A stretch of 64,000 bases of DNA. It comes from Ruegeria sp. PrR005. Its GTDB lineage: Bacteria > Pseudomonadota > Alphaproteobacteria > Rhodobacterales > Rhodobacteraceae. A model generated the notes under the pieces. That model was not told the DNA's origin. It made no database searches and saw nothing but the letters and a program-made list of their open reading frames with translations. A program made the position numbers and the translations under genes. Where the stretch lies: assembly GCF_010500245.1 (NCBI RefSeq), contig NZ_JAAGOX010000011.1, positions 620,001-684,000 on the forward strand. The letters are read 5' to 3'. Of the stretch, positions 1-64,000 are shown in pieces; within the stretch, counting starts at the first letter, position 1, and every line of letters starts with the position of its first letter.

Positions 1-1240
1 TTACGGCATCGCAGACCCGAAATTCCGCCGCTTCCGCTATGGCGTGCAGGTCAACAGCCTGGGCCTGACCGAACAGCAACCGGAAAACAACGTCTATCGC
101 ATCCTGATCGAGATGCTGGCCGTGACCCTGTCGAAAAAGGCCCGCGCCCGCGCCGTGCAACTGCCCGCCTGGAACGAGGCGCTCGGCCTGCCGCGCCCCT
201 GGGACCAGCAGTGGTCGATGCGGATGCAACAGATCCTGGCCTATGAAACCGATCTGCTGGAATATGGCGATCTGTTCGACGGCAACCCGGTCGTGGATGC
301 CAAGGTCGAAGAGTTGAAGGCAGGCGCGCGCGCAGAACTGGCCAACCTGGACTCGATGGGTGGAGCAGTCGCCTCGATCGAATACATGAAATCCCGTCTG
401 GTCGATTCCAATGCCGAGCGCCTGAACCGGATCGAGCGCAACGAAACCGTGGTGGTCGGTGTCAACCGCTGGACCGAGGGCGAACCCTCGCCCCTGCAAA
501 CCGAGGATGGCGGCATCATGGTCGTCGATCCCGCGGTCGAACAGGAGCAGATCGCGCGGCTCGATACCTGGCGCCGCGACCGGGACGATGCGGCCGTGCA
601 AGCGGCGCTGGCTGCACTGCGCGAGGCCGCGCGCACCGGATCCAACGTGATGGCGCCGTCCATCGCGGCGGCCAAGGCAGGCGTCACCACCGGCGAATGG
701 GCCGAAGAGATGCGCAAGGCCTATGGCACTTATCGCGGCCCGACCGGTGTCTCTGGCTCGGTCTCGAACAAGACCGAAGGTCTCGACACCATCCGCGCCG
801 AGGTCGACGCAGTCAGCGACCGCCTTGGCCGGCGCCTGAAATTCCTTGTGGGCAAACCGGGTCTCGACGGACACTCGAACGGCGCGGAACAGATCGCCTT
901 CCGCGCCCGCGATTGCGGCATGGATATCAGCTATGACGGCATCCGCCTGACGCCTGAGGAAATCGTAAGCGCGGCGCAGGATCAGAATGCCCATGTCGTT
1001 GGCCTGTCGATCCTGTCGGGCAGCCACCTGCCGCTGGTTCAGGACGTCATGGATAGCATGAGAAAAGCCGGGCTGGGCCATATCCCCGTGCTTGTCGGCG
1101 GCATTATTCCCGACGATGATGCCCGGCAACTCAAAGCGATGGGAGTAGCAAAAGTTTATACGCCAAAGGATTTCGAATTGAACTCGATAATGATGGATAT
1201 TGTGACACTGGTCGGCACAAAAGACATCGCGGCAGAGTAA
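1..1240 (+). CDS. ecm: Ethylmalonyl-CoA mutase, C-terminal part (5' end outside window)
   Basis: Adenosylcobalamin-dependent mutase that converts (2R)-ethylmalonyl-CoA to methylsuccinyl-CoA in the ethylmalonyl-CoA pathway of acetyl-CoA assimilation. The frame is open from base 2, so the gene starts before the window. The visible part has the end of the mutase barrel (through the KKARARAVQLPAW region) and a C-terminal B12-binding domain over roughly the last 130 residues with the lower-ligand motif D-x-H-x-x-G (GLDGHSNG). MeaA/Ecm is favoured over methylmalonyl-CoA mutase because mch and mcl2 of the same pathway lie nearby. In Rhodobacter sphaeroides, as I recall, ecm also lies near the suc/sdh genes and next to ccr, so ccr may lie just upstream here. 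Family assignment is firm; substrate is inferred from context. Confidence 0.88.
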   Translation, partial: YGIADPKFRRFRYGVQVNSLGLTEQQPENNVYRILIEMLAVTLSKKARARAVQLPAWNEALGLPRPWDQQWSMRMQQILAYETDLLEYGDLFDGNPVVDAKVEELKAGARAELANLDSMGGAVASIEYMKSRLVDSNAERLNRIERNETVVVGVNRWTEGEPSPLQTEDGGIMVVDPAVEQEQIARLDTWRRDRDDAAVQAALAALREAARTGSNVMAPSIAAAKAGVTTGEWAEEMRKAYGTYRGPTGVSGSVSNKTEGLDTIRAEVDAVSDRLGRRLKFLVGKPGLDGHSNGAEQIAFRARDCGMDISYDGIRLTPEEIVSAAQDQNAHVVGLSILSGSHLPLVQDVMDSMRKAGLGHIPVLVGGIIPDDDARQLKAMGVAKVYTPKDFELNSIMMDIVTLVGTKDIAAE

Positions 1241-1293
1241 TTTCTCTGTTTCTCCAAAATATGTTGCTGAAGTGCGTCTTAAACTGTGCTTAA

Positions 1294-1317
1294 CGTGGCG
1301 CTAATAGCGCTACGTTT
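1294..1317 (+). terminator. Possible hairpin terminator after ecm
   Basis: A 9-bp inverted repeat, CGTGGCGCT / AGCGCTACG with a 3-nt loop and one G-T type mismatch, is followed by only TTT. It lies 54 bp after the ecm stop and 40 bp before the next start. It may be a weak terminator or an operator for the H-NS-like gene. Confidence 0.4.
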
Positions 1318-1356
1318 GGAGCGTTATATAAATAACACAAAAAGACGGAGACCAGA

Positions 1357-1674
1357 ATGGGAATCGACCTTACCGGCATGTCTCGTAAGGAACTGGTAGC
1401 GCTTCGGGCGAAACTGGATTCAGCGATAAAAGAAGCCGAACAAAAGGAACGGCAGGAAGCCCTGAAAGCCGCCGAGAAGGCCGCGGCCGAATTCGGCTTT
1501 TCTCTGGCAGAGTTGGCCAGCGAGCCGCGCAAGTCGACAAAGGGAACCAAAGCGACAGCGAAATACCGCAACCCTGCCGACCCGGAACAGACCTGGTCGG
1601 GCCGCGGGCGGAAACCCCAGTGGATTCACGACGCCCTCCATTCCGGTGCCGATATTTCCGATCTGGAAATCTGA
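1357..1674 (+). CDS. H-NS family nucleoid-associated protein
   Basis: Small DNA-binding protein of 105 residues. The N-terminal half is a charged, coiled-coil-like oligomerisation region (LVALRAKLDSAIKEAEQ onwards). The C-terminal half carries the H-NS/HvrA-type DNA-binding core KYRNPADPEQTWSGRGRKPQW, with the R-G-R loop that inserts into the minor groove. The start ATG follows a GGAGA sequence. HvrA-type relatives in Rhodobacter regulate photosynthesis and nitrogen-fixation genes, but nothing here indicates a specific target. It lies 18 bp before deoD and may be cotranscribed with it. Confidence 0.88.
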   Translation: MGIDLTGMSRKELVALRAKLDSAIKEAEQKERQEALKAAEKAAAEFGFSLAELASEPRKSTKGTKATAKYRNPADPEQTWSGRGRKPQWIHDALHSGADISDLEI

Positions 1675-1692
1675 ACTGGAAACCGCCCGGAA

Positions 1693-2400
1693 ATGACAAT
1701 TCACATTGGCGCTGAAAAAGAAGACATCGCTGAAACGGTGTTGCTCCCCGGTGATCCCTATCGGGCGAAATGGGCTGCCGAAACTTTTCTGACCGATGTC
1801 AAACTGGTCAACCAGGTACGCGGAATGCTTGGGTTTACCGGTTTCTGGAACGGGAACCGCGTAACATTTCACGGGTCCGGCATGGGAATGCCGTCGCTGT
1901 CGATTTATGTCAACGAGTTGATCCGCGACTATGGCGCTCGGACCCTGATCCGCATCGGCTCATGCGGCGGCATGCAGAACAGCGTGGCGGTTCGCGATGT
2001 GATCCTGGCAATGACAGCCTCGACCCTCAGCACCCCGTCACGCGGGATATTCCGCGACTTGAACTATGCACCTTGCGCAGATTGGTCTTTGCTCAACGCC
2101 GCGGCCAAAGCGGCCGAAAAACGCGGGGTGAAAACTCATGTCGGCGGGATCTATTCGTCCGATGTGTTCTACGACGAGCGGCCCGACCTGAACGAACAGA
2201 TGGTTCGGCACGGCATTCTCGGCGTCGAGATGGAAGCGGCCGAACTCTATATCCTGGCAGCCCGTCACAAATGCCGGGCCCTGGCGGTTCTGACTGTTTC
2301 CGATCACCTGCTCACGGGCGAGGCGCTGCCCAGCGCCGATCGCGAATCCAGCTTTGGCGACATGGTCCAGATCGCGCTCAACGCGGCATTCCCGTCCTGA
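1693..2400 (+). CDS. deoD: Purine-nucleoside phosphorylase, DeoD type
   Basis: Cytosolic enzyme that splits purine (deoxy)nucleosides with phosphate into base and (deoxy)ribose-1-phosphate for salvage. At 235 residues it has the length of the hexameric DeoD family. Recognisable elements are the phosphate-binding [11 protein letters not shown] near the N-terminus, the RIGSCGG glycine motif, the [10 protein letters not shown] substrate-site motif and TVSDHL with the catalytic Asp near the C-terminus. It lies 18 bp downstream of the H-NS-like gene and faces the DUF1989 gene convergently. Confidence 0.93.
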
Positions 2401-2413
2401 CACCCAACAGACC

Positions 2414-2437
2414 GGGCGCGGCCCTGGGGCCGTGCCC
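2414..2437. terminator. GC-rich hairpin between convergent genes
   Basis: GGGCGCGGCCC pairs imperfectly with GGGCCGTGCCC around a TG loop in the 42 bp between deoD and the convergent DUF1989 gene. There is no T-tract, so terminator function is only suggested by position. Confidence 0.35.
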
Positions 2438-2442
2438 GTCCT

Positions 2443-3288
2443 TCAGCGTCCGTGGCTGCGGTCATAGGCGTTGACCGGCGGTTCCGACCAGCCGTCCAAG
2501 GCGCCTGGCACCGGCGCAAAGATCTCCACCAGCAAGGGATGGCAGGCGGCCGTGTCCGACGAGTGTTCGGACGAACAATCGCCCCCGGGACAGGCGCTCA
2601 GATTGCCCAGCAGGTCGATCTCGGCAAAGAAATCCAGGTAGTCGCCCGGCCGCACCGGTGATGCCTTCATGAAATACTGCCCCGTATCGCGGGTAAATCC
2701 GGTGCACATAAAAACGTTCAATACGTCATGCACCAGCATTTCCGCCTCGCTCAGCGGCAGGCCGGTATGGTCGGCCAGGGACCGCGTCAGGTTCGAATGA
2801 CAGCAATGGTGATAATGACCCCCGGCCAGCAGATTGCCGGTATAGGGATCACAGCGGGTGCCGATGACATCGTGAACCGAGCCGCCAAATGGGTCGATGC
2901 CATACCATCCCAGAGTATCCTCGATAATGGTCGCCATCGGGCGCAGATAGGGCAGGTTCGACCACAGCCGCTCCCCAGTCGTGACATGTGTCCCGTGCAG
3001 CGCACGGGTCTTGCCCGAAAAGAACCGCTCTTTCAGGTCATGCAGATTATGCAGGTTCAAATCGCCCACCTGCGGCCCCTCGACCGAACTTATGCGAAAG
3101 AACTGCCCCGCCTTCACCTCGAAACACCGACCCTCGCGCGGCGGAACCAGGACCTCCCCGACTTTCCCGGCCGTCGCCCGCGCAGAATGGTACAACCCCA
3201 GATCGGGCACGGGCAGTGTATCGATGGGATAGCAGATCACCGGCGAAATCGCGCGGCGGGCTTCGGCGTCAGGGGGCGCTTGGGTCAT
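2443..3288 (-). CDS. DUF1989 (urea carboxylase-associated) family protein
   Basis: 281-residue protein of the DUF1989 family, whose members were named after partners of urea carboxylase/urea amidolyase operons; their function is unknown. Conserved family features are visible: an N-terminal beta-rich half (PPREGRCFEVKAGQFFRI), the GDLNLHNLHD segment, a His/Cys-rich GGHYHHCCHSN block that could bind metal, and a Cys-rich C-terminal stretch. No urea carboxylase genes are present in the window. The nearest upstream gene in the same direction is an ornithine decarboxylase, so a link to nitrogen or polyamine metabolism is possible but unproven. Confidence 0.8.
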   Translation of the reverse strand: MTQAPPDAEARRAISPVICYPIDTLPVPDLGLYHSARATAGKVGEVLVPPREGRCFEVKAGQFFRISSVEGPQVGDLNLHNLHDLKERFFSGKTRALHGTHVTTGERLWSNLPYLRPMATIIEDTLGWYGIDPFGGSVHDVIGTRCDPYTGNLLAGGHYHHCCHSNLTRSLADHTGLPLSEAEMLVHDVLNVFMCTGFTRDTGQYFMKASPVRPGDYLDFFAEIDLLGNLSACPGGDCSSEHSSDTAACHPLLVEIFAPVPGALDGWSEPPVNAYDRSHGR

Positions 3289-3330
3289 GGGGGATCACCT
3301 GTCAGTTGTCCCCCCATAAAGCCGCCCCGC

Positions 3331-3358
3331 AGTCGGCGACGCAAGGCCGTCGCCGACT
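3331..3358 (-). terminator. Hairpin after ornithine decarboxylase
   Basis: A perfect 10-bp inverted repeat, AGTCGGCGAC / GTCGCCGACT, with an 8-nt loop begins 8 bp beyond the stop codon of the decarboxylase gene. No strong T-tract follows on the minus strand, so termination may be inefficient. Confidence 0.55.
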
Positions 3359-3366
3359 TGGAGCCT

Positions 3367-4536
3367 TCAGATCGCGACAACGTCAAGCGGCGGGAAGCCG
3401 TTGAAGCCGACGCTGGCATAGGTTGAGGTGTAAGCGCCGCAATTGCGGATCACTATCCGGTCACCGGCGCGCAGACCCACGGGCAACTGCACCGGTTTCT
3501 TTTCGTAGAGCACATCGGCGCTGTCGCACGACGGACCGGCCAGAATGCAGGGACCGGTTGCCTCGTGCTCACGCTCGGTCAGGAACTGATAGCGGATCGC
3601 CTCGTCCATGGTTTCGGCCAGACCCGAGAACTTGCCGATGTCCAGATAGACCCAGCGATGCAGGTCGTTGGTGGATTTGCGCGACACCAGCAATACCTCG
3701 GCGGCAATAGCACCGGCTTCGGCCACCATGCCCCGGCCCGGTTCGGCCATGACATGGGGAACATCGCCGAACCGGTCGCGCACCAGGCGGATCACCTCGG
3801 CGGCATACAGCTCGGGCGCATCCACTTCCTGACCGTAGAAGGCCGGAAAGCCACCGCCGATATTCAGCAGGCTCAGGCGATGGCCTGCGTCGCGGGCCGC
3901 ATGCCAGACGGCGGCGACCTGATCCAGCACCGGCACCCACATCTGGGCACGGCGGGTTTGCGAACCGACGTGGAACGACAGACCAACCGGCTTCAACCCG
4001 ACGGAACGCGCATAATCGAGCACAGCAATTGCCTTGTCAGGCGCACAGCCGAACTTGCGGCTCAGCGGCCAGTCGGCCTCGCAGGCTTCGACGATCATCC
4101 GGATATAGACCTGCGCACCCGGTGCATGCGCTGCGATCTTGTCCAGCTCGTCCTCGGCATCCGCCGCAAAAAGCGTTACCCCAACCGCATGCGCCCAGGC
4201 GATATCGGCCGGTTTCTTGACCGTGTTGCCAAAGGAAATCCGCTCTGCCGAAGCACCGGCGGCAAGGCACAGCTCGATCTCGGCGCGCGAGGCGGCATCG
4301 AAATTGCTGCCCAGCCCAACCAACGTTTCAAGGATCTCGGGCAGCGGGTTGGCCTTGACCGCATAGTGGATACGCGCACGACCCAGCCCCTGCGCCAGTG
4401 CGGCGAACTGGCGGGCTACGGCCTCGGTGTCAATCACCAGTGTCGGCCGCTCAAAACGGTTGGTCAGGGCAAAAACTTCGGCGCGGGACAGAGTCGCGCC
4501 TTCGCGGGCCAAAAGCCCGGTTACGAGAGCGTTCAT
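3367..4536 (-). CDS. Ornithine decarboxylase (PLP-dependent, alanine-racemase fold)
   Basis: Decarboxylates ornithine (possibly also lysine) to putrescine, the first step of polyamine synthesis, in the cytosol. The fold-type III domain carries the PLP lysine in HYAVKANP (about K61), the glycine-rich GGGFP phosphate site, EPGRG, and the C-terminal GPSCDSADV with the catalytic Cys contributed across the dimer. Length (389 residues) matches the eukaryotic-like/alphaproteobacterial ODC group. The start at MNALV was chosen because GGAG lies 6 bp before it; an in-frame ATG two codons upstream would overlap that site. Arginine decarboxylase or carboxynorspermidine enzymes are less likely because of the C-terminal motif spacing. 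Confidence 0.88.
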   Translation of the reverse strand: MNALVTGLLAREGATLSRAEVFALTNRFERPTLVIDTEAVARQFAALAQGLGRARIHYAVKANPLPEILETLVGLGSNFDAASRAEIELCLAAGASAERISFGNTVKKPADIAWAHAVGVTLFAADAEDELDKIAAHAPGAQVYIRMIVEACEADWPLSRKFGCAPDKAIAVLDYARSVGLKPVGLSFHVGSQTRRAQMWVPVLDQVAAVWHAARDAGHRLSLLNIGGGFPAFYGQEVDAPELYAAEVIRLVRDRFGDVPHVMAEPGRGMVAEAGAIAAEVLLVSRKSTNDLHRWVYLDIGKFSGLAETMDEAIRYQFLTEREHEATGPCILAGPSCDSADVLYEKKPVQLPVGLRAGDRIVIRNCGAYTSTYASVGFNGFPPLDVVAI

Positions 4537-4685
4537 GGTCATCTCCAACAAGCACGGTCAATGCCGTGAGGCTAAGGTGGAGACGTTACCGTCGCTGCGT
4601 AACCATAGGGTGCGTCCCTTACGACAGAGGCGCGTGCGTTGGCGTCTTAAAACCGCATATCGGGCCATCTTTGAGTCGTTTCAAG

Positions 4686-4715
4686 AAAAAATTTCTCAGC
4701 CCGCAGAAATTTTTT
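4686..4715 (-). terminator. AT-rich perfect hairpin, likely terminator
   Basis: AAAAAATTTCT and AGAAATTTTTT form a perfect 11-bp inverted repeat around an 8-nt CAGCCCGC loop directly at the stop codon of the 68-residue ORF. The run of T in the second arm fits an intrinsic terminator on the minus strand, and it can work in both directions. It stands out in GC-rich surroundings. Confidence 0.6.
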
Positions 4716-4921
4716 CACTGACCCCGATTCAGTATTTGAACGCAACAGGTTGGGGACTTATCCACAGGGCCGCTGATGCGTCCGCCGCAAAATGCACAAG
4801 CCCATTCACCGGCATCGCGATCCAATCGCCACCGGCAGTTTCGGGTCAGGGTCGTTGTACGCGCGCGCCACAGGAAATAGCCAAAAACCCCTAGCGCCAG
4901 AATGAGAAGAAGGACGGGCAT
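4715..4921 (-). CDS. Small membrane-anchored zinc-ribbon-like protein
   Basis: 68 residues. An N-terminal hydrophobic segment (MPVLLLILALGVFGYFLW) is followed by a basic stretch and a soluble tail with cysteines at about 29, 42, 45, 59 and 60 (C-x12-C-x2-C-x13-C-C), a spacing that could bind zinc. The start codon is preceded by AGGACGGGG. Similar short CRWR-DR-W-C-x2-C proteins are, to my memory, conserved hypotheticals in Rhodobacteraceae. Function unknown. Confidence 0.6.
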   Translation of the reverse strand: MPVLLLILALGVFGYFLWRARTTTLTRNCRWRLDRDAGEWACAFCGGRISGPVDKSPTCCVQILNRGQ

Positions 4922-4964
4922 GACCCCGTCCTATCGGTCTGGAGTCGTGCTGGCAACACGTGCC

Positions 4965-5120
4965 TCAGGCGGCATTGGCGTATTGGAACAACTCCAACTG
5001 CTCTTCACGCTGCACCGGCTGCTTCTCCGGTGTGTAATAGGCCCAGGCCTGCTCCAGCATGGCGAGCGCCTCTTGTGCGGGGCTGCGGCGCGTGTCGGCG
5101 GGTTTGATTACGGCGTTCAT
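4965..5120 (-). CDS. Small conserved hypothetical protein (51 residues)
   Basis: MNAVIKPADTRRSPAQEALA begins a 51-residue soluble, acidic-tailed protein with an EALAMLEQAWAYYTPEK helix. The chosen ATG is 8 bp after AAGGA; the frame remains open further upstream but without a better ribosome site. No family is recognised. It lies between sdhB and the 68-residue ORF in the same orientation, separated from sdhB by a strong terminator. Confidence 0.5.
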   Translation of the reverse strand: MNAVIKPADTRRSPAQEALAMLEQAWAYYTPEKQPVQREEQLELFQYANAA

Positions 5121-5244
5121 GGGCGTCATCCTTGTTTCAGATTTGGCCCCTCCCTGCGGCACAACCTAAGTTCGAAACAGGGCGAATGCATCGCACAGTT
5201 GCGCAGGCTCGACATGCAGAAAAAGCAAGGCTGTTCGCGCCCTG

Positions 5245-5275
5245 AAAAAGAAACAGGCCCGCCAGAGGCGGGCCC
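5245..5275 (-). terminator. Intrinsic terminator of the sdh operon
   Basis: On the minus strand GGCCCGCC / GGCGGGCC (8-bp perfect stem, 3-nt loop; plus-strand bases 5256-5274) is followed by TGTTTCTTTTT. It lies 25 bp after the sdhB stop codon. Confidence 0.88.
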
Positions 5276-5299
5276 GCTAAAACGTTCTAAGACCGGAGG

Positions 5300-6076
5300 T
5301 CAGACAGTCCGTTCGACCATCATCTTCTTGATCTCGGCAATCGCCTTGGCCGGGTTCAGCCCTTTGGGGCAGGTCTTGGCGCAGTTCATGATCGTATGGC
5401 AGCGGTACAGCTTGAACGGGTCTTCCAGGTCGTCCAGGCGCTCGCCCGTCGCCTCGTCCCGGCTGTCGATGATCCAGCGATAGGCATGCAGCAGGGCGGC
5501 AGGGCCGAGGTAGCGGTCGCTGTTCCACCAGTAGCTGGGGCACGAGGTCGAACAGGACGCGCACATCACGCATTCATAAAGGCCATCCAGCTTCTTGCGA
5601 TCCTCGATGGACTGTTTCCACTCCTTGGCCGGGCGGTTGGTCTTGGTTTCCAGCCAGGGCATAATCGACGCGTGCTGCGCATAGAAATGCGTCAGGTCGG
5701 GGATCAGGTCCTTGACCACCGGCATATGCGGCAGCGGATAGATCTTCACGTCGCCCTTGATCTCGTCCATGCCATAGATACAGGCCAGGGTGTTGATCCC
5801 GTCGATGTTCATCGCGCAAGAGCCACAGATCCCCTCGCGGCACGACCGGCGAAAGGTCAGCGTCGGGTCGATCTTGTTCTTGATGTAGATCAGCGCATCC
5901 AGAACCATCGGCCCGCAATCGTCCATGTCGACGAAATAGGTATCGACCCGCGGGTTTTGCCCGTCATCCGGGTTCCAGCGATAGATCTGGAACTTGCGTA
6001 TGTTCTTTCCCTCGGGCTTGGGCCAGGTCTTGCCCGTGGTGATGCGAGAGTTCTTGGGGAGTCTGAATTCAGCCAT
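5300..6076 (-). CDS. sdhB: Succinate dehydrogenase iron-sulfur subunit
   Basis: Electron-transfer subunit of complex II; carries electrons from SdhA FAD to ubiquinone. The N-terminal ferredoxin domain has CREGICGSC plus a later Cys for [2Fe-2S]. The C-terminal domain has CASCSTSCP and the [17 protein letters not shown] block for the [4Fe-4S] and [3Fe-4S] clusters, the latter continuing into a conserved [13 protein letters not shown] end. 258 residues, usual length. The ATG follows GGAG. It is last in the sdhCDAB order, 12 bp after sdhA. Confidence 0.97.
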
Positions 6077-6088
6077 GGGTCCGTCTCC

Positions 6089-7894
6089 TTAGAACGTCCG
6101 CGCCTTGGGCGCGATTCTCTTCAGGCTGATGCCACCTTGCTCTTCGGTGGTCAGCGGATCGACAACAACCGGACGATAGCTCAGATCCACCTTGTTGCCC
6201 TTGACACGGGACACGGTGTGAACGCGCCAGTTCTCGTCATCGCGGGTGGTGAAATCCTCGTGCGCATGGGCGCCCCGGCTTTCCTTGCGTGCCTCGGCGC
6301 CGACGATGGTGGCCAGTGCGTTCGGCATCAGGTTGGTCAGCTCCAGCGTTTCCATCAGGTCGCTGTTCCAGACCAGGCTGCGGTCGGACACGCTCAGGTC
6401 ATCCATCTTGGCAGCAATCGCGGTCATCTTCTCGACGCCTTCGGCCATGGTCTTGGCGGTGCGGAACACGGCGGCGTCGGCCTGCATCGTCTTCTGCATC
6501 TCCAGCCGCAGCTCGGCGGTGGCAATGTTGCCCTTGGCATGGCGCAGCCCGTCGAACCGGTCGAACGCCCTTTCGATCGAAGCCATGTTCAGCACCGGGT
6601 TCGATGCATCGCGGTCCACGACCTTGCCGGCCCGGATCGCGGCCGCACGACCGAACACAACCAGGTCGATCAGCGAGTTCGACCCAAGCCGGTTCGCCCC
6701 GTGAACGCTGGCACAGCCCGCCTCGCCCACGGCCATCAGGCCCGGAACAACCGCGTTCGGGTCAGCGGCGGTCGGGTTCAGAACCTCACCCCAGTAGTTG
6801 GTCGGAATGCCGCCCATGTTGTAATGCACGGTCGGCAGAACCGGGATCGGTTCCTTGGTCACGTCCACACCGGCAAAGATCTTGGCGCTTTCCGAGATAC
6901 CCGGCAGCCGTTCCGCCAGCGCCTCGGCCGGCAGGTGGCTCAGGTTCAGGTGGATATGGTCGCCATCCTTGCCCACGCCGCGGCCTTCGCGGATTTCCAT
7001 GGTCATAGAACGGCTGACATAGTCGCGCGGCGCCAGGTCCTTGTACTGGGGCGCATAACGCTCCATGAACCGCTCGCCTTCGGAGTTGGTCAGGTAACCG
7101 CCCTCGCCCCGCGCGCCTTCGGTGATCAGGCAGCCCGAACCGTAAATCCCGGTCGGGTGGAACTGCACGAATTCCATGTCTTGCAGCGCAAGGCCCGCAC
7201 GGGCCACCATGCCGCCACCGTCGCCGGTGCAGGTATGCGCCGAAGTGGCGGAAAAATAGGCGCGGCCATAACCGCCAGTCGCCAACACCACCATCTTGGC
7301 GTTGAACACATGCATGGTGCCGTCATCCAGCTTCCAGCAGACAACGCCCTGGCACTGCCCATCCTCGGACATGATCAGGTCGATGGCGAAATACTCGATG
7401 TAGAATTCCGCGTTGTTCTTCAGCGACTGGCCATAAAGCGTGTGCAGGATCGCGTGGCCGGTCCGGTCCGCCGCCGCACAGGTGCGCTGCACTGCCGGGC
7501 CTTCGCCAAACTCGGTCGTATGCCCGCCAAACGGGCGCTGATAGATCTTGCCCTCTTCGGTACGCGAGAACGGCACACCGTAATGTTCCAGCTCATACAC
7601 CGCCTTGGGCGCCTCGCGGGCGAGGTATTCCATCGCGTCGGTATCGCCCAGCCAGTCCGACCCCTTGACGGTATCGTACATGTGCCACTGCCAGTGGTCC
7701 GGCCCCATGTTCGACAGCGACGCGGCGATCCCGCCCTGCGCGGCCACGGTGTGCGAGCGGGTCGGGAACACCTTGGTCACACAAGCGGTGCGCAGCCCCT
7801 GTTCGGCCATGCCCAGCGTTGCGCGCAGACCGGCCCCACCGGCGCCGACCACGACAACGTCATATTCGTGCGTTTCGTATGCGTAAGCAGCCAT
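6089..7894 (-). CDS. sdhA: Succinate dehydrogenase flavoprotein subunit
   Basis: Catalytic subunit of complex II: succinate to fumarate with covalently bound FAD, on the cytoplasmic face of the membrane. It shows the FAD Rossmann motif [19 protein letters not shown] near the N-terminus, the FAD-attachment His in [10 protein letters not shown], the substrate-site residues in HPTGIYG and EGARGEGG, and [13 protein letters not shown] near residue 400. 601 residues from the ATG chosen here, which lies 10 bp after GGAG; a TTG three codons upstream is possible but less likely. Sits between sdhD and sdhB. Confidence 0.97.
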
Positions 7895-7912
7895 TGTATC
7901 CAAGCTCCGGTC

Positions 7913-8284
7913 TTAAAGTGCGATGCGCGCGATGGCGAAAAGGCCGGTCGCGGCAGCGGCATAGGAAAGGCAGATCACCAGGATGATCAGAACCTTCTGC
8001 ATCAGCCCGTGCACATAGTCCTCGATCATCACCTGGGCGCCGTCGGCGAAATGCTTGAAGCCGACAACCAGCGTCAGGGCGGCCACAATCGCCGGGAACG
8101 GGCGCGAGAAGTATTCCAGTACCGCTTGGTGCGGCTCACCCAGCATCGGGCCAAAGGTAAAGACGAACAGCGGCATCAGCAGCAGCAGCGCCACGGCCTG
8201 TACCTTCATCATCCAGAAATGGTGCACGCCCGATTTGGCCGAACCCATGCCAACGGCGCGTTTACGGTCGGTAAGATAACGCAT
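7913..8284 (-). CDS. sdhD: Succinate dehydrogenase membrane anchor subunit SdhD
   Basis: 123-residue hydrophobic anchor with three predicted membrane helices (about 25-45, 60-80 and 95-118). The order HxxxG/H-F-A-D-G (GFKHFADGAQVMIEDYVHG) in the middle resembles the SdhD heme/quinone region. Family members are poorly conserved, so the assignment rests mainly on topology, length and position between sdhC and sdhA. Confidence 0.9.
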   Translation of the reverse strand: MRYLTDRKRAVGMGSAKSGVHHFWMMKVQAVALLLLMPLFVFTFGPMLGEPHQAVLEYFSRPFPAIVAALTLVVGFKHFADGAQVMIEDYVHGLMQKVLIILVICLSYAAAATGLFAIARIAL

Positions 8285-8296
8285 CTTCGGCCTCCG

Positions 8297-8683
8297 TTAT
8301 GCGATGACCAAGAGGGTCACGAGTGTCAGGACAAAAGAGCCGATCACAACGGCCCAACCCAGTTTCTCGGCTGTCGGCAGGTCCAGACCCAGGGCATAGT
8401 CCCAGATCAGGTGCCGGATACCCGCCAGGGTGTGATACCACAGCCCCCAGAGCGAGGCCGCCATGACCAGATCGCCGAGAAGCGAGGTGATGACCCCGTC
8501 GGCAACGGCGAAATACTCGGGCGAGGTCGCGGCCGCGAGAAACCACCAGACAATCAGCAGCGCGGCAAGGATCAGCGCGTTGCCGGTAATCCGGGTCAGG
8601 ATCGAAGTGACAGAGGTCAGCTGCGGACGATAAATCGACAGATGCGGCGAAAGCGGGCGGTTGCCCCGATTGACATCGGCCAT
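8297..8683 (-). CDS. sdhC: Succinate dehydrogenase cytochrome b556 subunit SdhC
   Basis: 128-residue membrane subunit that anchors complex II and provides heme and quinone sites. The N-terminal signature SPHLSIYRPQLTSVTSILTR is diagnostic (the usual His of the SIxHR motif is Thr here, while Arg is kept). The heme-ligand region HTLAGIRHLIWD follows and there are three membrane helices. ATG is preceded by AAAGGAGC. It is the first gene of the operon; a twin-palindrome operator lies about 115 bp upstream. Confidence 0.95.
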   Translation of the reverse strand: MADVNRGNRPLSPHLSIYRPQLTSVTSILTRITGNALILAALLIVWWFLAAATSPEYFAVADGVITSLLGDLVMAASLWGLWYHTLAGIRHLIWDYALGLDLPTAEKLGWAVVIGSFVLTLVTLLVIA

Positions 8684-8794
8684 GGTGGCTCCTTTCCGTT
8701 GGCTGCGCTTGGTTTTACCGGTTTTTTTCGATCTGTCACGCGCTGCAACTGCAAAATGGCGCGGTTTTTTGTCCTTGCCACCCAGAATTTCGCT

Positions 8795-8828
8795 TTTGTG
8801 ATCACGCAAATAAACAGCGTGATCACAT
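8795..8828 (-). promoter_or_regulatory. Twin GTGATCAC operator upstream of sdhC
   Basis: Two perfect 8-bp palindromes GTGATCAC at 8798-8805 and 8819-8826, exactly 21 bp apart (two helical turns). Read toward sdhC the outer context is ATGTGATCAC, 13 bp, GTGATCACAAA, which matches the arrangement before sucC almost base for base. The gene-proximal palindrome is 114 bp from the sdhC start. This is seen directly; the regulator is unknown. Confidence 0.8.
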
Positions 8829-8874
8829 TTCATTCCTATCGACTGGAATGTGAGCGATAGCAGCGGGAAGGCTT

Positions 8875-8882
8875 GTGATCAC
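8875..8882. promoter_or_regulatory. Third GTGATCAC palindrome in the sdh upstream region
   Basis: A single additional GTGATCAC (in the context CTTGTGATCACGAA) lies 56 bp beyond the twin site, just before the end of the convergent-side DUF1194 gene. It may be an auxiliary site of the same regulator. Confidence 0.5.
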
Positions 8883-8896
8883 GAATCCGGGCCGCC

Positions 8897-9556
8897 TCAA
8901 TCCAAAGCGGCGTTCTGCTGGGTGACTTCGCGCAACAGCTTTTTCCGGATGCGTTCGGGGTAATCGGCGAATCCCGACGCGGTGACGACAAAGGCACCCT
9001 CTCCGACGATCACGTTTTCATAGTAATAGGCGGTCAGATCCGGCTCGCTCTGTTCAATGGCAATCGCATTCACCGTGATGCCCAAGGCCCGCAAATAGGG
9101 GTGCAGCGCTTTCGGCTCGATCCCTTCGTTTGATGGTCCGTCGCCGGACAGGTCGATCAGATGTCGCGTGCAATCGCCGACCTCGGCAAACGCCTCCATC
9201 GTGGTTTCCAGCGCCTCGCCCACGGCGGTGGAGTAGTTCCGCCAGACACGCGGGTCGTTCGCGACACGCCCGGCAAACGCATCCAGCGCCTCGAATGTAT
9301 CGACCGTTGTCCAGGGGATGGTGATCTGTTGTCGGGAAACGCCGGTCCACTGCACGAGCATCAGCCGCGCCCGGGCCCGCACCAGCGCCTCGGAGATCAC
9401 GGAATCATTCAGGGCAAACGCCAGCCCGTCCATCTGGATGCGGTATTCCTCGGCATCGACCGAACCCGACACATCCACCGCCAAGGCCAGCGCCAAATCG
9501 CAGGCTACGACCGGGCCAGAGATCAAAACCGCCAACGGCGAAAGCAAAAACCGCAT
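8897..9556 (-). CDS. Exported VWA-like protein (DUF1194)
   Basis: 219-residue DUF1194 protein with a von Willebrand A-type fold. The start at MRFLLSPLAVLISGPVVA gives a convincing signal peptide ending before CDLALALAVDVSGSVD. The MIDAS metal motif D-x-S-G-S is present (DVSGS), with a second acidic LIDLSGDGPSNEG motif further on. Probably periplasmic or membrane-tethered; the first mature residue may be the Cys. Ligand and role are unknown. No obvious operon partner; upstream is a DoxX-like gene in the same direction. Confidence 0.8.
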   Translation of the reverse strand: MRFLLSPLAVLISGPVVACDLALALAVDVSGSVDAEEYRIQMDGLAFALNDSVISEALVRARARLMLVQWTGVSRQQITIPWTTVDTFEALDAFAGRVANDPRVWRNYSTAVGEALETTMEAFAEVGDCTRHLIDLSGDGPSNEGIEPKALHPYLRALGITVNAIAIEQSEPDLTAYYYENVIVGEGAFVVTASGFADYPERIRKKLLREVTQQNAALD

Positions 9557-9655
9557 GGAAAGCAGGCTACAACAGGCTGGGCAATCTGTCCTGCGATAAA
9601 GGAGCCGATCACGATTTCGGGAACCGGCGCCGCGCGACGGCAGGGCCTTGCGCAA

Positions 9656-10042
9656 TCAGGCGCTGTTGCCTCTGAACACAAAAAACAACGCGATAGCGAT
9701 CAGTGTAACCTGAAACTCCATCCCGCCATAGGGATGGGTTTCACTCGGTGTAAAACTCCACTGTCCCCAATGGACCACTGAAATCGCCCCGACCAGAATG
9801 ACGATCGCCAGCAGGCCCGCCAACCTGGTCAGCACGTCGCCCAACTGGGAACTTGTCAGACCGCCCAGGGCCAGAAAAGCCGGTACGGCGAATTCCACAG
9901 AGGCCACCATGGTCATCGTCCCGGTCGACAAACCAAACGTCTCGGCCGCGGTCGGAATCTGCGTGGCTTTGTTTGCGCCGTGAAAGAGAAACGTTGCCGA
10001 CAACGCAAATCGTAACAGCCAATGTGCCATCGGCGCATCCAT
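9656..10042 (-). CDS. DoxX-like small membrane protein
   Basis: 128 residues with four predicted membrane helices. The first helix has LLRFALSATFLFHGANKA, typical of the DoxX/DoxD-like quinone- or respiratory-chain-associated family, and helix 2-3 has the VPAFLALGG turn. Start MDAPMAHW was preferred to the longer open frame because AGGA lies about 12 bp before it; the Met four codons later is also possible. No specific function can be given. Confidence 0.65.
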   Translation of the reverse strand: MDAPMAHWLLRFALSATFLFHGANKATQIPTAAETFGLSTGTMTMVASVEFAVPAFLALGGLTSSQLGDVLTRLAGLLAIVILVGAISVVHWGQWSFTPSETHPYGGMEFQVTLIAIALFFVFRGNSA

Positions 10043-10154
10043 CGACAATGTGCTTCCTAGATTCTTTCGATGAAAATCATATTCCTTGTAACGCTCGGTC
10101 ACGGGTCGATTCCTTTCGGTTGCGAGTCCGCCAACTTCAAGGCTCAAGTATATC

Positions 10155-10185
10155 AAAAACGGGATCCGTTGGCACGGACCCCGTT
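10155..10185. terminator. Bidirectional terminator after mch
   Basis: A 12-bp stem with one mismatch (10158-10169 with 10174-10185, arms AACGGGATCCGT and ACGGACCCCGTT) has TTTTTGATA directly after it on the minus strand and CTGTTCTTTC on the plus strand. It ends the minus-strand mcl2-nnrU-DUF1737-mch operon. Confidence 0.8.
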
Positions 10186-10229
10186 CTGTTCTTTCGTATA
10201 GGTCGCTTAATCCGCCTTGGAACCAGCCC

Positions 10230-11261
10230 TCAGACGGGCATCAGCGCCCAATAGTCGAGGTCCAGCAGCACGTCGGGCCGGTACTTCCCCGCCTCATCGC
10301 GCAACTCGAACGGCGCACCGCCCTTGGTCGCCACCAGACGCAGACGCAGCGCGCCGACACCGGGAACCCCGGTCTCGGCCTTGTCCAGCACCTCGCTCCA
10401 CGCCTTGATCGTGTCGCCCGCAAAACAGGGATTGGCATGCGCCCCGCCGTTCAGCCCCACGATCATCTGCGCATTGGCCAGCCCGTTGAAACTCAGCGCG
10501 CGCGCCATCGAGATCACGTGCCCGCCATAGATCAACCGCCCCTCGGGGCGGAAGGTCAGGTCAAAATGCACCTTGGCCGTGTTCTGCCACAGGCGCGTGG
10601 CCAGCATATGCTCGGCCTCTTCCACCGTCACGCCGTCCACATGGTCGATGGTCTCGCCCACGGCATAGTCGCCCCAGCGATGCGGCTCGCCCGCCAGCGC
10701 GAAATCATAGGTCGAGAAATCCAGCCCCTCGGGCACCACCAGATCGGCGGGCGCCAGCGCCTTTTTCAGTTCGGGCACCACGGTTTCCGGCGCGGGCGCC
10801 TCCAGGTCGCGTTTGCGCACCATCACCCAGCGGACGTATTCCATGACGGTCTCGTCACGCTGGTTCAGTCCGCGCGTGCGGACATAGACCACGCCGGTCT
10901 TGCCGTTGGAGTTCTGCTTCAGCCCGATCACCTCGGAAACCGAGCGCAGCGTATCCCCCGCATAGACCGGTTTCAGCCAGCGGCCTTCGGCATAGCCCAG
11001 GTTGGCCACCGCGTTCAGCGACACATCCGGCACCGTCTTGCCGAACACCACATGAAACGCCGCCAGATCGTCGATCGGGCTGCCCGGCAACCCGCATGCC
11101 TGCGCAAACGCATCCGAGGAATAGAGCGCATGGCGTGCCGGATAAAGCGCATGGTACAACGCGCGCTCGCCATTGGTCACAGTGCGCGGCACCGCGTGGT
11201 GCAGAACCTGACCTACGGCATAGTCTTCAAAGAAACGGCCCGGATTGGTCTTTGCCATCAT
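10230..11261 (-). CDS. mch: Mesaconyl-CoA (C1) hydratase, tandem MaoC hot-dog fold
   Basis: Reversible hydration of mesaconyl-C1-CoA to erythro-beta-methylmalyl-CoA in the ethylmalonyl-CoA pathway. 343 residues, the usual length of Mch. Two hot-dog domains are visible: an N-terminal one (FEDYAVGQVLHHAVPRTVTNGE) and a C-terminal one (WGDYAVGETIDHVDGVTVEEAE) with the hydratase-like stretch GRLIYGGHVISMARAL containing the catalytic His. Its ATG overlaps the stop of the DUF1737 gene (ATGA). Cotranscription with mcl2, and ecm nearby, supports Mch over a generic MaoC protein. Confidence 0.9.
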   Translation of the reverse strand: MMAKTNPGRFFEDYAVGQVLHHAVPRTVTNGERALYHALYPARHALYSSDAFAQACGLPGSPIDDLAAFHVVFGKTVPDVSLNAVANLGYAEGRWLKPVYAGDTLRSVSEVIGLKQNSNGKTGVVYVRTRGLNQRDETVMEYVRWVMVRKRDLEAPAPETVVPELKKALAPADLVVPEGLDFSTYDFALAGEPHRWGDYAVGETIDHVDGVTVEEAEHMLATRLWQNTAKVHFDLTFRPEGRLIYGGHVISMARALSFNGLANAQMIVGLNGGAHANPCFAGDTIKAWSEVLDKAETGVPGVGALRLRLVATKGGAPFELRDEAGKYRPDVLLDLDYWALMPV

Positions 11262-11464
11262 TGCTGTCCCAGTTTCATGTCAGCGGAGTAGTCGGCCGGG
11301 ACATCCTTGGTCACTGCCTGCGCACAGCGCATGATGCCATTGGCCGCGTCATAGGCATAAGCCGGAGAGCCATAAAGCTCCCACCCCTTGGCCAGCGCGT
11401 CCGACACCTTGTGGCAGAAGGCCGACGTGTCCTCCTCGGTCAGGAGGCGATAGAGTTTCGACAT
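11258..11464 (-). CDS. DUF1737 small protein
   Basis: 68 residues matching the short DUF1737 family: LYRLLTEEDTSAFCHKVSDALAKGWELYGSPAYAYD, a compact alpha/beta domain with conserved GW-LYG-P. ATG follows AGGA by 7 bp. It sits between nnrU and mch and overlaps mch by 4 nt, suggesting translational coupling. Function unknown; the fixed position next to Mch suggests a supporting role in that pathway, but this is inference. Confidence 0.75.
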   Translation of the reverse strand: MSKLYRLLTEEDTSAFCHKVSDALAKGWELYGSPAYAYDAANGIMRCAQAVTKDVPADYSADMKLGQQ

Positions 11465-11474
11465 TTGAGGTTCC

Positions 11475-12029
11475 TTACATCGGGAAGGGCGACGGGCCGA
11501 CCAGCCCGTGGATATATCCGATCACGCCCAGCAGAACGACAGACGCGACAAAGAACATGCCATCCTTTGCCAATGTTCCCTGCGGACCCGGGGTCCACTC
11601 CGGCTCGGCCGCATTGATCACGGCGACCTCGACGATGCCCCAGACAAACAGGCCGCCGAACAGGATGATCGAGGCCAGATCGCCATTGACCAGCAGGTGC
11701 GCCGCCGCCCAGGCCCGGAACCCGGCCAGTTGCGGATGCCGCATCTTGTGCAGCAGCTTGCCCTTGGTACCGGCCGGGCTCATCATCCAGATCGCCACCA
11801 GCATCAGCAGGTTGTTGGCATGGGTCATGTAAGAGGGCGGTGCCCAGACATGCACATAGGGCGTCATCCTGAACCCGATCACCATCAGCGCGACCGAGGC
11901 CAGCAGCACCAGCGCCACGACCCCCTTGCCACGATCGCCCATCGCGGCGCGCTGCGCAGGCCGGACCCGCTTGAACAGATGTGCACCCCACCAGAGTGCC
12001 ACACCAAGGATCAGAAGAACGAAGCCCAT
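11475..12029 (-). CDS. NnrU family membrane protein
   Basis: 184-residue membrane protein with five or six predicted helices. The NnrU hallmarks are GxxLWxxAHLFKRVRP at the N-terminus, MTHANNLLM, and MRHPQLAGFRAWAAAHLLVNGD in the middle. NnrU was named from a Rhodobacter nitric-oxide gene cluster, and the fold is shared with isoprenoid-modifying membrane proteins. Here there are no denitrification genes; the gene is embedded between mcl2 and the DUF1737 gene, and its ribosome site (AGGATAAACCGTT) overlaps the mcl2 stop. Confidence 0.85.
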   Translation of the reverse strand: MGFVLLILGVALWWGAHLFKRVRPAQRAAMGDRGKGVVALVLLASVALMVIGFRMTPYVHVWAPPSYMTHANNLLMLVAIWMMSPAGTKGKLLHKMRHPQLAGFRAWAAAHLLVNGDLASIILFGGLFVWGIVEVAVINAAEPEWTPGPQGTLAKDGMFFVASVVLLGVIGYIHGLVGPSPFPM

Positions 12030-12035
12030 AACGGT

Positions 12036-12893
12036 TTATCCTGCTTGCAAAGACAATATCGCCTCTGCTTTTGCCAGAATTTCACGGGCAGTTGCAACGT
12101 GCAGGTTTTCCACGATCTTGCCATCCACCACGGCCACGCCCTGCCCGCTGGCCTCGACCTCGGCAAAGGCGGCAATCTGGCGGCGGGCCAGGTCGATCTC
12201 GGCCTCGGACGGGGCAAAGGCCGCGTTGGCGATATCCACCTGCGCCGGATGGATCAGCGTCTTGCCGTCAAACCCCATGTCGCGGCCCTGCGCGCATTCG
12301 GCGGCCAGCCCCTCGTCATCCTTGAACGCGTTATAGACGCCGTCGATGGCGATCAGCCCCTCGGCCTTGGCCGCCAGCAAGCACAGGCCCAGCGAGGTCA
12401 TCATCGGCAGCCGGTCGGCCCGGAACCGGGTCTGCAACTCCTTGGCCAGATCGTTGGTGCCCATCACAAACCCGGTCAACAGCGGATGCGCGGCTATCTG
12501 GGCCGCGTTCAGCATCCCGCGCGGGGTTTCCATCATCGCCCAGATCGGCAGGTCGCCAGTGATCGCCGCCAACGCGTCCACATCCGCTGCTCCGCCCACC
12601 TTGGGCAGCAGCACCAAGTCGGCATCCATCTCGCGCACCGCCTCGGCATCAACCCGACCCCAAGGCGTGTCCAGCCCGTTGATCCGCACGATCCGCACCT
12701 TCTGGCCATAGCCACCCTGCGCCAGCGCCGCCTTCAGCGTCTCGCGCGCGTTGTCCTTTTCGTCTGCGGCCACCGCGTCCTCAAGGTCAAAGATGATCGC
12801 GTCCACCGGCAGGCTGCGCGCCTTGTCCAGCGCCCGCTCCTTGGAGCCGGGAATGTAAAGGACGGAACGATAAGGGCGCTGGCGCGGGTCCAT
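12036..12893 (-). CDS. mcl2: (3S)-malyl-CoA thioesterase, citrate-lyase-beta-like (Mcl2)
   Basis: HpcH/HpaI-aldolase/CitE superfamily enzyme, 285 residues. Motifs visible: RSVLYIPGSKERAL, IIFDLEDAVAADEKDNARE (metal ligand), VLLPKVGGAADVDAL, METPRGMLNA (second metal ligand Glu) and GKTLIHPAQVDIAN. In the ethylmalonyl-CoA pathway Mcl1 cleaves malyl- and methylmalyl-CoA, and the shorter Mcl2 hydrolyses (3S)-malyl-CoA to malate. The shorter length and the cluster with nnrU, DUF1737 and mch match Mcl2 of Rhodobacter as I recall it. A lyase role cannot be excluded. ATG follows GGGAGAG. Confidence 0.8.
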   Translation of the reverse strand: MDPRQRPYRSVLYIPGSKERALDKARSLPVDAIIFDLEDAVAADEKDNARETLKAALAQGGYGQKVRIVRINGLDTPWGRVDAEAVREMDADLVLLPKVGGAADVDALAAITGDLPIWAMMETPRGMLNAAQIAAHPLLTGFVMGTNDLAKELQTRFRADRLPMMTSLGLCLLAAKAEGLIAIDGVYNAFKDDEGLAAECAQGRDMGFDGKTLIHPAQVDIANAAFAPSEAEIDLARRQIAAFAEVEASGQGVAVVDGKIVENLHVATAREILAKAEAILSLQAG

Positions 12894-13112
12894 GAGTCTC
12901 TCCCAAAGCAATATTGTTGCGCGGAGAGGGACATTTTTTACCGGAATGTTCAAGGCAAAAATCGCCGCATTGCAGCATATGCCCTGCGTTGCGGGGGCCC
13001 GCACGCAGGGTTAACCGGTTTGCAGAAGGTTATCGGCAGGCTTTTTCCCACTGGATCGGGGAGCCGGGCACGGCGGGCCGTGCCGGGCGACCCCGGGGAA
13101 AGGGGAAGACCC

Positions 13113-13433
13113 ATGAAGAATACCATGTTCAAGATGACGATGGGCCTAGGCCTGATGGCCCTTGCGGCCCAGCAGGTGAACGCTCAGACCCAAGGGCAGA
13201 ACTGCGCCCCGCGCACCGTGGTCCTGAAACACCTGACGGAGAAATACGGCGAGGCGCGCCGCGGTATCGGCCTGGTGCAACAAGGCTCGGTGATGGAGGT
13301 GTTTGCCTCTGACGAGACCCGCACCTGGACCATCATCGTGACATTGCCCAACGGCATAACCTGCATGGTCGCTTCGGGCGAGGCCTATGAAACACTGACC
13401 GAGGCGCTGCCCGCCTCCGGCAACGACGCCTGA
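13113..13433 (+). CDS. Small exported hypothetical protein
   Basis: 106 residues. MKNTMFKMTMGLGLMALAAQQVNA is a typical signal peptide, leaving a mature domain of about 82 residues with two cysteines (one near the mature N-terminus, one in GITCMVASGEAYE) likely to form a disulfide in the periplasm. ATG follows GGGGAAAGGGGAA. Divergent from mcl2, convergent with the TauE-type gene. The EKYGEARRGIGL and WTIIVTLPNGITC segments look conserved-type; function not recognised. Confidence 0.7.
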   Translation: MKNTMFKMTMGLGLMALAAQQVNAQTQGQNCAPRTVVLKHLTEKYGEARRGIGLVQQGSVMEVFASDETRTWTIIVTLPNGITCMVASGEAYETLTEALPASGNDA

Positions 13434-13466
13434 ACCGGCGGGGGCCCGCCGCCCCCGCCCCACCGC

Positions 13467-14222
13467 TCAGGTCAGCGCGTCCCAGATCAGCTTGACCCCG
13501 GTGACCGTCAGCATCAAATGCGCCAGCGCAAAGAACAGCCGCTCGGACACCATGTGATGCGCCCGCACCCCCAGCCAGGCGCCCAACAGCGCAAAAGGCG
13601 TCAGCAGGACATCGGCCCAGGCGGTCTCCAGCGTGAACATTCCCAGCCAGGCATAGGGTATGAACTTGGCGATGTTGATCGCCCAGAAGGTGACAACCGT
13701 GGTGGCCTGAAACTCGGTCTTGCCCAGCTTCTGCGACAATAAATAAACCGCCGCAGGCGGCCCGCCCGCATGGCTCACGAAACTGGTGAACCCCGCCACC
13801 GCCCCGGCCAGCAGCCCGGCGGACGGCGGCAGGCGGTTGGCGAACTCCCGCACCCAGCCGCGCCCCCGCGCCACCTGCCAGACCACAAACGCCACCGAGA
13901 TCCCGCCGATGAGCAGCCGCAGCAGATCGGCGTCCGTGGCATGATACAGCCACGCGCCCAGCGCCACACCCGGCATGCCCCCCAGGATCAGCAAACGGGC
14001 ATCGGGCCAGCTCCACCGCCGCCGATAAGGGCCAAGCGTGGCCAGGTCGATCACCATCAACAACGGCAACATCAGCGCCAGCGCCTGCCCCGGATCGAGA
14101 TAGATCGCCAGAATCGAGGCCGAGGCAAATGCGACGCCAGAGCCGAAACCGCCCTTTGATATTCCGGCGAAAATCACCGCCGGGATGGTCACCGCGAAAA
14201 AGCCGATACCCAGTTCCGGCAC
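13467..14222 (-). CDS. TauE/SafE family sulfite/organoanion permease
   Basis: 251-residue inner-membrane protein with seven or eight helices of the TauE/SafE family (sulfite, sulfoacetate or similar anion export). The family pattern is visible: GxSKGGFGSG near residue 20, and the second-half repeat GFTSFVSHAGGPPAAVYLL. The GTG start is chosen because no upstream ATG has a better context. No sulfonate genes flank it, so the substrate is unknown. Confidence 0.85.
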   Translation of the reverse strand: MPELGIGFFAVTIPAVIFAGISKGGFGSGVAFASASILAIYLDPGQALALMLPLLMVIDLATLGPYRRRWSWPDARLLILGGMPGVALGAWLYHATDADLLRLLIGGISVAFVVWQVARGRGWVREFANRLPPSAGLLAGAVAGFTSFVSHAGGPPAAVYLLSQKLGKTEFQATTVVTFWAINIAKFIPYAWLGMFTLETAWADVLLTPFALLGAWLGVRAHHMVSERLFFALAHLMLTVTGVKLIWDALT

Positions 14223-14290
14223 GCTCTTTGCCCCATAAATCCCTGTGCAGAAACAGCTTTAGCGCAACCAACCCCGACCGGACAGGGTAA

Positions 14291-15346
<1,056 letters not shown>

Positions 15347-15400
15347 GGCAGCTCGGAAAACACCGGCACAATCCGGTTTTTCCAATGACAGATTTGCGAT

Positions 15401-15429
15401 GGGCCCGGAAATCCGGGCCCTTTTCCTTT
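15401..15429 (+). terminator. Intrinsic terminator after mdh
   Basis: Perfect 8-bp stem GGGCCCGG / CCGGGCCC with an AAAT loop followed by TTTTCCTTT, 54 bp after the mdh stop. Confidence 0.9.
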
Positions 15430-15440
15430 GGCAGCCCGGC

Positions 15441-16028
15441 CTACGACCTGACGAGCGCCAGGGCGATCACCCGCTGCATCTCGGCCAGGTAATCCGCCGC
15501 GCTCCAGCCGTTTTCCAGAACGCAATGCGCCCAGCCATCCATGTTGAGCAGCGTGAAATACAAGTCCGCCGCCCGCTCCTCGGAAAGGTGAACCAGCAGA
15601 TCGCCATCGGCGCGCAGGGCCGCAACCGCCGCGGCACAGCCCTCCTTCATGGCGCGAATGCGGTCGTCCCATGCGGCCCTTGCCTCCTCGTCGGCCGGTC
15701 CCAACCGCTCCAGCGCCTGTTTGAGCGGATAGATCGCCGGGAAGAACTCCAGCATGGCCGTGGTATAGGCCGCCAGACGGCTGCGCCCGTCCGGCGCCGC
15801 GCGGCTGGGGGCAAGCCGGGCATCGACCTCCAGCGTATCGCCAAAATGCAAGATCGCCGCGATCAGCATGTCGGTTCGGTTGGTAAAGTGGTCATAGACC
15901 GTCTGCCGCGTGACACCGGCGGCCCGTGCCACGTCGATCATCCGCATCGGGGAGCCTTCGGGGGCCATCAGCAGCGACAGAACCGTTTCCAGCAGCAACA
16001 GGCGGGTTTGTTCCCGTTTATTTGACAT
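15441..16028 (-). CDS. TetR/AcrR family transcriptional regulator
   Basis: 195-residue repressor. The N-terminal TetR helix-turn-helix reads LLLLETVLSLLMAPE, then MIDVARAAGVTRQTVYDHFTNRTDMLIAAI. The C-terminal ligand domain is typical in length but not assignable to a substrate. It starts at MSNKREQ; there is no clear ribosome site, so the transcript may be leaderless or the start may be slightly upstream. It is divergent from a DUF4345 gene, with palindromes in the 81-bp gap, so it probably represses both. Confidence 0.88.
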   Translation of the reverse strand: MSNKREQTRLLLLETVLSLLMAPEGSPMRMIDVARAAGVTRQTVYDHFTNRTDMLIAAILHFGDTLEVDARLAPSRAAPDGRSRLAAYTTAMLEFFPAIYPLKQALERLGPADEEARAAWDDRIRAMKEGCAAAVAALRADGDLLVHLSEERAADLYFTLLNMDGWAHCVLENGWSAADYLAEMQRVIALALVRS

Positions 16029-16030
16029 AG

Positions 16031-16102
16031 TGTAAGATTTTACTTGACTCGATGTAAGATTCTGCCCCATTCAACCACTCATCTTACATTGTGTAAAGTG
16101 AG
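16031..16102. promoter_or_regulatory. Putative TetR operator region
   Basis: Between the divergent genes there is a palindrome TTACATTGTGTAA (16084-16096), extendable to an 11-bp-arm inverted repeat CTCATCTTACA / TGTAAAGTGAG (16078-16102, two mismatches), and related half-sites TGTAAGATTTTAC (16031-16043) and GATGTAAGAT (16051-16060). Position and symmetry suit TetR binding. Confidence 0.65.
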
Positions 16103-16109
16103 TCCTGCC

Positions 16110-16523
16110 ATGTCCAATCTCGTCAAGATCTTCCTGCTTGTCTCCGCTGCCGTCCTGATCCTGATCGGCGCCCTGCTCAGCTTTACGCCCGAGGTTCTGT
16201 ATGCCAGTTCCGGGCAAAACCTTACCGATGTCGTGTTAATCCGCTCGGACCTGCGTGCGGGCGGGATGTTGCTGCTTTTGTCGGGCCTCGTCGTGCTAGC
16301 GGCCGCGCTGCGCGGCCGCCACACCACATCCGCGCTGCAACTCTCGGCGCTGATCTACCTGGGCTACGGGCTGGGCCGTCTGTTCGGTATCGGCTTTGAC
16401 GGCGCACCGGATGCGATGCTGATCGCGGTCACGGGCGTGGAATGGGCGCTGGGCCTGGGCGCGCTTGCCCTGCTGCGTTGGGGTCAGACTGGACCCGAAG
16501 CCCGGGTACTGGCACCCAATTGA
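16110..16523 (+). CDS. DUF4345 membrane protein
   Basis: 137 residues with four predicted membrane helices, matching the DUF4345 family: MSNLVKIFLLVSAAVLILIGALLSFTPE, then a conserved RSDLRAGGMLLL segment and GYGLGRLFGIGFDG. Start placed at MSNLVKI; the frame is open upstream through the operator region. Divergent from the TetR gene, which most likely controls it. Function unknown. Confidence 0.8.
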   Translation: MSNLVKIFLLVSAAVLILIGALLSFTPEVLYASSGQNLTDVVLIRSDLRAGGMLLLLSGLVVLAAALRGRHTTSALQLSALIYLGYGLGRLFGIGFDGAPDAMLIAVTGVEWALGLGALALLRWGQTGPEARVLAPN

Positions 16524-16560
16524 CACCCTTCCCGCTCGCACCCCGCCGGTCCCGGCCTTT

Positions 16561-17646
16561 TCAGGCCGGGACAGAGCCTTGGTCCTCGAAATGCATCCGG
16601 TAAAGCCGCCGCCACCGCTTGCGATGACGGTCGAGGTCGGGCACCTCAAAGTCCAGCCCATCATCAAAGGCCCGAACCGACAGGTCACCCGCCCGCCCCA
16701 TGGCGTGCAGCGCCGCGCCCGGGTCGATCTGCGGCCGGCGCACCAGGCCCAGCGCCTCCATCCGCGCCAGATCCTCGGGCGGCAGCGCCTTGAGGTTCTG
16801 GTGCAGTTGCAGCAGTGCGAACATGTCGCCGCGGTTCTCGTCCACATAGCCGATCTGGGCCTGACGGGACGGCACCAGCCCGCCATGCGCGGCGGCGCCG
16901 CCGCCACGATCGGACCAGCCCCGCAACAGCTTCATGATCCAATGGAACCCAGTCAGCCCGTCGAAATGCAGCACCCGTGCCGTGGTCGCAGGCCAGTGCA
17001 ACAGGGCGTCGCGCCCGCTCCGGGCGCGCGGTGAATGGATGCCCATCAGGCAGTCGCGATCGCTGCGCACCACCGATTTCCCCTGCGAATGCGCGACGAT
17101 CCCCCGATGCAGCATCGGTTGCACCTCAGGATCCAGAACCTCGGCCTGTACCGGCCACCCCCGCGCCAACGGCGCCCGCATGTAACCGTCGAACAGCTGC
17201 GCCTGCGGGCGGGTCGCGTCAAACACGCGCTCGAGGTTCGGCAGGTGCAGATAGTCGACCGTATCCGGCAAGGCGCCCAGAACATCCGCCAGCGGCACGT
17301 CCGCCTCGATGAACTCATCCGCATCCAGATGCACGATCCAGTCCGCCTCGGCGCGGGCATAGGCCCGTCCGGCATTGCGCAACTGCCGTTTTTCATTGGC
17401 TGGCGGCCGCGGCCCGCCCAGCGTTTCCCGCCAATACGCGGCATCGCAGACAGTGACACGGCAGCCCGGAATCCGCGCCAGCGCCGCCTCTTGCACAGGG
17501 TCCGGAGCATCGAGATAAAGCTCGACATAGGCCGCCCCCTGCGCCAGGTGATGGGTCACGAAACTCAGCGTCAGAACCAGGCTCTCGCGACAGGTGGCCA
17601 CCACCGCCCAGGTCACACGCTCGGTTCCGGCGTCGCGAAAATACAT
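16561..17646 (-). CDS. Glycosyltransferase family 2-type (Glyco_tranf_2_4)
   Basis: 361-residue cytosolic protein. It contains [12 protein letters not shown] (the D-x-D nucleotide-sugar/metal motif, about residue 108), preceded by [18 protein letters not shown], as in the Glyco_tranf_2_4 group common in Rhodobacteraceae. The N-terminus ([21 protein letters not shown]) fits the GT-A start. C-terminal part has [15 protein letters not shown]. Acceptor is unknown and no polysaccharide cluster surrounds it. Confidence 0.8.
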
Positions 17647-17825
17647 GCCTGCCTCTCTGCCCGCGCGCCTGCCGCGCTTGCCTCACAGGCTAGCTCCAGC
17701 CCCGGGGCAGATCAACCGCCCCTGCGCCCGGACAGCGCCGCCGACCGTTAGCGCCCAAGCTCCAGGCCGCCGTGGAAACCAAGTTTTCTGCAACTGCGAA
17801 TCAACGGTACTCACGGGTTTTCGAA

Positions 17826-17862
17826 TATGTGATCACACATTTTCAACGTGTGATCACAAATA
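17826..17862 (+). promoter_or_regulatory. Twin GTGATCAC operator upstream of sucC
   Basis: Perfect palindromes GTGATCAC at 17829-17836 and 17850-17857, again exactly 21 bp apart, each extended to TGTGATCACA. They lie in the 322-bp gap between the glycosyltransferase gene and sucC; the gene-proximal palindrome is 111 bp from the sucC ATG. The same layout is found upstream of sdhC. The rest of the gap shows no ORF or other clear element. Confidence 0.82.
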
Positions 17863-17968
17863 TCGAAAATCTTCCTCAAAAACCCGGGAGGCGTCAAAAA
17901 ACCCTTTAAGGATCGGCATTAGACAACCCTATATGCTGGGTAATCGCAGTCAGACGGGACAGAATTCT

Positions 17969-19162
17969 ATGAATATCCATGAATATCAGGCCAAGGCACT
18001 TCTGCGCAGCTACGGCGCTCCGGTGTCCGACGGCCGCGTGGTTCTCCGGGCCGAGGATGCCAAGACCGCGGCCGGTGAACTGGACGGGCCGCTCTGGGTG
18101 GTCAAGGCCCAGATCCACGCAGGTGGTCGCGGCAAGGGCAAGTTCAAGGAGGCCGATGCCGGCGAAAAGGGCGGCGTCCGTCTGACCAAGTCGGTCGAAG
18201 AGGCCGCCGAGGAAGCCAAGAAGATGCTGGGCCGCACGCTCGTCACTCACCAGACCGGCCCCGCCGGCAAGCAAGTGAACCGCATCTATATCGAGGCAGG
18301 CTCGGGCATCGAGACCGAACTGTACCTGGCGCTGCTGGTCGACCGTCAGACCAGCCGCATCTCCTTTGTCTGCTCGACCGAGGGCGGCATGGATATCGAG
18401 GAAGTCGCCGCCAGCACCCCGGAAAAGATCCTGTCCTTCGCCGTCGACCCGGTGACCGGCTACATGCCCTACCACGGCCGCCGCATCGCGTTTGCCCTGG
18501 GCCTGCAAGGCGCTCAGGTGAAACAGTGCGTGTCGCTGATGGGCCTGCTCTATCGTGCCTTCGTCGAGAAGGACATGGAGATGCTGGAAATCAACCCGCT
18601 GATCGTCACCGACAAGGGCGACCTCAAGGTGCTCGACGCCAAGCTGGGCTTTGACGGCAACGCGATCTACCGCCACTCGGACATCGCCGAACTGCGCGAC
18701 ACCACCGAGGAAGACCCCAAGGAACTCGAAGCCTCCAAGTACGATCTCAACTACATCGCACTCGATGGCGAGATCGGCTGCATGGTCAACGGCGCGGGCC
18801 TGGCGATGGCCACCATGGACATCATCAAGCTCTACGGTGCCGAGCCCGCCAACTTCCTCGACGTCGGCGGCGGCGCCACCAAGGAGAAGGTGACCGAAGC
18901 GTTCAAGATCATTACCTCGGACCCCAACGTCAAAGGCATCTTGGTCAACATCTTCGGCGGCATCATGCGCTGTGACGTGATCGCCGAAGGCGTGGTCGCC
19001 GCGGTCAAGGAAGTGGGCCTTCAGGTTCCGCTGGTCGTCCGTCTCGAAGGCACCAATGTCGAAAAGGGCAAGGAGATCATCAACACCTCCGGCCTGAACG
19101 TCATCGCCGCCGACAACCTGTCGGACGGTGCCGAGAAGATCGTGAAAGCGGTCAAGGGCTGA
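17969..19162 (+). CDS. sucC: Succinyl-CoA synthetase (ADP-forming) beta subunit
   Basis: TCA-cycle enzyme; with SucD makes succinate and ATP/GTP from succinyl-CoA. 397 residues: ATP-grasp domain from [16 protein letters not shown], with [18 protein letters not shown] (nucleotide-binding Lys/Gly loop), [20 protein letters not shown] (Mg ligands), and a C-terminal ligase domain [17 protein letters not shown] and [10 protein letters not shown] (phosphate-binding). The ribosome site is weak (GGGACAG). First gene of the suc operon, separated from sucD by a small repeated element. Confidence 0.97.
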
Positions 19163-19163
19163 A

Positions 19164-19226
19164 CGTAGGGTGGGCGGCCCGCCCACCATCCCCCAATGAA
19201 TGGTGGGCAAGTCTGCCCACCCTACG
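19164..19226. repeat. REP-like nested inverted repeat between sucC and sucD
   Basis: Outer arms CGTAGGGTGGGC (19164-19175) and GCCCACCCTACG (19215-19226) are perfect 12-bp inverted repeats. Inside, GCCCACCAT (19181-19189) pairs with ATGGTGGGC (19200-19208). The GTAGGGTGGGC...GCCCACCCTAC theme resembles short palindromic elements scattered in many proteobacterial genomes. It fills nearly all of the 89-bp gap and could stabilise the sucC message or tune sucD expression. Confidence 0.75.
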
Positions 19227-19251
19227 ACAGATTTCAAAGGAGAACGCCAAG

Positions 19252-20136
19252 ATGGCAGTCCTCATCGACGAAAATACCAAGGTCATCTGCCAGGGCTTCA
19301 CCGGCTCGCAGGGTACCTTTCACTCGGAACAGGCCATCGCCTATGGCACCAAGATGGTTGGCGGGGTCACCCCCGGCAAAGGCGGCAGCACCCACCTCAA
19401 CCTGCCCGTCTTCAACTCTGTGCACGAGGCCAAGGCCGTGACCGAGGCCAACGCCTCCGTCATCTACGTCCCGCCGCCCTTTGCCGCCGACTCGATCCTC
19501 GAGGCGATCGACGCCAAGATGGAGCTGATCGTCTGCATCACCGAGGGCATCCCGGTGCTCGACATGATGAAGGTCAAGCGCGCCCTCGAAGGCTCGTCCT
19601 CGCGCCTCATCGGCCCCAACTGCCCCGGCGTGATCACCCCCGGCGCCTGCAAGATCGGCATCATGCCCGGCCATATCCACAAGCGCGGCAGCGTCGGCGT
19701 TGTGTCCCGCTCGGGCACCCTGACCTATGAGGCGGTGAAACAGACCTCGGATATCGGTCTGGGCCAGTCCACCGCCGTGGGCATCGGCGGCGACCCGATC
19801 AAGGGGACCGAGCATATCGACGTGCTGGAATGGTTCCTGGCCGACGATGAAACCGAAAGCATCATCATGATCGGCGAAATCGGCGGCAGCGCCGAGGAAG
19901 AGGCCGCCCAGTTCCTGAAAGACGAGGCCAAGAAAGGCCGCAAGAAGCCGGTCGCCGGTTTCATCGCGGGCCGCACCGCCCCTCCGGGCCGCCGCATGGG
20001 CCACGCGGGCGCCATCGTCGCCGGCGGCAAGGGCGGCGCCGAGGACAAGATCGAAGCCATGCGCTCGGCCGGGATCGTCGTCGCCGACAGCCCGGCAACC
20101 CTGGGCGAGGCCGTGCTGGCCGCCATCGGCAAGTAA
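19252..20136 (+). CDS. sucD: Succinyl-CoA synthetase (ADP-forming) alpha subunit
   Basis: 294 residues, usual length. N-terminal CoA-binding domain: [19 protein letters not shown] and TPGKGG; then LIGPNCPG and [11 protein letters not shown]. The phosphohistidine is in [14 protein letters not shown] (about His 251). Works as a complex with SucC. ATG follows AAAGGAGA. Followed by a GC-rich perfect palindrome and the DUF805 gene. Confidence 0.97.
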
Positions 20137-20144
20137 CCCGCCGG

Positions 20145-20162
20145 CCCCGCGCCGGCGCGGGG
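20145..20162. other. Perfect GC palindrome downstream of sucD
   Basis: CCCCGCGCCGGCGCGGGG is an 18-bp perfect palindrome 8 bp after the sucD stop. It has no T-tract, so it could stabilise the upstream mRNA or attenuate rather than terminate. Confidence 0.5.
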
Positions 20163-20185
20163 CGGCATTGAAATCGGGAGGACAC

Positions 20186-20734
20186 ATGACGTTCGGTCAA
20201 TCCATAGGAACGTGTTTCTCGAAATACTTCACTTTCTCCGGGCGGGCCTCTCGCCCGGAGTACTGGTATTTTTTCCTGTTCATGGTGCTGGGCAACGTGG
20301 TGGCAACCCTGCTCGACGCGGCGCTGTTCGATTCCGTGACCACAACGGTCGAAACCTCGGACACCGGCGCCAGCGCCAGTATCGAGAATACCGGCCCCAT
20401 CAGCGCGCTGTTCTCGCTCGCCCTGTTCCTGCCGCATCTGGCCGTGGCCTTTCGCCGGATGCACGACACCGGCCGCAGCGGGCTTTTTGCGCTGTTCCCC
20501 ATTTTGCTGATGATCGGCGCCGGATTGCTCCTGGTCTTCGGCATCGGCATCGCCTCCAGCTTCGCCGCTGGCGGCTCGCTCGACCTTCTCTTCACCCGCG
20601 CCACGCTGCTCTTGCTGATCCCGACGCTCGCCGTCCTGATCATCTCGCCGCTTTTGGTGCTGTGGTGGCTGACCCGGCCCAGCCAGCCGGGCACCAATCA
20701 ATACGGTCCCAACCCTCATGAGGTACAAAAATGA
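20186..20734 (+). CDS. DUF805 membrane protein coupled to sucA
   Basis: 182-residue integral membrane protein of the DUF805 family. Signature FTFSGRASRPEYWYFFLFMVL begins the first membrane helix, and RRMHDTGRSGLFALFPI precedes the next; four helices in all, with the C-terminal GTNQYGPNPHE tail common in this family. The start was set at MTFGQSIG after GGGAGG. Its stop overlaps the sucA start by 4 nt (ATGA), so the two are probably translationally coupled. Function unknown. Confidence 0.88.
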   Translation: MTFGQSIGTCFSKYFTFSGRASRPEYWYFFLFMVLGNVVATLLDAALFDSVTTTVETSDTGASASIENTGPISALFSLALFLPHLAVAFRRMHDTGRSGLFALFPILLMIGAGLLLVFGIGIASSFAAGGSLDLLFTRATLLLLIPTLAVLIISPLLVLWWLTRPSQPGTNQYGPNPHEVQK

Positions 20735-23688
20735 CCGAACAATCGCCCAACTCTCAGTTTCATGCCTCGTCCTTCATGCAGGGGCATAATGCGGAATACC
20801 TCGAACAGCTCTATGCCCGATACGCCAACGACCCCGCGTCGGTCGATGCCGCCTGGGCCGAGTTTTTCCGCGCCATGGGCGACGCGGACACCGATGTAAA
20901 GAAAGAGGCCGACGGCCCCAGCTGGGCGCGCGCCGACTGGCCGCCGATGCCCGCCGACGACCTGACCGGTGCTTTGACAGGTCAATGGGCCGAGGTTGAT
21001 GGCAAGGCCGCCGGTAAGAAGATCAAGGAAAAGGCCGCCGCCGCAGGCGTCGAGATCAGCGAAGAGCAGGTCAAGCGCGCCGTGCTGGATTCGATCCGCG
21101 CCCTGATGATCATCCGCGCCTATCGCATCCGGGGCCATCTCGTGGCCGACCTCGACCCGCTGGGCATGCGCGCGGGCACCCCGCACCCCGAGCTTGACCC
21201 GCGCACCTACGGGTTCTCGGATGCCGATCTGGACCGGCCGATCTTCATCGACAACGTGCTGGGCCTGACCCATGCCTCGATGCGGCAGATCATCGACATC
21301 GTCAAACGCACCTATTGCGGCACCTTCGCGCTGCAATACATGCATATCTCGGACCCCGAAGAGGCTGCCTGGCTGAAGGAACGGATCGAAGGCTATGGCA
21401 AGGAGATCTCCTTCACCCGCGAAGGGCGCAAGGCCATCCTGAACAAGATGGTCGAGGCCGAGGGTTTCGAGAAGTTCCTGCATGTCAAATACATGGGCAC
21501 CAAGCGCTTTGGCCTCGACGGCGGCGAGGCGCTGATCCCCGCGATGGAACAGATCATCAAGCGCGGCGGCGCGCTGGGGGTCCGCGAGATCGTCATCGGC
21601 ATGCCGCACCGCGGCCGCCTGAACATCCTGGCCAACGTGATGGGCAAGCCCTATCGCGCGATCTTCAACGAATTCCAGGGCGGCAGCTTCAAGCCCGAGG
21701 ATGTCGACGGCTCGGGCGACGTGAAATATCACCTCGGCGCCTCCTCGGACCGAGAGTTCGACGGCAACACGGTTCACCTCAGCCTCACCGCCAACCCCTC
21801 GCATCTCGAGGCGGTCAACCCCGTGGTTCTGGGCAAGGCCCGCGCCAAGCAGGACCAGTTCGGCGACAAGGACCGCACCTCGGTCATGCCGGTGCTGCTG
21901 CATGGCGACGCCGCCTTTGCCGGTCAGGGCGTGGTGGCGGAATGCTTCCAGCTTTCCGGCATCCGCGGCCATCGCACCGGCGGCACCATGCATATCGTGG
22001 TGAACAACCAGATCGGCTTTACCACCGCGCCGCATTTCAGCCGTTCCAGCCCCTATCCCACTGATATCGCCCTGATGGTCGAGGCACCGATCTTCCACGT
22101 CAACGGCGACGACCCCGAGGCGGTGGTACACGCCGCCAAGGTAGCCACCGAGTTCCGGCAAAAGTTCCGCAAGGATGTGGTGATCGACATCTTCTGCTAT
22201 CGCCGGTTTGGCCATAACGAGGGCGACGAGCCCATGTTCACCAACCCGATCATGTACAAGCGGATCAAGACCCACAAGACCACGCTCAGCCTCTACACCG
22301 AGCGTCTGGTCCGCGACGGGCTGATCCCCGAGGGCGAGATCGAGGACATGAAGGCTGCCTTCCAGGCGCATCTGAACGAAGAGTTCGAAGCCGGCAAGGA
22401 CTACAAGCCCAACAAGGCCGACTGGCTGGATGGGCGCTGGTCGCATCTGGACAAGAACAAAGAGGAATACGTGCGCGGCGAAACCTCGATCTCGCCGGAA
22501 ACCCTGGCCGAGGTCGGCAACGCCCTGACCCGCGCGCCCGACGGCTTCGCCATGCACAAGACGGTCGAACGCCTGCTCGACACCAAGAAGGCAATGTTCG
22601 ACACCGGCAAGGGCTTTGACTGGGCCACCGGCGAGGCGCTGGCCTATGGCTCGCTCCTGACCGAGGGCTATCCGGTTCGCCTGGCGGGCCAGGACGCCAC
22701 GCGCGGCACCTTCAGCCAGCGCCATTCCGGCCTGATCAACCAGGAAACCGAAGAGCGCTACTACCCGCTCAACAACATCCGCAACGGTCAGGCGCAGTAT
22801 GAAGTCATCGACTCGATGCTCAGCGAATACGCGGTGCTGGGTTTCGAATATGGCTACAGCCTCGCCGAACCCAACGCGCTGACGCTGTGGGAGGCACAGT
22901 TCGGCGACTTCGCCAACGGCGCCCAGATCATGTTCGACCAGTTCATCAGCTCGGGCGAAAGCAAATGGCTGCGCATGTCCGGCCTCGTGGTGCTGCTGCC
23001 CCACGGGTTCGAGGGCCAGGGCCCCGAGCACAGTTCAGCCCGCCTGGAACGCTTCCTGCAAATGTGCGGCCAGGACAACTGGATCGTGGCCAACTGCACG
23101 ACACCGGCCAACTACTTCCACATCCTGCGCCGGCAGATCCACCGCACGTTCCGCAAACCGCTGATCATGTTCACGCCCAAGTCGCTCCTGCGGCACAAGC
23201 TGGCGATCAGCACGGCCGAGGATTTCACCACCGGCTCCAGCTTCCACCGGGTCCTGTGGGATGACGCGGAAAAGGGCAACTCGGACACCAAGCTGGTCGC
23301 CGACGACAAGATCAAGCGCGTCGTCATGTGCTCGGGCAAGGTCTATTACGACCTGCTCGAAGAGCGCGACGCGCGCGGCATCGACGATGTCTACCTGCTC
23401 CGGATCGAACAATACTATCCCTTCCCCGCCCACTCGCTGATCGCCGAGCTGGAGCGGTTCAAGGGGGCCGAGATGGTCTGGTGCCAGGAAGAGCCCAAGA
23501 ACCAGGGCGCCTGGTCCTTCATCGAGCCCAATATCGAATGGGTGCTGACCCGTATCGGCGCCAAGCACTCCCGCCCGACCTATGTGGGCCGTGCCACCTC
23601 GGCCTCGCCTGCCACCGGTCTGGCCAGCCAACACAAAGCCCAACAAGAGGCGCTCGTGAACGAAGCGCTGAGCATCGAAGGAAAATAA
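20731..23688 (+). CDS. sucA: 2-oxoglutarate dehydrogenase E1 component
   Basis: Thiamine-diphosphate decarboxylase of the 2-oxoglutarate dehydrogenase complex. 985 residues, slightly longer than E. coli SucA. It has the N-terminal SucB-binding segment (NAEYLEQLYARYANDPASVDAAWAEFF), catalytic GMPHRGRLNIL and HLSLTANPSHLEAVNP, the ThDP GHRTGGTMHIVVNNQIG region, the RRFGHNEGDEP motif and C-terminal transketolase-like domain ending YVGRATSASPATG. Follows DUF805 with overlap and precedes sucB by 3 bp. Confidence 0.97.
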   Translation: MTEQSPNSQFHASSFMQGHNAEYLEQLYARYANDPASVDAAWAEFFRAMGDADTDVKKEADGPSWARADWPPMPADDLTGALTGQWAEVDGKAAGKKIKEKAAAAGVEISEEQVKRAVLDSIRALMIIRAYRIRGHLVADLDPLGMRAGTPHPELDPRTYGFSDADLDRPIFIDNVLGLTHASMRQIIDIVKRTYCGTFALQYMHISDPEEAAWLKERIEGYGKEISFTREGRKAILNKMVEAEGFEKFLHVKYMGTKRFGLDGGEALIPAMEQIIKRGGALGVREIVIGMPHRGRLNILANVMGKPYRAIFNEFQGGSFKPEDVDGSGDVKYHLGASSDREFDGNTVHLSLTANPSHLEAVNPVVLGKARAKQDQFGDKDRTSVMPVLLHGDAAFAGQGVVAECFQLSGIRGHRTGGTMHIVVNNQIGFTTAPHFSRSSPYPTDIALMVEAPIFHVNGDDPEAVVHAAKVATEFRQKFRKDVVIDIFCYRRFGHNEGDEPMFTNPIMYKRIKTHKTTLSLYTERLVRDGLIPEGEIEDMKAAFQAHLNEEFEAGKDYKPNKADWLDGRWSHLDKNKEEYVRGETSISPETLAEVGNALTRAPDGFAMHKTVERLLDTKKAMFDTGKGFDWATGEALAYGSLLTEGYPVRLAGQDATRGTFSQRHSGLINQETEERYYPLNNIRNGQAQYEVIDSMLSEYAVLGFEYGYSLAEPNALTLWEAQFGDFANGAQIMFDQFISSGESKWLRMSGLVVLLPHGFEGQGPEHSSARLERFLQMCGQDNWIVANCTTPANYFHILRRQIHRTFRKPLIMFTPKSLLRHKLAISTAEDFTTGSSFHRVLWDDAEKGNSDTKLVADDKIKRVVMCSGKVYYDLLEERDARGIDDVYLLRIEQYYPFPAHSLIAELERFKGAEMVWCQEEPKNQGAWSFIEPNIEWVLTRIGAKHSRPTYVGRATSASPATGLASQHKAQQEALVNEALSIEGK

Positions 23689-23691
23689 CCG

Positions 23692-25212
23692 ATGACGATC
23701 GAAGTTCGTGTCCCCACGCTTGGCGAATCCGTGACCGAGGCCACCGTGGCCACCTGGTTCAAGAAACCCGGTGATGCCGTGGCCGTGGACGAGATGCTCT
23801 GCGAGCTGGAAACCGACAAGGTGACCGTCGAGGTCCCGGCCCCCGCCGCTGGCGTGATGGGCGAGATCGTGGCCAAGGAAGGCGAAACCGTGGGTGTCAA
23901 CGCCCTGCTGGCCACCATCACCGCGGGCGAAGGCGCCGCCGCCGCCCCCGCCGCCGCTGCGGCCCCTGCCGCCGCCACCCCCGCAGCCTCCGGCGGTTCG
24001 GTCGACGTGATGGTGCCCACGCTGGGTGAATCGGTGACCGAGGCCACCGTCTCCACCTGGTTCAAGAAAGTGGGCGATACCGTTGCGCAGGACGAGATGC
24101 TGTGCGAGCTGGAAACCGACAAGGTCTCGGTCGAGGTCCCCGCACCCGCTGCCGGTGTTCTGGCCGAAATCGTGGCACCCGAAGGTGCCACCGTGAATGC
24201 CGCCGCGAAACTGGCGGTGATCTCGGGCAGCGCCTCGGGCGCCTCTCCCGCGCCTGCGGCGCCTGCGGCCGCCGTCACCCCGTCGCTGGCCACCTCCAAG
24301 GACGTGGCCAATGCACCCTCGGCTGAAAAGGCGATGGCCGAGGCCGGGATCAGCCCGGCTCAGGTCACCGGCACCGGCCGCGACGGCCGCATCATGAAAG
24401 AGGACGTCGCCGCCGCCGTGGCCGCCGCCGCAGCAGCACCCGCCGCCGCCGCGCCTGCCGCTCCGGCCCCTGCTGCCGCAGCCCCCCGTGCGCCGACGCT
24501 GGCCGAGGATGCCGCCCGCGAGGAACGCGTCCGCATGACCCGCCTGCGCCAGACCATCGCCCGGCGCCTGAAGGACGCCCAGAACACCGCCGCGATCCTG
24601 ACCACCTATAACGAGGTGGACATGACCGAGGTGATGGAGCTGCGCAACACCTACAAGGACGCGTTCGAGAAGAAGCACGGCGTGCGCATGGGCTTCATGT
24701 CCTTCTTCACCAAGGCCTGCTGCCACGCGCTGAAAGAGGTACCCGAGGTCAACGCCGAGATCGACGGCCAGGACATCGTCTACAAGAACTATGTCCACAT
24801 GGGCGTCGCCGCCGGCACGCCGCAGGGGCTGGTGGTGCCGGTCATCCGCGACGCCGACCAGATGTCCTTTGCCGAGATCGAAAAGGCCATCGCCGAAAAG
24901 GGCAAACGCGCCCGCGAAGGCAAGCTCTCCATGGCCGAGATGCAGGGCGGCACATTCACCATCTCCAACGGTGGCGTCTACGGCTCGCTGATGTCCTCGC
25001 CGATCCTGAACCCCCCGCAGTCGGGCATCCTCGGCATGCACAAGATCCAGGACCGCCCGATGGTCATCAACGGCGAGATCAAGATCCGCCCGATGATGTA
25101 CCTGGCTCTGTCCTACGATCACCGCATCGTCGACGGCAAGGGCGCCGTGACCTTCCTGGTGCGCGTCAAGGAAGCGCTCGAAGATCCCCGTCGCCTGCTC
25201 ATGGATCTGTGA
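23692..25212 (+). CDS. sucB: Dihydrolipoyllysine-residue succinyltransferase E2 with two lipoyl domains
   Basis: Acyltransferase core of the 2-oxoglutarate dehydrogenase complex. 506 residues, longer than the one-lipoyl enterobacterial enzyme: lipoyl domains at about 2-76 and 104-178, each with ELETDKV (lipoylated K43 and K144), separated by Ala/Pro-rich linkers. A peripheral-subunit-binding domain lies near 200-245 ([26 protein letters not shown]). The catalytic domain ends with [13 protein letters not shown] (His/Asp active site). Two lipoyl domains on SucB are known in Rhodobacteraceae. Confidence 0.96.
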
Positions 25213-25224
25213 TCCAAGACAACC

Positions 25225-25252
25225 GGCCTCGCACCATGTCCGGTGCGAGGCC
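25225..25252 (+). other. Strong intercistronic hairpin after sucB
   Basis: Perfect 11-bp stem GGCCTCGCACC / GGTGCGAGGCC with a 6-nt loop, 12 bp after the sucB stop. No T-tract follows, so it probably protects the sucB mRNA end or partly terminates before the small ABM-like gene and lpd. Confidence 0.65.
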
Positions 25253-25394
25253 GAAACCATCCAAGGCCGGACAGGCAAACAATCCGGGTAAGACGGGTCA
25301 GATGATTGACGGAATGCTATCCAGATTTGCCGCGCTCCGGGTCAAGCACCGGCGGCCCGCTGCCTTACATGCCGGATCAAAAGGACACTAACCC

Positions 25395-25664
25395 ATGGCA
25401 ACCCATGCCCTCTGGCAGGCCGACGTGGCCGATTTCGACTCCTGGCTCAAGGTATTCCGCGAGGATCGCGCAATGCGCAAGGCCGCGGGCATCCGCGACC
25501 TGCATGTCTGGCGCGACCCCGAACGCGCCGACCATGCCGTGGCCCTGTTCGAGATCACCAACCTCGCCTCGGCCAAGGCCTTCTTCGACAGCGAGGAACT
25601 GGCCATGCATCACGAACGTGGCGGCATCGCCCATATCACGGTGAAACTGCTGACACCGGTCTGA
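25395..25664 (+). CDS. Small ABM-like (dimeric alpha-beta barrel) protein
   Basis: 89 residues: [20 protein letters not shown], then a [20 protein letters not shown] strand pair and a [20 protein letters not shown] helix. The pattern fits the ferredoxin-like dimeric barrel of antibiotic-biosynthesis-monooxygenase-like proteins. ATG follows AAAGGA. It lies alone between sucB and lpd, in the same orientation, separated from sucB by a hairpin. No activity can be assigned; a role near the lipoamide complex is only positional inference. Confidence 0.65.
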
Positions 25665-25735
25665 TCCGGCGACGGCACGACATTTCAGGCACCGGGCCGC
25701 AACAGCCCGCCCGGCGCACACGAAGGAGAGATAAA

Positions 25736-27124
25736 ATGGCTAGTTATGACGTTATCGTAATCGGCGCCGGCCCCGGCGGCTATGTCTGCGCCATCCGCTG
25801 CGCCCAGCTGGGTCTGAAAACCGCCGTGGTCGAAGGCCGCGAAACCCTGGGCGGCACCTGCCTGAACGTGGGTTGTATCCCCTCGAAGGCGCTGCTGCAT
25901 GCCTCTCACAGCCTGCACGAGGCACAGCACAACTTTGCCAAGATGGGCCTCAAGGGCAAGGCGCCCTCGGTCGACTGGAAACAGATGCTCGCCTATAAGG
26001 ACGAGGTGATCGAGGGCAACACCAAGGGCATCGAATTCCTGTTCAAGAAGAACAAGATCGACTGGATCAAGGGCTGGGCCACCATCCCCGCCGCAGGCAA
26101 GGTGCAGGTGGGCGACGACACCCACGAGGCCAGGAACATCATCATCGCCTCCGGGTCTGAGCCCGCCTCGCTGCCGGGTGTCGAGGTAGACGAGAAAACC
26201 GTGGTGACCTCGACCGGCGCGCTGGAACTGGGCAAGATCCCGAAATCCCTGGTGGTGATCGGCGCCGGTGTCATCGGGCTGGAACTGGGCTCTGTCTATG
26301 CCCGCCTGGGTGCCGAGGTGACCGTGGTCGAATTCCTCGACGTGATCACCCCCGGCATGGACGGCGAGGTGCAAAAGACCTTCCAGCGCATCCTGAAAAA
26401 GCAGGGGCTGAACTTCGTCATGGGCGCCGCGGTGCAAAAGACCGAAGTGGCCAGGGGCAAGGCCAAGGTCACCTACAAGCTGATGAAGAAGGACACCGAG
26501 CACGAGATCGAAGCCGATACCGTGCTGGTCGCCACCGGGCGCAAACCCTATACCGCCGGTCTGGGCCTCGACAAGCTGGGCATAGAGATGACCCAGCGCG
26601 GCCAGATCAAGGTCGGCAAGGACTGGCAGACCAACGTGCCCGGCATCTACGCTATCGGTGACGTGATCGAAGGCCCGATGCTTGCCCACAAGGCCGAGGA
26701 TGAGGGCATGGCCGCCGCCGAACAGGTCGCTGGCAAGCATGGCCATGTCAACTATGGCGTCATCCCCGGCGTGATCTACACCTCACCCGAGGTCGCCAAT
26801 GTCGGCGCCACCGAGGAAAACCTCAAGGCCGAAGGCCGCGCCTACAAGGTCGGCAAGTTCATGTTCATGGGCAATGGCCGCGCCAAGGCCAACTTCGCTG
26901 CCGACGGTTTCGTCAAGATCCTCGCCGACAAGGACACCGACCGCATCCTTGGCGCCCATATCATCGGCCCGGCCGCGGGTGAGCTGATCCACGAGGTCTG
27001 CGTCGCGATGGAATTCGGCGCCTCCGCCGAGGATCTGGCACTCACCTGCCACGCCCACCCGACCTATTCCGAGGCCGTGCGCGAAGCCGCGCTTGCCTGT
27101 GGCGACGGTCCGATCCACTCGTGA
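25736..27124 (+). CDS. lpd: Dihydrolipoyl dehydrogenase (E3)
   Basis: FAD/NAD enzyme that reoxidises dihydrolipoyl groups on SucB (and possibly other E2s). 462 residues: FAD motif [17 protein letters not shown], redox disulfide [19 protein letters not shown] motif [24 protein letters not shown] motif [21 protein letters not shown], and the C-terminal catalytic His-Glu in [14 protein letters not shown] follows GAAGGAGAG. Last gene of the suc cluster, followed by a GC hairpin. Confidence 0.97.
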
Positions 27125-27132
27125 CCCGCGCC

Positions 27133-27161
27133 TGCGGGGCGGTGCCCACCGCCGCCCCGCA
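27133..27161 (+). terminator. GC-rich hairpin after lpd
   Basis: Perfect 10-bp stem TGCGGGGCGG / CCGCCCCGCA with a 9-nt loop starts 8 bp after the lpd stop. No T-tract, so termination strength is uncertain. Confidence 0.5.
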
Positions 27162-27294
27162 CCCCTCTGCCCAAGGGGCGTCAAACCCGGCCACTCTTGC
27201 TGCCCGGCATACACCATTTTGAATTTTCGACACTTTCAGGCATGATGACCTGATCCGAACCGGATGATCGCACCACTCGGGGGAAAGGGGTGTC

Positions 27295-28455
27295 ATGGTC
27301 GATCAGGTCAAGCTCGCCGCCTTTTCAAGCTGGCTGATGGCCGGCGCACAACCGCCCAAGCCCATCGAGGCCGTTGTCGAGGAAAGCGCCGCCCGTCTGC
27401 GCGCGGCCGGTCTGCCGCTTGACGTGCTGATCGTCAACGGCCTGTTCATCCACCCCGATATCCGTGGCATCCAGATCCGCTGGACCGCACGGAACGGCGT
27501 GCGCCGGGTCACCTTCCGCCACGCCTATTTCGAAAGCAGCGATTTCGCCGCGACCCCGATCTCGCGCACCATCGCGACCGGGCGCTCCATGCGCTTCGAA
27601 CTCGCGCGCCAGGACCCTGGGACCGATACCGCCTATGCCGCCGCGTTCCGGGCCTCGGGCTATACCGACATCCTGGTGTTGCCGCTCATCAACTTTGACG
27701 GCACGATCTCCGGCTGCATCGAGTTTGCCACCCGGACCGCCAAAGGGTTCACCCAAGAAGACATTACCGCCCTGCGCCGGGTTCAGGCGCCGCTGGCCCG
27801 GATGAAGGAGTTCTTCACCGAACGGTTCGACAAGCAGATCACGCTCGCCACCTATGTCGGCGACGCCACCAGCCGCAAGGTGCTGAGCGGCCAGATCGTC
27901 CGCGGCGACGGCGAGACCATTTCCGCCGTCATTCTCTTTGCCGATATCAAGGGCTTCACCGCACTGTCGAACCGCACCGCCTCGGCCGAGGTGCTGCAAG
28001 TGCTCAATCGCTTCTTCGATGTTATCGACAACGCCGTGACCCGCAACAATGGCGAGATTCTCAAGTTTCTCGGCGACGGGGTGCTGGTGATCTTTCCCAC
28101 GCCCGACGACCTCACCGCGCAAGAGGCCGCCGCCCAAAGCGCGATGGCCGCCGTCACCGAGGCCCGGGAAACGCTTGCGGAACAAACAGGCCCGTTACAG
28201 ATCGCCTTTCGCGCGGCGCTTCACATGGGCGATGTGTTCTTCGGCAATGTCGGCAGCCGCAACCGGCTCGACTTCACCGCCATCGGCCCAGCGGTGAACC
28301 TCTGCGCCCGCATGCTGCACGAGGCCTCGTCGCGTGACGCCAGAACGCTGTGCTCGGCGCAGTTCCGGACCATCGCCATCGGCCTCACCGGCACCCCCTT
28401 CACCTGCGAGGTCGCCGGTTTCGAGAAACCGGTCGAATTCCACGTCCTGGATTGA
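27295..28455 (+). CDS. Class III adenylate/guanylate cyclase with N-terminal sensor
   Basis: 386-residue soluble protein. The N-terminal ~190 residues look GAF-like (LPLINFDGTISGCIEFATR, then TQEDITALRRVQAPLARMKEFF). The catalytic domain starts near residue 210: VILFADIKGFTALSNR (first metal Asp), ILKFLGDGVLVIF (Lys normally used for adenine recognition and the second metal Asp), and LDFTAIGPAVNLCARML (adenine-recognition Asp, transition-state Asn and Arg). All key residues are present, so it is probably active and makes cAMP. ATG follows GGGGGAAAGGGG. Confidence 0.85.
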   Translation: MVDQVKLAAFSSWLMAGAQPPKPIEAVVEESAARLRAAGLPLDVLIVNGLFIHPDIRGIQIRWTARNGVRRVTFRHAYFESSDFAATPISRTIATGRSMRFELARQDPGTDTAYAAAFRASGYTDILVLPLINFDGTISGCIEFATRTAKGFTQEDITALRRVQAPLARMKEFFTERFDKQITLATYVGDATSRKVLSGQIVRGDGETISAVILFADIKGFTALSNRTASAEVLQVLNRFFDVIDNAVTRNNGEILKFLGDGVLVIFPTPDDLTAQEAAAQSAMAAVTEARETLAEQTGPLQIAFRAALHMGDVFFGNVGSRNRLDFTAIGPAVNLCARMLHEASSRDARTLCSAQFRTIAIGLTGTPFTCEVAGFEKPVEFHVLD

Positions 28456-28499
28456 CGGTTCCGCCGCCGCGCCGCATCGTCCGGCCAGAGGTGCCCGCC

Positions 28500-29306
28500 A
28501 TGACCGATTTCGACCTGCCCGCCTACCTGAGCCGCATCCGTCTCGCCCCCGTTCCCGTCACCGCCGCCGGGCTGCACCAGCTCCAGCAAGCGCAGCTGCG
28601 CGCCATTCCCTTCGAGAACATCGACCCGTTTCTGGGCCGCACCCCCGACCTCGCGCCCCGGGCGCTGGCGGCCAAGCTCCTGCACGCCGGGCGCGGCGGC
28701 TATTGTTTTGAGCTGAACGCACTCTTCGGCGCCGCGCTCCGGGCCTGCGGCTTCGAAACCCGCCGCCTGCTGGCCCGGGTCCGCAACGGCAGGCCCACCG
28801 CCGGGTCACGCAGCCATGTGGCGCTGATGGTCACACTCGACGGGCGCCGCTACCTCGCCGACGCGGGCTTCGGCGGCCCCGGCCCGCTTGTTCCGCTGCT
28901 GATCGACACCGACGCAGCGCAGAGCGCACCGAACGGCACCTACCGCTTCCGCACCGATCCCGTTACCGGCGAGCGCCTGCTGCAACGCGACACGCCCGAA
29001 GGTCCCTTCATCCTCTACGGCTTTGACGAGGCCCATGTCAGCGAGGCCGATATCGAGGCCGCCAATCACCTCTGCGCCACCTGGGAAAAAATGCCGTTTC
29101 GCAACAACCTCTTGCTCTCGGGTTTCGACGGCACAACCCGCATCGGCGCCTTCAACCGGATGCGCACCCGCGACGCTGGCGGCGGGCTCGACAAGCAAGA
29201 GCTCACCACCCCCACAGACCTCACCACCCTGCTGACCCGCGATCTCGGGCTGCGCCTCGACCCGGCCACGCTCACGGCGCTCTGGGATCGCCTCGGCGTC
29301 ACCTGA
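28500..29306 (+). CDS. nat: Arylamine N-acetyltransferase
   Basis: Transfers acetyl from acetyl-CoA to arylamines or related amines/hydrazides. 268 residues with the NAT catalytic triad Cys69 in GRGGYCFELN, His106 in RSHVALM and Asp121 in YLADAGFGG. Also the family N-terminus IPFENIDPFLGR. It follows the cyclase gene by 44 bp and may be cotranscribed with it; the physiological substrate is unknown. Confidence 0.92.
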   Translation: MTDFDLPAYLSRIRLAPVPVTAAGLHQLQQAQLRAIPFENIDPFLGRTPDLAPRALAAKLLHAGRGGYCFELNALFGAALRACGFETRRLLARVRNGRPTAGSRSHVALMVTLDGRRYLADAGFGGPGPLVPLLIDTDAAQSAPNGTYRFRTDPVTGERLLQRDTPEGPFILYGFDEAHVSEADIEAANHLCATWEKMPFRNNLLLSGFDGTTRIGAFNRMRTRDAGGGLDKQELTTPTDLTTLLTRDLGLRLDPATLTALWDRLGVT

Positions 29307-29317
29307 CCCAATTCAGC

Positions 29318-29346
29318 TTCTTTCTGGGCGAAAACACTCCGGGGGT
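29318..29346 (-). repeat. Roseobacter-type intergenic element, copy 1
   Basis: Read on the minus strand it is CCCCCGGAGTGTTTTCGCCC followed by AGAAAGAAG. The same theme recurs near 32808, 36806, 39364 and 54980, always between genes and next to short G-run/C-run hairpins (here AGGGG...CCCCT around 29376-29393). Confidence 0.6.
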
Positions 29347-29409
29347 GAATTGGCCGCAGGCCAAGAGGGGTTGCAGCGCCCCCTGCCTCCGGTCGCCACG
29401 CGATCCGGC

Positions 29410-30132
29410 TCAGCCGGCCGCCCGTCCGGCCTCTTCCATCAGCGCATTGGACCGCTGCTCTACCGCCTCTTCCAGCCGCGCCATGAATTCGCCCCGCGCG
29501 ATGCCCGGCGGGATCGGTTCCAGGAATTCCACCACTGCCAGCCCCGGCTTGCGCCGGATTCCCTTGCGGGGCCAGAACAGGCCCACATTGGTCGCCGCCG
29601 GCACGCAAGGATATTGCAACCCTTCGTACAGAACCGCGCTGCCCACCTTGTAGGGTTTGTACACCCCCGGCGCCACCCGCGTCCCCTGCGGATAGATCAC
29701 CAGCTGGCCGGGTTCGGAAAACTCCTTGGCGACATCCTTGACCATCTTGGCCACCGCCGCGCCGCGCTTGCCGCGATCGACCGGGATACAACCCAGCCGC
29801 TTGGCATAGACCCCGATGATCGGTGTCCACAACAGCTCGCGCTTCATGATGAACTTGGCATGCGGCACCGCGTCAAAGATCAGCAGGATATCGAAAAAGG
29901 ACTGGTGCTTGGCCGCTATCACCACCTCGCCCGTGGGCACCGGTCCCCGTACCTCGCCCCGGATCCCCACCATCCAGCTCGCCAGCCAGATGGTCGACCG
30001 GGCATAAAGCTTGCAGGCCTTCAGCGCCCCGCGCTTGGATACCAGCGCATAAGGGGTGAACACCAGGCCCAGCACCGCCATCCACAGATAGATCAGGACA
30101 ACAAAGACCAGCGAACGCAGCCATTGCACCAT
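29410..30132 (-). CDS. plsC: 1-acyl-sn-glycerol-3-phosphate acyltransferase
   Basis: Makes phosphatidic acid from lysophosphatidic acid at the inner membrane. 240 residues: N-terminal membrane helix (SLVFVVLIYLWMAVLGLVF), the HX4D catalytic motif KHQSFFDIL (His76, Asp81), and YPQGTRVAPG corresponding to the FPEGTR substrate motif. Its ATG overlaps the ftsX stop by 1 nt, so ftsE-ftsX-plsC form one operon. Confidence 0.93.
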   Translation of the reverse strand: MVQWLRSLVFVVLIYLWMAVLGLVFTPYALVSKRGALKACKLYARSTIWLASWMVGIRGEVRGPVPTGEVVIAAKHQSFFDILLIFDAVPHAKFIMKRELLWTPIIGVYAKRLGCIPVDRGKRGAAVAKMVKDVAKEFSEPGQLVIYPQGTRVAPGVYKPYKVGSAVLYEGLQYPCVPAATNVGLFWPRKGIRRKPGLAVVEFLEPIPPGIARGEFMARLEEAVEQRSNALMEEAGRAAG

Positions 30133-31031
30133 CAGCTCAGCTCCTTCAACGTGCGCCGCGCCGCGGCCCAGGTGGCGGCAAAGGCCACCCCCGCGCCCAG
30201 CACCGGAATGACCAGCGGCAAGAGCCAGCCCAGCCCCTGAAACCCGAGCCCGGTCAGAAACCCGCCCTCGTCCGTGGCTTCGGGCAACAGCATGACACCC
30301 GCCATGCCCAGCACAACCCCCACCGCCGCGCCGATCAGCGCGCGCAGGGTGAACCGGCGCACAAAGGCGCCAGCGATGTAACGGTCACGCGCGCCCACCA
30401 GGCGCAGGACCTCGACCACCTGCGCATTGGCCGCCAGCGCCGCATTGGCCGCCAGCGTGATCATCGCCGCCGTGGCGCCACCGATCAGCAGGATGGACAC
30501 CAGCGCCAGGCGGCGCAGCGAATTGGCCGCATCCACCAGCGGTTCCCGCCAGCGGGTATGGTCGTCCAGCACCGCACCCGGCACCTCGGCCGCCAACCGC
30601 AGCCGCAGGCCCTGCGCGTCATATCCCGGCTCAGCCCCCCGGATCTCGATCAGCTGCGGCACCGGCAGCGCGTCCAGCGGCAGATCCGCCCCGAACCAGG
30701 GCGCCAGCAGCGCCGCCTGCTCCTCGCGGCTCAGCGCCCGCACCTCGGCCACGCCCGGCGTCTGGCGCAGGATGGTCAGCGCCGTCTTGGTCTGCGCCGC
30801 GACCTGATCGCCCGGCGCGTTGATACGCAGCGTCGCCGCCCGCGCCAGTTCCGAGGCCCAGCGATCCGCCAACCGCCCCGAGGCCAGCGACAGCGCCAGC
30901 GCAAACACCGCCAGAAAGGCCATCGCGCCCGACACGAACAAGGTCAGTTGCGCGGTGAACCCCGACGGCGGCACCACCCGGTCGGCCTGCTTGTCGACCA
31001 TGATCAATGTGCGGATGGTTCCCTCGCTCAC
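30132..31031 (-). CDS. ftsX: Cell division ABC transporter permease FtsX
   Basis: Partner of FtsE at the divisome, signalling to periplasmic cell-wall hydrolases. 299 residues; four membrane helices (one near 30-50, three in the C-terminal half) with a large periplasmic loop between the first two, and the FtsX-domain stretch NAQVVEVLRLVGARDRYIAG. GTG start overlaps the ftsE stop by 4 nt (GTGA). Confidence 0.9.
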   Translation of the reverse strand: MSEGTIRTLIMVDKQADRVVPPSGFTAQLTLFVSGAMAFLAVFALALSLASGRLADRWASELARAATLRINAPGDQVAAQTKTALTILRQTPGVAEVRALSREEQAALLAPWFGADLPLDALPVPQLIEIRGAEPGYDAQGLRLRLAAEVPGAVLDDHTRWREPLVDAANSLRRLALVSILLIGGATAAMITLAANAALAANAQVVEVLRLVGARDRYIAGAFVRRFTLRALIGAAVGVVLGMAGVMLLPEATDEGGFLTGLGFQGLGWLLPLVIPVLGAGVAFAATWAAARRTLKELS

Positions 31032-31705
31032 AGGTCCGCCCCCGCCAGTTGCAACCGCCGGTTCGAAATCCGCAACACCCGCGCCTGCACCTGGCTCTTG
31101 GCGGCGCGGATCAGGCTCAGGTCATGGGTCGCGATAAGGATGGTCTTGCCCATCCGGTTCAGCTCGATCAGCAGCTGCAACAGCCGCTGCGACATCTCCC
31201 AGTCGACGTTGCCGGTGGGTTCGTCGGCCAGCACCACATCGGGCGACATGATCACCGCCCGCGCCAGCGCCGCGCGCTGGCGCTCGCCGCCTGACAGTTC
31301 CGGCGGCAGGGCCCCGGCCCGTTTCGTCAGCCCGACCCAGGCCATCAGCTCGTTCAGATTGTCCTGCTGCCCGGCCAGTCCGTGACCCGATACCGTCAGC
31401 GGCAGCGCGATATTCTCGGCCAGCGGCAAGTGGTCCAGAAACCGGCAATCCTGATGCACTACGCCGATACGGCGCCGGAACAGCGCCATCTGGTCCCGGT
31501 CCAGCTTGCGCAGATCCTGACCAAAGCCCATCACCTGTCCGGCGGTGGCCTGCAACGCGCCATAACACAGCTTCAGCAGCGTGGTCTTGCCCGATCCCGA
31601 CGGCCCGGTCAGGAAATGGAACGATCCCGGTGACAGATCGACCGAGATATCGCCGAGAAGCTCGCCGCCGCCATAGCTGTAGCCCACATTCTCCAACTCG
31701 ATCAA
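31028..31705 (-). CDS. ftsE: Cell division ATP-binding protein FtsE
   Basis: ABC ATPase of FtsEX. Walker A LTGPSGSGKTTL, signature LSGGERQRAALARA, Walker B VVLADEPTGNVD, switch His in IATHDLSLI. I place the start at the TTG giving a protein that begins LIELENVGYSYGG, because this gives the family length (225 residues) and has a GGGGGC run before it; an in-frame ATG at 31789 would add 28 unconserved residues. Confidence 0.88.
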   Translation of the reverse strand: MIELENVGYSYGGGELLGDISVDLSPGSFHFLTGPSGSGKTTLLKLCYGALQATAGQVMGFGQDLRKLDRDQMALFRRRIGVVHQDCRFLDHLPLAENIALPLTVSGHGLAGQQDNLNELMAWVGLTKRAGALPPELSGGERQRAALARAVIMSPDVVLADEPTGNVDWEMSQRLLQLLIELNRMGKTILIATHDLSLIRAAKSQVQARVLRISNRRLQLAGADL

Positions 31706-31888
31706 AACGCTGCCCCCTGCCGGTTCACCGCCTTTCTTGCCCGATGGGGAATACAGTTTCAATGCCCGCCTGAGTCCAATAGGCGACACATCACCGGTTC
31801 CGGGCCAAATCTCTCTTTCCGCAATCGGCTCAACCGCCTATGATCCGGGGAAAAACAAGCTCAGGCAGAATGAAAACCGGGAGACAGT

Positions 31889-32752
31889 ATGCGTCTGACA
31901 TGCCCGAACTGTGACGCACAATACGAAGTGCCGGACGAGGTGATCCCCACCGAGGGGCGCGACGTCCAGTGTTCGAATTGCGGCCATACATGGTTCCAGC
32001 CGCCGGCCGGCGCACCGATGCCGGACACCTCGGAGACCGAGGACGAGACGCTTCCGCCCGTCTATGACGACGTCGAGGAATACGACGACGCCGAGGAATA
32101 CGAGGACGAACCGCACCCGACCGGCCCGGACCACGGCCAATCGGGCGCCTATGACGACGATTATGACGATTACGACGACGAGGATGACGAGGCGCCCGCC
32201 GAACCGGCCCCAAGCGGGCAGACCGGACGCGGCATAGACCCCGATATCTCGGAAATCCTGCGCCAGGAGGCCGCGCGCGAAGCCCAGCTTCGCGCCCGCG
32301 AGGCGGAAGCGCTGGAAAGCCAGCCGGACCTGGGTCTCGACGCCTATCCGGGCGACGAACCCAAACGGCGCGCCCGCGAGGCGCAGGACCGCATGGCTCG
32401 GATCCGCGGCGAAGAGCCCGAGACCGAGGCAGAGGCCGCCGGATCGCGGCGCGGCCTGCTGCCCGATATCGAAGAGATCAACTCGACCCTGCGCGGCGCA
32501 GACACCGTTCCGGCCGCCCCGGCGCCGGTCACCTCGAAACGGGCGCGCAAGCGCGGCTCCGGCGGGTTTATGCGCGGCCTCCTCGTGATGCTGCTGTTCG
32601 GCGCGGTGCTGTTCCTGCTCTATACCAACGCCCCGCAGATCGCCCGCAGCGTGCCGCAGACCGATCCGATGCTCAGCGCCTATGTCGCGCTGGTCGATCA
32701 GGCCCGGATCTGGCTCGACGCCCAGGCCGCGGCGTTCATGCCGCGTCCCTGA
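31889..32752 (+). CDS. Zinc-ribbon domain single-pass membrane protein
   Basis: 287 residues. N-terminal MJ0042-type zinc ribbon MRLTCPNCDAQYEVPDEV...CSNCGHTW (two CxxC pairs), then a strongly acidic stretch rich in Asp/Glu/Tyr (about 50-105), an Ala/Arg/Glu helix, a basic KRARKRG segment, and one membrane helix (GLLVMLLFGAVLFLLYT) with a short C-terminal tail. Such proteins are common in Rhodobacteraceae; function unknown. Divergent from ftsE. ATG follows GGGAGA. Confidence 0.8.
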   Translation: MRLTCPNCDAQYEVPDEVIPTEGRDVQCSNCGHTWFQPPAGAPMPDTSETEDETLPPVYDDVEEYDDAEEYEDEPHPTGPDHGQSGAYDDDYDDYDDEDDEAPAEPAPSGQTGRGIDPDISEILRQEAAREAQLRAREAEALESQPDLGLDAYPGDEPKRRAREAQDRMARIRGEEPETEAEAAGSRRGLLPDIEEINSTLRGADTVPAAPAPVTSKRARKRGSGGFMRGLLVMLLFGAVLFLLYTNAPQIARSVPQTDPMLSAYVALVDQARIWLDAQAAAFMPRP

Positions 32753-32785
32753 CAGCGCCGGGACCTGCGCACAGGCATCCACGAG

Positions 32786-32840
32786 ATTTTTCGACGAAAA
32801 ATATCGGCCTCCGGCGGGAGTATTTCAGGCAAGGTGAAAG
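32786..32840. repeat. Hairpin plus roseobacter-type intergenic element, copy 2
   Basis: ATTTTTCG / CGAAAAAT (32786-32802) is a perfect palindromic hairpin, followed by CCTCCGGCGGGAGTATTTCA. The location between two convergent genes suits a bidirectional terminator for the zinc-ribbon and DUF4175 genes. Confidence 0.6.
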
Positions 32841-32852
32841 CGCGGACCGGCG

Positions 32853-35411
32853 TCAGAACCGGTCCAGCAGGCGCTTGAGATACTCCAGCTCGATCTGCGG
32901 CCGTTCCCGCTCGCCCGAGCGGCGGCGGATCTCATCGAGCAGCTCGCGCGCCCGGCGATAGACATCCTCGCCGCCCAGCAGGTTCTCGTCGGTGTGGATG
33001 CCGCCCTGCGACCCGGGCGTTCGACCCAGCGGGTCGCGGTTCTGGGCACGCATGTCGCCCTCCTGGCTGCCCTGCCCCGGCTGCTGTTCCTGCGCCAGCG
33101 CCTCGCCCAGCGAGCGCATGCCCTCGCGCAGTGCCTCCATTGCCTCGGCCTGACGGTCGATCGCCTCTGGCAGGTCGTCCTGCCGCAAAGCATCTTCGGC
33201 GCCCTCCATGGCCCGGCCGGCGCGGCCCAGCGCCTCGCGCGCCGCGTCGCCCTCGGGCGTACCCTGCCCCGGCAGGTTCTGCTGCTGGCGGCCCAGCTCG
33301 TCGCGCAGTGCCTGCTGCCGGTCGGCCAGCGTGCCCGGATCGGGCTGCCCGCCCTGACCGTCCTGACCGCTGCCCGGCTCGCGGCCCGCCTGGCCCTGCC
33401 CCTCATGGCTCTGGCCCCGGCCCTGGCCACCGCTGCGGCCTTCGTTCTGCTGGTTCTCGCCCGCCTGCGCGCCGGGGTTGAACTGTTCCTGCAAATCGCG
33501 GAACGCCTGATCCGACAGGCCCTGCTGGTTGCGCAGTGTCTCGGCCAGCCCTTCCATCGCGCGCTGCCCCTCGGACTGGCCGTTCTGGCCCTGCCCCTGG
33601 GTCACGCGCATGTTCTCCATCATCTGCTGGAACTCCTGCAAGGCCTGCTGCGCCTCGGCCATCCGGCCCTGTTCCATCAGCTCCTGGATCCGGTCCATCA
33701 TCCGTTGCAGGTCGTCCTGCGTCATTTGCAGGCTCTGCTGGTCCTGGCCCTGCTGGCCATCGCGTTCCTGGCTGTCGCCATCGCGCTGCGCCTGCTGCAT
33801 CAGCTGTTGCAGGTAATCCTCGGTCGCCTCGCGCAGCTCCTGCATCAGCTCGGCGATCTCCTGATCGCTGGCACCGTTCTTCATCGCCTCGCTCAGCCGT
33901 TCCTGCGCCTGGCGCATCCGCTCCAGCGCGTCGCTCAGCGTGCCCTCCTCCAGAAGCAGCGCCAGATCCCACAGCGCCTGCGCGATCTCCTCCTGCTGCG
34001 AAACCTGCAAGCCGTAGCGGTTCAGCGCCTCAAGCCGCCGCAGGATCACCCGCAGCCGCAGATAGGCGGTTTCGGATTTGAATACTTCCTCGGGCCGGTG
34101 CGACACCGCCCGCAGGATCAACGCCACCCTTGCCGCGTTCTCGCGCGACCACAGCAGGTCGCGGCGCATCTCGATCACCGCCGCCGCCAGCGGGTCAAAG
34201 AACCGCCGCGCCGGCAGCGCCACGCCATAGGGCATGGTCTCGGCCTCCTGCCCGGCGGCATCCTGCGCCACCAGCGTGATCGTCACCGGCAGATGCGCCC
34301 AGGGGTGTTGCGAGAAATCCTCGATCAGATTCTCGGTGAAATCGCGCCGGTCGCCCGAGATCGGCAAGGGCAGATCGACCGTGACCGCCTCGCGCGGCTC
34401 GGGGTCCACGCTCAACCCGTGGCGGCGGTCGACCGCCGTCAGATCCAGCGTGATCCGCGCCTCCCCGCCCGTCACGCCATAGTCGTCGGCGGCGGCATAG
34501 GGCATGACCATCTGACCGCCCGCGCCGCTTTCGGCTTCACCCGCGATCTCAACCACCGGAGGTTGGTCCGGTTGCATCGCAACCTGCCACCCGCGACCTC
34601 CCGGCCCCTCGATCTCCAGCGTGCCGCTGCGGACCACCGTCAGCGACTGTTCCGGGTTCTCGGGCTGCGCCAAGGGCGTGTCCGACAGCGTCTCGGCCAG
34701 GCTCAGCTGCCCCGGCTCGCCATAGAACCGCAAAACGATCCGCGTGCCTTGCGGCACTTCCAGCGCATCCGCCACCTGATCGTTCAGGTAAAGCGTCGGC
34801 AGACCGGTATAGCGCGGCGGCTCGATCCAGCCTTCCCAACTGGGTCCCACCTCGGCAGCGGCCGCCCCTGGGGCGAGCCCCGCAACCGTGCTCACCTGCC
34901 GGACCGAACCAAAGATCACCGCAACCGCCAGACACAAGGCCGCCATATACCGCAGCCCCAGCGGATCGCGCGACCGCAGGGCCAGATCGGGCGGCACCGC
35001 CCGCGCCCCGGCCACCCGCGCCGCCATCCGCGCCTGATGCGCCCGCCACAGCCCGACCGACGCGGCATCCCCTGCCCCGATCGCCTGATGATCCAGCAGG
35101 GCCTGCACCGGCCGCCCCGGCAGGGTCGCGTCAAGCCGCGCCAGCATCTCGGCCCGGTCGGGCCAATGCATCCGCCGTGCGCCCCGGACCAGCGCCCACA
35201 GCAGGCCAAGACCCAAACTGCCCGCGCCCGCCCAAGTCCATTCGACCGGCACCATGTCCTGAAGCCCCAGCATCAGCACCGACAGTCCCAGCATGAGCAG
35301 AGAGAACAGCGGCCAGAACGCGCGCAACAGACGCTCGGCGATCATGCCCGCGCCCGTCGCCCCCAGCACGAGGCGGCGCAAGGGCAGGATCTGGGTCTGG
35401 TTGCGTTTCAA
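32853..35411 (-). CDS. TIGR02302/DUF4175 family membrane protein
   Basis: 852-residue protein. Two N-terminal membrane helices (about 25-65) and another near 155-175, a large extracytoplasmic-type beta-rich region, and a Gln/Glu/Arg-rich helical segment (about 490-790) with many MQQAQRDG/QEL repeats likely coiled coil. This architecture is the TIGR02302 (aspartyl/alanine-rich, DUF4175) family of alphaproteobacteria; function unknown. The TTG start is supported by a perfect AAGGAGG 6 bp upstream. It lies just after lysA, 37 bp apart. Confidence 0.85.
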   Translation of the reverse strand: MKRNQTQILPLRRLVLGATGAGMIAERLLRAFWPLFSLLMLGLSVLMLGLQDMVPVEWTWAGAGSLGLGLLWALVRGARRMHWPDRAEMLARLDATLPGRPVQALLDHQAIGAGDAASVGLWRAHQARMAARVAGARAVPPDLALRSRDPLGLRYMAALCLAVAVIFGSVRQVSTVAGLAPGAAAAEVGPSWEGWIEPPRYTGLPTLYLNDQVADALEVPQGTRIVLRFYGEPGQLSLAETLSDTPLAQPENPEQSLTVVRSGTLEIEGPGGRGWQVAMQPDQPPVVEIAGEAESGAGGQMVMPYAAADDYGVTGGEARITLDLTAVDRRHGLSVDPEPREAVTVDLPLPISGDRRDFTENLIEDFSQHPWAHLPVTITLVAQDAAGQEAETMPYGVALPARRFFDPLAAAVIEMRRDLLWSRENAARVALILRAVSHRPEEVFKSETAYLRLRVILRRLEALNRYGLQVSQQEEIAQALWDLALLLEEGTLSDALERMRQAQERLSEAMKNGASDQEIAELMQELREATEDYLQQLMQQAQRDGDSQERDGQQGQDQQSLQMTQDDLQRMMDRIQELMEQGRMAEAQQALQEFQQMMENMRVTQGQGQNGQSEGQRAMEGLAETLRNQQGLSDQAFRDLQEQFNPGAQAGENQQNEGRSGGQGRGQSHEGQGQAGREPGSGQDGQGGQPDPGTLADRQQALRDELGRQQQNLPGQGTPEGDAAREALGRAGRAMEGAEDALRQDDLPEAIDRQAEAMEALREGMRSLGEALAQEQQPGQGSQEGDMRAQNRDPLGRTPGSQGGIHTDENLLGGEDVYRRARELLDEIRRRSGERERPQIELEYLKRLLDRF

Positions 35412-35448
35412 AACGGGCCTCCTTCGGGGCCCGCGCGGGTCACCCGCG

Positions 35449-36714
35449 TCAAAGCCACGAGGGAATGGTATCGCGGTTTATGATTTCGTCAAAGCTCGGC
35501 CTTGCGCGAATAACCGCGAATTGATCCCCGTTCACCAGAACCTCGGGGATCAGCGGCCGGGTATTGTACTCGCTCGACATCACCGCGCCATAGGCCCCGG
35601 CGCTGCGGAACGCCACCAGATCACCGGCGGCAAGCGGCGGCATCAGCCGACCCTTGGCAAAGGTATCGCCGGTCTCGCAGACGGGCCCCACGATGTCATA
35701 GGGCTGCGGTTCGACCCCGGGCACGGGCTCTATCACCGGCACGATATCGTGATGCGCGTCATACATGGCCGGGCGGATCAGATCGTTCATCGCCCCGTCA
35801 AGGATCAGGAAATCGCGCCCCTCGCCGGATTTGACATAGATGACCTTGGACACCATCAGCCCGGCATTGCCCGCGATCAGGCGGCCCGGCTCGATCTCGA
35901 TCTCGCAGCCCAGATGCCCCAGCGTGCGCTTGATCAGCGCGCCATAGTCCAGTGGCAGCGGCGGCGCCTCGTTCGAGCGGGTATAGGGAATGCCCAGGCC
36001 CCCGCCCAGATCCAGTCGGCGGATGTCATGCCCCTCGGCACGTAACCGCTCGGTCAGATCGGCAACTTTCCGATAAGCGGCCTCGAACGGTGCCAGATCG
36101 GTCAGTTGCGAGCCGATATGCACGTCTATACCCACCACCTCCAGACCCGGCAGGGCGGCGGCATGGGCATAGACCGCGCTGGCGCGCGCGATCGGGATGC
36201 CGAACTTGTTCTCGGACTTGCCGGTTGCGATCTTGGCATGGGTCTTGGCGTCCACATCCGGGTTCACCCGGATGGTGATCGGTGCCACCTTGCCCAGGCT
36301 CAGGGCCACGGCGTTGATCGCCTCCATCTCGGGTTCCGATTCCACGTTGAACTGGCGCACACCGCCCTCCAGCGCGACCCGGATTTCCTCGGCGGTCTTG
36401 CCCACGCCCGAGAACACGATCTTCTCGCCCGGCACACCTGCGGCCTTCGCCCGCAGATACTCGCCCATCGAGACCACATCCATCCCCGCCCCGGCCTGCG
36501 CCAATGTCCGCAAGATCGCCTGGTTGCTGGCCGCCTTCATCGCGTAACAGACCAGGTGATCGGTCCCTTCCAGCGCCTCGTCGAAGAGCTGGAAATGCCT
36601 CAGCAGCGTCGCCGTGGAATAGACATAGAACGGGGTGCCCACCGCGGCGGCGATGTCGGTCAGGGGCACATCCTCGGCGTAAAGCGCGCCGTCGCGATAG
36701 AGAAAATGATCCAT
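35449..36714 (-). CDS. lysA: Diaminopimelate decarboxylase
   Basis: Last step of lysine synthesis: meso-diaminopimelate to lysine, PLP-dependent. 421 residues: PLP Lys60 in CYAMKAASN, GGGLGIPY phosphate site, IEPGRLIAGNAG, and GPVCETGDTFAKGR with the active-site Cys. Fold-type III barrel plus beta domain. No strong ribosome site is visible before the ATG. Downstream of argH, the lipoprotein and the DUF2834 gene in the same direction, upstream of DUF4175. Confidence 0.96.
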   Translation of the reverse strand: MDHFLYRDGALYAEDVPLTDIAAAVGTPFYVYSTATLLRHFQLFDEALEGTDHLVCYAMKAASNQAILRTLAQAGAGMDVVSMGEYLRAKAAGVPGEKIVFSGVGKTAEEIRVALEGGVRQFNVESEPEMEAINAVALSLGKVAPITIRVNPDVDAKTHAKIATGKSENKFGIPIARASAVYAHAAALPGLEVVGIDVHIGSQLTDLAPFEAAYRKVADLTERLRAEGHDIRRLDLGGGLGIPYTRSNEAPPLPLDYGALIKRTLGHLGCEIEIEPGRLIAGNAGLMVSKVIYVKSGEGRDFLILDGAMNDLIRPAMYDAHHDIVPVIEPVPGVEPQPYDIVGPVCETGDTFAKGRLMPPLAAGDLVAFRSAGAYGAVMSSEYNTRPLIPEVLVNGDQFAVIRARPSFDEIINRDTIPSWL

Positions 36715-36776
36715 GTTGCGCGCTTATCCCGAAACGCCCCGCCAGATCAATCGGTCCCGCAATTTTGAGTATTCAT

Positions 36777-36868
36777 GACCAGAAAGAAGCCCAAACGCGA
36801 CCCTGCTTCTTTCTGGTCGAAAATACCACCGGGGGAGACGCGCAAAGCGCGACGGGGGCAGCGCCCCC
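36777..36868. repeat. Large hairpin and roseobacter-type intergenic element, copy 3
   Basis: GACCAGAAAGAAGC (36777-36790) and GCTTCTTTCTGGTC (36805-36818) form a perfect 14-bp stem, continuing into CGAAAATACCACCGGGGG and then GGGGGCAGCGCCCCC (36854-36868). The last hairpin touches the stop codon of the minus-strand DUF2834 gene, so it may terminate that transcript before lysA. Confidence 0.65.
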
Positions 36869-37182
36869 TATCGCGACCGCAGGAACAGGTAAAGCGGCAA
36901 GCCGCAGCTCACCCCAATACCGAACGTGGCCGGCACAGCCAGCAGACCGGCCCAGTTGCGGCTCCGCCAGGTCTCGGCCAGAACCCAGACCGTCAGCGCC
37001 ACGGCCGAGATCGTCAGGTCCCAGACCAGCCCGGAACTGGCGGCATTGGCGTGCCAGGCATCAACCATCGCCCCCAGGTCGACGCCGTTTTCGGCGAACC
37101 ATTGCAGGAAATACCACATGGGATGGATCGCCCCCCAGATCGCGAGGGCGAGAAAGATCAGGCGCAACGGGGTCAAGGTCAT
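36868..37182 (-). CDS. DUF2834 membrane protein
   Basis: 104 residues with three or four predicted helices (4-22, 48-68, 76-98). The start LRLIFLALAIWGAIHPMWYFL and the ...WDLTISAVALTVWVLAE motif match the DUF2834 family. Between the small lipoprotein and lysA. Function unknown. Confidence 0.75.
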   Translation of the reverse strand: MTLTPLRLIFLALAIWGAIHPMWYFLQWFAENGVDLGAMVDAWHANAASSGLVWDLTISAVALTVWVLAETWRSRNWAGLLAVPATFGIGVSCGLPLYLFLRSR

Positions 37183-37239
37183 CTCCTCGTGTTGCGCCTC
37201 GATCTAGGGCACGGACCGGTATGGTCCAGCCCGCCGGTG

Positions 37240-37371
37240 TCAGGCGGACGCAACCATCGTCCGGTCAGCCCCGCTCAGCCCCGCGACCGGCGTTTCCGGC
37301 TCGCCATCGGCGCCACACCCCGACAGCAGCGCGCCCAGCGCAACGATCAGGCCCAGGCGGATCGCACTCAT
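37240..37371 (-). CDS. Small lipoprotein of the argH-lysA locus (LptM-like)
   Basis: 43-residue ORF starting ATGAGTGCGATCCGC on the minus strand; its ATG overlaps the argH stop (ATGA). [19 protein letters not shown] gives a type II signal with the lipobox L-S-G-C (Cys19), leaving a 25-residue mature lipopeptide with an acidic, Pro-containing tail. Short lipoproteins between argH and lysA are frequent in alphaproteobacteria, and some are assigned to LptM, an assembly factor of the LPS translocon LptDE. Length and lipobox fit, but the mature sequence is too short to be sure. Confidence 0.7.
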
Positions 37372-38759
37372 GCCAGCATCTCCTTCCAGCGGGCGATCTG
37401 CGCGCGCACCTGCGCGGGCGCCGTGCCGCCATAGCTCTGGCGCGAGTTTACCGAGTTTTCCACGCCAAGCACACCATAGACATCCGCCGTGATGCCCGCA
37501 TGCGCCGATTGCATCTCGTCGAGGCTCAGGTCCGGCAGATCGCAGCCCTTCTTCTCGGCCAGCGCCACCAGGCTGCCGGTCACATGATGCGCATCGCGGA
37601 ACGGCAGGCCCAGCACCCGCACCAGCCAGTCTGCCAGGTCCGTCGCGGTCGAGAAGCCCGACCCGGCAGCGGCGGCCAGAGACGGGCGGTTCGCGGTCAT
37701 GTCGCGCACCATCCCCTCCATCGCCGCCAGCGCCAGCATCCAGTTGTCGGCAGCGTCAAAGACCTGTTCCTTGTCCTCCTGCATGTCCTTGGAATAGGCC
37801 AGCGGCAGCCCCTTCATCACCATCATCAGCGCGGTATTGGCGCCAAAGATGCGGCCCACCTTGGCCCGGATCAGCTCGGCCGCGTCGGGGTTCTTCTTCT
37901 GCGGCATGATCGACGACCCGGTCGAGAACCGGTCAGACAGGATCACGAACCGGAACTGGGCACTGGACCAGATCACCAGCTCCTCGGCAAAGCGCGACAG
38001 GTGCATGGCGCAGATCGAGGCGACCGACAGGAACTCCAGCGCAAAATCGCGGTCACTGACCGCGTCCAGCGAATTGGCCGTGGGCCGGTCGAACCCCAGC
38101 GCCGCCGCCGTCATGTGCCGGTCGATCGGGAACGACGTTCCCGCCAGCGCCGCCGAGCCCAGGGGCGATTCGTTCATCCGCGCGCGGGCGTCGCGCACCC
38201 GGCTCAGATCGCGGCCGAACATCTCGACATAGGCCATCATGTGATGGCCCCAGGTCACCGGCTGTGCCGTCTGGAGATGAGTGAACCCCGGCATCACCCA
38301 ATCGGCCCCCGCCTCGGCCTGACCGAGCAGCGCCCGGATCAGCGCCAAGAGCCCCTGTTCGGCGGCGTCGAACTGGTCGCGCACCCACAGCTTGAAATCG
38401 GTCGCCACCTGGTCGTTGCGCGACCGCGCCGTGTGCAGCCGCCCCGCCGGCTCGCCGATGATGTCCTTCAGCCGCGCCTCGACATTCATGTGAATGTCCT
38501 CCAGCGCGGTGGAAAAGGTAAACGAACCGCCCTCGATCTCTGACAAAACGGTGAGCAGCCCTTCCCGAATGGCCTCGGCATCACTATCCGTAATAACGCC
38601 CGTGGCCGCCAACATGGCCGCATGGGCCCGCGAACCCGCGATGTCCTGGGCCGCCATCCGCTTGTCGAACCCGATCGAGGCATTAATTGCTTCCATGATC
38701 GCGTCCGGTCCGGCGGCAAAGCGGCCGCCCCACATCTGGTTCGAGGTCTTGTCGGTCAT
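37368..38759 (-). CDS. argH: Argininosuccinate lyase
   Basis: Last step of arginine synthesis: argininosuccinate to arginine and fumarate. 463 residues; fumarase/aspartase fold with the signature [12 protein letters not shown], substrate residues [16 protein letters not shown] and [19 protein letters not shown] at [14 protein letters not shown] after GAAGGG. Divergent from the TlpA-like gene with only 24 bp between starts, so the two promoters overlap or face into each other. Confidence 0.96.
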
Positions 38760-38783
38760 CGTGCTAAACCCTTCGGAGGGGAT

Positions 38784-39356
38784 ATGAAGAAACTGTTGCT
38801 CGCCCTCGTCTATACCGCCGCCGCGCTGGGCGCAAACCCATCCACGGGCCTCGCCGCCGACCGTGCCGAGATCGAGGCGCTGCGCGACGGCGACCTGAAG
38901 AAACTGATCGTGCTGCCCGAACGTCGCGTCGTGTCTCAGGTGCCGTTCCAGCTTGCCGACGGCGCGGGCGAGGCCACTTTGGGCGACTACAAGGGCAAGG
39001 TGGTTCTCCTGAATTTCTGGGCCACCTGGTGCGCCCCATGCCGCAAGGAAATGCCGCAGCTTTCGGCGCTCCAGTCCGAACTGGGCGGCGACAGGTTCGA
39101 GGTGCTGACCATCGCCACCGGCCGCAACTCGCCCGCCGGGATCGAGAAGTTCTTTGGCGAGATCGGGGTCGACAACCTGCCCCGCCACCAGGACCCCAAA
39201 CAGGCGCTGGCCCGTGAAATGGCGGTGATCGGCCTGCCGATCACGGTGCTGATCGACGCCGACGGCATGGAAGTCGCCCGCCTGATCGGGGACGCCGACT
39301 GGAACTCGGACAGCGCCCGCGCCATCATTTCAGCGGTGATCGGCACCGGCAGCTAG
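38784..39356 (+). CDS. TlpA-like periplasmic thioredoxin
   Basis: 190 residues with an N-terminal signal peptide ([24 protein letters not shown]) and a thioredoxin/AhpC-TSA domain with the disulfide motif WCAPC (Cys83, Cys86) followed by a cis-Pro (GLPITVLID). TlpA/ResA-type reductases serve cytochrome c or copper-site maturation. Divergent from argH. GGAGGG precedes the ATG. No cytochrome genes nearby, so the partner is unknown. Confidence 0.87.
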
Positions 39357-39363
39357 GTCGCGA

Positions 39364-39380
39364 CCTCCGGAGTGTTTCAT
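39364..39380. repeat. Roseobacter-type intergenic element, short copy 4
   Basis: CCTCCGGAGTGTTTCATGC 8 bp after the TlpA-like stop resembles the elements at 29318, 32808, 36806 and 54980 but is shorter. Confidence 0.4.
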
Positions 39381-39418
39381 GCTACCCTGCTTGGGCCTGC
39401 ACGCCGGAGGAAAACAGT

Positions 39419-40489
39419 ATGTGGCCCGACCAGAGATTGTGTGACCTTCTGGGGATCGAACACCCGATCATCCAGGCCCCGATGACCGGCACCTGCACGC
39501 CTGCGCTGGCCGCTGCGGTTTGCAATGCAGGCGGGCTCGGCTCGCTGGGCTGCGCCGAAAAACCGCTGGACCGGATCCGGCGCGAAGTGGCCGAGCTGCG
39601 CGCCCTGACGGGCCGCCCCTTCAACCTGAATTTCTTCACCGTCGATGCGCCCCGCACCGATCCACAGACCCTCGCCCGCACTCGGGACCGCCTGAAGCCC
39701 TGGTATGACCGCTACAACCTCGGCACCCCGCCCGTGCAGTTGCCCGACCTCAAGCCCGGGTTCGACGCCGAAAAACTCGACCTGATGCTGGAGCTGCGCC
39801 CGCGCATGGTCAGCTTCCATTTCGGTATACCCGAGGCCGCCGTGCTGACCGCGCTCAAGGGCGCCGGGATCATCCTCGTCGGCACCGCCACCACCGCTGC
39901 CGAGGCCCGCGCGCTGGACCGTGCGGGCTTTGACGCGATCATCGCCCAAGGCTGGGAGGCGGGCGGTCACCGTGGCTCGCACCGCGTGACCCGATCTTAC
40001 GAGGGCGTCGGCACGATGGCGCTGGTGCCGCAGGTGGCCGATGCGGTCTCGGTACCGGTGATCGCGGCGGGCGGCATCGCCGACGGGCGCGGCATCGCCG
40101 CCGCGCTGGCGCTGGGGGCATCCGGCGTGCAGATGGGCACCGCCTTTCTCCGCTGCCCCGAGGCAGCCACCGCAACCGCCTGGCGCGACCGGCTGCGCAC
40201 CGCGACCGAGGCAGACACGATGGCCACCGATGCCTTCTCGGGGCGCTGCGCCCGCGCGCTCCGCTCGCGCCACGCCGAGGAGATGGCGCAGCACCACGAC
40301 CCCCTGCCCGGCTTCATCCAGATGTATGCGCTCTCGGGCCCGCTGCTCGACGCCGCCCCGGACGAGGAGGTCTCGTTCCACCTCTGTGGTCAGGCCCTGA
40401 CGCTCGGCCGCGACATCACCGCCGCCGACCTGATCGCGCGGCTGATCGCGGAGACACGGAACAGTCTGGCCCGCCTCGCCCCGCGCTGA
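39419..40489 (+). CDS. Nitronate monooxygenase / NPD-like FMN protein
   Basis: 356 residues, TIM-barrel of the 2-nitropropane dioxygenase family. N-terminal LLGIEHPIIQAPMTG (FMN entry), catalytic His in QGWEAGGHRGSH, IAAGGIADGRGIAAALALGASGVQMGTAFL (phosphate site). Enoyl-ACP reductase FabK is a related alternative, but the GWEAGGH pattern and no fatty-acid genes favour NMO-type. Cytosolic; SD GGAGGAAAAC. Confidence 0.82.
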   Translation: MWPDQRLCDLLGIEHPIIQAPMTGTCTPALAAAVCNAGGLGSLGCAEKPLDRIRREVAELRALTGRPFNLNFFTVDAPRTDPQTLARTRDRLKPWYDRYNLGTPPVQLPDLKPGFDAEKLDLMLELRPRMVSFHFGIPEAAVLTALKGAGIILVGTATTAAEARALDRAGFDAIIAQGWEAGGHRGSHRVTRSYEGVGTMALVPQVADAVSVPVIAAGGIADGRGIAAALALGASGVQMGTAFLRCPEAATATAWRDRLRTATEADTMATDAFSGRCARALRSRHAEEMAQHHDPLPGFIQMYALSGPLLDAAPDEEVSFHLCGQALTLGRDITAADLIARLIAETRNSLARLAPR

Positions 40490-40552
40490 CGTCACGCCAC
40501 CCTTTGACAAGCGCCGCGCTCCGGTTCCACTCTGTGTGTCACGGAGGAACTC

Positions 40553-40939
40553 ATGCCACTTGAAATCCTGCTGATCCTGGTGATCGGCGGCATATCGGCC
40601 ATCGCCGTCATCCTGCACCTGACCGGTCGCTCGGACCGGGCGGTCCTGTTGCCCGAGGATGCGCGCGCCGCCTGGCACCGGCATTTCCCCGACGACATGA
40701 TCCTCGGCGTCACCGTCGCCCAGGACGGTCACGCCGCCCTGGTCGAGACCGAACAGGGCCCCGGCCTTCTGTGGTCCTTCGGGGCCGATACCGTGGGCCG
40801 GCACCTGCGCGATTTCGACCTTTTCGACCACCCCCACGGCCTGCGCGTCCTGTTCCACGATTTCACCGCGCCGCAGGTGACGCTGCACCTTTCCCCCGAC
40901 GAACGCCGCGACTGGCAGGCCAGGATGACCCCCAGATGA
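40553..40939 (+). CDS. Small single-pass membrane protein next to sterol desaturase
   Basis: 128 residues. One N-terminal membrane helix (LEILLILVIGGISAIAVIL), then a soluble domain PEDARAAWHRHFPDDMILGVTVAQDGHAALV with many His residues. ATG follows GGAGGAAC. Its stop overlaps the start of the next gene (ATGA), so it is coupled to the sterol-desaturase-family gene. The pairing may mean a shared membrane process. No known family recognised. Confidence 0.7.
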   Translation: MPLEILLILVIGGISAIAVILHLTGRSDRAVLLPEDARAAWHRHFPDDMILGVTVAQDGHAALVETEQGPGLLWSFGADTVGRHLRDFDLFDHPHGLRVLFHDFTAPQVTLHLSPDERRDWQARMTPR

Positions 40940-41868
40940 CCGACACGCTCAGCTTTCCCGACCCCACGCAACTGGCGGTTCCCTTCTTCATCGCTGCCAT
41001 CCTGATCGAGTTCCTGTGGATCGCGATGAAGAAACGCGGCGGCCGGTACGAGACCCGCGATGCCGTCACCTCGCTCCTTATGGGCGCCGGATCGGTGGCC
41101 GAGGGCATCATCCTCGGCTTCATTGCCTGGGGCTTCTTCATGTTCCTCTGGCGGCTGACGCCGCTCGACCTCGGCACCTCGGTCTGGGCGCTGATCGCCT
41201 GTTTCGTGCTGGATGACCTGCGGTATTACTGGGTCCACCGCTTTGGTCACCGCATCCGCTGGGTCTGGGCCAGCCATGTCAACCACCATTCCAGCCAGCA
41301 CTACAACCTGACCACCGCGCTGCGGCAGACCTGGACCGGCACCTTCACCTTCATGATGGTGGTCAAGGCGCCGCTGGTGCTGTTGGGCTTTCACCCCGCG
41401 CTGGTCCTCTTTGCAGGCGGGCTCAACCTCATCTACCAGTTCTGGATCCATACCGAGGCGATCGGCAAACTACCCCGCTGGTTCGAGGCGGTGATGAACA
41501 CGCCCAGCCACCACCGCGTGCACCACGGCCGCAACCCCCGCTATCTGGACTGCAACTATGCGGGCGTGTTCATCATCTGGGACAAGATGTTCGGCACTTT
41601 CGTACCCGAGCAAGAGGATGAAAAGGTCGATTACGGCCTCGTCCACAACCTCGGCACGTTCAACCCGCTGCGGGTGGCCTTTCACGAATGGCTGGGGATC
41701 TTGCGCGACATCACGCAACCCGGCCTGACCCTGCGCCAGCGGCTCGCCTATGCCTTTGCCCCGCCGGGTTACAGCCATGACGGCAGCCGCGACACCTCGG
41801 AACAGATCAAGGCCAAGCACCTCGCCCGCCACCCGCAGGACCGTGGCACGCCGGGATTTCGCACCTGA
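40936..41868 (+). CDS. Sterol desaturase / fatty acid hydroxylase family protein
   Basis: 310-residue inner-membrane di-iron hydroxylase-like protein with three or more helices and histidine clusters: HRFGHR, HVNHHSSQHYN, and a late THTEAIG...NTPSHHRVHHGRNPRYLDCNYAG set. These supply the eight or so His ligands of the family. Substrate (sterol-like, alkyl, or carotenoid) cannot be told. Coupled to the preceding 128-residue gene. Start at MTDTLSFP. Confidence 0.85.
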   Translation: MTDTLSFPDPTQLAVPFFIAAILIEFLWIAMKKRGGRYETRDAVTSLLMGAGSVAEGIILGFIAWGFFMFLWRLTPLDLGTSVWALIACFVLDDLRYYWVHRFGHRIRWVWASHVNHHSSQHYNLTTALRQTWTGTFTFMMVVKAPLVLLGFHPALVLFAGGLNLIYQFWIHTEAIGKLPRWFEAVMNTPSHHRVHHGRNPRYLDCNYAGVFIIWDKMFGTFVPEQEDEKVDYGLVHNLGTFNPLRVAFHEWLGILRDITQPGLTLRQRLAYAFAPPGYSHDGSRDTSEQIKAKHLARHPQDRGTPGFRT

Positions 41869-42095
41869 TCCGGGCAGAAACCTCGGATTTTAGCCATTTC
41901 GGCCGACCCGCACGGCACCGGCACGATCACCCCGCAGGCGCCCAACACGCTGAACCCGGGGCGTTTTTTCCATCCACCCCCGGACGCGAGAGGGATATCG
42001 CGCATTTTAGGAAAACGCGTGCCTTAACCCCCGATTCACGGTTTTGGCAAACTCTGGGCAGGCTCGCCGCCGACCCATGGGATGGAACCACCGTC

Positions 42096-42944
42096 ATGCA
42101 GAACCGCCGCACCCGACTGGCCGACTTGCCGCCCTGCACCGACAGCCCGCTCAGCGCCGCGATCTCCAGCCGCGACCGCTCGGCGGTCAAAATGGCGACC
42201 GACGCGGTGCGCCACGGCGATTGCATGCTGGCCTATCAGCCCGTGATTCAGGCCCGCCCGCCGCACACCGTCGCCTTTTGGGAAGGCTTCATTCGCGTGC
42301 TTGACGAGACCGGCCGCCAGATCCCCGCGCGCGATTTCATGCCCCAGGTCGAAAACACCGAGATCGGCCGCGAACTGGACCGCATCGCGCTCGACACCGG
42401 ACTCCGCCTCCTGCGAGAGAAACAGGACATCCGCCTGTCGATCAACATGTCGGCCCGCTCCATCGGCTTTCAGTCCTGGATGCAGACCTTGGAGCAGCAC
42501 CTGTCCCGCGACCCGTCGCTCGGCGAACGGCTGATCCTCGAGATCAACCAGACCTCGGCCATGGCGACACCGGAACTGGTGATCGACCTGATGGACCGGC
42601 TGCAACCGCGCGGCATCGCCTTTGCGCTGGACGATTTCGGCGACGGCCCCATCGACTTCAATGCCTTCCGCGACTTCTTCTTCGACGCGGTCAAGATCGA
42701 CGGCCGTTTCGTGCGCGGGGTCAGCGGCGACGCCGGCAACCAGGCCATCGTGCGCGCCCTCATCGCGCTGGCCCGCGAGTTCGAGATGCTGATCATCGCG
42801 GAATCGGTCGAGACAGAGGCCGACGCCGCCTTTCTCGTCGAAAACGGCGTGAACTGCCTCCAGGGCTATCTCTACGCAGCCCCCACGGTTACCCCGAAAT
42901 GGGGCAAAAAGCGTGCAAATCCAACGCCCAAGGCCACCGCCTGA
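42096..42944 (+). CDS. EAL domain protein (c-di-GMP phosphodiesterase-type)
   Basis: 282 residues, essentially one EAL domain with no obvious sensor. The canonical EAL is E63-G-F here (WEGFIRV), but the other metal and substrate positions look kept: Asn117 in INMS, Glu149 in LILEIN, Asp179-Asp180 in LDDFG, Lys200 in VKIDGRF, Glu236 in AESVETE and Gln256 in QGYLY. Hydrolysis is therefore possible, but a c-di-GMP-binding effector is an alternative. Single transcription unit. No upstream ribosome site is strong. Confidence 0.82.
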   Translation: MQNRRTRLADLPPCTDSPLSAAISSRDRSAVKMATDAVRHGDCMLAYQPVIQARPPHTVAFWEGFIRVLDETGRQIPARDFMPQVENTEIGRELDRIALDTGLRLLREKQDIRLSINMSARSIGFQSWMQTLEQHLSRDPSLGERLILEINQTSAMATPELVIDLMDRLQPRGIAFALDDFGDGPIDFNAFRDFFFDAVKIDGRFVRGVSGDAGNQAIVRALIALAREFEMLIIAESVETEADAAFLVENGVNCLQGYLYAAPTVTPKWGKKRANPTPKATA

Positions 42945-42989
42945 CAAACCCCCTCCGATCTCGCGCAGATGTGAGACAAGCTGTCCGTT

Positions 42990-43003
42990 GCTGCACATGC
43001 AGC
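42990..43003. promoter_or_regulatory. Possible PhaR-type site upstream of phaA
   Basis: GCTGCACATGCAGC is a 14-bp palindrome of the CTGC-N4-GCAG kind; TGC-rich palindromes of this sort are described as PhaR (PHA regulator) targets in Paracoccus and Rhodobacter. It lies 115 bp before the phaA start. Function is inference. Confidence 0.5.
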
Positions 43004-43117
43004 GTTACGTTATGTCAAGGGCGCTTCATCGGGGAATAAGCTGCGCTCCAGAGTCGACATATGACTCGTTTGCCGTCAGATTTCCCACCAGACCATGACG
43101 GCAAAGGATCGGATCAC

Positions 43118-44293
43118 ATGACCAACATCGTAATTGCATCGGCCGCCCGTACCGGCGTCGGCAGCTTTGGCGGATCTTTCGCAAACACCCCCGCCCATGA
43201 CCTCGGCGCCGCAGTGCTCGAAGCGGTCGTGGCACGGGCCGGCATCGACAAGGCCGAGGTGAGCGAAACCATCCTCGGTCAGGTCCTGACCGCGGCCCAG
43301 GGCCAGAACCCCGCCCGCCAGGCCCATGTCAACGCGGGCCTGCCCAAGGAAAGCTCGGCCTGGGGCATCAACCAGGTCTGCGGCTCGGGCCTGCGCGCCG
43401 TGGCGCTGGGTGCCCAGCACATCCTGCTCGGCGACGCCGACATCGTCATCGCCGGTGGTCAGGAAAACATGACCCTCTCGCCCCATGCCGCGCATCTGCG
43501 CGCCGGTCACAAGATGGGCGACATGAAATACATCGACACCATGATCCGCGACGGGCTGTGGGACGCGTTCAACGGCTATCACATGGGCCAGACCGCCGAG
43601 AATGTCGCCGAACAGTGGCAGATCAGCCGCGAGATGCAGGATGAATTCGCCGTCGCCTCGCAGAACAAGGCCGAAGCCGCGCAAAAGGCCGGCAAGTTCG
43701 CCGACGAGATCGTGCCCTTCGTGATCAAGACCCGCAAGGGCGACATCGTGATGGACAGTGACGAATACATCCGTCACGGCGCCACCATCGAGGCGATGCA
43801 GAAACTGCGCCCCGCCTTCACCAAGGACGGCAGCGTCACCGCCGCCAATGCCAGCGGCCTGAACGACGGCGCCGCGGCCACCCTGCTGATGACCGCCGAG
43901 AACGCCGAAAAGCGCGGGATCGAGCCTCTGGCCCGCATCGCCTCTTACGCCACCGCCGGGCTCGACCCGTCGATCATGGGCGTCGGCCCGATCCACGCCA
44001 GCCGCAAGGCGCTGGCCAAGGCCGGATGGAAGGTCGAGGATCTGGACCTGGTCGAGGCCAACGAAGCCTTTGCCGCCCAGGCCTGCGCGGTGAACAAGGA
44101 CATGGGCTGGGATCCGGCCATCGTCAACGTGAACGGCGGCGCCATCGCCATCGGTCACCCGATCGGCGCCTCGGGCTGCCGCGTCCTGAACACCCTGCTC
44201 TTCGAGATGAAGCGCCGCAACGCCAAGAAGGGTCTCGCGACCCTCTGCATCGGTGGCGGCATGGGCGTCGCCCTCTGTGTGGAGCGTGACTGA
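43118..44293 (+). CDS. phaA: Acetyl-CoA C-acetyltransferase
   Basis: Condenses two acetyl-CoA to acetoacetyl-CoA, the first step towards polyhydroxybutyrate and also of the ethylmalonyl-CoA pathway. 391 residues: catalytic Cys in [26 protein letters not shown] with catalytic His, and [11 protein letters not shown] with the second Cys. Upstream AAAGGA. Followed by a terminator and then phaB, which has its own upstream region. Confidence 0.96.
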
Positions 44294-44316
44294 TCGCCCG
44301 AACCGGCCATAGGAAC

Positions 44317-44342
44317 AGGGCGCCGTCAGGCGCCCTTTTTCG
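44317..44342 (+). terminator. Intrinsic terminator after phaA
   Basis: 7-bp stem GGGCGCC / GGCGCCC with a GTCA loop followed by TTTTTCGT, 24 bp after the phaA stop. Confidence 0.88.
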
Positions 44343-44481
44343 TGGCATTCCAAGAACATGCTGCACCTGCGACAATATTGTTACTCTGCAATGCGGAAAT
44401 TCTCCGCGAAACAATGTTGCGCATTTCAACCCCGCAGCGTAACACCATTATCAAGCCAATTCAGATCTGGAGGATTCTTCA

Positions 44482-45204
44482 ATGGCACGTACAGCACTCG
44501 TCACCGGCGGTTCGCGCGGCATCGGCGCCGCGATTTCCAAGGCGCTCAAGGCCGAAGGCTACAATGTCGCCGCCACCTATGCCGGCAATGACGAAGCCGC
44601 AGCCGCCTTCACCGCCGAAACCGGCATCAAGACCTACAAGTGGAACGTCGCCAGCTACGAGGAAAGCGCCGCAGGCATCGCCAAGGTCGAGGCCGATCTG
44701 GGCCCGATCGACGTCGTGGTCGCCAACGCAGGCATCACCAAGGACGCGCCCTTCCACAAGATGACCCCGGAACAGTGGCAGCAGGTGATCGACACCAACC
44801 TCACGGGCGTGTTCAACACCGTTCACCCGGTCTGGCCCGGCATGCGCGAGCGCAAGTTCGGCCGCGTCATCGTGATCTCGTCGGTCAACGGTCAGAAAGG
44901 CCAGTTCGCCCAGGTCAACTATGCCGCGACCAAGGCAGGCGACATCGGCATCGTCCGCTCCCTGGCCCAGGAAGGCGCCCGCGCCGGCATCACCGCCAAC
45001 GCGGTCTGCCCCGGCTATATCGCAACCGAAATGGTCATGGCGGTGCCGGAAAAGGTCCGCGAGTCGATCATCGCCCAGATCCCCGCAGGCCGCCTGGGCG
45101 AGCCCGAGGAAATCGCCCGCTGCGTGGTCTTCCTGGCCTCCGACGACGCCCAGTTCATCAACGGCTCGACCATCTCGGCCAACGGCGCCCAGTTCTTCGG
45201 CTAA
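44482..45204 (+). CDS. phaB: Acetoacetyl-CoA reductase
   Basis: NADPH-dependent SDR that reduces acetoacetyl-CoA to (R)-3-hydroxybutyryl-CoA, the PHB precursor and ethylmalonyl-CoA pathway intermediate. 240 residues: cofactor motif ALVTGGSRGIGAAISKAL, NAGI at the strand-4 position, SSVNGQKGQFAQVNYAATKAG with catalytic Ser and the Y-x3-K, and the C-terminal ...NGAQFFG end typical of PhaB. SD GGAGGATTC before ATG. The upstream 188-bp gap has TGC-rich stretches and a 10-bp palindrome ACAATATTGT. Confidence 0.96.
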   Translation: MARTALVTGGSRGIGAAISKALKAEGYNVAATYAGNDEAAAAFTAETGIKTYKWNVASYEESAAGIAKVEADLGPIDVVVANAGITKDAPFHKMTPEQWQQVIDTNLTGVFNTVHPVWPGMRERKFGRVIVISSVNGQKGQFAQVNYAATKAGDIGIVRSLAQEGARAGITANAVCPGYIATEMVMAVPEKVRESIIAQIPAGRLGEPEEIARCVVFLASDDAQFINGSTISANGAQFFG

Positions 45205-45226
45205 ACGCCGGTCCAGCCGCAAGGAC

Positions 45227-45252
45227 AGGCCGCCCTCTGGGGCGGCCTTTTT
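45227..45252 (+). terminator. Intrinsic terminator after phaB
   Basis: 9-bp stem AGGCCGCCC / GGGGCGGCCT with a short loop, followed by TTTTTCG, 22 bp after the stop. Confidence 0.9.
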
Positions 45253-45325
45253 CGTTCAACCCGGGCGTATCGCTCGAAAAAATTAGGCGCAGGGACCATG
45301 ACGGCCTTATCCTGAGGCATACCGC

Positions 45326-48300
45326 ATGACCGGAGCACAGGATTTGGCCCTTCACCCGCCTCCAGACACATCGCCTGCCCTGGGCCGCGAAGAGGCGCTG
45401 CGCGGCATCCTCGATATCATCAGCACCTCGCGCGCCGATACCGGGCCCGTGTTCGAACGGATCCTGGAAAACGCCTGCCAGCTTTGCGCGGCCCCCTTTG
45501 CCGGTCTCTACCTCGTCGACCCCTCCGCCACCCGCGCGGATCTGGTCGCCAGCCTGGGCGCCCGGCCCGAATATCTCGAACGGGCCCTGACCCGCTGGCC
45601 ACTGGCCAACCCGGCCTCGATCCCAAGCGCGATCAATTCCGGCACCGTGGTTCAGATCCCCGACCTTGCCGATACCGACCTCTACCGCGCGGGCGACCAG
45701 CGCCGGGTCGAGGCGGTGGATATCGAAGGCATCCGCACCTTTTTGGCTGTCCCCCTGATGCAGGGCACCCGCGCCATCGGCGCCATCGGCCTCTACCGGC
45801 GCGAGGTGACCCCCTTCACCCCCGACCAGATCGCGCTGGTGGAAACCTTCGCCACCCAGGCCGTCATCGCCATCGAGAACGTGCGCCAGTTCCAGGAAGT
45901 GCAGGAACGGTTGGAGCGGGAACAGGCCGTCAAGAATATCCTGAGGGTGATCTCGGAATCGCCGGACGACGAACAACCCACGTTTGAGGCGATCCTCGAC
46001 AGCGCCACACGGCTTTGCGGTACACCTTATGCCTCGCTGGTTCTTGGGCGCAAAGGCGATGCCGCACAAATGATGGTGGCGCACCGACATTCCACCCCCG
46101 AAACGGTGCAGCACTATGCTGACGGCAAGGTACCGATGGACCCGCGGGATTCCCTCGCGGCGCAGGCCATCCTCGAAGGCCGGACGATCCTCGTGCCCGA
46201 CATGGCCGCAACCCAGCAATACAAGGAGGGGCATCCGCGCTTCAAGATGCTGGTGGACGACCAGGGCCTCAGGACCAACCTGTTCGTGCCATTGATCTCG
46301 CCCACCGGAGGGATCGGCTGTTTCATCCTGTGGAAAAAAGAGCCGGTGCCGTTTACCGAGGACCAGATCGCGCTGGTCGAAACCTTCGCCTCTCATGCCG
46401 TCATCGCCATCGAGAACGTGCGCCAGTTCCGCGAGGTGCAGGAAAGGCTGGAACGGGAAACCGCCCTGGCCGAAATCCTCAAGGTCATCAGCCAAAGCCG
46501 CGATGACGAATGGCCGGTCTTCGACGTCATCCTCAAAAGCGCCGCGCGCCTGTGCCATGCGCCCCTGGCGGATCTGGATATCGTCGACCCTGACGGTGCC
46601 CACCTGCGCGAGGTCGCGACCTTCGGCAATTCGAAACGCGTCATCCCGTCAGATCGCTGGGTCTGGCCGATGGATGCCCCCAACTATCACGTCGAGGCGG
46701 TCCGCACCGGCAAGGTCATCCATATCCACGATCTGCGCGAATCCGAGAACTACCGCTCCGGCAACCCGATGACGCTTGCCGCCGTGGATACCGAGAACAT
46801 GCGTACTCTGCTGGCCGTGCCGCTGCGCTCGGGCGACCGGGGCATCGGCTGCCTGGTGCTGTTTCGGCAAGAGGTGCGCCCCTTTGCCCCGGACGAGATC
46901 GCGCTGGTCGAAACTTTCGCCGCCCAGGCGGTGATCGCCATCGAGAATGTCCGCCAGTTCCGCGAGGTCCAGACCCGGCTGGAGCGAGAGACCGCGACCC
47001 GCGACGTTCTTGAAGTCATCAGCCGATCGCGCGACGACGATCAGCCCGTGTTCGACGTGATCCTGGACAAAGCCCTGAGCCTGTGCGACGCGCCCTTCGG
47101 GTTTCTGGTTCTGCCAAACCGGGATCGCACGCAACTTGAGATCAAGGCGTGGAGCGGAATGCACTCCGACATGATTGACTGGTTGCGCGAGAACCCGTTT
47201 CCGCTTGACCCGGAGCGGCTCGCCGTGGCCCGCGCCATCAACGAGTGCAAGGCGCAGCATGTTCCGGATGCACAGGGGTCCGAAATGTACCGCGCCGGGG
47301 AAATGTACCGGCGCAAGATGGTCGACGAAGAAGGCTTTCGCAGCTTCATCTCCGTGCCCCTGGTCAGCAAAGGCATCGGCATTGGCGCCTTCACGCTCTA
47401 CCGGCGGGAAAAGCGCCCGTTTTCCCCCGGTGAAATCGCCCTGGTCGAAACCTTCGCCGCCCAGGCGGTCATCGCCATCGAGAATGTCCGCCAGTTCCGC
47501 GAGGTCCAGACCCGTCTCGAACGGGAAACCACCACCAAGAACATCCTCAGCGTCATCTCGCAATCCCGCGACGACGAAACACCGGTCTTCGACGCCATAC
47601 TCGACGGCGCGGCGCGGCTTTGTGATGCACCGCTGGCCTACATCCGCCTGATCACGCCGGATGCGGCCGCTCTGGAACTGGTCGCGTTCCACGGCACCTC
47701 CTTGGAATTCGTCGCGGTGATGAAGTCCAGCCCCCTACCACTCGACCCGACACAGTCGGACACGGCGCGCGCGGTCACGGAAAGGACCGTCGTACATGTC
47801 GAGGACCTGGCCGCCGGCCCGCTCTACGCCGCAGGCCAGACCCTGCGCGTGCATGCTGTCGAGACCGAGGGGATGCGAACCCTGCTTGTGGTCCCGCTCA
47901 CCAGCGGCGCGACGTGCCTCGGAACCATCTCGCTCTATCGCCGCGAAGTGGCGCCGTTTTCCGATGACCAGATCGCCCTGGTTCAGGCCTTTGCCGCCCA
48001 GGCCGTCATCGCCATCGAGAATGTCCGCCAGTTCCGCGAAGTACAGCAGCGTTTGCGGCGCGAGCGCGCCTCGGCCGAAATTCTCGAAGTCATCAGCCAG
48101 AGCCGCGAGGACGAGAAACCGGTCTTCGAGGCGATCCTCGAAAACGCCTGTGCCCTGTGCAACGCGCCGCTCGCCGGGCTGATCCTGGGGACCCGGCAGG
48201 ATGCGGCCCAGAGACTGGCCGCACACAGAGGCATGTTTCCCGCCGCGATCGAACTCTACGACACGGGCCGGATGCCGATGGATGCCAGCCTGTCCTACGC

Positions 48301-50353
48301 GGCAAGATCCATCATGGAAAACCGACTGATCTCGTTCGAGGACATGGGGCAAAGCGAGCTTTATCAGGCAAACAGCCCGGTTGTGCGCGCGATGGTGGAC
48401 GAATCCGGTGTCCGCAGCGTTCTGTTCGTTCCCCTGACCAGAGGCGGCGAGGGGATCGGAAACCTGACCCTGTTCCGGCGCGAGGTGAAACCTTTCGACC
48501 AATCGGAAATCGCGCTGGTCGAAACCTTCGCCGCCCAGGCTGTGATCGCCATCGAGAACGTCCGCCAGTTCCGCGAAGTGCAGGACAGGCTGGAGCGGGA
48601 AAAGGCCAGCGGCGAAATCCTCGGCGTCATCAGCCAGAGCCGCGCCGACGAGACCCCGGTATTCGACGCCATCCTGGCAAACGCCTGTCGGCTCTGCGAT
48701 GCACCGCTCGCCTTCATGAGTATCGTGGACGACGAGGGCACGCATTTCCGCGTCCCCGCCCATCGCGGGGCCGGTCCTGAAATGGCGCGGGTCTGGAACA
48801 CACAGGTCGAACCAATCCAAGGTTCGGTCCTCACCACCTCTCAAGCGATCACAGAGCGGCGCATCATCCAGATAGAGGATCTGTCGGCCCTGGACCTGCC
48901 TGACACCGCCGAAGGCCGCCGCGCGCAACTGGCAGAGCTGGAAAAGATCCGCTCGTATCTGGTGATCCCGCTGATCCGGGGCACGCGCGCAATCGGAACC
49001 ATCAACCTCTACCGCCGCGAGATCCACCCGTTCACGCCTGACCAGATCGCCTTGGTCGAAACCTTCGCCGCGCAGGCGGTGATCGCCATCGAAAACGTGC
49101 GCCAGTTCCGCGAGGTGCAGGAGCGGCTGGAACGCGAACGCGCCTCGGCCGAAATCCTCGAAATCATCAGCCAGAGCCGGGACGATGAAAGCCCGGTTTT
49201 CGAAGCGATCCTCAGTCGCGCCGCCCGCTTGTGCAGCGCAGTGGGGGCGACGCTGTTGCTGCTGAATGAAAACCGGCACCTGCTGAAACTGCGGGCTGAA
49301 TGGAGCACGCTGGAAAACGACCTGGAAACCGACGAGGTGTTCCTGGATGTCGACGGAGAGTCGCTGGCGGCGGAAGCTGTCCGAACCGGCAAGTCCCGGG
49401 CCGTGGGCGATCTGACCAAAGAAGCAAGCTATACAAAAGGCGATACGCTGACCCGCCGTTTCGTGGACACAACCGGCATTCGCTCGATGCTGTCGGTTCC
49501 GTTGCTGTTCAACGGCGAGGCGGTGGGATGCATCGACCTGTTTCGCCACGAGGCCGCTTCGTTCCAGCACCGTGATATCGCCCTCGTCGAAACCTTCGCC
49601 GCCCAGGCCGTCATCGCCATCGAGAACGTGCGCCAGTTCAAGGCGCTCGAAGCGCTGAACGCCGAGTTGGAGACCCGGGTCGAGGATCAGGTGGGCGAGA
49701 TCGAACGTATGGGCCGCCTGAAACGCTTCCTGCCCGCCGCCGTGGCCGACACCGTGGTCTCTTCGGGGTCAGAGAAGATGCTGTCCAGCCACCGCGCCCT
49801 GTTGGGGGTGCTGTTCTGCGACATTCGCGGCTTTACCGCCTTCTGCGAAACCGCCGAACCCGAAGAAACCATCGAGGTGCTGCAAACCTATCACCAGGAG
49901 ATGGGTAAGCTGATCAACGCCCATGGCGCCGGGGTCGATCACCGGATGGGCGACGGCATCATGGTGCTGTTCAACGATCCCCTCCCCTGCGACGATCCGG
50001 CGGGCGAGGCGGTAAGGCTGGCGCTGGCCATGCGCGACCGCATGGCCGATCTCTGCCGCGGCTGGAAACGGCTGGGGCACCGGCTGGGCTTCGGCGTTGG
50101 TGTCGCTATGGGATATGCGACCGTCGGCATGGTCGGCTACGAGGGGCGGTTCGACTACACCGCCTCGGGCACTGCCGTGAACCTCGCCGCCCGTCTCTGC
50201 GACGAGGCCGAGGACGGAGAGATCCTGCTCAGCCCCCGCGCCTCGATCGCGGTCGAGGATGACTACGCCGTCGAATCGAAGGGCGAAGTCACCCTCAAGG
50301 GCATTCGCGAACCGGTCGAGATCTTCCGCCTAAAGCGTATCCAGTTTTCATAG
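45326..50353 (+). CDS. Class III nucleotide cyclase with eight tandem GAF domains
   Basis: 1675-residue protein. Eight GAF-type units of about 179 residues each run from near residue 10 to 1440. Each unit starts with a short ISQSRDDE-type entry, has an LFxLCxAPxA core, and ends with ALVETFAAQAVIAIENVRQF followed by a REVQERLERE coiled linker. A helical segment ERMGRLKRFLPAAVADTVVSSG precedes a class III cyclase domain at about 1490-1670, with the metal Asp in FCDIRGFTAF and MGDGIM, and YTASGTAVNLAARLC (Asn, Arg). The usual substrate-specifying Lys three residues before GD is His here. No membrane segment, so cytosolic. No N-terminal partner is apparent in the operon. Confidence 0.92.
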   Translation: MTGAQDLALHPPPDTSPALGREEALRGILDIISTSRADTGPVFERILENACQLCAAPFAGLYLVDPSATRADLVASLGARPEYLERALTRWPLANPASIPSAINSGTVVQIPDLADTDLYRAGDQRRVEAVDIEGIRTFLAVPLMQGTRAIGAIGLYRREVTPFTPDQIALVETFATQAVIAIENVRQFQEVQERLEREQAVKNILRVISESPDDEQPTFEAILDSATRLCGTPYASLVLGRKGDAAQMMVAHRHSTPETVQHYADGKVPMDPRDSLAAQAILEGRTILVPDMAATQQYKEGHPRFKMLVDDQGLRTNLFVPLISPTGGIGCFILWKKEPVPFTEDQIALVETFASHAVIAIENVRQFREVQERLERETALAEILKVISQSRDDEWPVFDVILKSAARLCHAPLADLDIVDPDGAHLREVATFGNSKRVIPSDRWVWPMDAPNYHVEAVRTGKVIHIHDLRESENYRSGNPMTLAAVDTENMRTLLAVPLRSGDRGIGCLVLFRQEVRPFAPDEIALVETFAAQAVIAIENVRQFREVQTRLERETATRDVLEVISRSRDDDQPVFDVILDKALSLCDAPFGFLVLPNRDRTQLEIKAWSGMHSDMIDWLRENPFPLDPERLAVARAINECKAQHVPDAQGSEMYRAGEMYRRKMVDEEGFRSFISVPLVSKGIGIGAFTLYRREKRPFSPGEIALVETFAAQAVIAIENVRQFREVQTRLERETTTKNILSVISQSRDDETPVFDAILDGAARLCDAPLAYIRLITPDAAALELVAFHGTSLEFVAVMKSSPLPLDPTQSDTARAVTERTVVHVEDLAAGPLYAAGQTLRVHAVETEGMRTLLVVPLTSGATCLGTISLYRREVAPFSDDQIALVQAFAAQAVIAIENVRQFREVQQRLRRERASAEILEVISQSREDEKPVFEAILENACALCNAPLAGLILGTRQDAAQRLAAHRGMFPAAIELYDTGRMPMDASLSYAARSIMENRLISFEDMGQSELYQANSPVVRAMVDESGVRSVLFVPLTRGGEGIGNLTLFRREVKPFDQSEIALVETFAAQAVIAIENVRQFREVQDRLEREKASGEILGVISQSRADETPVFDAILANACRLCDAPLAFMSIVDDEGTHFRVPAHRGAGPEMARVWNTQVEPIQGSVLTTSQAITERRIIQIEDLSALDLPDTAEGRRAQLAELEKIRSYLVIPLIRGTRAIGTINLYRREIHPFTPDQIALVETFAAQAVIAIENVRQFREVQERLERERASAEILEIISQSRDDESPVFEAILSRAARLCSAVGATLLLLNENRHLLKLRAEWSTLENDLETDEVFLDVDGESLAAEAVRTGKSRAVGDLTKEASYTKGDTLTRRFVDTTGIRSMLSVPLLFNGEAVGCIDLFRHEAASFQHRDIALVETFAAQAVIAIENVRQFKALEALNAELETRVEDQVGEIERMGRLKRFLPAAVADTVVSSGSEKMLSSHRALLGVLFCDIRGFTAFCETAEPEETIEVLQTYHQEMGKLINAHGAGVDHRMGDGIMVLFNDPLPCDDPAGEAVRLALAMRDRMADLCRGWKRLGHRLGFGVGVAMGYATVGMVGYEGRFDYTASGTAVNLAARLCDEAEDGEILLSPRASIAVEDDYAVESKGEVTLKGIREPVEIFRLKRIQFS
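45863..49639 (+). repeat. Eight-copy tandem repeat within the GAF-cyclase gene
   Basis: The DNA encoding VIAIENVRQF occurs at 45863, 46400, 46931, 47468, 48005, 48542, 49079 and 49610. Spacings are 537, 531, 537, 537, 537, 537 and 531 nt, i.e. 179 or 177 codons. Copies 1, 2 and 8 are identical over 30 bp, and the others differ at only a few third positions, whereas the GAF cores between them differ widely. Confidence 0.9.
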
Positions 50354-50462
50354 CATGAAACGTCATCGCTTTTCGCGTTCGAGCGAAGCGAGAGGCAGCG
50401 AACAAGCGATGCAGCATAAACTGGAAACGCTGTTGCAAGCGGCTGAGGCGCCTCTGCGCCCA

Positions 50463-50526
50463 GTACAAAACGGTCAATCGCCCGTTTGCAGCGGGTACAA
50501 AACGGTCATTTTCCGGTACAAAACAG
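50463..50526 (+). repeat. Triplicated GTACAAAACGGTCA direct repeat
   Basis: GTACAAAACGGTCA occurs at 50463-50476 and 50495-50508, and a diverged copy GTACAAAACAGG starts at 50516. Located in the 233-bp gap after the GAF-cyclase gene. No matching function known; possible binding site or leftover of a mobile repeat. The rest of the gap (50354-50462) has no ORF or hairpin that I can support. Confidence 0.6.
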
Positions 50527-50560
50527 GATCGGGGCCAACCCGGCAGGGTCGACCCCGATC
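50527..50560 (-). terminator. Likely terminator of the 36-residue ORF
   Basis: GATCGGGG (50527-50534) pairs with CCCCGATC (50553-50560), extended by internal pairing of the G/C-rich loop; CTGTTTTGT follows on the minus strand. About 27 bp after the stop of the small ORF. Confidence 0.55.
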
Positions 50561-50586
50561 ATCCCGTAAGTCCGCGCGCGCAGCGG

Positions 50587-50697
50587 TCAGCGGGAACCGA
50601 ACAGCCAGCTCCAGGCGTTCCTGATGGCGCGGGCGCGTTCCTTATGCGCGCGCTCCATGGCCCGGCGGGCAGCGGGGTTTGTCGTCATCTCGATCAT
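50587..50697 (-). CDS. Small basic protein (36 residues)
   Basis: MIEMTTNPAARRAMERAHKE is the start of a 36-residue, strongly basic helical peptide ending in a Trp-rich WSWLFGSR. ATG is 6 bp after AAAGGAG, so translation is likely; the second Met four codons on is also possible. Divergent from the GcvA-like gene. Similar short TxARxAxERAHxER proteins beside LysR genes occur, as I recall, in roseobacters. Function unknown. Confidence 0.6.
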   Translation of the reverse strand: MIEMTTNPAARRAMERAHKERARAIRNAWSWLFGSR

Positions 50698-50720
50698 CTC
50701 GGGCTCCTTTTCATTGATTC

Positions 50721-50797
50721 AGTTTCTCTTGACTTGACCCCAATATGACTCCAGAAAATCAAAGTCACAAACGAGAGTTTCTCTTTCTTCAGTCAAG
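50721..50797. promoter_or_regulatory. Divergent control region with repeats before the LysR gene
   Basis: AT-rich 113-bp gap between the 36-residue ORF and the LysR gene. The 10-bp direct repeat AGTTTCTCTT occurs at 50721-50730 and 50776-50785, and CTTGACT (50728-50734) / AGTCAAG (50791-50797) form an inverted repeat. Typical layout for autoregulated LysR genes; binding is inferred. Confidence 0.5.
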
Positions 50798-50810
50798 ATT
50801 TTCTTACTCC

Positions 50811-51761
50811 ATGATCGACCGCCTGCCGCCCCTCACCGCCCTGCGCGCCTTCGAGGCCGCCGCCCGGCACATGTCCTTTGCCAAGGCTGCCGAAGAGCTG
50901 AATGTCACCCCTGCCGCGCTGTCGTTTCAGATCAAGTCGCTGGAGGAGCACGTCGGCCAACCCCTGTTCCGCCGCCTCAACCGTGCGGTCGAACTCACCG
51001 AGATCGGCCGCGCTTTGTCTCCCGGAATAAGTGATGGTTTTCAAATACTTACAGATACATGGCGCAGTGTTCGGCGGATGCAGGACAATACCACCCTGAC
51101 CGTCACAGCCGGCCCCGCGCTCACCGCAAAATGGCTGGCGCCCCGTCTCTATGACTTTGCCCGTAAACACCCCACGATCGATCTGCGCTTCTCGGCAACC
51201 CTGCGCGTTATGGACCTCGCGCGCGAGGATGTGGATGTCGCGATCCGCTTCGGCTATGGCCTTGATGACGAAGGACTTTATTCGCTCCCGGTGCGTAAGG
51301 AATGGCTTACCCCGGTGATGTCGCCCGAGCTTGCCGAACGCTACACGACCCCCGAAAGCCTGATCGAAGCCCCCCTCATCTTCGACGATTCCATCGCCTT
51401 CCTCCGCCCGCCCGTCGACTGGCCCGTCTGGTTCCGCGCGGTCGGCATCTCCTTTACCCCCACACACGGCACGCATTTTTCCAACGCCGACCACGCCGTC
51501 GATGCAGCCGTTGCAGGCGCGGGTGTGGCGCTCGCCAGAAGAGCGATGATTATCAAGGACTTGGAAGAGGGTCGCCTGGTCGCACCCTTCAAGACCGCGA
51601 TTGAATCGCAGGGGCGTTTCCGCTTCCTTTGCCTGAAAGGTGCCGAGACCCGCCCCCAGATCGCCGCCTTTCGCGACTGGTTCATGGCCGAGATTGACAA
51701 GACCGCGCATATCTCCGACGCCTTCACCATCATACCTATCGAAGAGATCGCGCCGCAATGA
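50811..51761 (+). CDS. LysR family transcriptional regulator, GcvA-like
   Basis: 316-residue activator/repressor. N-terminal winged HTH MIDRLPPLTALRAFEAAARHMSFAKAAEELNVTPAALS with the GcvA-type start PPLTALRAFEA; then LysR substrate-binding domain. The start MIDRLPP is preferred; the open frame runs 22 codons further up into the control region. Its stop overlaps the EamA start (ATGA), suggesting it controls that exporter or is cotranscribed with it. Not the beta-lactamase type since no such gene is nearby. Confidence 0.88.
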   Translation: MIDRLPPLTALRAFEAAARHMSFAKAAEELNVTPAALSFQIKSLEEHVGQPLFRRLNRAVELTEIGRALSPGISDGFQILTDTWRSVRRMQDNTTLTVTAGPALTAKWLAPRLYDFARKHPTIDLRFSATLRVMDLAREDVDVAIRFGYGLDDEGLYSLPVRKEWLTPVMSPELAERYTTPESLIEAPLIFDDSIAFLRPPVDWPVWFRAVGISFTPTHGTHFSNADHAVDAAVAGAGVALARRAMIIKDLEEGRLVAPFKTAIESQGRFRFLCLKGAETRPQIAAFRDWFMAEIDKTAHISDAFTIIPIEEIAPQ

Positions 51762-52624
51762 CCCGCATCCGCGCCACCGCCATCGGCTTTGTCGCCGTCC
51801 TTCTGTGGGCCTTGCTGGCCCTGCTCACGGTTGGATCAAGCCCCACGCCGCCACTGTTGCTGAACGCGATCTGCTTCACGATCGGCGGCACGCTCGGGCT
51901 GATCTGGACGGCTGCAACCGGCGGCCTTGGTCAGTTGCGCGGAGTACGGTGGCAGGTCTATGCTTTTGGAACGATTGGTCTTTTCGGCTACCACGCGCTG
52001 TATTTCTCGGCCCTGCGGCTGGCCCCTGCGGCCGAGGCGGGGTTGATCGCCTATCTCTGGCCCTTGCTGATCGTGCTCTTCTCGGGCCTGCTGCCGGGCG
52101 AACAATTGCGACGCGGTCATTTCCTGGGCGCTTTGGTGGCCTTTGCCGGGGCCGCACTGATTATCACCGGCGGCGGAGGACCGGGGTTCAGCACGGCTTA
52201 CCTGCCGGGATACGGCCTGGCCCTGCTCTGCGCCCTGACCTGGTCGGGATACTCGGTCCTGTCGCGCCGCATCGGAGACGCGCCCACCAGTTCGGTCGCG
52301 GTGTTTTGCCTGGCCACTGCCGCGGCCTCGTGGCCGCTACATTTCGCCCTGGAAACAACGGCTTGGCCGCAGGGCGCGCTCGGCTGGGCCGCCACAATCG
52401 GCCTCGGCCTTGGGCCGGTGGGCCTTGCGTTCTATGTCTGGGATATCGGGGTCAAGCGTGGGGACATCCAACTGCTGGGCACCAGTTCATATGCGGCCCC
52501 GCTCTTGTCTACGCTTGTGCTGGTTCTGACAGGGATCGCGGCGCCCAGCTGGACACTGGGCCTGGCCGCGATCCTGATCACCGGCGGCGCGCTGCTGGCA
52601 GCGCGCGCCAGCTTTGCGAATTAG
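51758..52624 (+). CDS. EamA/DMT family exporter (YddG-like)
   Basis: 288 residues with ten predicted membrane helices in two EamA repeats (about 1-135 and 145-285). The N-terminus (ATAIGFVAVLLWALLALLTV) and the second-half AILITGGALLAARA fit DMT exporters; the YddG aromatic-amino-acid exporters are the nearest by memory. Overlaps the LysR gene by 4 nt. Its last 4 nt overlap the convergent YdcH-type ORF. Confidence 0.85.
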   Translation: MTRIRATAIGFVAVLLWALLALLTVGSSPTPPLLLNAICFTIGGTLGLIWTAATGGLGQLRGVRWQVYAFGTIGLFGYHALYFSALRLAPAAEAGLIAYLWPLLIVLFSGLLPGEQLRRGHFLGALVAFAGAALIITGGGGPGFSTAYLPGYGLALLCALTWSGYSVLSRRIGDAPTSSVAVFCLATAAASWPLHFALETTAWPQGALGWAATIGLGLGPVGLAFYVWDIGVKRGDIQLLGTSSYAAPLLSTLVLVLTGIAAPSWTLGLAAILITGGALLAARASFAN

Positions 52625-52785
52625 GTCGAAAGACGCTCGATCTCTTCCTTGATCTTGAGCTTCTGTTTCTTCAGTTGGGTGATCTGAAGGTCGTCGATAC
52701 CGGGCGAACGCTGGGCTTCTTCAACTTCGATACTGAGGGTTGCATGCTTCTTCTTCAGTTCCGTCAAATGCGCGCTCACACTCAT
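52621..52785 (-). CDS. YdcH/DUF465 family small protein
   Basis: 54 residues: MSVSAHLTELKKKHATLSIE then VEEAQRSPGIDDLQITQLKKQK and a KLKIKEEIERLST end. This is the DUF465 helix-hairpin pattern. The ATG follows GAGAGGAGG, a near-perfect ribosome site. Convergent with the EamA gene, sharing 4 nt of its stop region. Cytosolic, function unknown. Confidence 0.88.
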   Translation of the reverse strand: MSVSAHLTELKKKHATLSIEVEEAQRSPGIDDLQITQLKKQKLKIKEEIERLST

Positions 52786-52896
52786 GGCGATCCTCCTCTC
52801 AGTTGTGGATAGATCAAGTTGAGCACATCCCGATCACCCTGTCACGCGGCCTCGACGGAAATCTGTCACAAAACTGAAATATCGGCCGAAGTCGGC

Positions 52897-53670
52897 TCAC
52901 CTGACCTCGGGCCATGGAAGCGCAGCCGCTTCGCGCTGAACGCGGGAGATCTCCGGCACATAGTGATCCCGGTCTCCGGGGTGCTGTGTGCCTTCGTGCA
53001 GAACAAGACCATGGTGCAGGCGAAACGCCGCCTTTCCGCCCTTGCGGGCGCGCAGGATCATCAGCTCTGCTGCGCGCCCCGCGCGCGGCACCAGCGGCAG
53101 CACCTCGATCGAGCCCAACCGACTGTCGCAGGCGGTCAGCAGGTCGGGCAGGCGGTCGGCCTTGACGATCATGTGCAGATAGCCGCGATGGATCAGACGC
53201 CGCGCGGCGGCGTCCACCCAGGCAGCAAGCGGCGTTCCCTCGCCCAGCGCCATCGCCCGCCCCGCGTCACTGGCCGAACTATGTGCCCCCGGGCGGTAAT
53301 AGGGCGGGTTGGCGATCACGTGGTCGAACTGGCGCTGCCGCAGAGCAGCAGGAATCGCCGAGATATCGCCCTCGACAATGTCCAGCGGGATGGTGTTCAG
53401 GTCCGAATTGCGCCGCGCCAACGCCGCATAAGGCGGTTGCAACTCTATCCCGGTCAGGTCCAGCCCACTCACCCGCCGCCCCAGGCACAAGATCGCTGCG
53501 CCCGCGCCGCAGCCCAGTTCCAGCACAGTTTGTCCTGGCCGCGCCGGGACCGAGGCGGCCAGAAACACCGGATCGACCCCGGCCCGGTATCCGGTGAGCG
53601 GCTGGAACAGCCGCAACCGCCCCCCCAGAAAGTCGTCGCAACTCAGCTGATCTTCGCGGAAATCCGTCAT
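52897..53670 (-). CDS. TrmN6/YfiC-like N6-adenine methyltransferase
   Basis: 257 residues. SAM-dependent Rossmann fold: VLELGCGAGAAILCLGRR (motif I), TGIELQP (acidic end of strand 2), and the catalytic NPPY motif (HVIANPPYYRPGA). Matches the tRNA1(Val) adenine-37-N6-methyltransferase family; other N6 substrates are possible. Its start overlaps the stop of the DUF2007 gene by 4 nt, so the two are coupled. Confidence 0.88.
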   Translation of the reverse strand: MTDFREDQLSCDDFLGGRLRLFQPLTGYRAGVDPVFLAASVPARPGQTVLELGCGAGAAILCLGRRVSGLDLTGIELQPPYAALARRNSDLNTIPLDIVEGDISAIPAALRQRQFDHVIANPPYYRPGAHSSASDAGRAMALGEGTPLAAWVDAAARRLIHRGYLHMIVKADRLPDLLTACDSRLGSIEVLPLVPRAGRAAELMILRARKGGKAAFRLHHGLVLHEGTQHPGDRDHYVPEISRVQREAAALPWPEVR

Positions 53671-53882
53671 TTCCCCAGGGGGATACCGTTGTCGCGCATC
53701 ACCAGTGCCGCCCGGTCATAGTCTTCTTCCCTGACCATCATCCGCCGGGGGAAAATCCCTATCCCGCCTTCGAGGATGCTCATATTTACGTCCATCTGAA
53801 AGCAGTCTATATCCTCGCCCTGAAGAAGGGCGGAGGCAAAGGCCATGACTGTCGGGTCGGTGCTGCGCAGAAGCTCTTTCAT
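53667..53882 (-). CDS. DUF2007 family small protein
   Basis: 71 residues: MKELLRSTDPTVMAFASALL, then GEDIDCFQMDVNMSILEGGIG and VREEDYDRAALVMRDNGIPL, matching the DUF2007 (putative signal-transducing) fold. No strong ribosome site. Divergent from the polyprenyl synthase gene (58-bp gap) and coupled to the methyltransferase. Confidence 0.82.
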   Translation of the reverse strand: MKELLRSTDPTVMAFASALLQGEDIDCFQMDVNMSILEGGIGIFPRRMMVREEDYDRAALVMRDNGIPLGK

Positions 53883-53940
53883 GGGGATGGATGTAAGGGC
53901 AAGGCTGCGCCATTGTCGAGCCTAGTAAAGAAGAACGAAG

Positions 53941-54939
53941 ATGGACGCCAAGGTGAACACGAAACCGCATGACCGGCTGGCCGCCACCCTGTCCTCGGAA
54001 ATGCAGGACGTGAACGCGCTGATCCGTACCCGTATGGCATCGGAACATGCGCCGCGCATCCCCGAGGTGACCGCCCATCTGGTCGAGGCCGGCGGCAAGC
54101 GTCTGCGCCCGATGCTGACGCTGGCGGCGGCGCGGCTCTGCGGCTATCAGGGCAGCGATCACGTCAAGCTGGCCGCAACGGTCGAGTTCATCCATACCGC
54201 CACCCTGCTGCATGACGATGTGGTCGACGAAAGCGCCCAGCGGCGCGGACGCCCCACCGCCAACCTGCTCTGGGACAACAAATCCTCGGTATTGGTGGGT
54301 GATTACCTGTTTGCCCGCAGTTTTCAGTTGATGGTCGAGACGAACTCGCTGCGGGTGCTCGATATTCTGGCCAATGCCGCCGCGACCATCGCCGAGGGCG
54401 AGGTGCTGCAAATGACTGCGGCGACCGACCTGAAAACGGATGAAAGCGTTTATCTGAAGGTTGTGCGCGGCAAGACAGCGGCGCTGTTTTCGGCGGCGAC
54501 CGAGGTTGGCGGCGTGATCGCGGGCGCGCCCGAAGCGCAGGTCAAGGCGCTGTTCGACTATGGCGACGCGCTCGGGATCGCGTTCCAGATCGCCGACGAT
54601 CTGCTCGACTATCAAGGCGACGCCAAGGCCACGGGCAAGAACGTGGGCGACGATTTCCGCGAGCGCAAGCTGACCCTGCCGGTGATCAAGGCGGTGACGC
54701 AGGCCACCGACGAAGAGCGCGCTTTCTGGGTGCGCACCATCGAAAAAGGCAAGCAAGTCGAAGGCGACCTGGAACAGGCGCTGGCGCTGATGGAGAAATA
54801 CGGCACCCTGGCGGCCACGCGAGCGGATGCTCAGGCTTGGGCGGCCAAGGCGCGCGCGGCGCTGGATGTGCTGCCCAGCCACGAGATTCGCACCATGCTG
54901 AGCGACCTGGCCGATTACGTGGTCTCACGGCTGAACTGA
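53941..54939 (+). CDS. Long-chain polyprenyl diphosphate synthase
   Basis: 332 residues. Trans-prenyltransferase with the two Asp-rich motifs LLHDDVVDE (first, DDxxD) and IADDLLDYQGD (second, DDxxD), and KTAALFSAATEVGG. It makes the side chain of ubiquinone (probably ubiquinone-10, decaprenyl, in this group; chain length not readable). Large aromatic residues before the first motif are absent, consistent with a long product. ATG follows AAAGAAGAACGAAG. Confidence 0.92.
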   Translation: MDAKVNTKPHDRLAATLSSEMQDVNALIRTRMASEHAPRIPEVTAHLVEAGGKRLRPMLTLAAARLCGYQGSDHVKLAATVEFIHTATLLHDDVVDESAQRRGRPTANLLWDNKSSVLVGDYLFARSFQLMVETNSLRVLDILANAAATIAEGEVLQMTAATDLKTDESVYLKVVRGKTAALFSAATEVGGVIAGAPEAQVKALFDYGDALGIAFQIADDLLDYQGDAKATGKNVGDDFRERKLTLPVIKAVTQATDEERAFWVRTIEKGKQVEGDLEQALALMEKYGTLAATRADAQAWAAKARAALDVLPSHEIRTMLSDLADYVVSRLN

Positions 54940-54945
54940 GGCAAA

Positions 54946-55008
54946 GGGGGCGCTGCCCCCTCGGCCCTCGCGGGCCTCACCCCCGGAGTATTTTTGGGCG
55001 AAATGAAG
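54946..55008 (+). repeat. Hairpin and roseobacter-type intergenic element, copy 5
   Basis: GGGGGCGCTGCCCCC (54946-54960) starts 7 bp after the stop, and CCCCCGGAGTATTTTTGGGC begins at 54980, followed by GAAATGAAG. The hairpin can act as the terminator of the polyprenyl synthase gene. Confidence 0.65.
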
Positions 55009-55019
55009 GGCTGGGCGGG

Positions 55020-55859
55020 CTAAAGAACACGCCCGTGAGTACACCACCACTCTGGATGCTCAAGAAATAGCACGGCCTTGGCAACCGACTTGGCGGAATG
55101 CCCATCGGGCGGGAATAGACCGAAACAGGTGGCCCCCGAACCGGACATGCCGGCGAAAAGCGCCCCGGCGTCGCGCAGGGCGTCCAGCACATCGGCGATC
55201 ACCGGCTGCTGCGCGATGGCGGGCGCGGCCAGATCGTTGCGCTGACCGCCAAGCCAGGAGATGAACGCGGGCAGATCGCGCCAGTGTGGCAGATCCGGTT
55301 CCATAGGCGGGTTTTCCTTGACCGTCAGCATTCTGAAAACAGCGGGTGTCGAAACCGCGACGCGCGGGTTGACCAGCACGATATCCATTTCCGGGAGCTG
55401 CGGCACCGGGTCCAGGCGCTCGCCGATCCCGCGCATGCGGGCGGGCGAGGTGGACAAGCAGACCGGAACGTCGGCGCCAAGCGTCAACACCTGCTCCGCT
55501 CCGGGCATTGGCAGATCCCACAATTGCGACAGGGCCCCCAAAGTGGCGGCTGCATCCGCCGACCCGCCACCGATGCCCGAGGCCACCGGCAACCGTTTCG
55601 TCAGGGTGATCGCGGCGCCGCGCCCGGGCGCCAGCAGCCGCGCCGCGCGCAGCACCAGGTTGTCTGGCTCGGCGGACAGCCCGCCAGCCTCTGGCCCGTC
55701 GATCTCCAACGACAGCGCGTCCGAGGGTGCCACTCGGATCCTGTCACCGACACTGGCAAAGACCACCAGCGAATCGAGCAGGTGATAGCCATCGTCGCGC
55801 TGGCCGGTCACATGCAGGGTCAGATTGATCTTGGCCGGCGCAAAGGCCTCAATCGCCAT
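55020..55859 (-). CDS. ispE: 4-diphosphocytidyl-2-C-methyl-D-erythritol kinase
   Basis: MEP-pathway GHMP kinase. 279 residues: [22 protein letters not shown] (N-terminal signature with the catalytic Lys), ATP motif [18 protein letters not shown], and C-terminal [13 protein letters not shown]. Overlaps the preceding TPR gene by 11 nt (its ATG lies within the TPR stop region). Supplies isoprenoid precursors for the neighbouring polyprenyl synthase. Confidence 0.95.
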
Positions 55860-57561
55860 TGGCCACCTTCAGGGGTGGCGATCCTTCCTCGGCCAGAACG
55901 GCGTCCAGACCGGTTTCCAGCTTGCGTCGGATCCGGTCGGGATCGGCCTCGCCATCGGTATCCTCGGGCTTGATGAAAGACAGCGCGCGCCGCCACTGGA
56001 ACTCGGCCTCGCGCACCCGCCCCACGGCCCAAAGCACATCGCCCAGATGGTCGTTGACCACCGGGTCCACCGGCATCAGCTCGACCGCGCGCTCCATATG
56101 GCCCACTGCCTCGTCATAGCGACCGAGGCGGAACAGCACCCAACCAAGGCTGTCGACGATATAGCCGCTGTCAGGCCGCGCGGCGACGGCGCGCTGGATC
56201 AGGTCCAGCGCCTCGTCCAGTTTCTGCTGCTTCTCGACCAGCGAATAACCGAGGTAATTCAACACTTGCGGCTGGTCCGGGTTCAGCGCCAGGGCGGCGC
56301 GGAAATCGGCTTCGGCCTTGTCCCAGTTGCCCAGGCGCTCGTTGCAGATGCCGCGGGCATAGTGAAGGAACCAGAGGTTCGGCGCCTCGCCTTCGGTCAG
56401 TTCAAGCGCCCGGTCATAAGCGACTGCGGCCTTGTCATAGCTTTCCTGCTGGCGTTGCAGGTCACCCAGAGAGATATAGGCTTGGGGCTGGTTCGGGTAT
56501 TCCTTGGCGAGCTTTTCCAGCACTTCGATCGCGGCGTCAGGCTTGGCCGCGCGGCGCAGCGCCTCGGCCCGGCCCAGTTCGGCGGCATGGTAATCGGGAC
56601 TGTCGGACGGGATTTTCTTGTACGTGGCCTCTGCCAGGTCGAACTGGCCCATTTCCTCAAGCAACCCGGCCGTCATCAACAGGGCGTCGATGTGATCGGG
56701 GCGCAGGAAAACGGCGGTGCGGATATAGACCAGCGTATAATCGTCGGACGCCTCGCCGTTCAGGGCGGCCCCGATGGTAAAGAACACCTCGGCCAGCCCG
56801 TCCTCGACCGAGCGCACCAGCGAGAACGGCAGGGTTTCACCGGCCGCCAGCCGGTCCGCAATGTCACTCAGCGCCGGATCGAAGCCGCTGGCGAACACAT
56901 CGCGGAGCATCTCCAGCGCCTGTTCGTTACGGTCGAGCTGCGACAGAATTTCCGCCCGGGCGATGGCGGCCCTGCGCGAGATCGTCGTCAAGGCGCCATC
57001 ATCGGCGGAAAACAGGGCCTCGGCGCCTTCGAAATCGCCGACCGAGGCCAGGGCCATCGCCTTGTGGTAATAAGCAAACCCGCGCAGGCCCGCCTCGTCC
57101 GCCACCACATCGAACTGTGCCAGCGCCTTGGCCACCGACCCGGTGCCCATATGGGCCCAGCCGGCAATCAGCCCGTCGACCAGCTTGCCTACCGCGCGGC
57201 TTTCGGAGTCACGGTCCAGGACCTCCTGAAACTTTCCCTCGGCCAGCAGGTTCGCGATCACAGCGATACTGGCGACCTGGCTCTTGAGGCCCATCGCCTC
57301 CATCTGCTCGGCGATGGTCACGGCCTGATCCATCCGACCGAGGGCCAGTTGCGACAGCACGACATTTTCCAGAAGCGCCGGATTCTTGGGGTCGAAAGCC
57401 AGCGCGCGAACATAATGTTCCGCGGCGGCTTCGAAATCGTTGGCATAGGCGGCCTGTCGCGCGGCCAGATACGAACCCGCGGCCACGTCTGCGCCAACCG
57501 GGAATGCAACTGCCGACAGCAATGCCGCCAGCACCGTCTTTCTGACCAGAGAAATCGCCAA
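55849..57561 (-). CDS. TPR repeat exported protein
   Basis: About 570 residues. I place the start at a TTG preceded by AAAGGCGG, giving the signal peptide [24 protein letters not shown]; a GTG further up at 57645 is in frame but adds 28 odd residues. Tetratricopeptide repeats occupy roughly 40-130 and 330-540 (for example [20 protein letters not shown] and [20 protein letters not shown]). Periplasmic or membrane-tethered scaffold of unknown partner. Overlap with ispE suggests one transcript. Confidence 0.8.
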
Positions 57562-57680
57562 GGGTCCGCCTTTCCTGCTGCCTTGTCCAAAGCTAGGGCG
57601 TAGCAGGGTCCGGTGCAATGGCCGAAGCACGGGAAGGCTGGTCACAATCGCTCAACGGCATGTCTTTGCCTGCTCGTGCC

Positions 57681-57710
57681 GCAAAAGAAAACGCCGGGCA
57701 GGGCCCGGCG
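57681..57710 (-). terminator. Intrinsic terminator after etfD
   Basis: Minus-strand stem CGCCGGGC / GCCCGGCG (57692-57710) with a 3-nt loop, followed by TTTTCTTTTGC. 23 bp after the stop codon. Confidence 0.88.
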
Positions 57711-57733
57711 CTGTCCACTGTGAAGAGGCCCCA

Positions 57734-59380
57734 TCACATATTGGGATAGTTCGGCCCGTCGCCCCCCTGCGGCGTGACCCAGGTGATGTTCTGGCTGGGG
57801 TCTTTGATATCGCAGGTCTTGCAGTGCACGCAGTTCTGGAAGTTGACCACGAAGCGCGGGCCGCTCTCGTCCTCGACCACTTCGTAGACACCCGCCGGGC
57901 AATAGCGCTGCGCCGGTTCGGCGTATTTCGGCAGGTTCACCTTGACCGGTACATCCGGGTCGGTCAGCCGCAGGTGACAAGGCTGGCTTTCCTCGTGGTT
58001 GGTAGCAGCAAAGGACACGTTGGTCAGCCGGTCAAAGCTGATTGTGCCATCGGGCTTGGGATAGTCGATCGGCTTGTGCTTGCTGGCCTCTTCGGTCGCG
58101 GCCGCGTCGGTCTTGCCATGACCCAGGGTGCCGAACAACGAGAAACCCAGCGTGTTGGTCCACATGTCGAGCCCGCCCAGCGCCAGCGAGGGCACCAACC
58201 CCCACTTGGACCACATCGGCTTGACGTTACGGACCTTTTTCAGGTCCTTGCCGATGGCGCCAGTGCGCACTTCGGTCTCATACGCGCTCAACTCGTCCGA
58301 CTGGCGACCCGCCTGGATCGCGTCATACGCGGCCTCGGCCGCGGCCTTGCCAGACAGCATGGCGTTATGGTTGCCCTTGATGCGCGGCACGTTGACCATG
58401 CCGACCGAACAGCCCAGCAGCGCCACGCCGGGCGCCACCATCTTGGGCATCGACTGGTATCCGCCCTCGGTGATGGCGCGGGCGCCATAGGCGACGCGCT
58501 TGCCGCCCTTCAGCAGCTCGGCCACCATCGGATGATGCTTGAACCGCTGGAATTCCATATAGGGGAACAGGTGCGGGTTCTTGTAGTTCAGGTGCACCAC
58601 AAAACCCACATAGACCTGATTGTTATCCAGGTGGTAGATGAACGAGCCACCGCCCGCATTGCCGCCCAGAGGCCAGCCCATGGTATGGGTCACGGTGCCT
58701 TCGCGGTGCTTGGCCGGGTCGATCTCCCAGATCTCTTTCATGCCAATGCCGAATTTCTGCGGCTCCTTGCCCTTTTGCAGGTCGTATTTGGCGATCACTT
58801 CCTTGGCCAGCGAGCCGCGCACCCCTTCGGACAGGAAGACATATTTGCCGTGCAGCTCCATCCCCGGCTCGGTGTTGGGGCCATAGGACCCGTCCGCCTC
58901 AAGGCCGAAGACACCGGCAACCACGCCCTTGACCTCGCCATTGTCGCCATAGACCAGTTCGGAACAGGACATGCCGGGGAAAATCTCGACACCCAGTTCC
59001 TCGGCCTGTTCGGCCATCCAGCGACAGACATTGGCCATCGACACGATGTAATTGCCGTGGTTGTTCATCAGCGGCGGCATCGGCCAGTTCGGTACACGGA
59101 TCTGCCCGGCCTCCCCCAGGACATAGAAGTTGTCCGCTTTCACCGGCACGTTCAGGGGGGCGCCTTTTTCCTTCCAGTCGGGGATCAGCGCATCCAGGCC
59201 GCAGGGATCCAACACCGCGCCCGACAGGATATGCGCGCCCACTTCCGAGCCCTTTTCCAGCACGACGACATTCAGGTCGGCATCGAGCTGTTTCAGACGA
59301 ATGGCCGCCGACAGGCCCGCCGGACCCGCCCCGACGATCACCACGTCATATTCCATCGCTTCGCGTTCAATCTCGGCCAT
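57734..59380 (-). CDS. etfD: Electron transfer flavoprotein-ubiquinone oxidoreductase
   Basis: Membrane-associated FAD and [4Fe-4S] enzyme that passes electrons from ETF (acyl-CoA and amine dehydrogenases) to ubiquinone. 548 residues: DVVIVGAGPAGLSAAIRLKQ, the amphipathic quinone region, and four cysteines at the C-terminus in the order CPAGVY, then CVHCKTCDI. The ATG after AAGGAGCGTCACG is chosen; the open frame extends 17 codons upstream. Confidence 0.95.
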   Translation of the reverse strand: MAEIEREAMEYDVVIVGAGPAGLSAAIRLKQLDADLNVVVLEKGSEVGAHILSGAVLDPCGLDALIPDWKEKGAPLNVPVKADNFYVLGEAGQIRVPNWPMPPLMNNHGNYIVSMANVCRWMAEQAEELGVEIFPGMSCSELVYGDNGEVKGVVAGVFGLEADGSYGPNTEPGMELHGKYVFLSEGVRGSLAKEVIAKYDLQKGKEPQKFGIGMKEIWEIDPAKHREGTVTHTMGWPLGGNAGGGSFIYHLDNNQVYVGFVVHLNYKNPHLFPYMEFQRFKHHPMVAELLKGGKRVAYGARAITEGGYQSMPKMVAPGVALLGCSVGMVNVPRIKGNHNAMLSGKAAAEAAYDAIQAGRQSDELSAYETEVRTGAIGKDLKKVRNVKPMWSKWGLVPSLALGGLDMWTNTLGFSLFGTLGHGKTDAAATEEASKHKPIDYPKPDGTISFDRLTNVSFAATNHEESQPCHLRLTDPDVPVKVNLPKYAEPAQRYCPAGVYEVVEDESGPRFVVNFQNCVHCKTCDIKDPSQNITWVTPQGGDGPNYPNM

Positions 59381-59611
59381 CGTGACGCTCCTTGGCTTTG
59401 GTTTGGCTCTCCGGTCGCGGGCCGGACGCAATAAAGTTTCGCGTTTGATTACAGGCTATGCAGGTCAAGCGTCAATTGAAACGCGAGGTTATATTCGCAC
59501 ATGCAGCATTTCCCCGGCCTGTTGCGGGTGTTTGCAGGCGTTTCGGGATCATTTGCCGCAACCCCGGGAATCGCCGTACTCTGCCCTCACCCTTTTATCT
59601 GGAGAGATTGA

Positions 59612-59920
59612 ATGCCCGTATCCTTGCAAGTCGCCTATCCCGCCCGCGACGACACCAGCTTCGATTACGACTACTACCTCACCACCCACATGGGTCTGGT
59701 CGCCGAACACATGGGCCCCCACATCCAGAACACGGTTGTGACCAAAGGTTTGGCTGGCGGCCCCGACACGCCGCCGCCGTTTCACGCGATTGCTACCATC
59801 GTGTTCGCCGACCAGAACGCGATGAACGCGGCGATGGCCGCAGCCGGACCGGTGGTCGCCGACATCCCCAATTTCTACAACCAGGCGCCGCAGATGCTGA
59901 TCGGCGAAGTGGTCGGCTGA
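59612..59920 (+). CDS. EthD family small protein
   Basis: 102 residues: MPVSLQVAYPARDDTSFDYDYYLTTHMGLVAEHMGPHIQ, the ethyl-tert-butyl-ether-degradation EthD pattern of a ferredoxin-like dimer. ATG follows GGAGAG. Ends 8 bp from the convergent SoxR gene. Function not assignable; EthD proteins often accompany cytochrome P450s, absent here. Confidence 0.78.
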   Translation: MPVSLQVAYPARDDTSFDYDYYLTTHMGLVAEHMGPHIQNTVVTKGLAGGPDTPPPFHAIATIVFADQNAMNAAMAAAGPVVADIPNFYNQAPQMLIGEVVG

Positions 59921-59927
59921 ACTGGGG

Positions 59928-60383
59928 TCAGAGGCTCTCTGCCTCGTCCAGGACGAGGCGGGGGCCGGGCCCCTTGCTCGCCGCGCGATCGGCCGGATTG
60001 TACAGCGCGCAATTGGGCAGGCTGAGACAGCCGCAACCGATACAGCCGTCCAGATTGTCGCGCAGCCGCTCCAGCGTTGCGATTCGCTGGTTCAGACGGT
60101 CGCGCAGCCTGGTGCTGATACGGGTCCAGTCGGCGCGCGTGGGGGTCCGGTTGCCGGGCAGCCCGGCCAGGACATCGCGAATCTCTGGCAGGGTCAGCCC
60201 CAGCTGTTGCGCGATCATGACAAAGCTCAACCGCCGCAGGTCGGCGCGTTGATAGCGCCGCTGCCCGCCCGCATTGCGCCAGGGCGCGATCAGACCTTGG
60301 GTTTCGTAATAGCGGATCGCCGACACCGCTAACCCAGTGCGCCGGGCCAATGCACCGATCGAGAGACCTTCGGAAGCGGGCAT
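59928..60383 (-). CDS. soxR: Redox-sensitive MerR regulator SoxR
   Basis: 151-residue MerR-family regulator. N-terminal HTH SIGALARRTGLAVSAIRYYETQGLI, a dimer helix, and a C-terminal [2Fe-2S] site C-x2-C-x-C-x5-C (Cys114, 117, 119, 125), the SoxR signature. Start placed at MPASEG, after AGGA 8 bp upstream; an ATG five codons earlier is possible. In most alphaproteobacteria SoxR senses redox-active compounds and acts without SoxS. The divergent VOC gene is a likely target. Confidence 0.92.
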   Translation of the reverse strand: MPASEGLSIGALARRTGLAVSAIRYYETQGLIAPWRNAGGQRRYQRADLRRLSFVMIAQQLGLTLPEIRDVLAGLPGNRTPTRADWTRISTRLRDRLNQRIATLERLRDNLDGCIGCGCLSLPNCALYNPADRAASKGPGPRLVLDEAESL

Positions 60384-60403
60384 ATTTTTTTCCTGCATAG
60401 ACC

Positions 60404-60434
60404 TTGACCTAAAGTTAGGTTTAGAAATTATCTT
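60404..60434 (+). promoter_or_regulatory. SoxR-type promoter between soxR and the VOC gene
   Basis: Palindrome ACCTAAAGTTAGGT at 60407-60420. A possible -35 TTGACC (60404-60409) and -10 TATCTT (60429-60434) would be 19 bp apart, the over-long spacer typical of MerR-controlled promoters, with the palindrome between them. Fits activation of the plus-strand VOC gene. Confidence 0.6.
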
Positions 60435-60467
60435 CACTCGTGGCAACAGAGCAAAAGGATGATTTTC

Positions 60468-60848
60468 ATGAAGGCCACACTGGAACACGCAAACTTCACC
60501 GTCGCCGACCCCAAGGCGACTGCCGCATGGCTGAACACGGTATTCGGCTGGAAAACCCGCTGGGAGGGCGCCGCGATAGCCGGTGGCTATACCGTGCATG
60601 TGGGCGACGCCGACACCTATCTGGCGCTTTACGCCCCGCCCGCGCCGGTCGCCTCGGCCGAGACCAGCTATGACGTGATCGGCGGGCTGAACCACGTGGG
60701 CGTTCTGGTCGATGATATCGACGCGACCGAGGAAAGGGTGCGCGCCGCGGGCTTCACCCCGCATAACCACGCCGATTACGAACCCGGGCGGCGGTTCTAT
60801 TTCGACGATGACAATGGCATCGAATTCGAGGTGATCAGCTACGCATAA
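60468..60848 (+). CDS. VOC/glyoxalase superfamily protein
   Basis: 126 residues, single vicinal-oxygen-chelate domain: LEHANFTVADPKATAAWLNTVFGWKTRWEG then GLNHVGVLVDDIDATEERVRAAGF. Potential metal His/Glu in HANF, NHVGV and EFEVIS. ATG at MKATLEH follows AAAGGA 8 bp before; an ATG three codons upstream is less suited. Divergent from soxR; likely SoxR-controlled. Confidence 0.78.
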   Translation: MKATLEHANFTVADPKATAAWLNTVFGWKTRWEGAAIAGGYTVHVGDADTYLALYAPPAPVASAETSYDVIGGLNHVGVLVDDIDATEERVRAAGFTPHNHADYEPGRRFYFDDDNGIEFEVISYA

Positions 60849-60983
60849 GGCGGGGTTCTGCCCAACCACCGCTTGTCCCCTCTTGCATTCCACGCCCGGT
60901 TTGGGTCAGGTAAACAGCAACCCAACAGTCGCCCCGACGCATCGCGCGGCGGGGCGATGCAATTTCTGCGTGGACGAGAAGAG

Positions 60984-61454
60984 ATGGAAAAGATCCCAAT
61001 GACGCCTTCGGGCCATGCCGCGCTCGAGGCAGAACTGAAGCAACTCAAAAGCGTCGAGCGTCCGGCCATCATCCAGGCGATCGCCGAAGCGCGCGAGCAT
61101 GGCGACCTGTCGGAAAACGCTGAGTACCATTCTGCCCGGGAAAAGCAGTCCTTCATCGAAGGCCGCATCAAGGAGCTCGAAGGCGTGCTGTCGCTGGCCG
61201 ACGTAATCGACCCCGCGAAGCTGTCCGGCTCGGTCAAGTTCGGCGCCCGCGTGACGCTGGTGGACGAAGACACCGACGAGGAAAAGACCTGGCGCATCGT
61301 CGGCGAGCACGAGGCCAATATCGAAAACGGCCTCTTGAACATCAAATCGCCCATCGCCCGCGCCCTGATCGGCAAGGACGAAGGCGACAGCGTCGAAGTG
61401 AACACCCCCGGCGGCATCAAAGCCTATGAGATCCTGAGTATCGAGTACTCCTGA
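60984..61454 (+). CDS. greA: Transcription elongation factor GreA
   Basis: 156 residues. N-terminal coiled-coil [21 protein letters not shown] and [22 protein letters not shown] (the acidic tip DLSENAEY that rescues backtracked RNA polymerase), C-terminal FKBP-like domain ending [22 protein letters not shown] precedes the ATG. Followed 12 bp later by a membrane protein gene in the same direction. Confidence 0.96.
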
Positions 61455-61466
61455 CGGAGCCTGAAC

Positions 61467-62474
61467 ATGTCCGGCAAAACGCCAGACCGCGACCCCGCCC
61501 GCCCTTCTCCGATTGGGCTCTATGACCGGCCCAGGCGGCCCAGTGTCACGGGTGTCGAAATCGTGGCGCTGGTGCTGACGGTTCTTTGGCTGTTGGTCTC
61601 GGTCTACATCTTTTTCATCGCCGAGGCCGGATCCGGTCAGGGCGTTGGCGTCATCGTGTCGATGATGGCCATCTTCCTGCCGGTTGCAATGATCTGGGTC
61701 GCGGCAACCGCGACCCGGGCCAGCCGCGTCATGCGCGAGGAAAGCCAGCGGCTGCAAGCCGCGATCGACGCGATCCGGCAGGCCTATATCACGCAACAGC
61801 AACGCCATGCGGCGGGCCACGAACCCTCTGTCACCAAGAAGCTGGACGAAATCGCCGCCGCCGCGAAGAAAACCGAAACCGCGCTGGCGACGTTCCACAC
61901 GTCGCGTCGCGACAGGCCCCCGGTGCCGCTCTCGGTTCCGGTCGAGACCCTGGGTGATCAGGGATCGCTGGAGCTTGGCACCCCGGCCGAGGCGCTGTCA
62001 CCACCGCTGTCGACCGAGGATCTGATCCGCGCGTTGCATTTCCCGGAAACGGCTGAGGATACCGAGGGTTTCGCGGCGCTGCGCCGCGCGCTCAAGGATC
62101 GCAAGGCCGCGCAATTGATCCAGGCGTCCCAGGATGTTCTGACCCTGCTCAGCCAGGAAGGCATCTATATGGACGACCTGCGCCCCGACATGGCCCGGCC
62201 CGAAGTCTGGCGCCAGTTCGCCCAGGGCGCGCGCGGGCGCGCGGTGGCCGGTCTCGGCGGCGTCCGGGATCGCTCCTCGCTGGCGCTGACCGCTGGACGC
62301 ATGAAGCAGGACCCGATCTTTCGCGATGCCGCGCATCACTTCCTGCGCCTCTTCGACCGGATGCTGACCGGGTTCGAGGCCCAGGCGACCGATCAGGAGA
62401 TATCGGCGCTTGGCGACACCCGCACCGCCCGCGCCTTCATGCTGTTGGGGCGCGTCGCCGGAACCTTCGACTGA
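61467..62474 (+). CDS. Conserved membrane protein, unknown function
   Basis: 335 residues. Two membrane helices near the N-terminus (GVEIVALVLTVLWLLVSVYIFFI and VGVIVSMMAIFLPVAMIWV), then a helical region with QRLQAAIDAIRQAY likely coiled coil, and a soluble C-terminal domain. ATG follows GACGGAGCC. No family recognised; probably a Rhodobacteraceae-conserved protein. May be cotranscribed with greA. Confidence 0.72.
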   Translation: MSGKTPDRDPARPSPIGLYDRPRRPSVTGVEIVALVLTVLWLLVSVYIFFIAEAGSGQGVGVIVSMMAIFLPVAMIWVAATATRASRVMREESQRLQAAIDAIRQAYITQQQRHAAGHEPSVTKKLDEIAAAAKKTETALATFHTSRRDRPPVPLSVPVETLGDQGSLELGTPAEALSPPLSTEDLIRALHFPETAEDTEGFAALRRALKDRKAAQLIQASQDVLTLLSQEGIYMDDLRPDMARPEVWRQFAQGARGRAVAGLGGVRDRSSLALTAGRMKQDPIFRDAAHHFLRLFDRMLTGFEAQATDQEISALGDTRTARAFMLLGRVAGTFD

Positions 62475-62483
62475 TACCGCGCC

Positions 62484-63074
62484 CTATCCTGTCAAGGGCA
62501 GCCGCATCCGGGTGGCGGAGCGGAACCCGAACACCCAGGCCAGCGGCCCGGTGTGTTCAGTGCCGGTGGCCACAAACCCCACCCGTTCATACAGCGCCTT
62601 TGCGCGCGGGTTGCTGTCGATGACATCCAGCTGCACCTCGCCCGCGCCAGACCTTTCGGCCTCGGCCCGGATCGCCGCCAACAGGGCGCTGCCAACCCCT
62701 TGGCCCCGCGCACGCTCATCGACAAAGATGCCATCCATCTGAAACACGCCCGGTTGCAGCGGTCGCTCCAGGAGTTCCAACAAAGGCCCCCGCCACAAGG
62801 CGCCGACCCAGCCATAAACCCGGGCCAGATCGCCCATCCCTGCATCGACCAGCCCGCCTTCGGCGGTCTTGAACCCGGCAAGCCCCAGCATCTGCCCTTT
62901 CCCGTCCCGCGCGCCGAGCGCAAAGCGCGGATCAAGCGCCGGGTGGAGAAAGCGCAAGGCCCTGTCCTCTGGCCCCAGCACCCGGCCCAGCTTGGCCGCG
63001 AAGGCCTGCCAGAACAGGCGCGCGGCCTCTGGCCGCTCGCTTTCGTCAAAGCCCCGGTTGATGCGCAGGGTCAC
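62484..63074 (-). CDS. GNAT family N-acetyltransferase
   Basis: 196 residues; GNAT acetyl-CoA motif in VDERARGQGVGSALLAAIR (R-x2-G-x-G), plus ALYERVGF near the end. The GTG start overlaps the moeA stop by 4 nt (GTGA), so it is likely coupled to moeA. Substrate unknown. Confidence 0.83.
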   Translation of the reverse strand: MTLRINRGFDESERPEAARLFWQAFAAKLGRVLGPEDRALRFLHPALDPRFALGARDGKGQMLGLAGFKTAEGGLVDAGMGDLARVYGWVGALWRGPLLELLERPLQPGVFQMDGIFVDERARGQGVGSALLAAIRAEAERSGAGEVQLDVIDSNPRAKALYERVGFVATGTEHTGPLAWVFGFRSATRMRLPLTG

Positions 63075-64000
63075 AATCCGAACCCGCCATAGGGGATGAA
63101 CCGCACCAGATCGCCGGGTCTGATGTGGCGGCCATCGTCGCCGATCTCCACCAGCCCTTCGGCCCAACTCAACCCGCTCACCCGGCCCGACCCTTCGGAG
63201 GCAAAGACCTCCACCCGGCCAGCCCGCACACGGGCACGCAGGTACTCGCGCCGTCCGGGTTTCTTTCTCTTCTCAAAGCCCGCAGGCAGGTCAAAACCCT
63301 GCGGCTCGGCCCAGGCCTCGCCTGCCAGAACCGCCAGCGCCGGGCGCGCGAAAACCAGAGCACAGACCATCGCAGCCACCGGGTTGCCCGGCAGACCGAA
63401 CACCGGCTTGCCTTGCCATAAGCCCAGCGCCAGCGGTCGCCCCGGTTTCAGCGCGATCCTCCATTGCTGCATGGCGCCCACTTCGCGCAACAGGGCCGAG
63501 ACATGGTCCTCATCCCCCGCCGAGGCACCACCGCTGGTCAGGATCACATCGGCCTCTTGCGCTGCCCGGTCCAAGGTCGCGCGCAACGCCGCCCGGTCGT
63601 CCGGAACCCGCCCCATGTCGCACACCCGGTATCCCAGCCGCTGCGCCAGCGCGCAAAGCATCGGCCGGTTCGCGTCATAGATCTGGCCTGGCCCGGCCTC
63701 TGCCCCCGGTTCGGTCAACTCGTCGCCGGTGGACAGGATCGCCACCCGCAGGGTAGCCCTTACTGCCACCTCGGCGATGCCGACCGACGACAACAGCGCC
63801 AGATCCGCAGGGGTCAGCCGCCGCCCTTCGGGCAGCACAACCGCGCCCGCGGCCACGTCCTCGCCCGCCTTGCGGGTGTTGGCGCCGCGTTTCAACGGCC
63901 CGCGAAAGGCGATCTCACCGTCGCCCAGCGTCACATCCTCTTCGAGGATCACGGTCTCGACCCCCTCGGGCAGCGCCGCGCCAGTCAGCACCCGCAACGC
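63071..64000 (-). CDS. moeA: Molybdopterin molybdotransferase MoeA, C-terminal part (start outside window)
   Basis: Inserts molybdate into adenylated molybdopterin. The frame is open through the right edge, so about the first 80-100 residues are missing. Visible: RVLTGAALPEGVETVI, the catalytic LRVAILSTGDEL, the MPT-binding ILTSGGASAGDEDHV, and GLPGNPVAAMV, ending in the beta-barrel domain. A GNAT gene follows with overlap. A molybdenum cofactor cluster may lie further right. Confidence 0.95.
   Translation of the reverse strand, partial: ALRVLTGAALPEGVETVILEEDVTLGDGEIAFRGPLKRGANTRKAGEDVAAGAVVLPEGRRLTPADLALLSSVGIAEVAVRATLRVAILSTGDELTEPGAEAGPGQIYDANRPMLCALAQRLGYRVCDMGRVPDDRAALRATLDRAAQEADVILTSGGASAGDEDHVSALLREVGAMQQWRIALKPGRPLALGLWQGKPVFGLPGNPVAAMVCALVFARPALAVLAGEAWAEPQGFDLPAGFEKRKKPGRREYLRARVRAGRVEVFASEGSGRVSGLSWAEGLVEIGDDGRHIRPGDLVRFIPYGGFGL

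Follow-up and report, generated by a model that had tools for sequence, protein, structure and literature searches.

The eight-GAF cyclase gene

The window, by which we mean the whole 64-kb stretch of DNA that was analysed, carries a gene for a protein of 1675 amino acids that we call GAF8-cyclase. The gene and its surroundings are listed below; + is the forward strand, type letters refer to the typing of GAF cores described further on, and matches are to the corresponding arrays of Ruegeria sp. XHP0148 and Ruegeria marina.

43061-45204, +: conserved upstream neighbours, thiolase and SDR reductase (synteny)
45227-45248, +: terminator-like hairpin 3' of the SDR reductase gene (stem of 9 bp, 8 of them G-C, followed by a T run)
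45326-50353, +: GAF8-cyclase gene, 1675 aa, ATG start (open reading frame and Pfam profile matches)
45386-45916, +: GAF unit 1, type B; matches R. marina unit 1 of 7 (the pair W.1 and G002.1 at 98.5/100; type B overall forms no clade)
45830-45895, +: first of eight near-identical inter-GAF helix linkers (residues 169-190)
45917-46453, +: GAF unit 2, type C; nearest members at only 50% core identity (clade 96.3/100)
46454-46984, +: GAF unit 3, type F; matches XHP0148 unit 2 of 6 (clade 98.9/100)
46985-47521, +: GAF unit 4, type N; matches R. marina unit 2 of 7 (clade 100/100)
47522-48058, +: GAF unit 5, type O; matches R. marina unit 6 of 7, core dS 0.13 (clade 100/100)
48059-48595, +: GAF unit 6, type A; the largest type, counting 11 members of which 3 are from histidine-kinase arrays (clade 98.9/100)
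48596-49132, +: GAF unit 7, type E; recurs at varied positions (clade 98.1/100)
49133-49684, +: GAF unit 8, type P, adjoining the cyclase; matches XHP0148 unit 5 of 6 (clade 100/100)
49691-50350, +: last part of the signalling helix, then the class III cyclase catalytic domain (PF00211 match at residues 1494-1669)
50745-52624, +: conserved downstream neighbours, LysR regulator and EamA transporter (synteny)

An earlier note on this DNA had described a single soluble protein in which eight GAF units of equal size, with uniform linkers and divergent cores, feed one cyclase domain. Profile searches bore this out. The Pfam models PF01590 (GAF), PF13185 (GAF_2) and PF13492 (GAF_3) each matched eight stretches of the protein, which passes the gathering score (E = 9.5e-113, 1.4e-116 and 1.9e-76), so the count did not fall below eight, the outcome that the note had named as refuting it. 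PF00211 (Guanylate_cyc) matched once, at residues 1494-1669 (E = 5.1e-20). The units start at residues 21, 198, 377, 554, 733, 912, 1091 and 1270, a spacing of 177-179 residues, and their pairwise identity is 38-53%. Their C-terminal helix, IALVETFAAQAVIAIENVRQ, is 88-100% identical among the eight units, whereas the middle of the core is only 11-30% identical. The seven linkers after the first start at residues 348, 525, 704, 883, 1062, 1241 and 1418. At the DNA level, the repetition appears as a 127-nt family of eight copies spaced 531/537 bp apart. The maximum Kyte-Doolittle value over all 19-mers of the protein was 1.58; therefore it has no evident membrane span. Three long minus-strand open reading frames (481, 347 and 611 aa) across the gene were taken as probable high-GC shadows.

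The structure prediction that the note had proposed as a check was run for unit 6, and the AlphaFold model (45 sequences) was a GAF fold with a pLDDT of 92.8. Foldseek matched this model with assorted GAFs, including the cAMP-bound GAF 5w10, the heme GAFs of DosS/DosT and 1ykd. A model of units 7-8 plus the cyclase reached a pLDDT of 72.6, with low confidence in the cyclase part (residues 368-465 mostly below 50). It has a 46-residue helix from unit 7 to unit 8 and a 52-residue helix from unit 8 towards the cyclase. In this model the inter-GAF linker is part of a long helix.

Passages of PMC4411481 describe the NKFDE motif as conserved in most characterised cNMP-binding GAFs. Our own pattern for this motif had no match in any of the eight window units, and cyclic-nucleotide sensing, as judged by the motif, was rejected. 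In every one of the eight window units, the second helix ends with an LC motif whose Cys lies at about unit residue 34; this Cys recurs in at least 90% of 45 aligned units.

The cyclase domain

In an alignment of 27 homologues, both metal Asp residues, the Asn and the Arg were kept in every sequence. The Asp position of the substrate pair was Thr in all 27, and the Lys position was His in 24, Leu in two and Thr in one. We take the roles of these aligned residues to be those of a metal-binding Asp pair, an Asn/Arg transition-state pair and an Asp/Lys substrate pair. Class IIIb adenylyl cyclases have Thr or Ser in place of the adenine-binding Asp, and keep the Lys of the substrate pair. GAF8-cyclase has the Thr and lacks the conserved Lys, and it was therefore assigned to class III only, on the PF00211 match together with the metal Asp pair and the Asn/Arg pair.

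The closest solved structures were CyaB of Pseudomonas aeruginosa (3r5g, E = 9.6e-32), the bacterial adenylate cyclase 2w01, the phytochrome-cyclase fusion 6fht and the cyanobacterial CyaC (1wc0, E = 6.9e-19). Both 3r5g and 1wc0 also have Thr at the Asp position; unlike them, the window enzyme has His for the Lys of the substrate pair, and its sensors are different.

The residues of the domain are compatible with catalysis, for which the substrate may be ATP or GTP. One could argue that the output is not an adenylate cyclase in practice, and is instead a guanylate cyclase or a non-catalytic regulator. The replaced Lys would agree with that. However, the metal and transition-state residues are kept throughout the alignment, Thr at the Asp position recurs in the aligned CyaB and CyaC, and dN of the cyclase domain between the window and XHP0148 is only 0.016, far below its dS of 0.28. 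We consider this alternative decidedly unlikely.

Relatives and copy number

The window genome (G000; 5.07 Mb in 57 contigs) has one GAF array, one single-GAF paralogue and 20 other cyclase-like matches. The paralogue (contig C55, 428 aa) is 74% identical to GAF8-cyclase over residues 1381-1670. A second class III cyclase lies within the window at 27295-28455 on the forward strand (386-aa open reading frame, PF00211 E = 6e-15), with a GAF_2 match slightly below the cut-off. On contig C56, a cyclase-like stretch at positions 36767-37072 has two in-frame stops and is possibly a decayed cyclase gene.

The 27 homologues, the window protein included, come from Ruegeria, Shimia, Tateyamaria, further members of the family and, in a few cases, other Alphaproteobacteria. 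Eight have one GAF, seven have two, five have three, one has four, two have five, two have six, one has seven and one, the window protein, has eight; these counts come from our own unit HMM and may be low, as stretches before the first unit (e.g. in L044 and L081) lay outside the Pfam scan. The earlier note had stated that most bacterial GAF-cyclases have one or two GAF domains; 15 of these homologues do, and the other 12 have three to eight.

With the last-GAF half plus the cyclase as the query, 14 of 394 family genomes matched at 1e-80 (G000 included; the 394 are a sample from a larger group). Among 385 genomes of the class, 12 matched at 1e-70; identity exceeded 70% only in G000, G082 and G475 and was 47-53% in the other nine. 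The core of unit type A was found in 8/394 family genomes and that of type E in 4/394, with G000 counted in both and R. marina, which carries both types, outside the sample. Four records were left out of the counts: L031 and L032 (duplicates of R. marina and XHP0148), L039 (29% identity) and L104 (added after the type set had been chosen). Cyclase matches without a corresponding GAF array were dropped before counting.

One locus in three Ruegeria genomes

In the window genome, in Ruegeria sp. XHP0148 (G001) and in R. marina (G002), the GAF-array cyclase is flanked by an identical gene set. Upstream are a nitronate monooxygenase, a thiolase and an SDR reductase; downstream are a LysR regulator, an EamA transporter and, farther off, a GHMP kinase. 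We read the thiolase as phaA-like and the reductase as phaB-like. Among the three genomes, the thiolase, reductase, LysR and transporter are 90-100% identical and the GHMP kinase 75-85%.

The hairpin upstream of the cyclase gene suggests that this gene may be transcribed on its own. Seven terminator-like sites were found in the 64-kb window, where 5.9 were expected, so the hairpin is weak evidence when taken alone. An operon with the thiolase-reductase pair is unlikely with this hairpin lying between them, although such sites occur in near-chance numbers. No sigma-70-like promoter was found (0.9 expected).

At this shared locus the array has eight GAFs in the window genome, six in XHP0148 and seven in R. 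marina. Core identities between the three arrays are bimodal, with matches at 59-93% over a background of 18-43% (up to 49% against G003). Window units 1, 4, 5, 6 and 7 correspond to R. marina units 1, 2, 6, 7 and 3, and window units 3, 6, 7 and 8 correspond to XHP0148 units 2, 3, 6 and 5. In the neighbour alignments of the pairs examined, identity drops around the linker where the type that follows differs. The same syntenic locus therefore differs between the genomes in both the content and the order of its sensors, as expected of a cassette-exchanging array.

All three assemblies are drafts (57, about 60 and about 50 contigs, in the same order), and repeated linkers might have caused units to be misordered during assembly. 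Such an artefact would not account for the differences in content, which go beyond order. Moreover, the linkers are imperfect repeats of about 66 bp, shorter than usual reads, the reading frames are intact, and the single-contig genomes G082 and G168 also hold arrays of differing length and content. We give this explanation almost no weight.

Types of GAF cores and their order

We typed 128 units from 32 proteins (27 cyclases and five histidine-kinase arrays) by single linkage at 50% core identity, which gave 24 types and 44 singletons. The order of types is B C F N O A E P in the window (unit 2 being barely typed, at 50%), B N E - - O A in R. marina and K F A - P E in XHP0148. All eight window cores were found elsewhere as types, often at another position. 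Type A occupies positions 6/8, 3/6, 7/7, 1/1, 2/2, 2/5, 1/3 and 1/4 in cyclases and 1/14, 1/9 and 2/8 in kinases. Type E is at 7/8 in the window, 6/6 in XHP0148, 3/7 in R. marina, 2/3 in G304 and 1/8 in a histidine kinase of G009. The unit next to the cyclase is of type P in the window, E in XHP0148 and A in R. marina.

A maximum-likelihood tree of the cores recovered 21 of the 24 types as clades (B, D and T were the exceptions), and in none of the 24 multi-unit proteins did the protein's own units form a clade. Recent tandem duplication of units was rejected, since the cores are old types common to several genera. Type C occurs twice in G003, by chaining only.

These patterns might also be explained by an old array with differential loss. 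A large ancestor would have held all the types, sometimes doubled, and the lineages would have dropped different copies, with no traffic of cassettes. Co-occurring types were in concordant order in 35 of 56 comparisons, the adjacency of O and A is common to the window and R. marina, and the lengths range from one to eight GAFs, all of which would agree with such a history. However, the other 21 comparisons were discordant, and conflicts of order require duplicates that were later lost in every lineage, yet no within-protein pair among 365 reached 50% core identity (maximum 45.7%). By type pair, the conflicts among the orthologues numbered 2/10 between the window and R. marina, 1/6 between the window and XHP0148, and 1/1 between XHP0148 and R. 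marina. Type E takes part in every one of them; thus the transposition there may be the story of one cassette, and the remaining differences are differences of content.

Age of the shared cores

Between the window and XHP0148, dS was 0.07-0.24 for four flanking genes and 0.28 for the cyclase. The shared cores were older than both: 0.44 for P, 0.68 for A, about 0.95-0.98 for E and 1.00 for F. This age difference is hard to reconcile with loss from an old array. The comparison with R. marina was different. The flanks had dS values of 0.16-0.72 and the cyclase 0.36; type O, at 0.13, was lower than the cyclase and every flanking gene tested, and the other four shared cores, at 0.52-0.76, were taken as lying inside the flank range. 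Age alone therefore indicates replacement only against XHP0148, and the agreement of core and flank ages for four of the five types shared with R. marina is what an old array would predict.

Type E of the window had a dS of 0.80 to its counterpart in G304a, a member of another genus in which the cyclase is saturated, compared with about 0.95-0.98 and 0.76 to the two sister species. Type E cores from another genus and from a histidine kinase are no more distant than those from the sister species, which also argues against the old-array history. Weighing both sides, we regard that history as unlikely, though deserving more weight than the other alternatives to cassette exchange discussed here. 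As a control, the single-GAF paralogue (records L046, L047 and L048) was of type L in each of the three genomes, with a dS of 0.28 to XHP0148, like that of the cyclase, but of 1.45 to R. marina, where the array cyclase has 0.36.

Selection on the cores

Same-type cores among the three orthologues had dN/dS values of 0.10-0.36 in 11 pairs and are under purifying selection. The type B pair that crosses to a kinase (W.1-hkG278.1) had a value of 0.58. Types A, B, C, E and F each have 6 to 36 characteristic residues at strand, helix and loop positions. In all five types examined, these residues are kept across genera, and in A, B and E across effectors as well. From GAF topology, we infer that they may line a ligand pocket.

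These data bear on the idea that most of the GAFs bind nothing and merely lengthen the helix or hold partners, their diversity being drift. The absence of NKFDE from all units and the conservation of the linkers far above that of the cores would suit such spacers or scaffolds. Purifying selection on the cores and the persistence of type-own residues across genera and effectors would not, and we think a spacer role improbable, a little more so than an output other than adenylate cyclase. The suggestion in the earlier note that each unit could bind a different ligand gains indirect support from the separate core types, their own residues and purifying selection.

DNA of the linkers

At linker positions with the same amino acid, the codons were identical in 77% of unit pairs, compared with 52% expected from codon usage in the rest of the gene (reached in 0/2000 simulations). 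The cores showed no excess (47% against 45%), and the N-terminal helix showed a small one (z = 2.7). The linker excess had z > 2 in 10 of 12 arrays of at least four units, the exceptions being G003 (z = -0.7) and hkG267 (z = 1.3). It was also present between genera, at a smaller size (0.60 against 0.40 expected between the window and G267). When codon usage of the thiolase and reductase served as the null, the excess fell to z = 2.4 (19/2000); thus part of the likeness of the linker DNA is due to codon bias at conserved sites.

Linker codons were as often identical between the three genomes as within each of them (0.74-0.81), and concerted evolution confined to a single gene was therefore rejected as the sole reading. 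The linker data would fit a shared pool of cassettes, with no need for genome-specific gene conversion, and the linker DNA is a plausible site of recombination.

GAF arrays of histidine kinases and rhizobial plasmids

Five family genomes, including R. marina, encode proteins with 8, 8, 9, 11 and 14 GAFs that end in a kinase-like part. In each case, the next gene has a receiver-like N-terminus and a cyclase domain. In two of the kinases Pfam found GAFs, HisKA, HATPase and two receivers, and in their two neighbours a receiver and a cyclase; the remaining three arrays were classed by similarity alone. The 14-GAF protein (3038 aa; L101, 5536-14652, forward strand) is from the single-contig genome G082 and adjoins a REC-cyclase-like gene. 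In R. marina, an 11-GAF hybrid kinase with two receivers (L043, 6895-14352) lies beside a REC-cyclase (14662-15699, both on the forward strand). R. marina carries a cyclase array and a kinase array, so both designs occur in one genome. Types A and E are common to direct cyclases and hybrid histidine kinases, as supported clades.

We also found GAF-array proteins in rhizobial plasmid records (L105-L111), with four GAFs in six records and five in one. Where the records are annotated, in three cases, the genes after the array encode a response regulator and a cyclase; the annotations name one array as a histidine kinase and give one cyclase a receiver domain. The last two positions of these arrays were colinear in 7/7 (77-96% identity), which indicates that the method finds colinearity where it is present. 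The N-terminal positions vary between species, and two related units (about 70-76% alike) are present in both orders. Judging from these sequences, N-terminal change in GAF arrays may be more general than the family of Ruegeria.

Comparison with known systems

Anabaena CyaB1/CyaB2 (1ykd, at rank 34 in the Foldseek result for the type A unit) likewise join an N-terminal GAF tandem to a C-terminal class III cyclase. They have two GAFs, whereas the window enzyme has eight, none of them with NKFDE, in a set that varies between orthologues. Passages of PMC4411481 report that the CyaB2 GAFs were shown to bind cAMP. The multi-GAF hybrid histidine kinases (8-14 GAFs) and the rhizobial arrays (4-5) resemble the window enzyme in tying long GAF arrays to a cyclase output; the kinase arrays differ from the direct cyclases in that their output, judging from the domains, would pass through a phosphorelay. 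According to passages of PMC1592074, the S-helix joins sensor domains to catalytic domains, NMP cyclases included, and coiled coils between GAFs are poorly conserved in sequence. The helix between sensor and catalytic domain is the point of likeness. The difference is that the inter-GAF helices of the window enzyme are nearly identical. Among the matches listed from open-licence PMC literature (titles and the starts of abstracts), we found none on eight-GAF cyclases or on the exchange of GAF cassettes.

A model of the array

GAF8-cyclase is probably a soluble class III cyclase that takes several inputs. Its array would be made up of interchangeable GAF cassettes on a near-identical helix, in a set that changes fast in evolution. 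Eight GAFs of different types on long helices would converge on one C-terminal cyclase, which most likely makes cAMP as a dimer. Each GAF most likely dimerises along the helix, as in tandem-GAF enzymes. The ligand or redox state of a single GAF would shift the shared helix and tune the output, and the helix that sets the cyclase dimer would add up the ligand states of several units. We infer recombination at the linkers, distinct ligands, signal integration, the dimer and the cAMP product from the sequences.

The cores would be drawn from a repertoire common to genera of the family and, in part, to the hybrid histidine kinases beside a REC-cyclase. They could be gained, lost, replaced and moved between arrays, the simplest route being homologous recombination at the helix-coding linkers. 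Since the C-terminal helix hardly varies from unit to unit, a given unit may precede any other unit or the cyclase, and inputs could be swapped without disturbing the output.

Taken by itself, a cyclase with eight GAFs enlarges an architecture that is already known. More tentatively, we see a possible case of natural sensor-cassette exchange, with a GAF pool indifferent to the effector, a standardised helix as the connector and near-identical coding DNA as the site of recombination. The locus, and different outputs, would then be re-equipped on the time scale of species divergence. How an existing output gains new inputs in bacteria is commonly deduced from domain shuffling across long evolutionary times. 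At this locus, a change of inputs seems to be visible between sister species, and related copies exist in other genera and in histidine kinases. Anyone searching for GAF ligands could take the types as a set of independent sensors to begin with, and designers of synthetic sensors could use the uniform helix as a ready-made connector.
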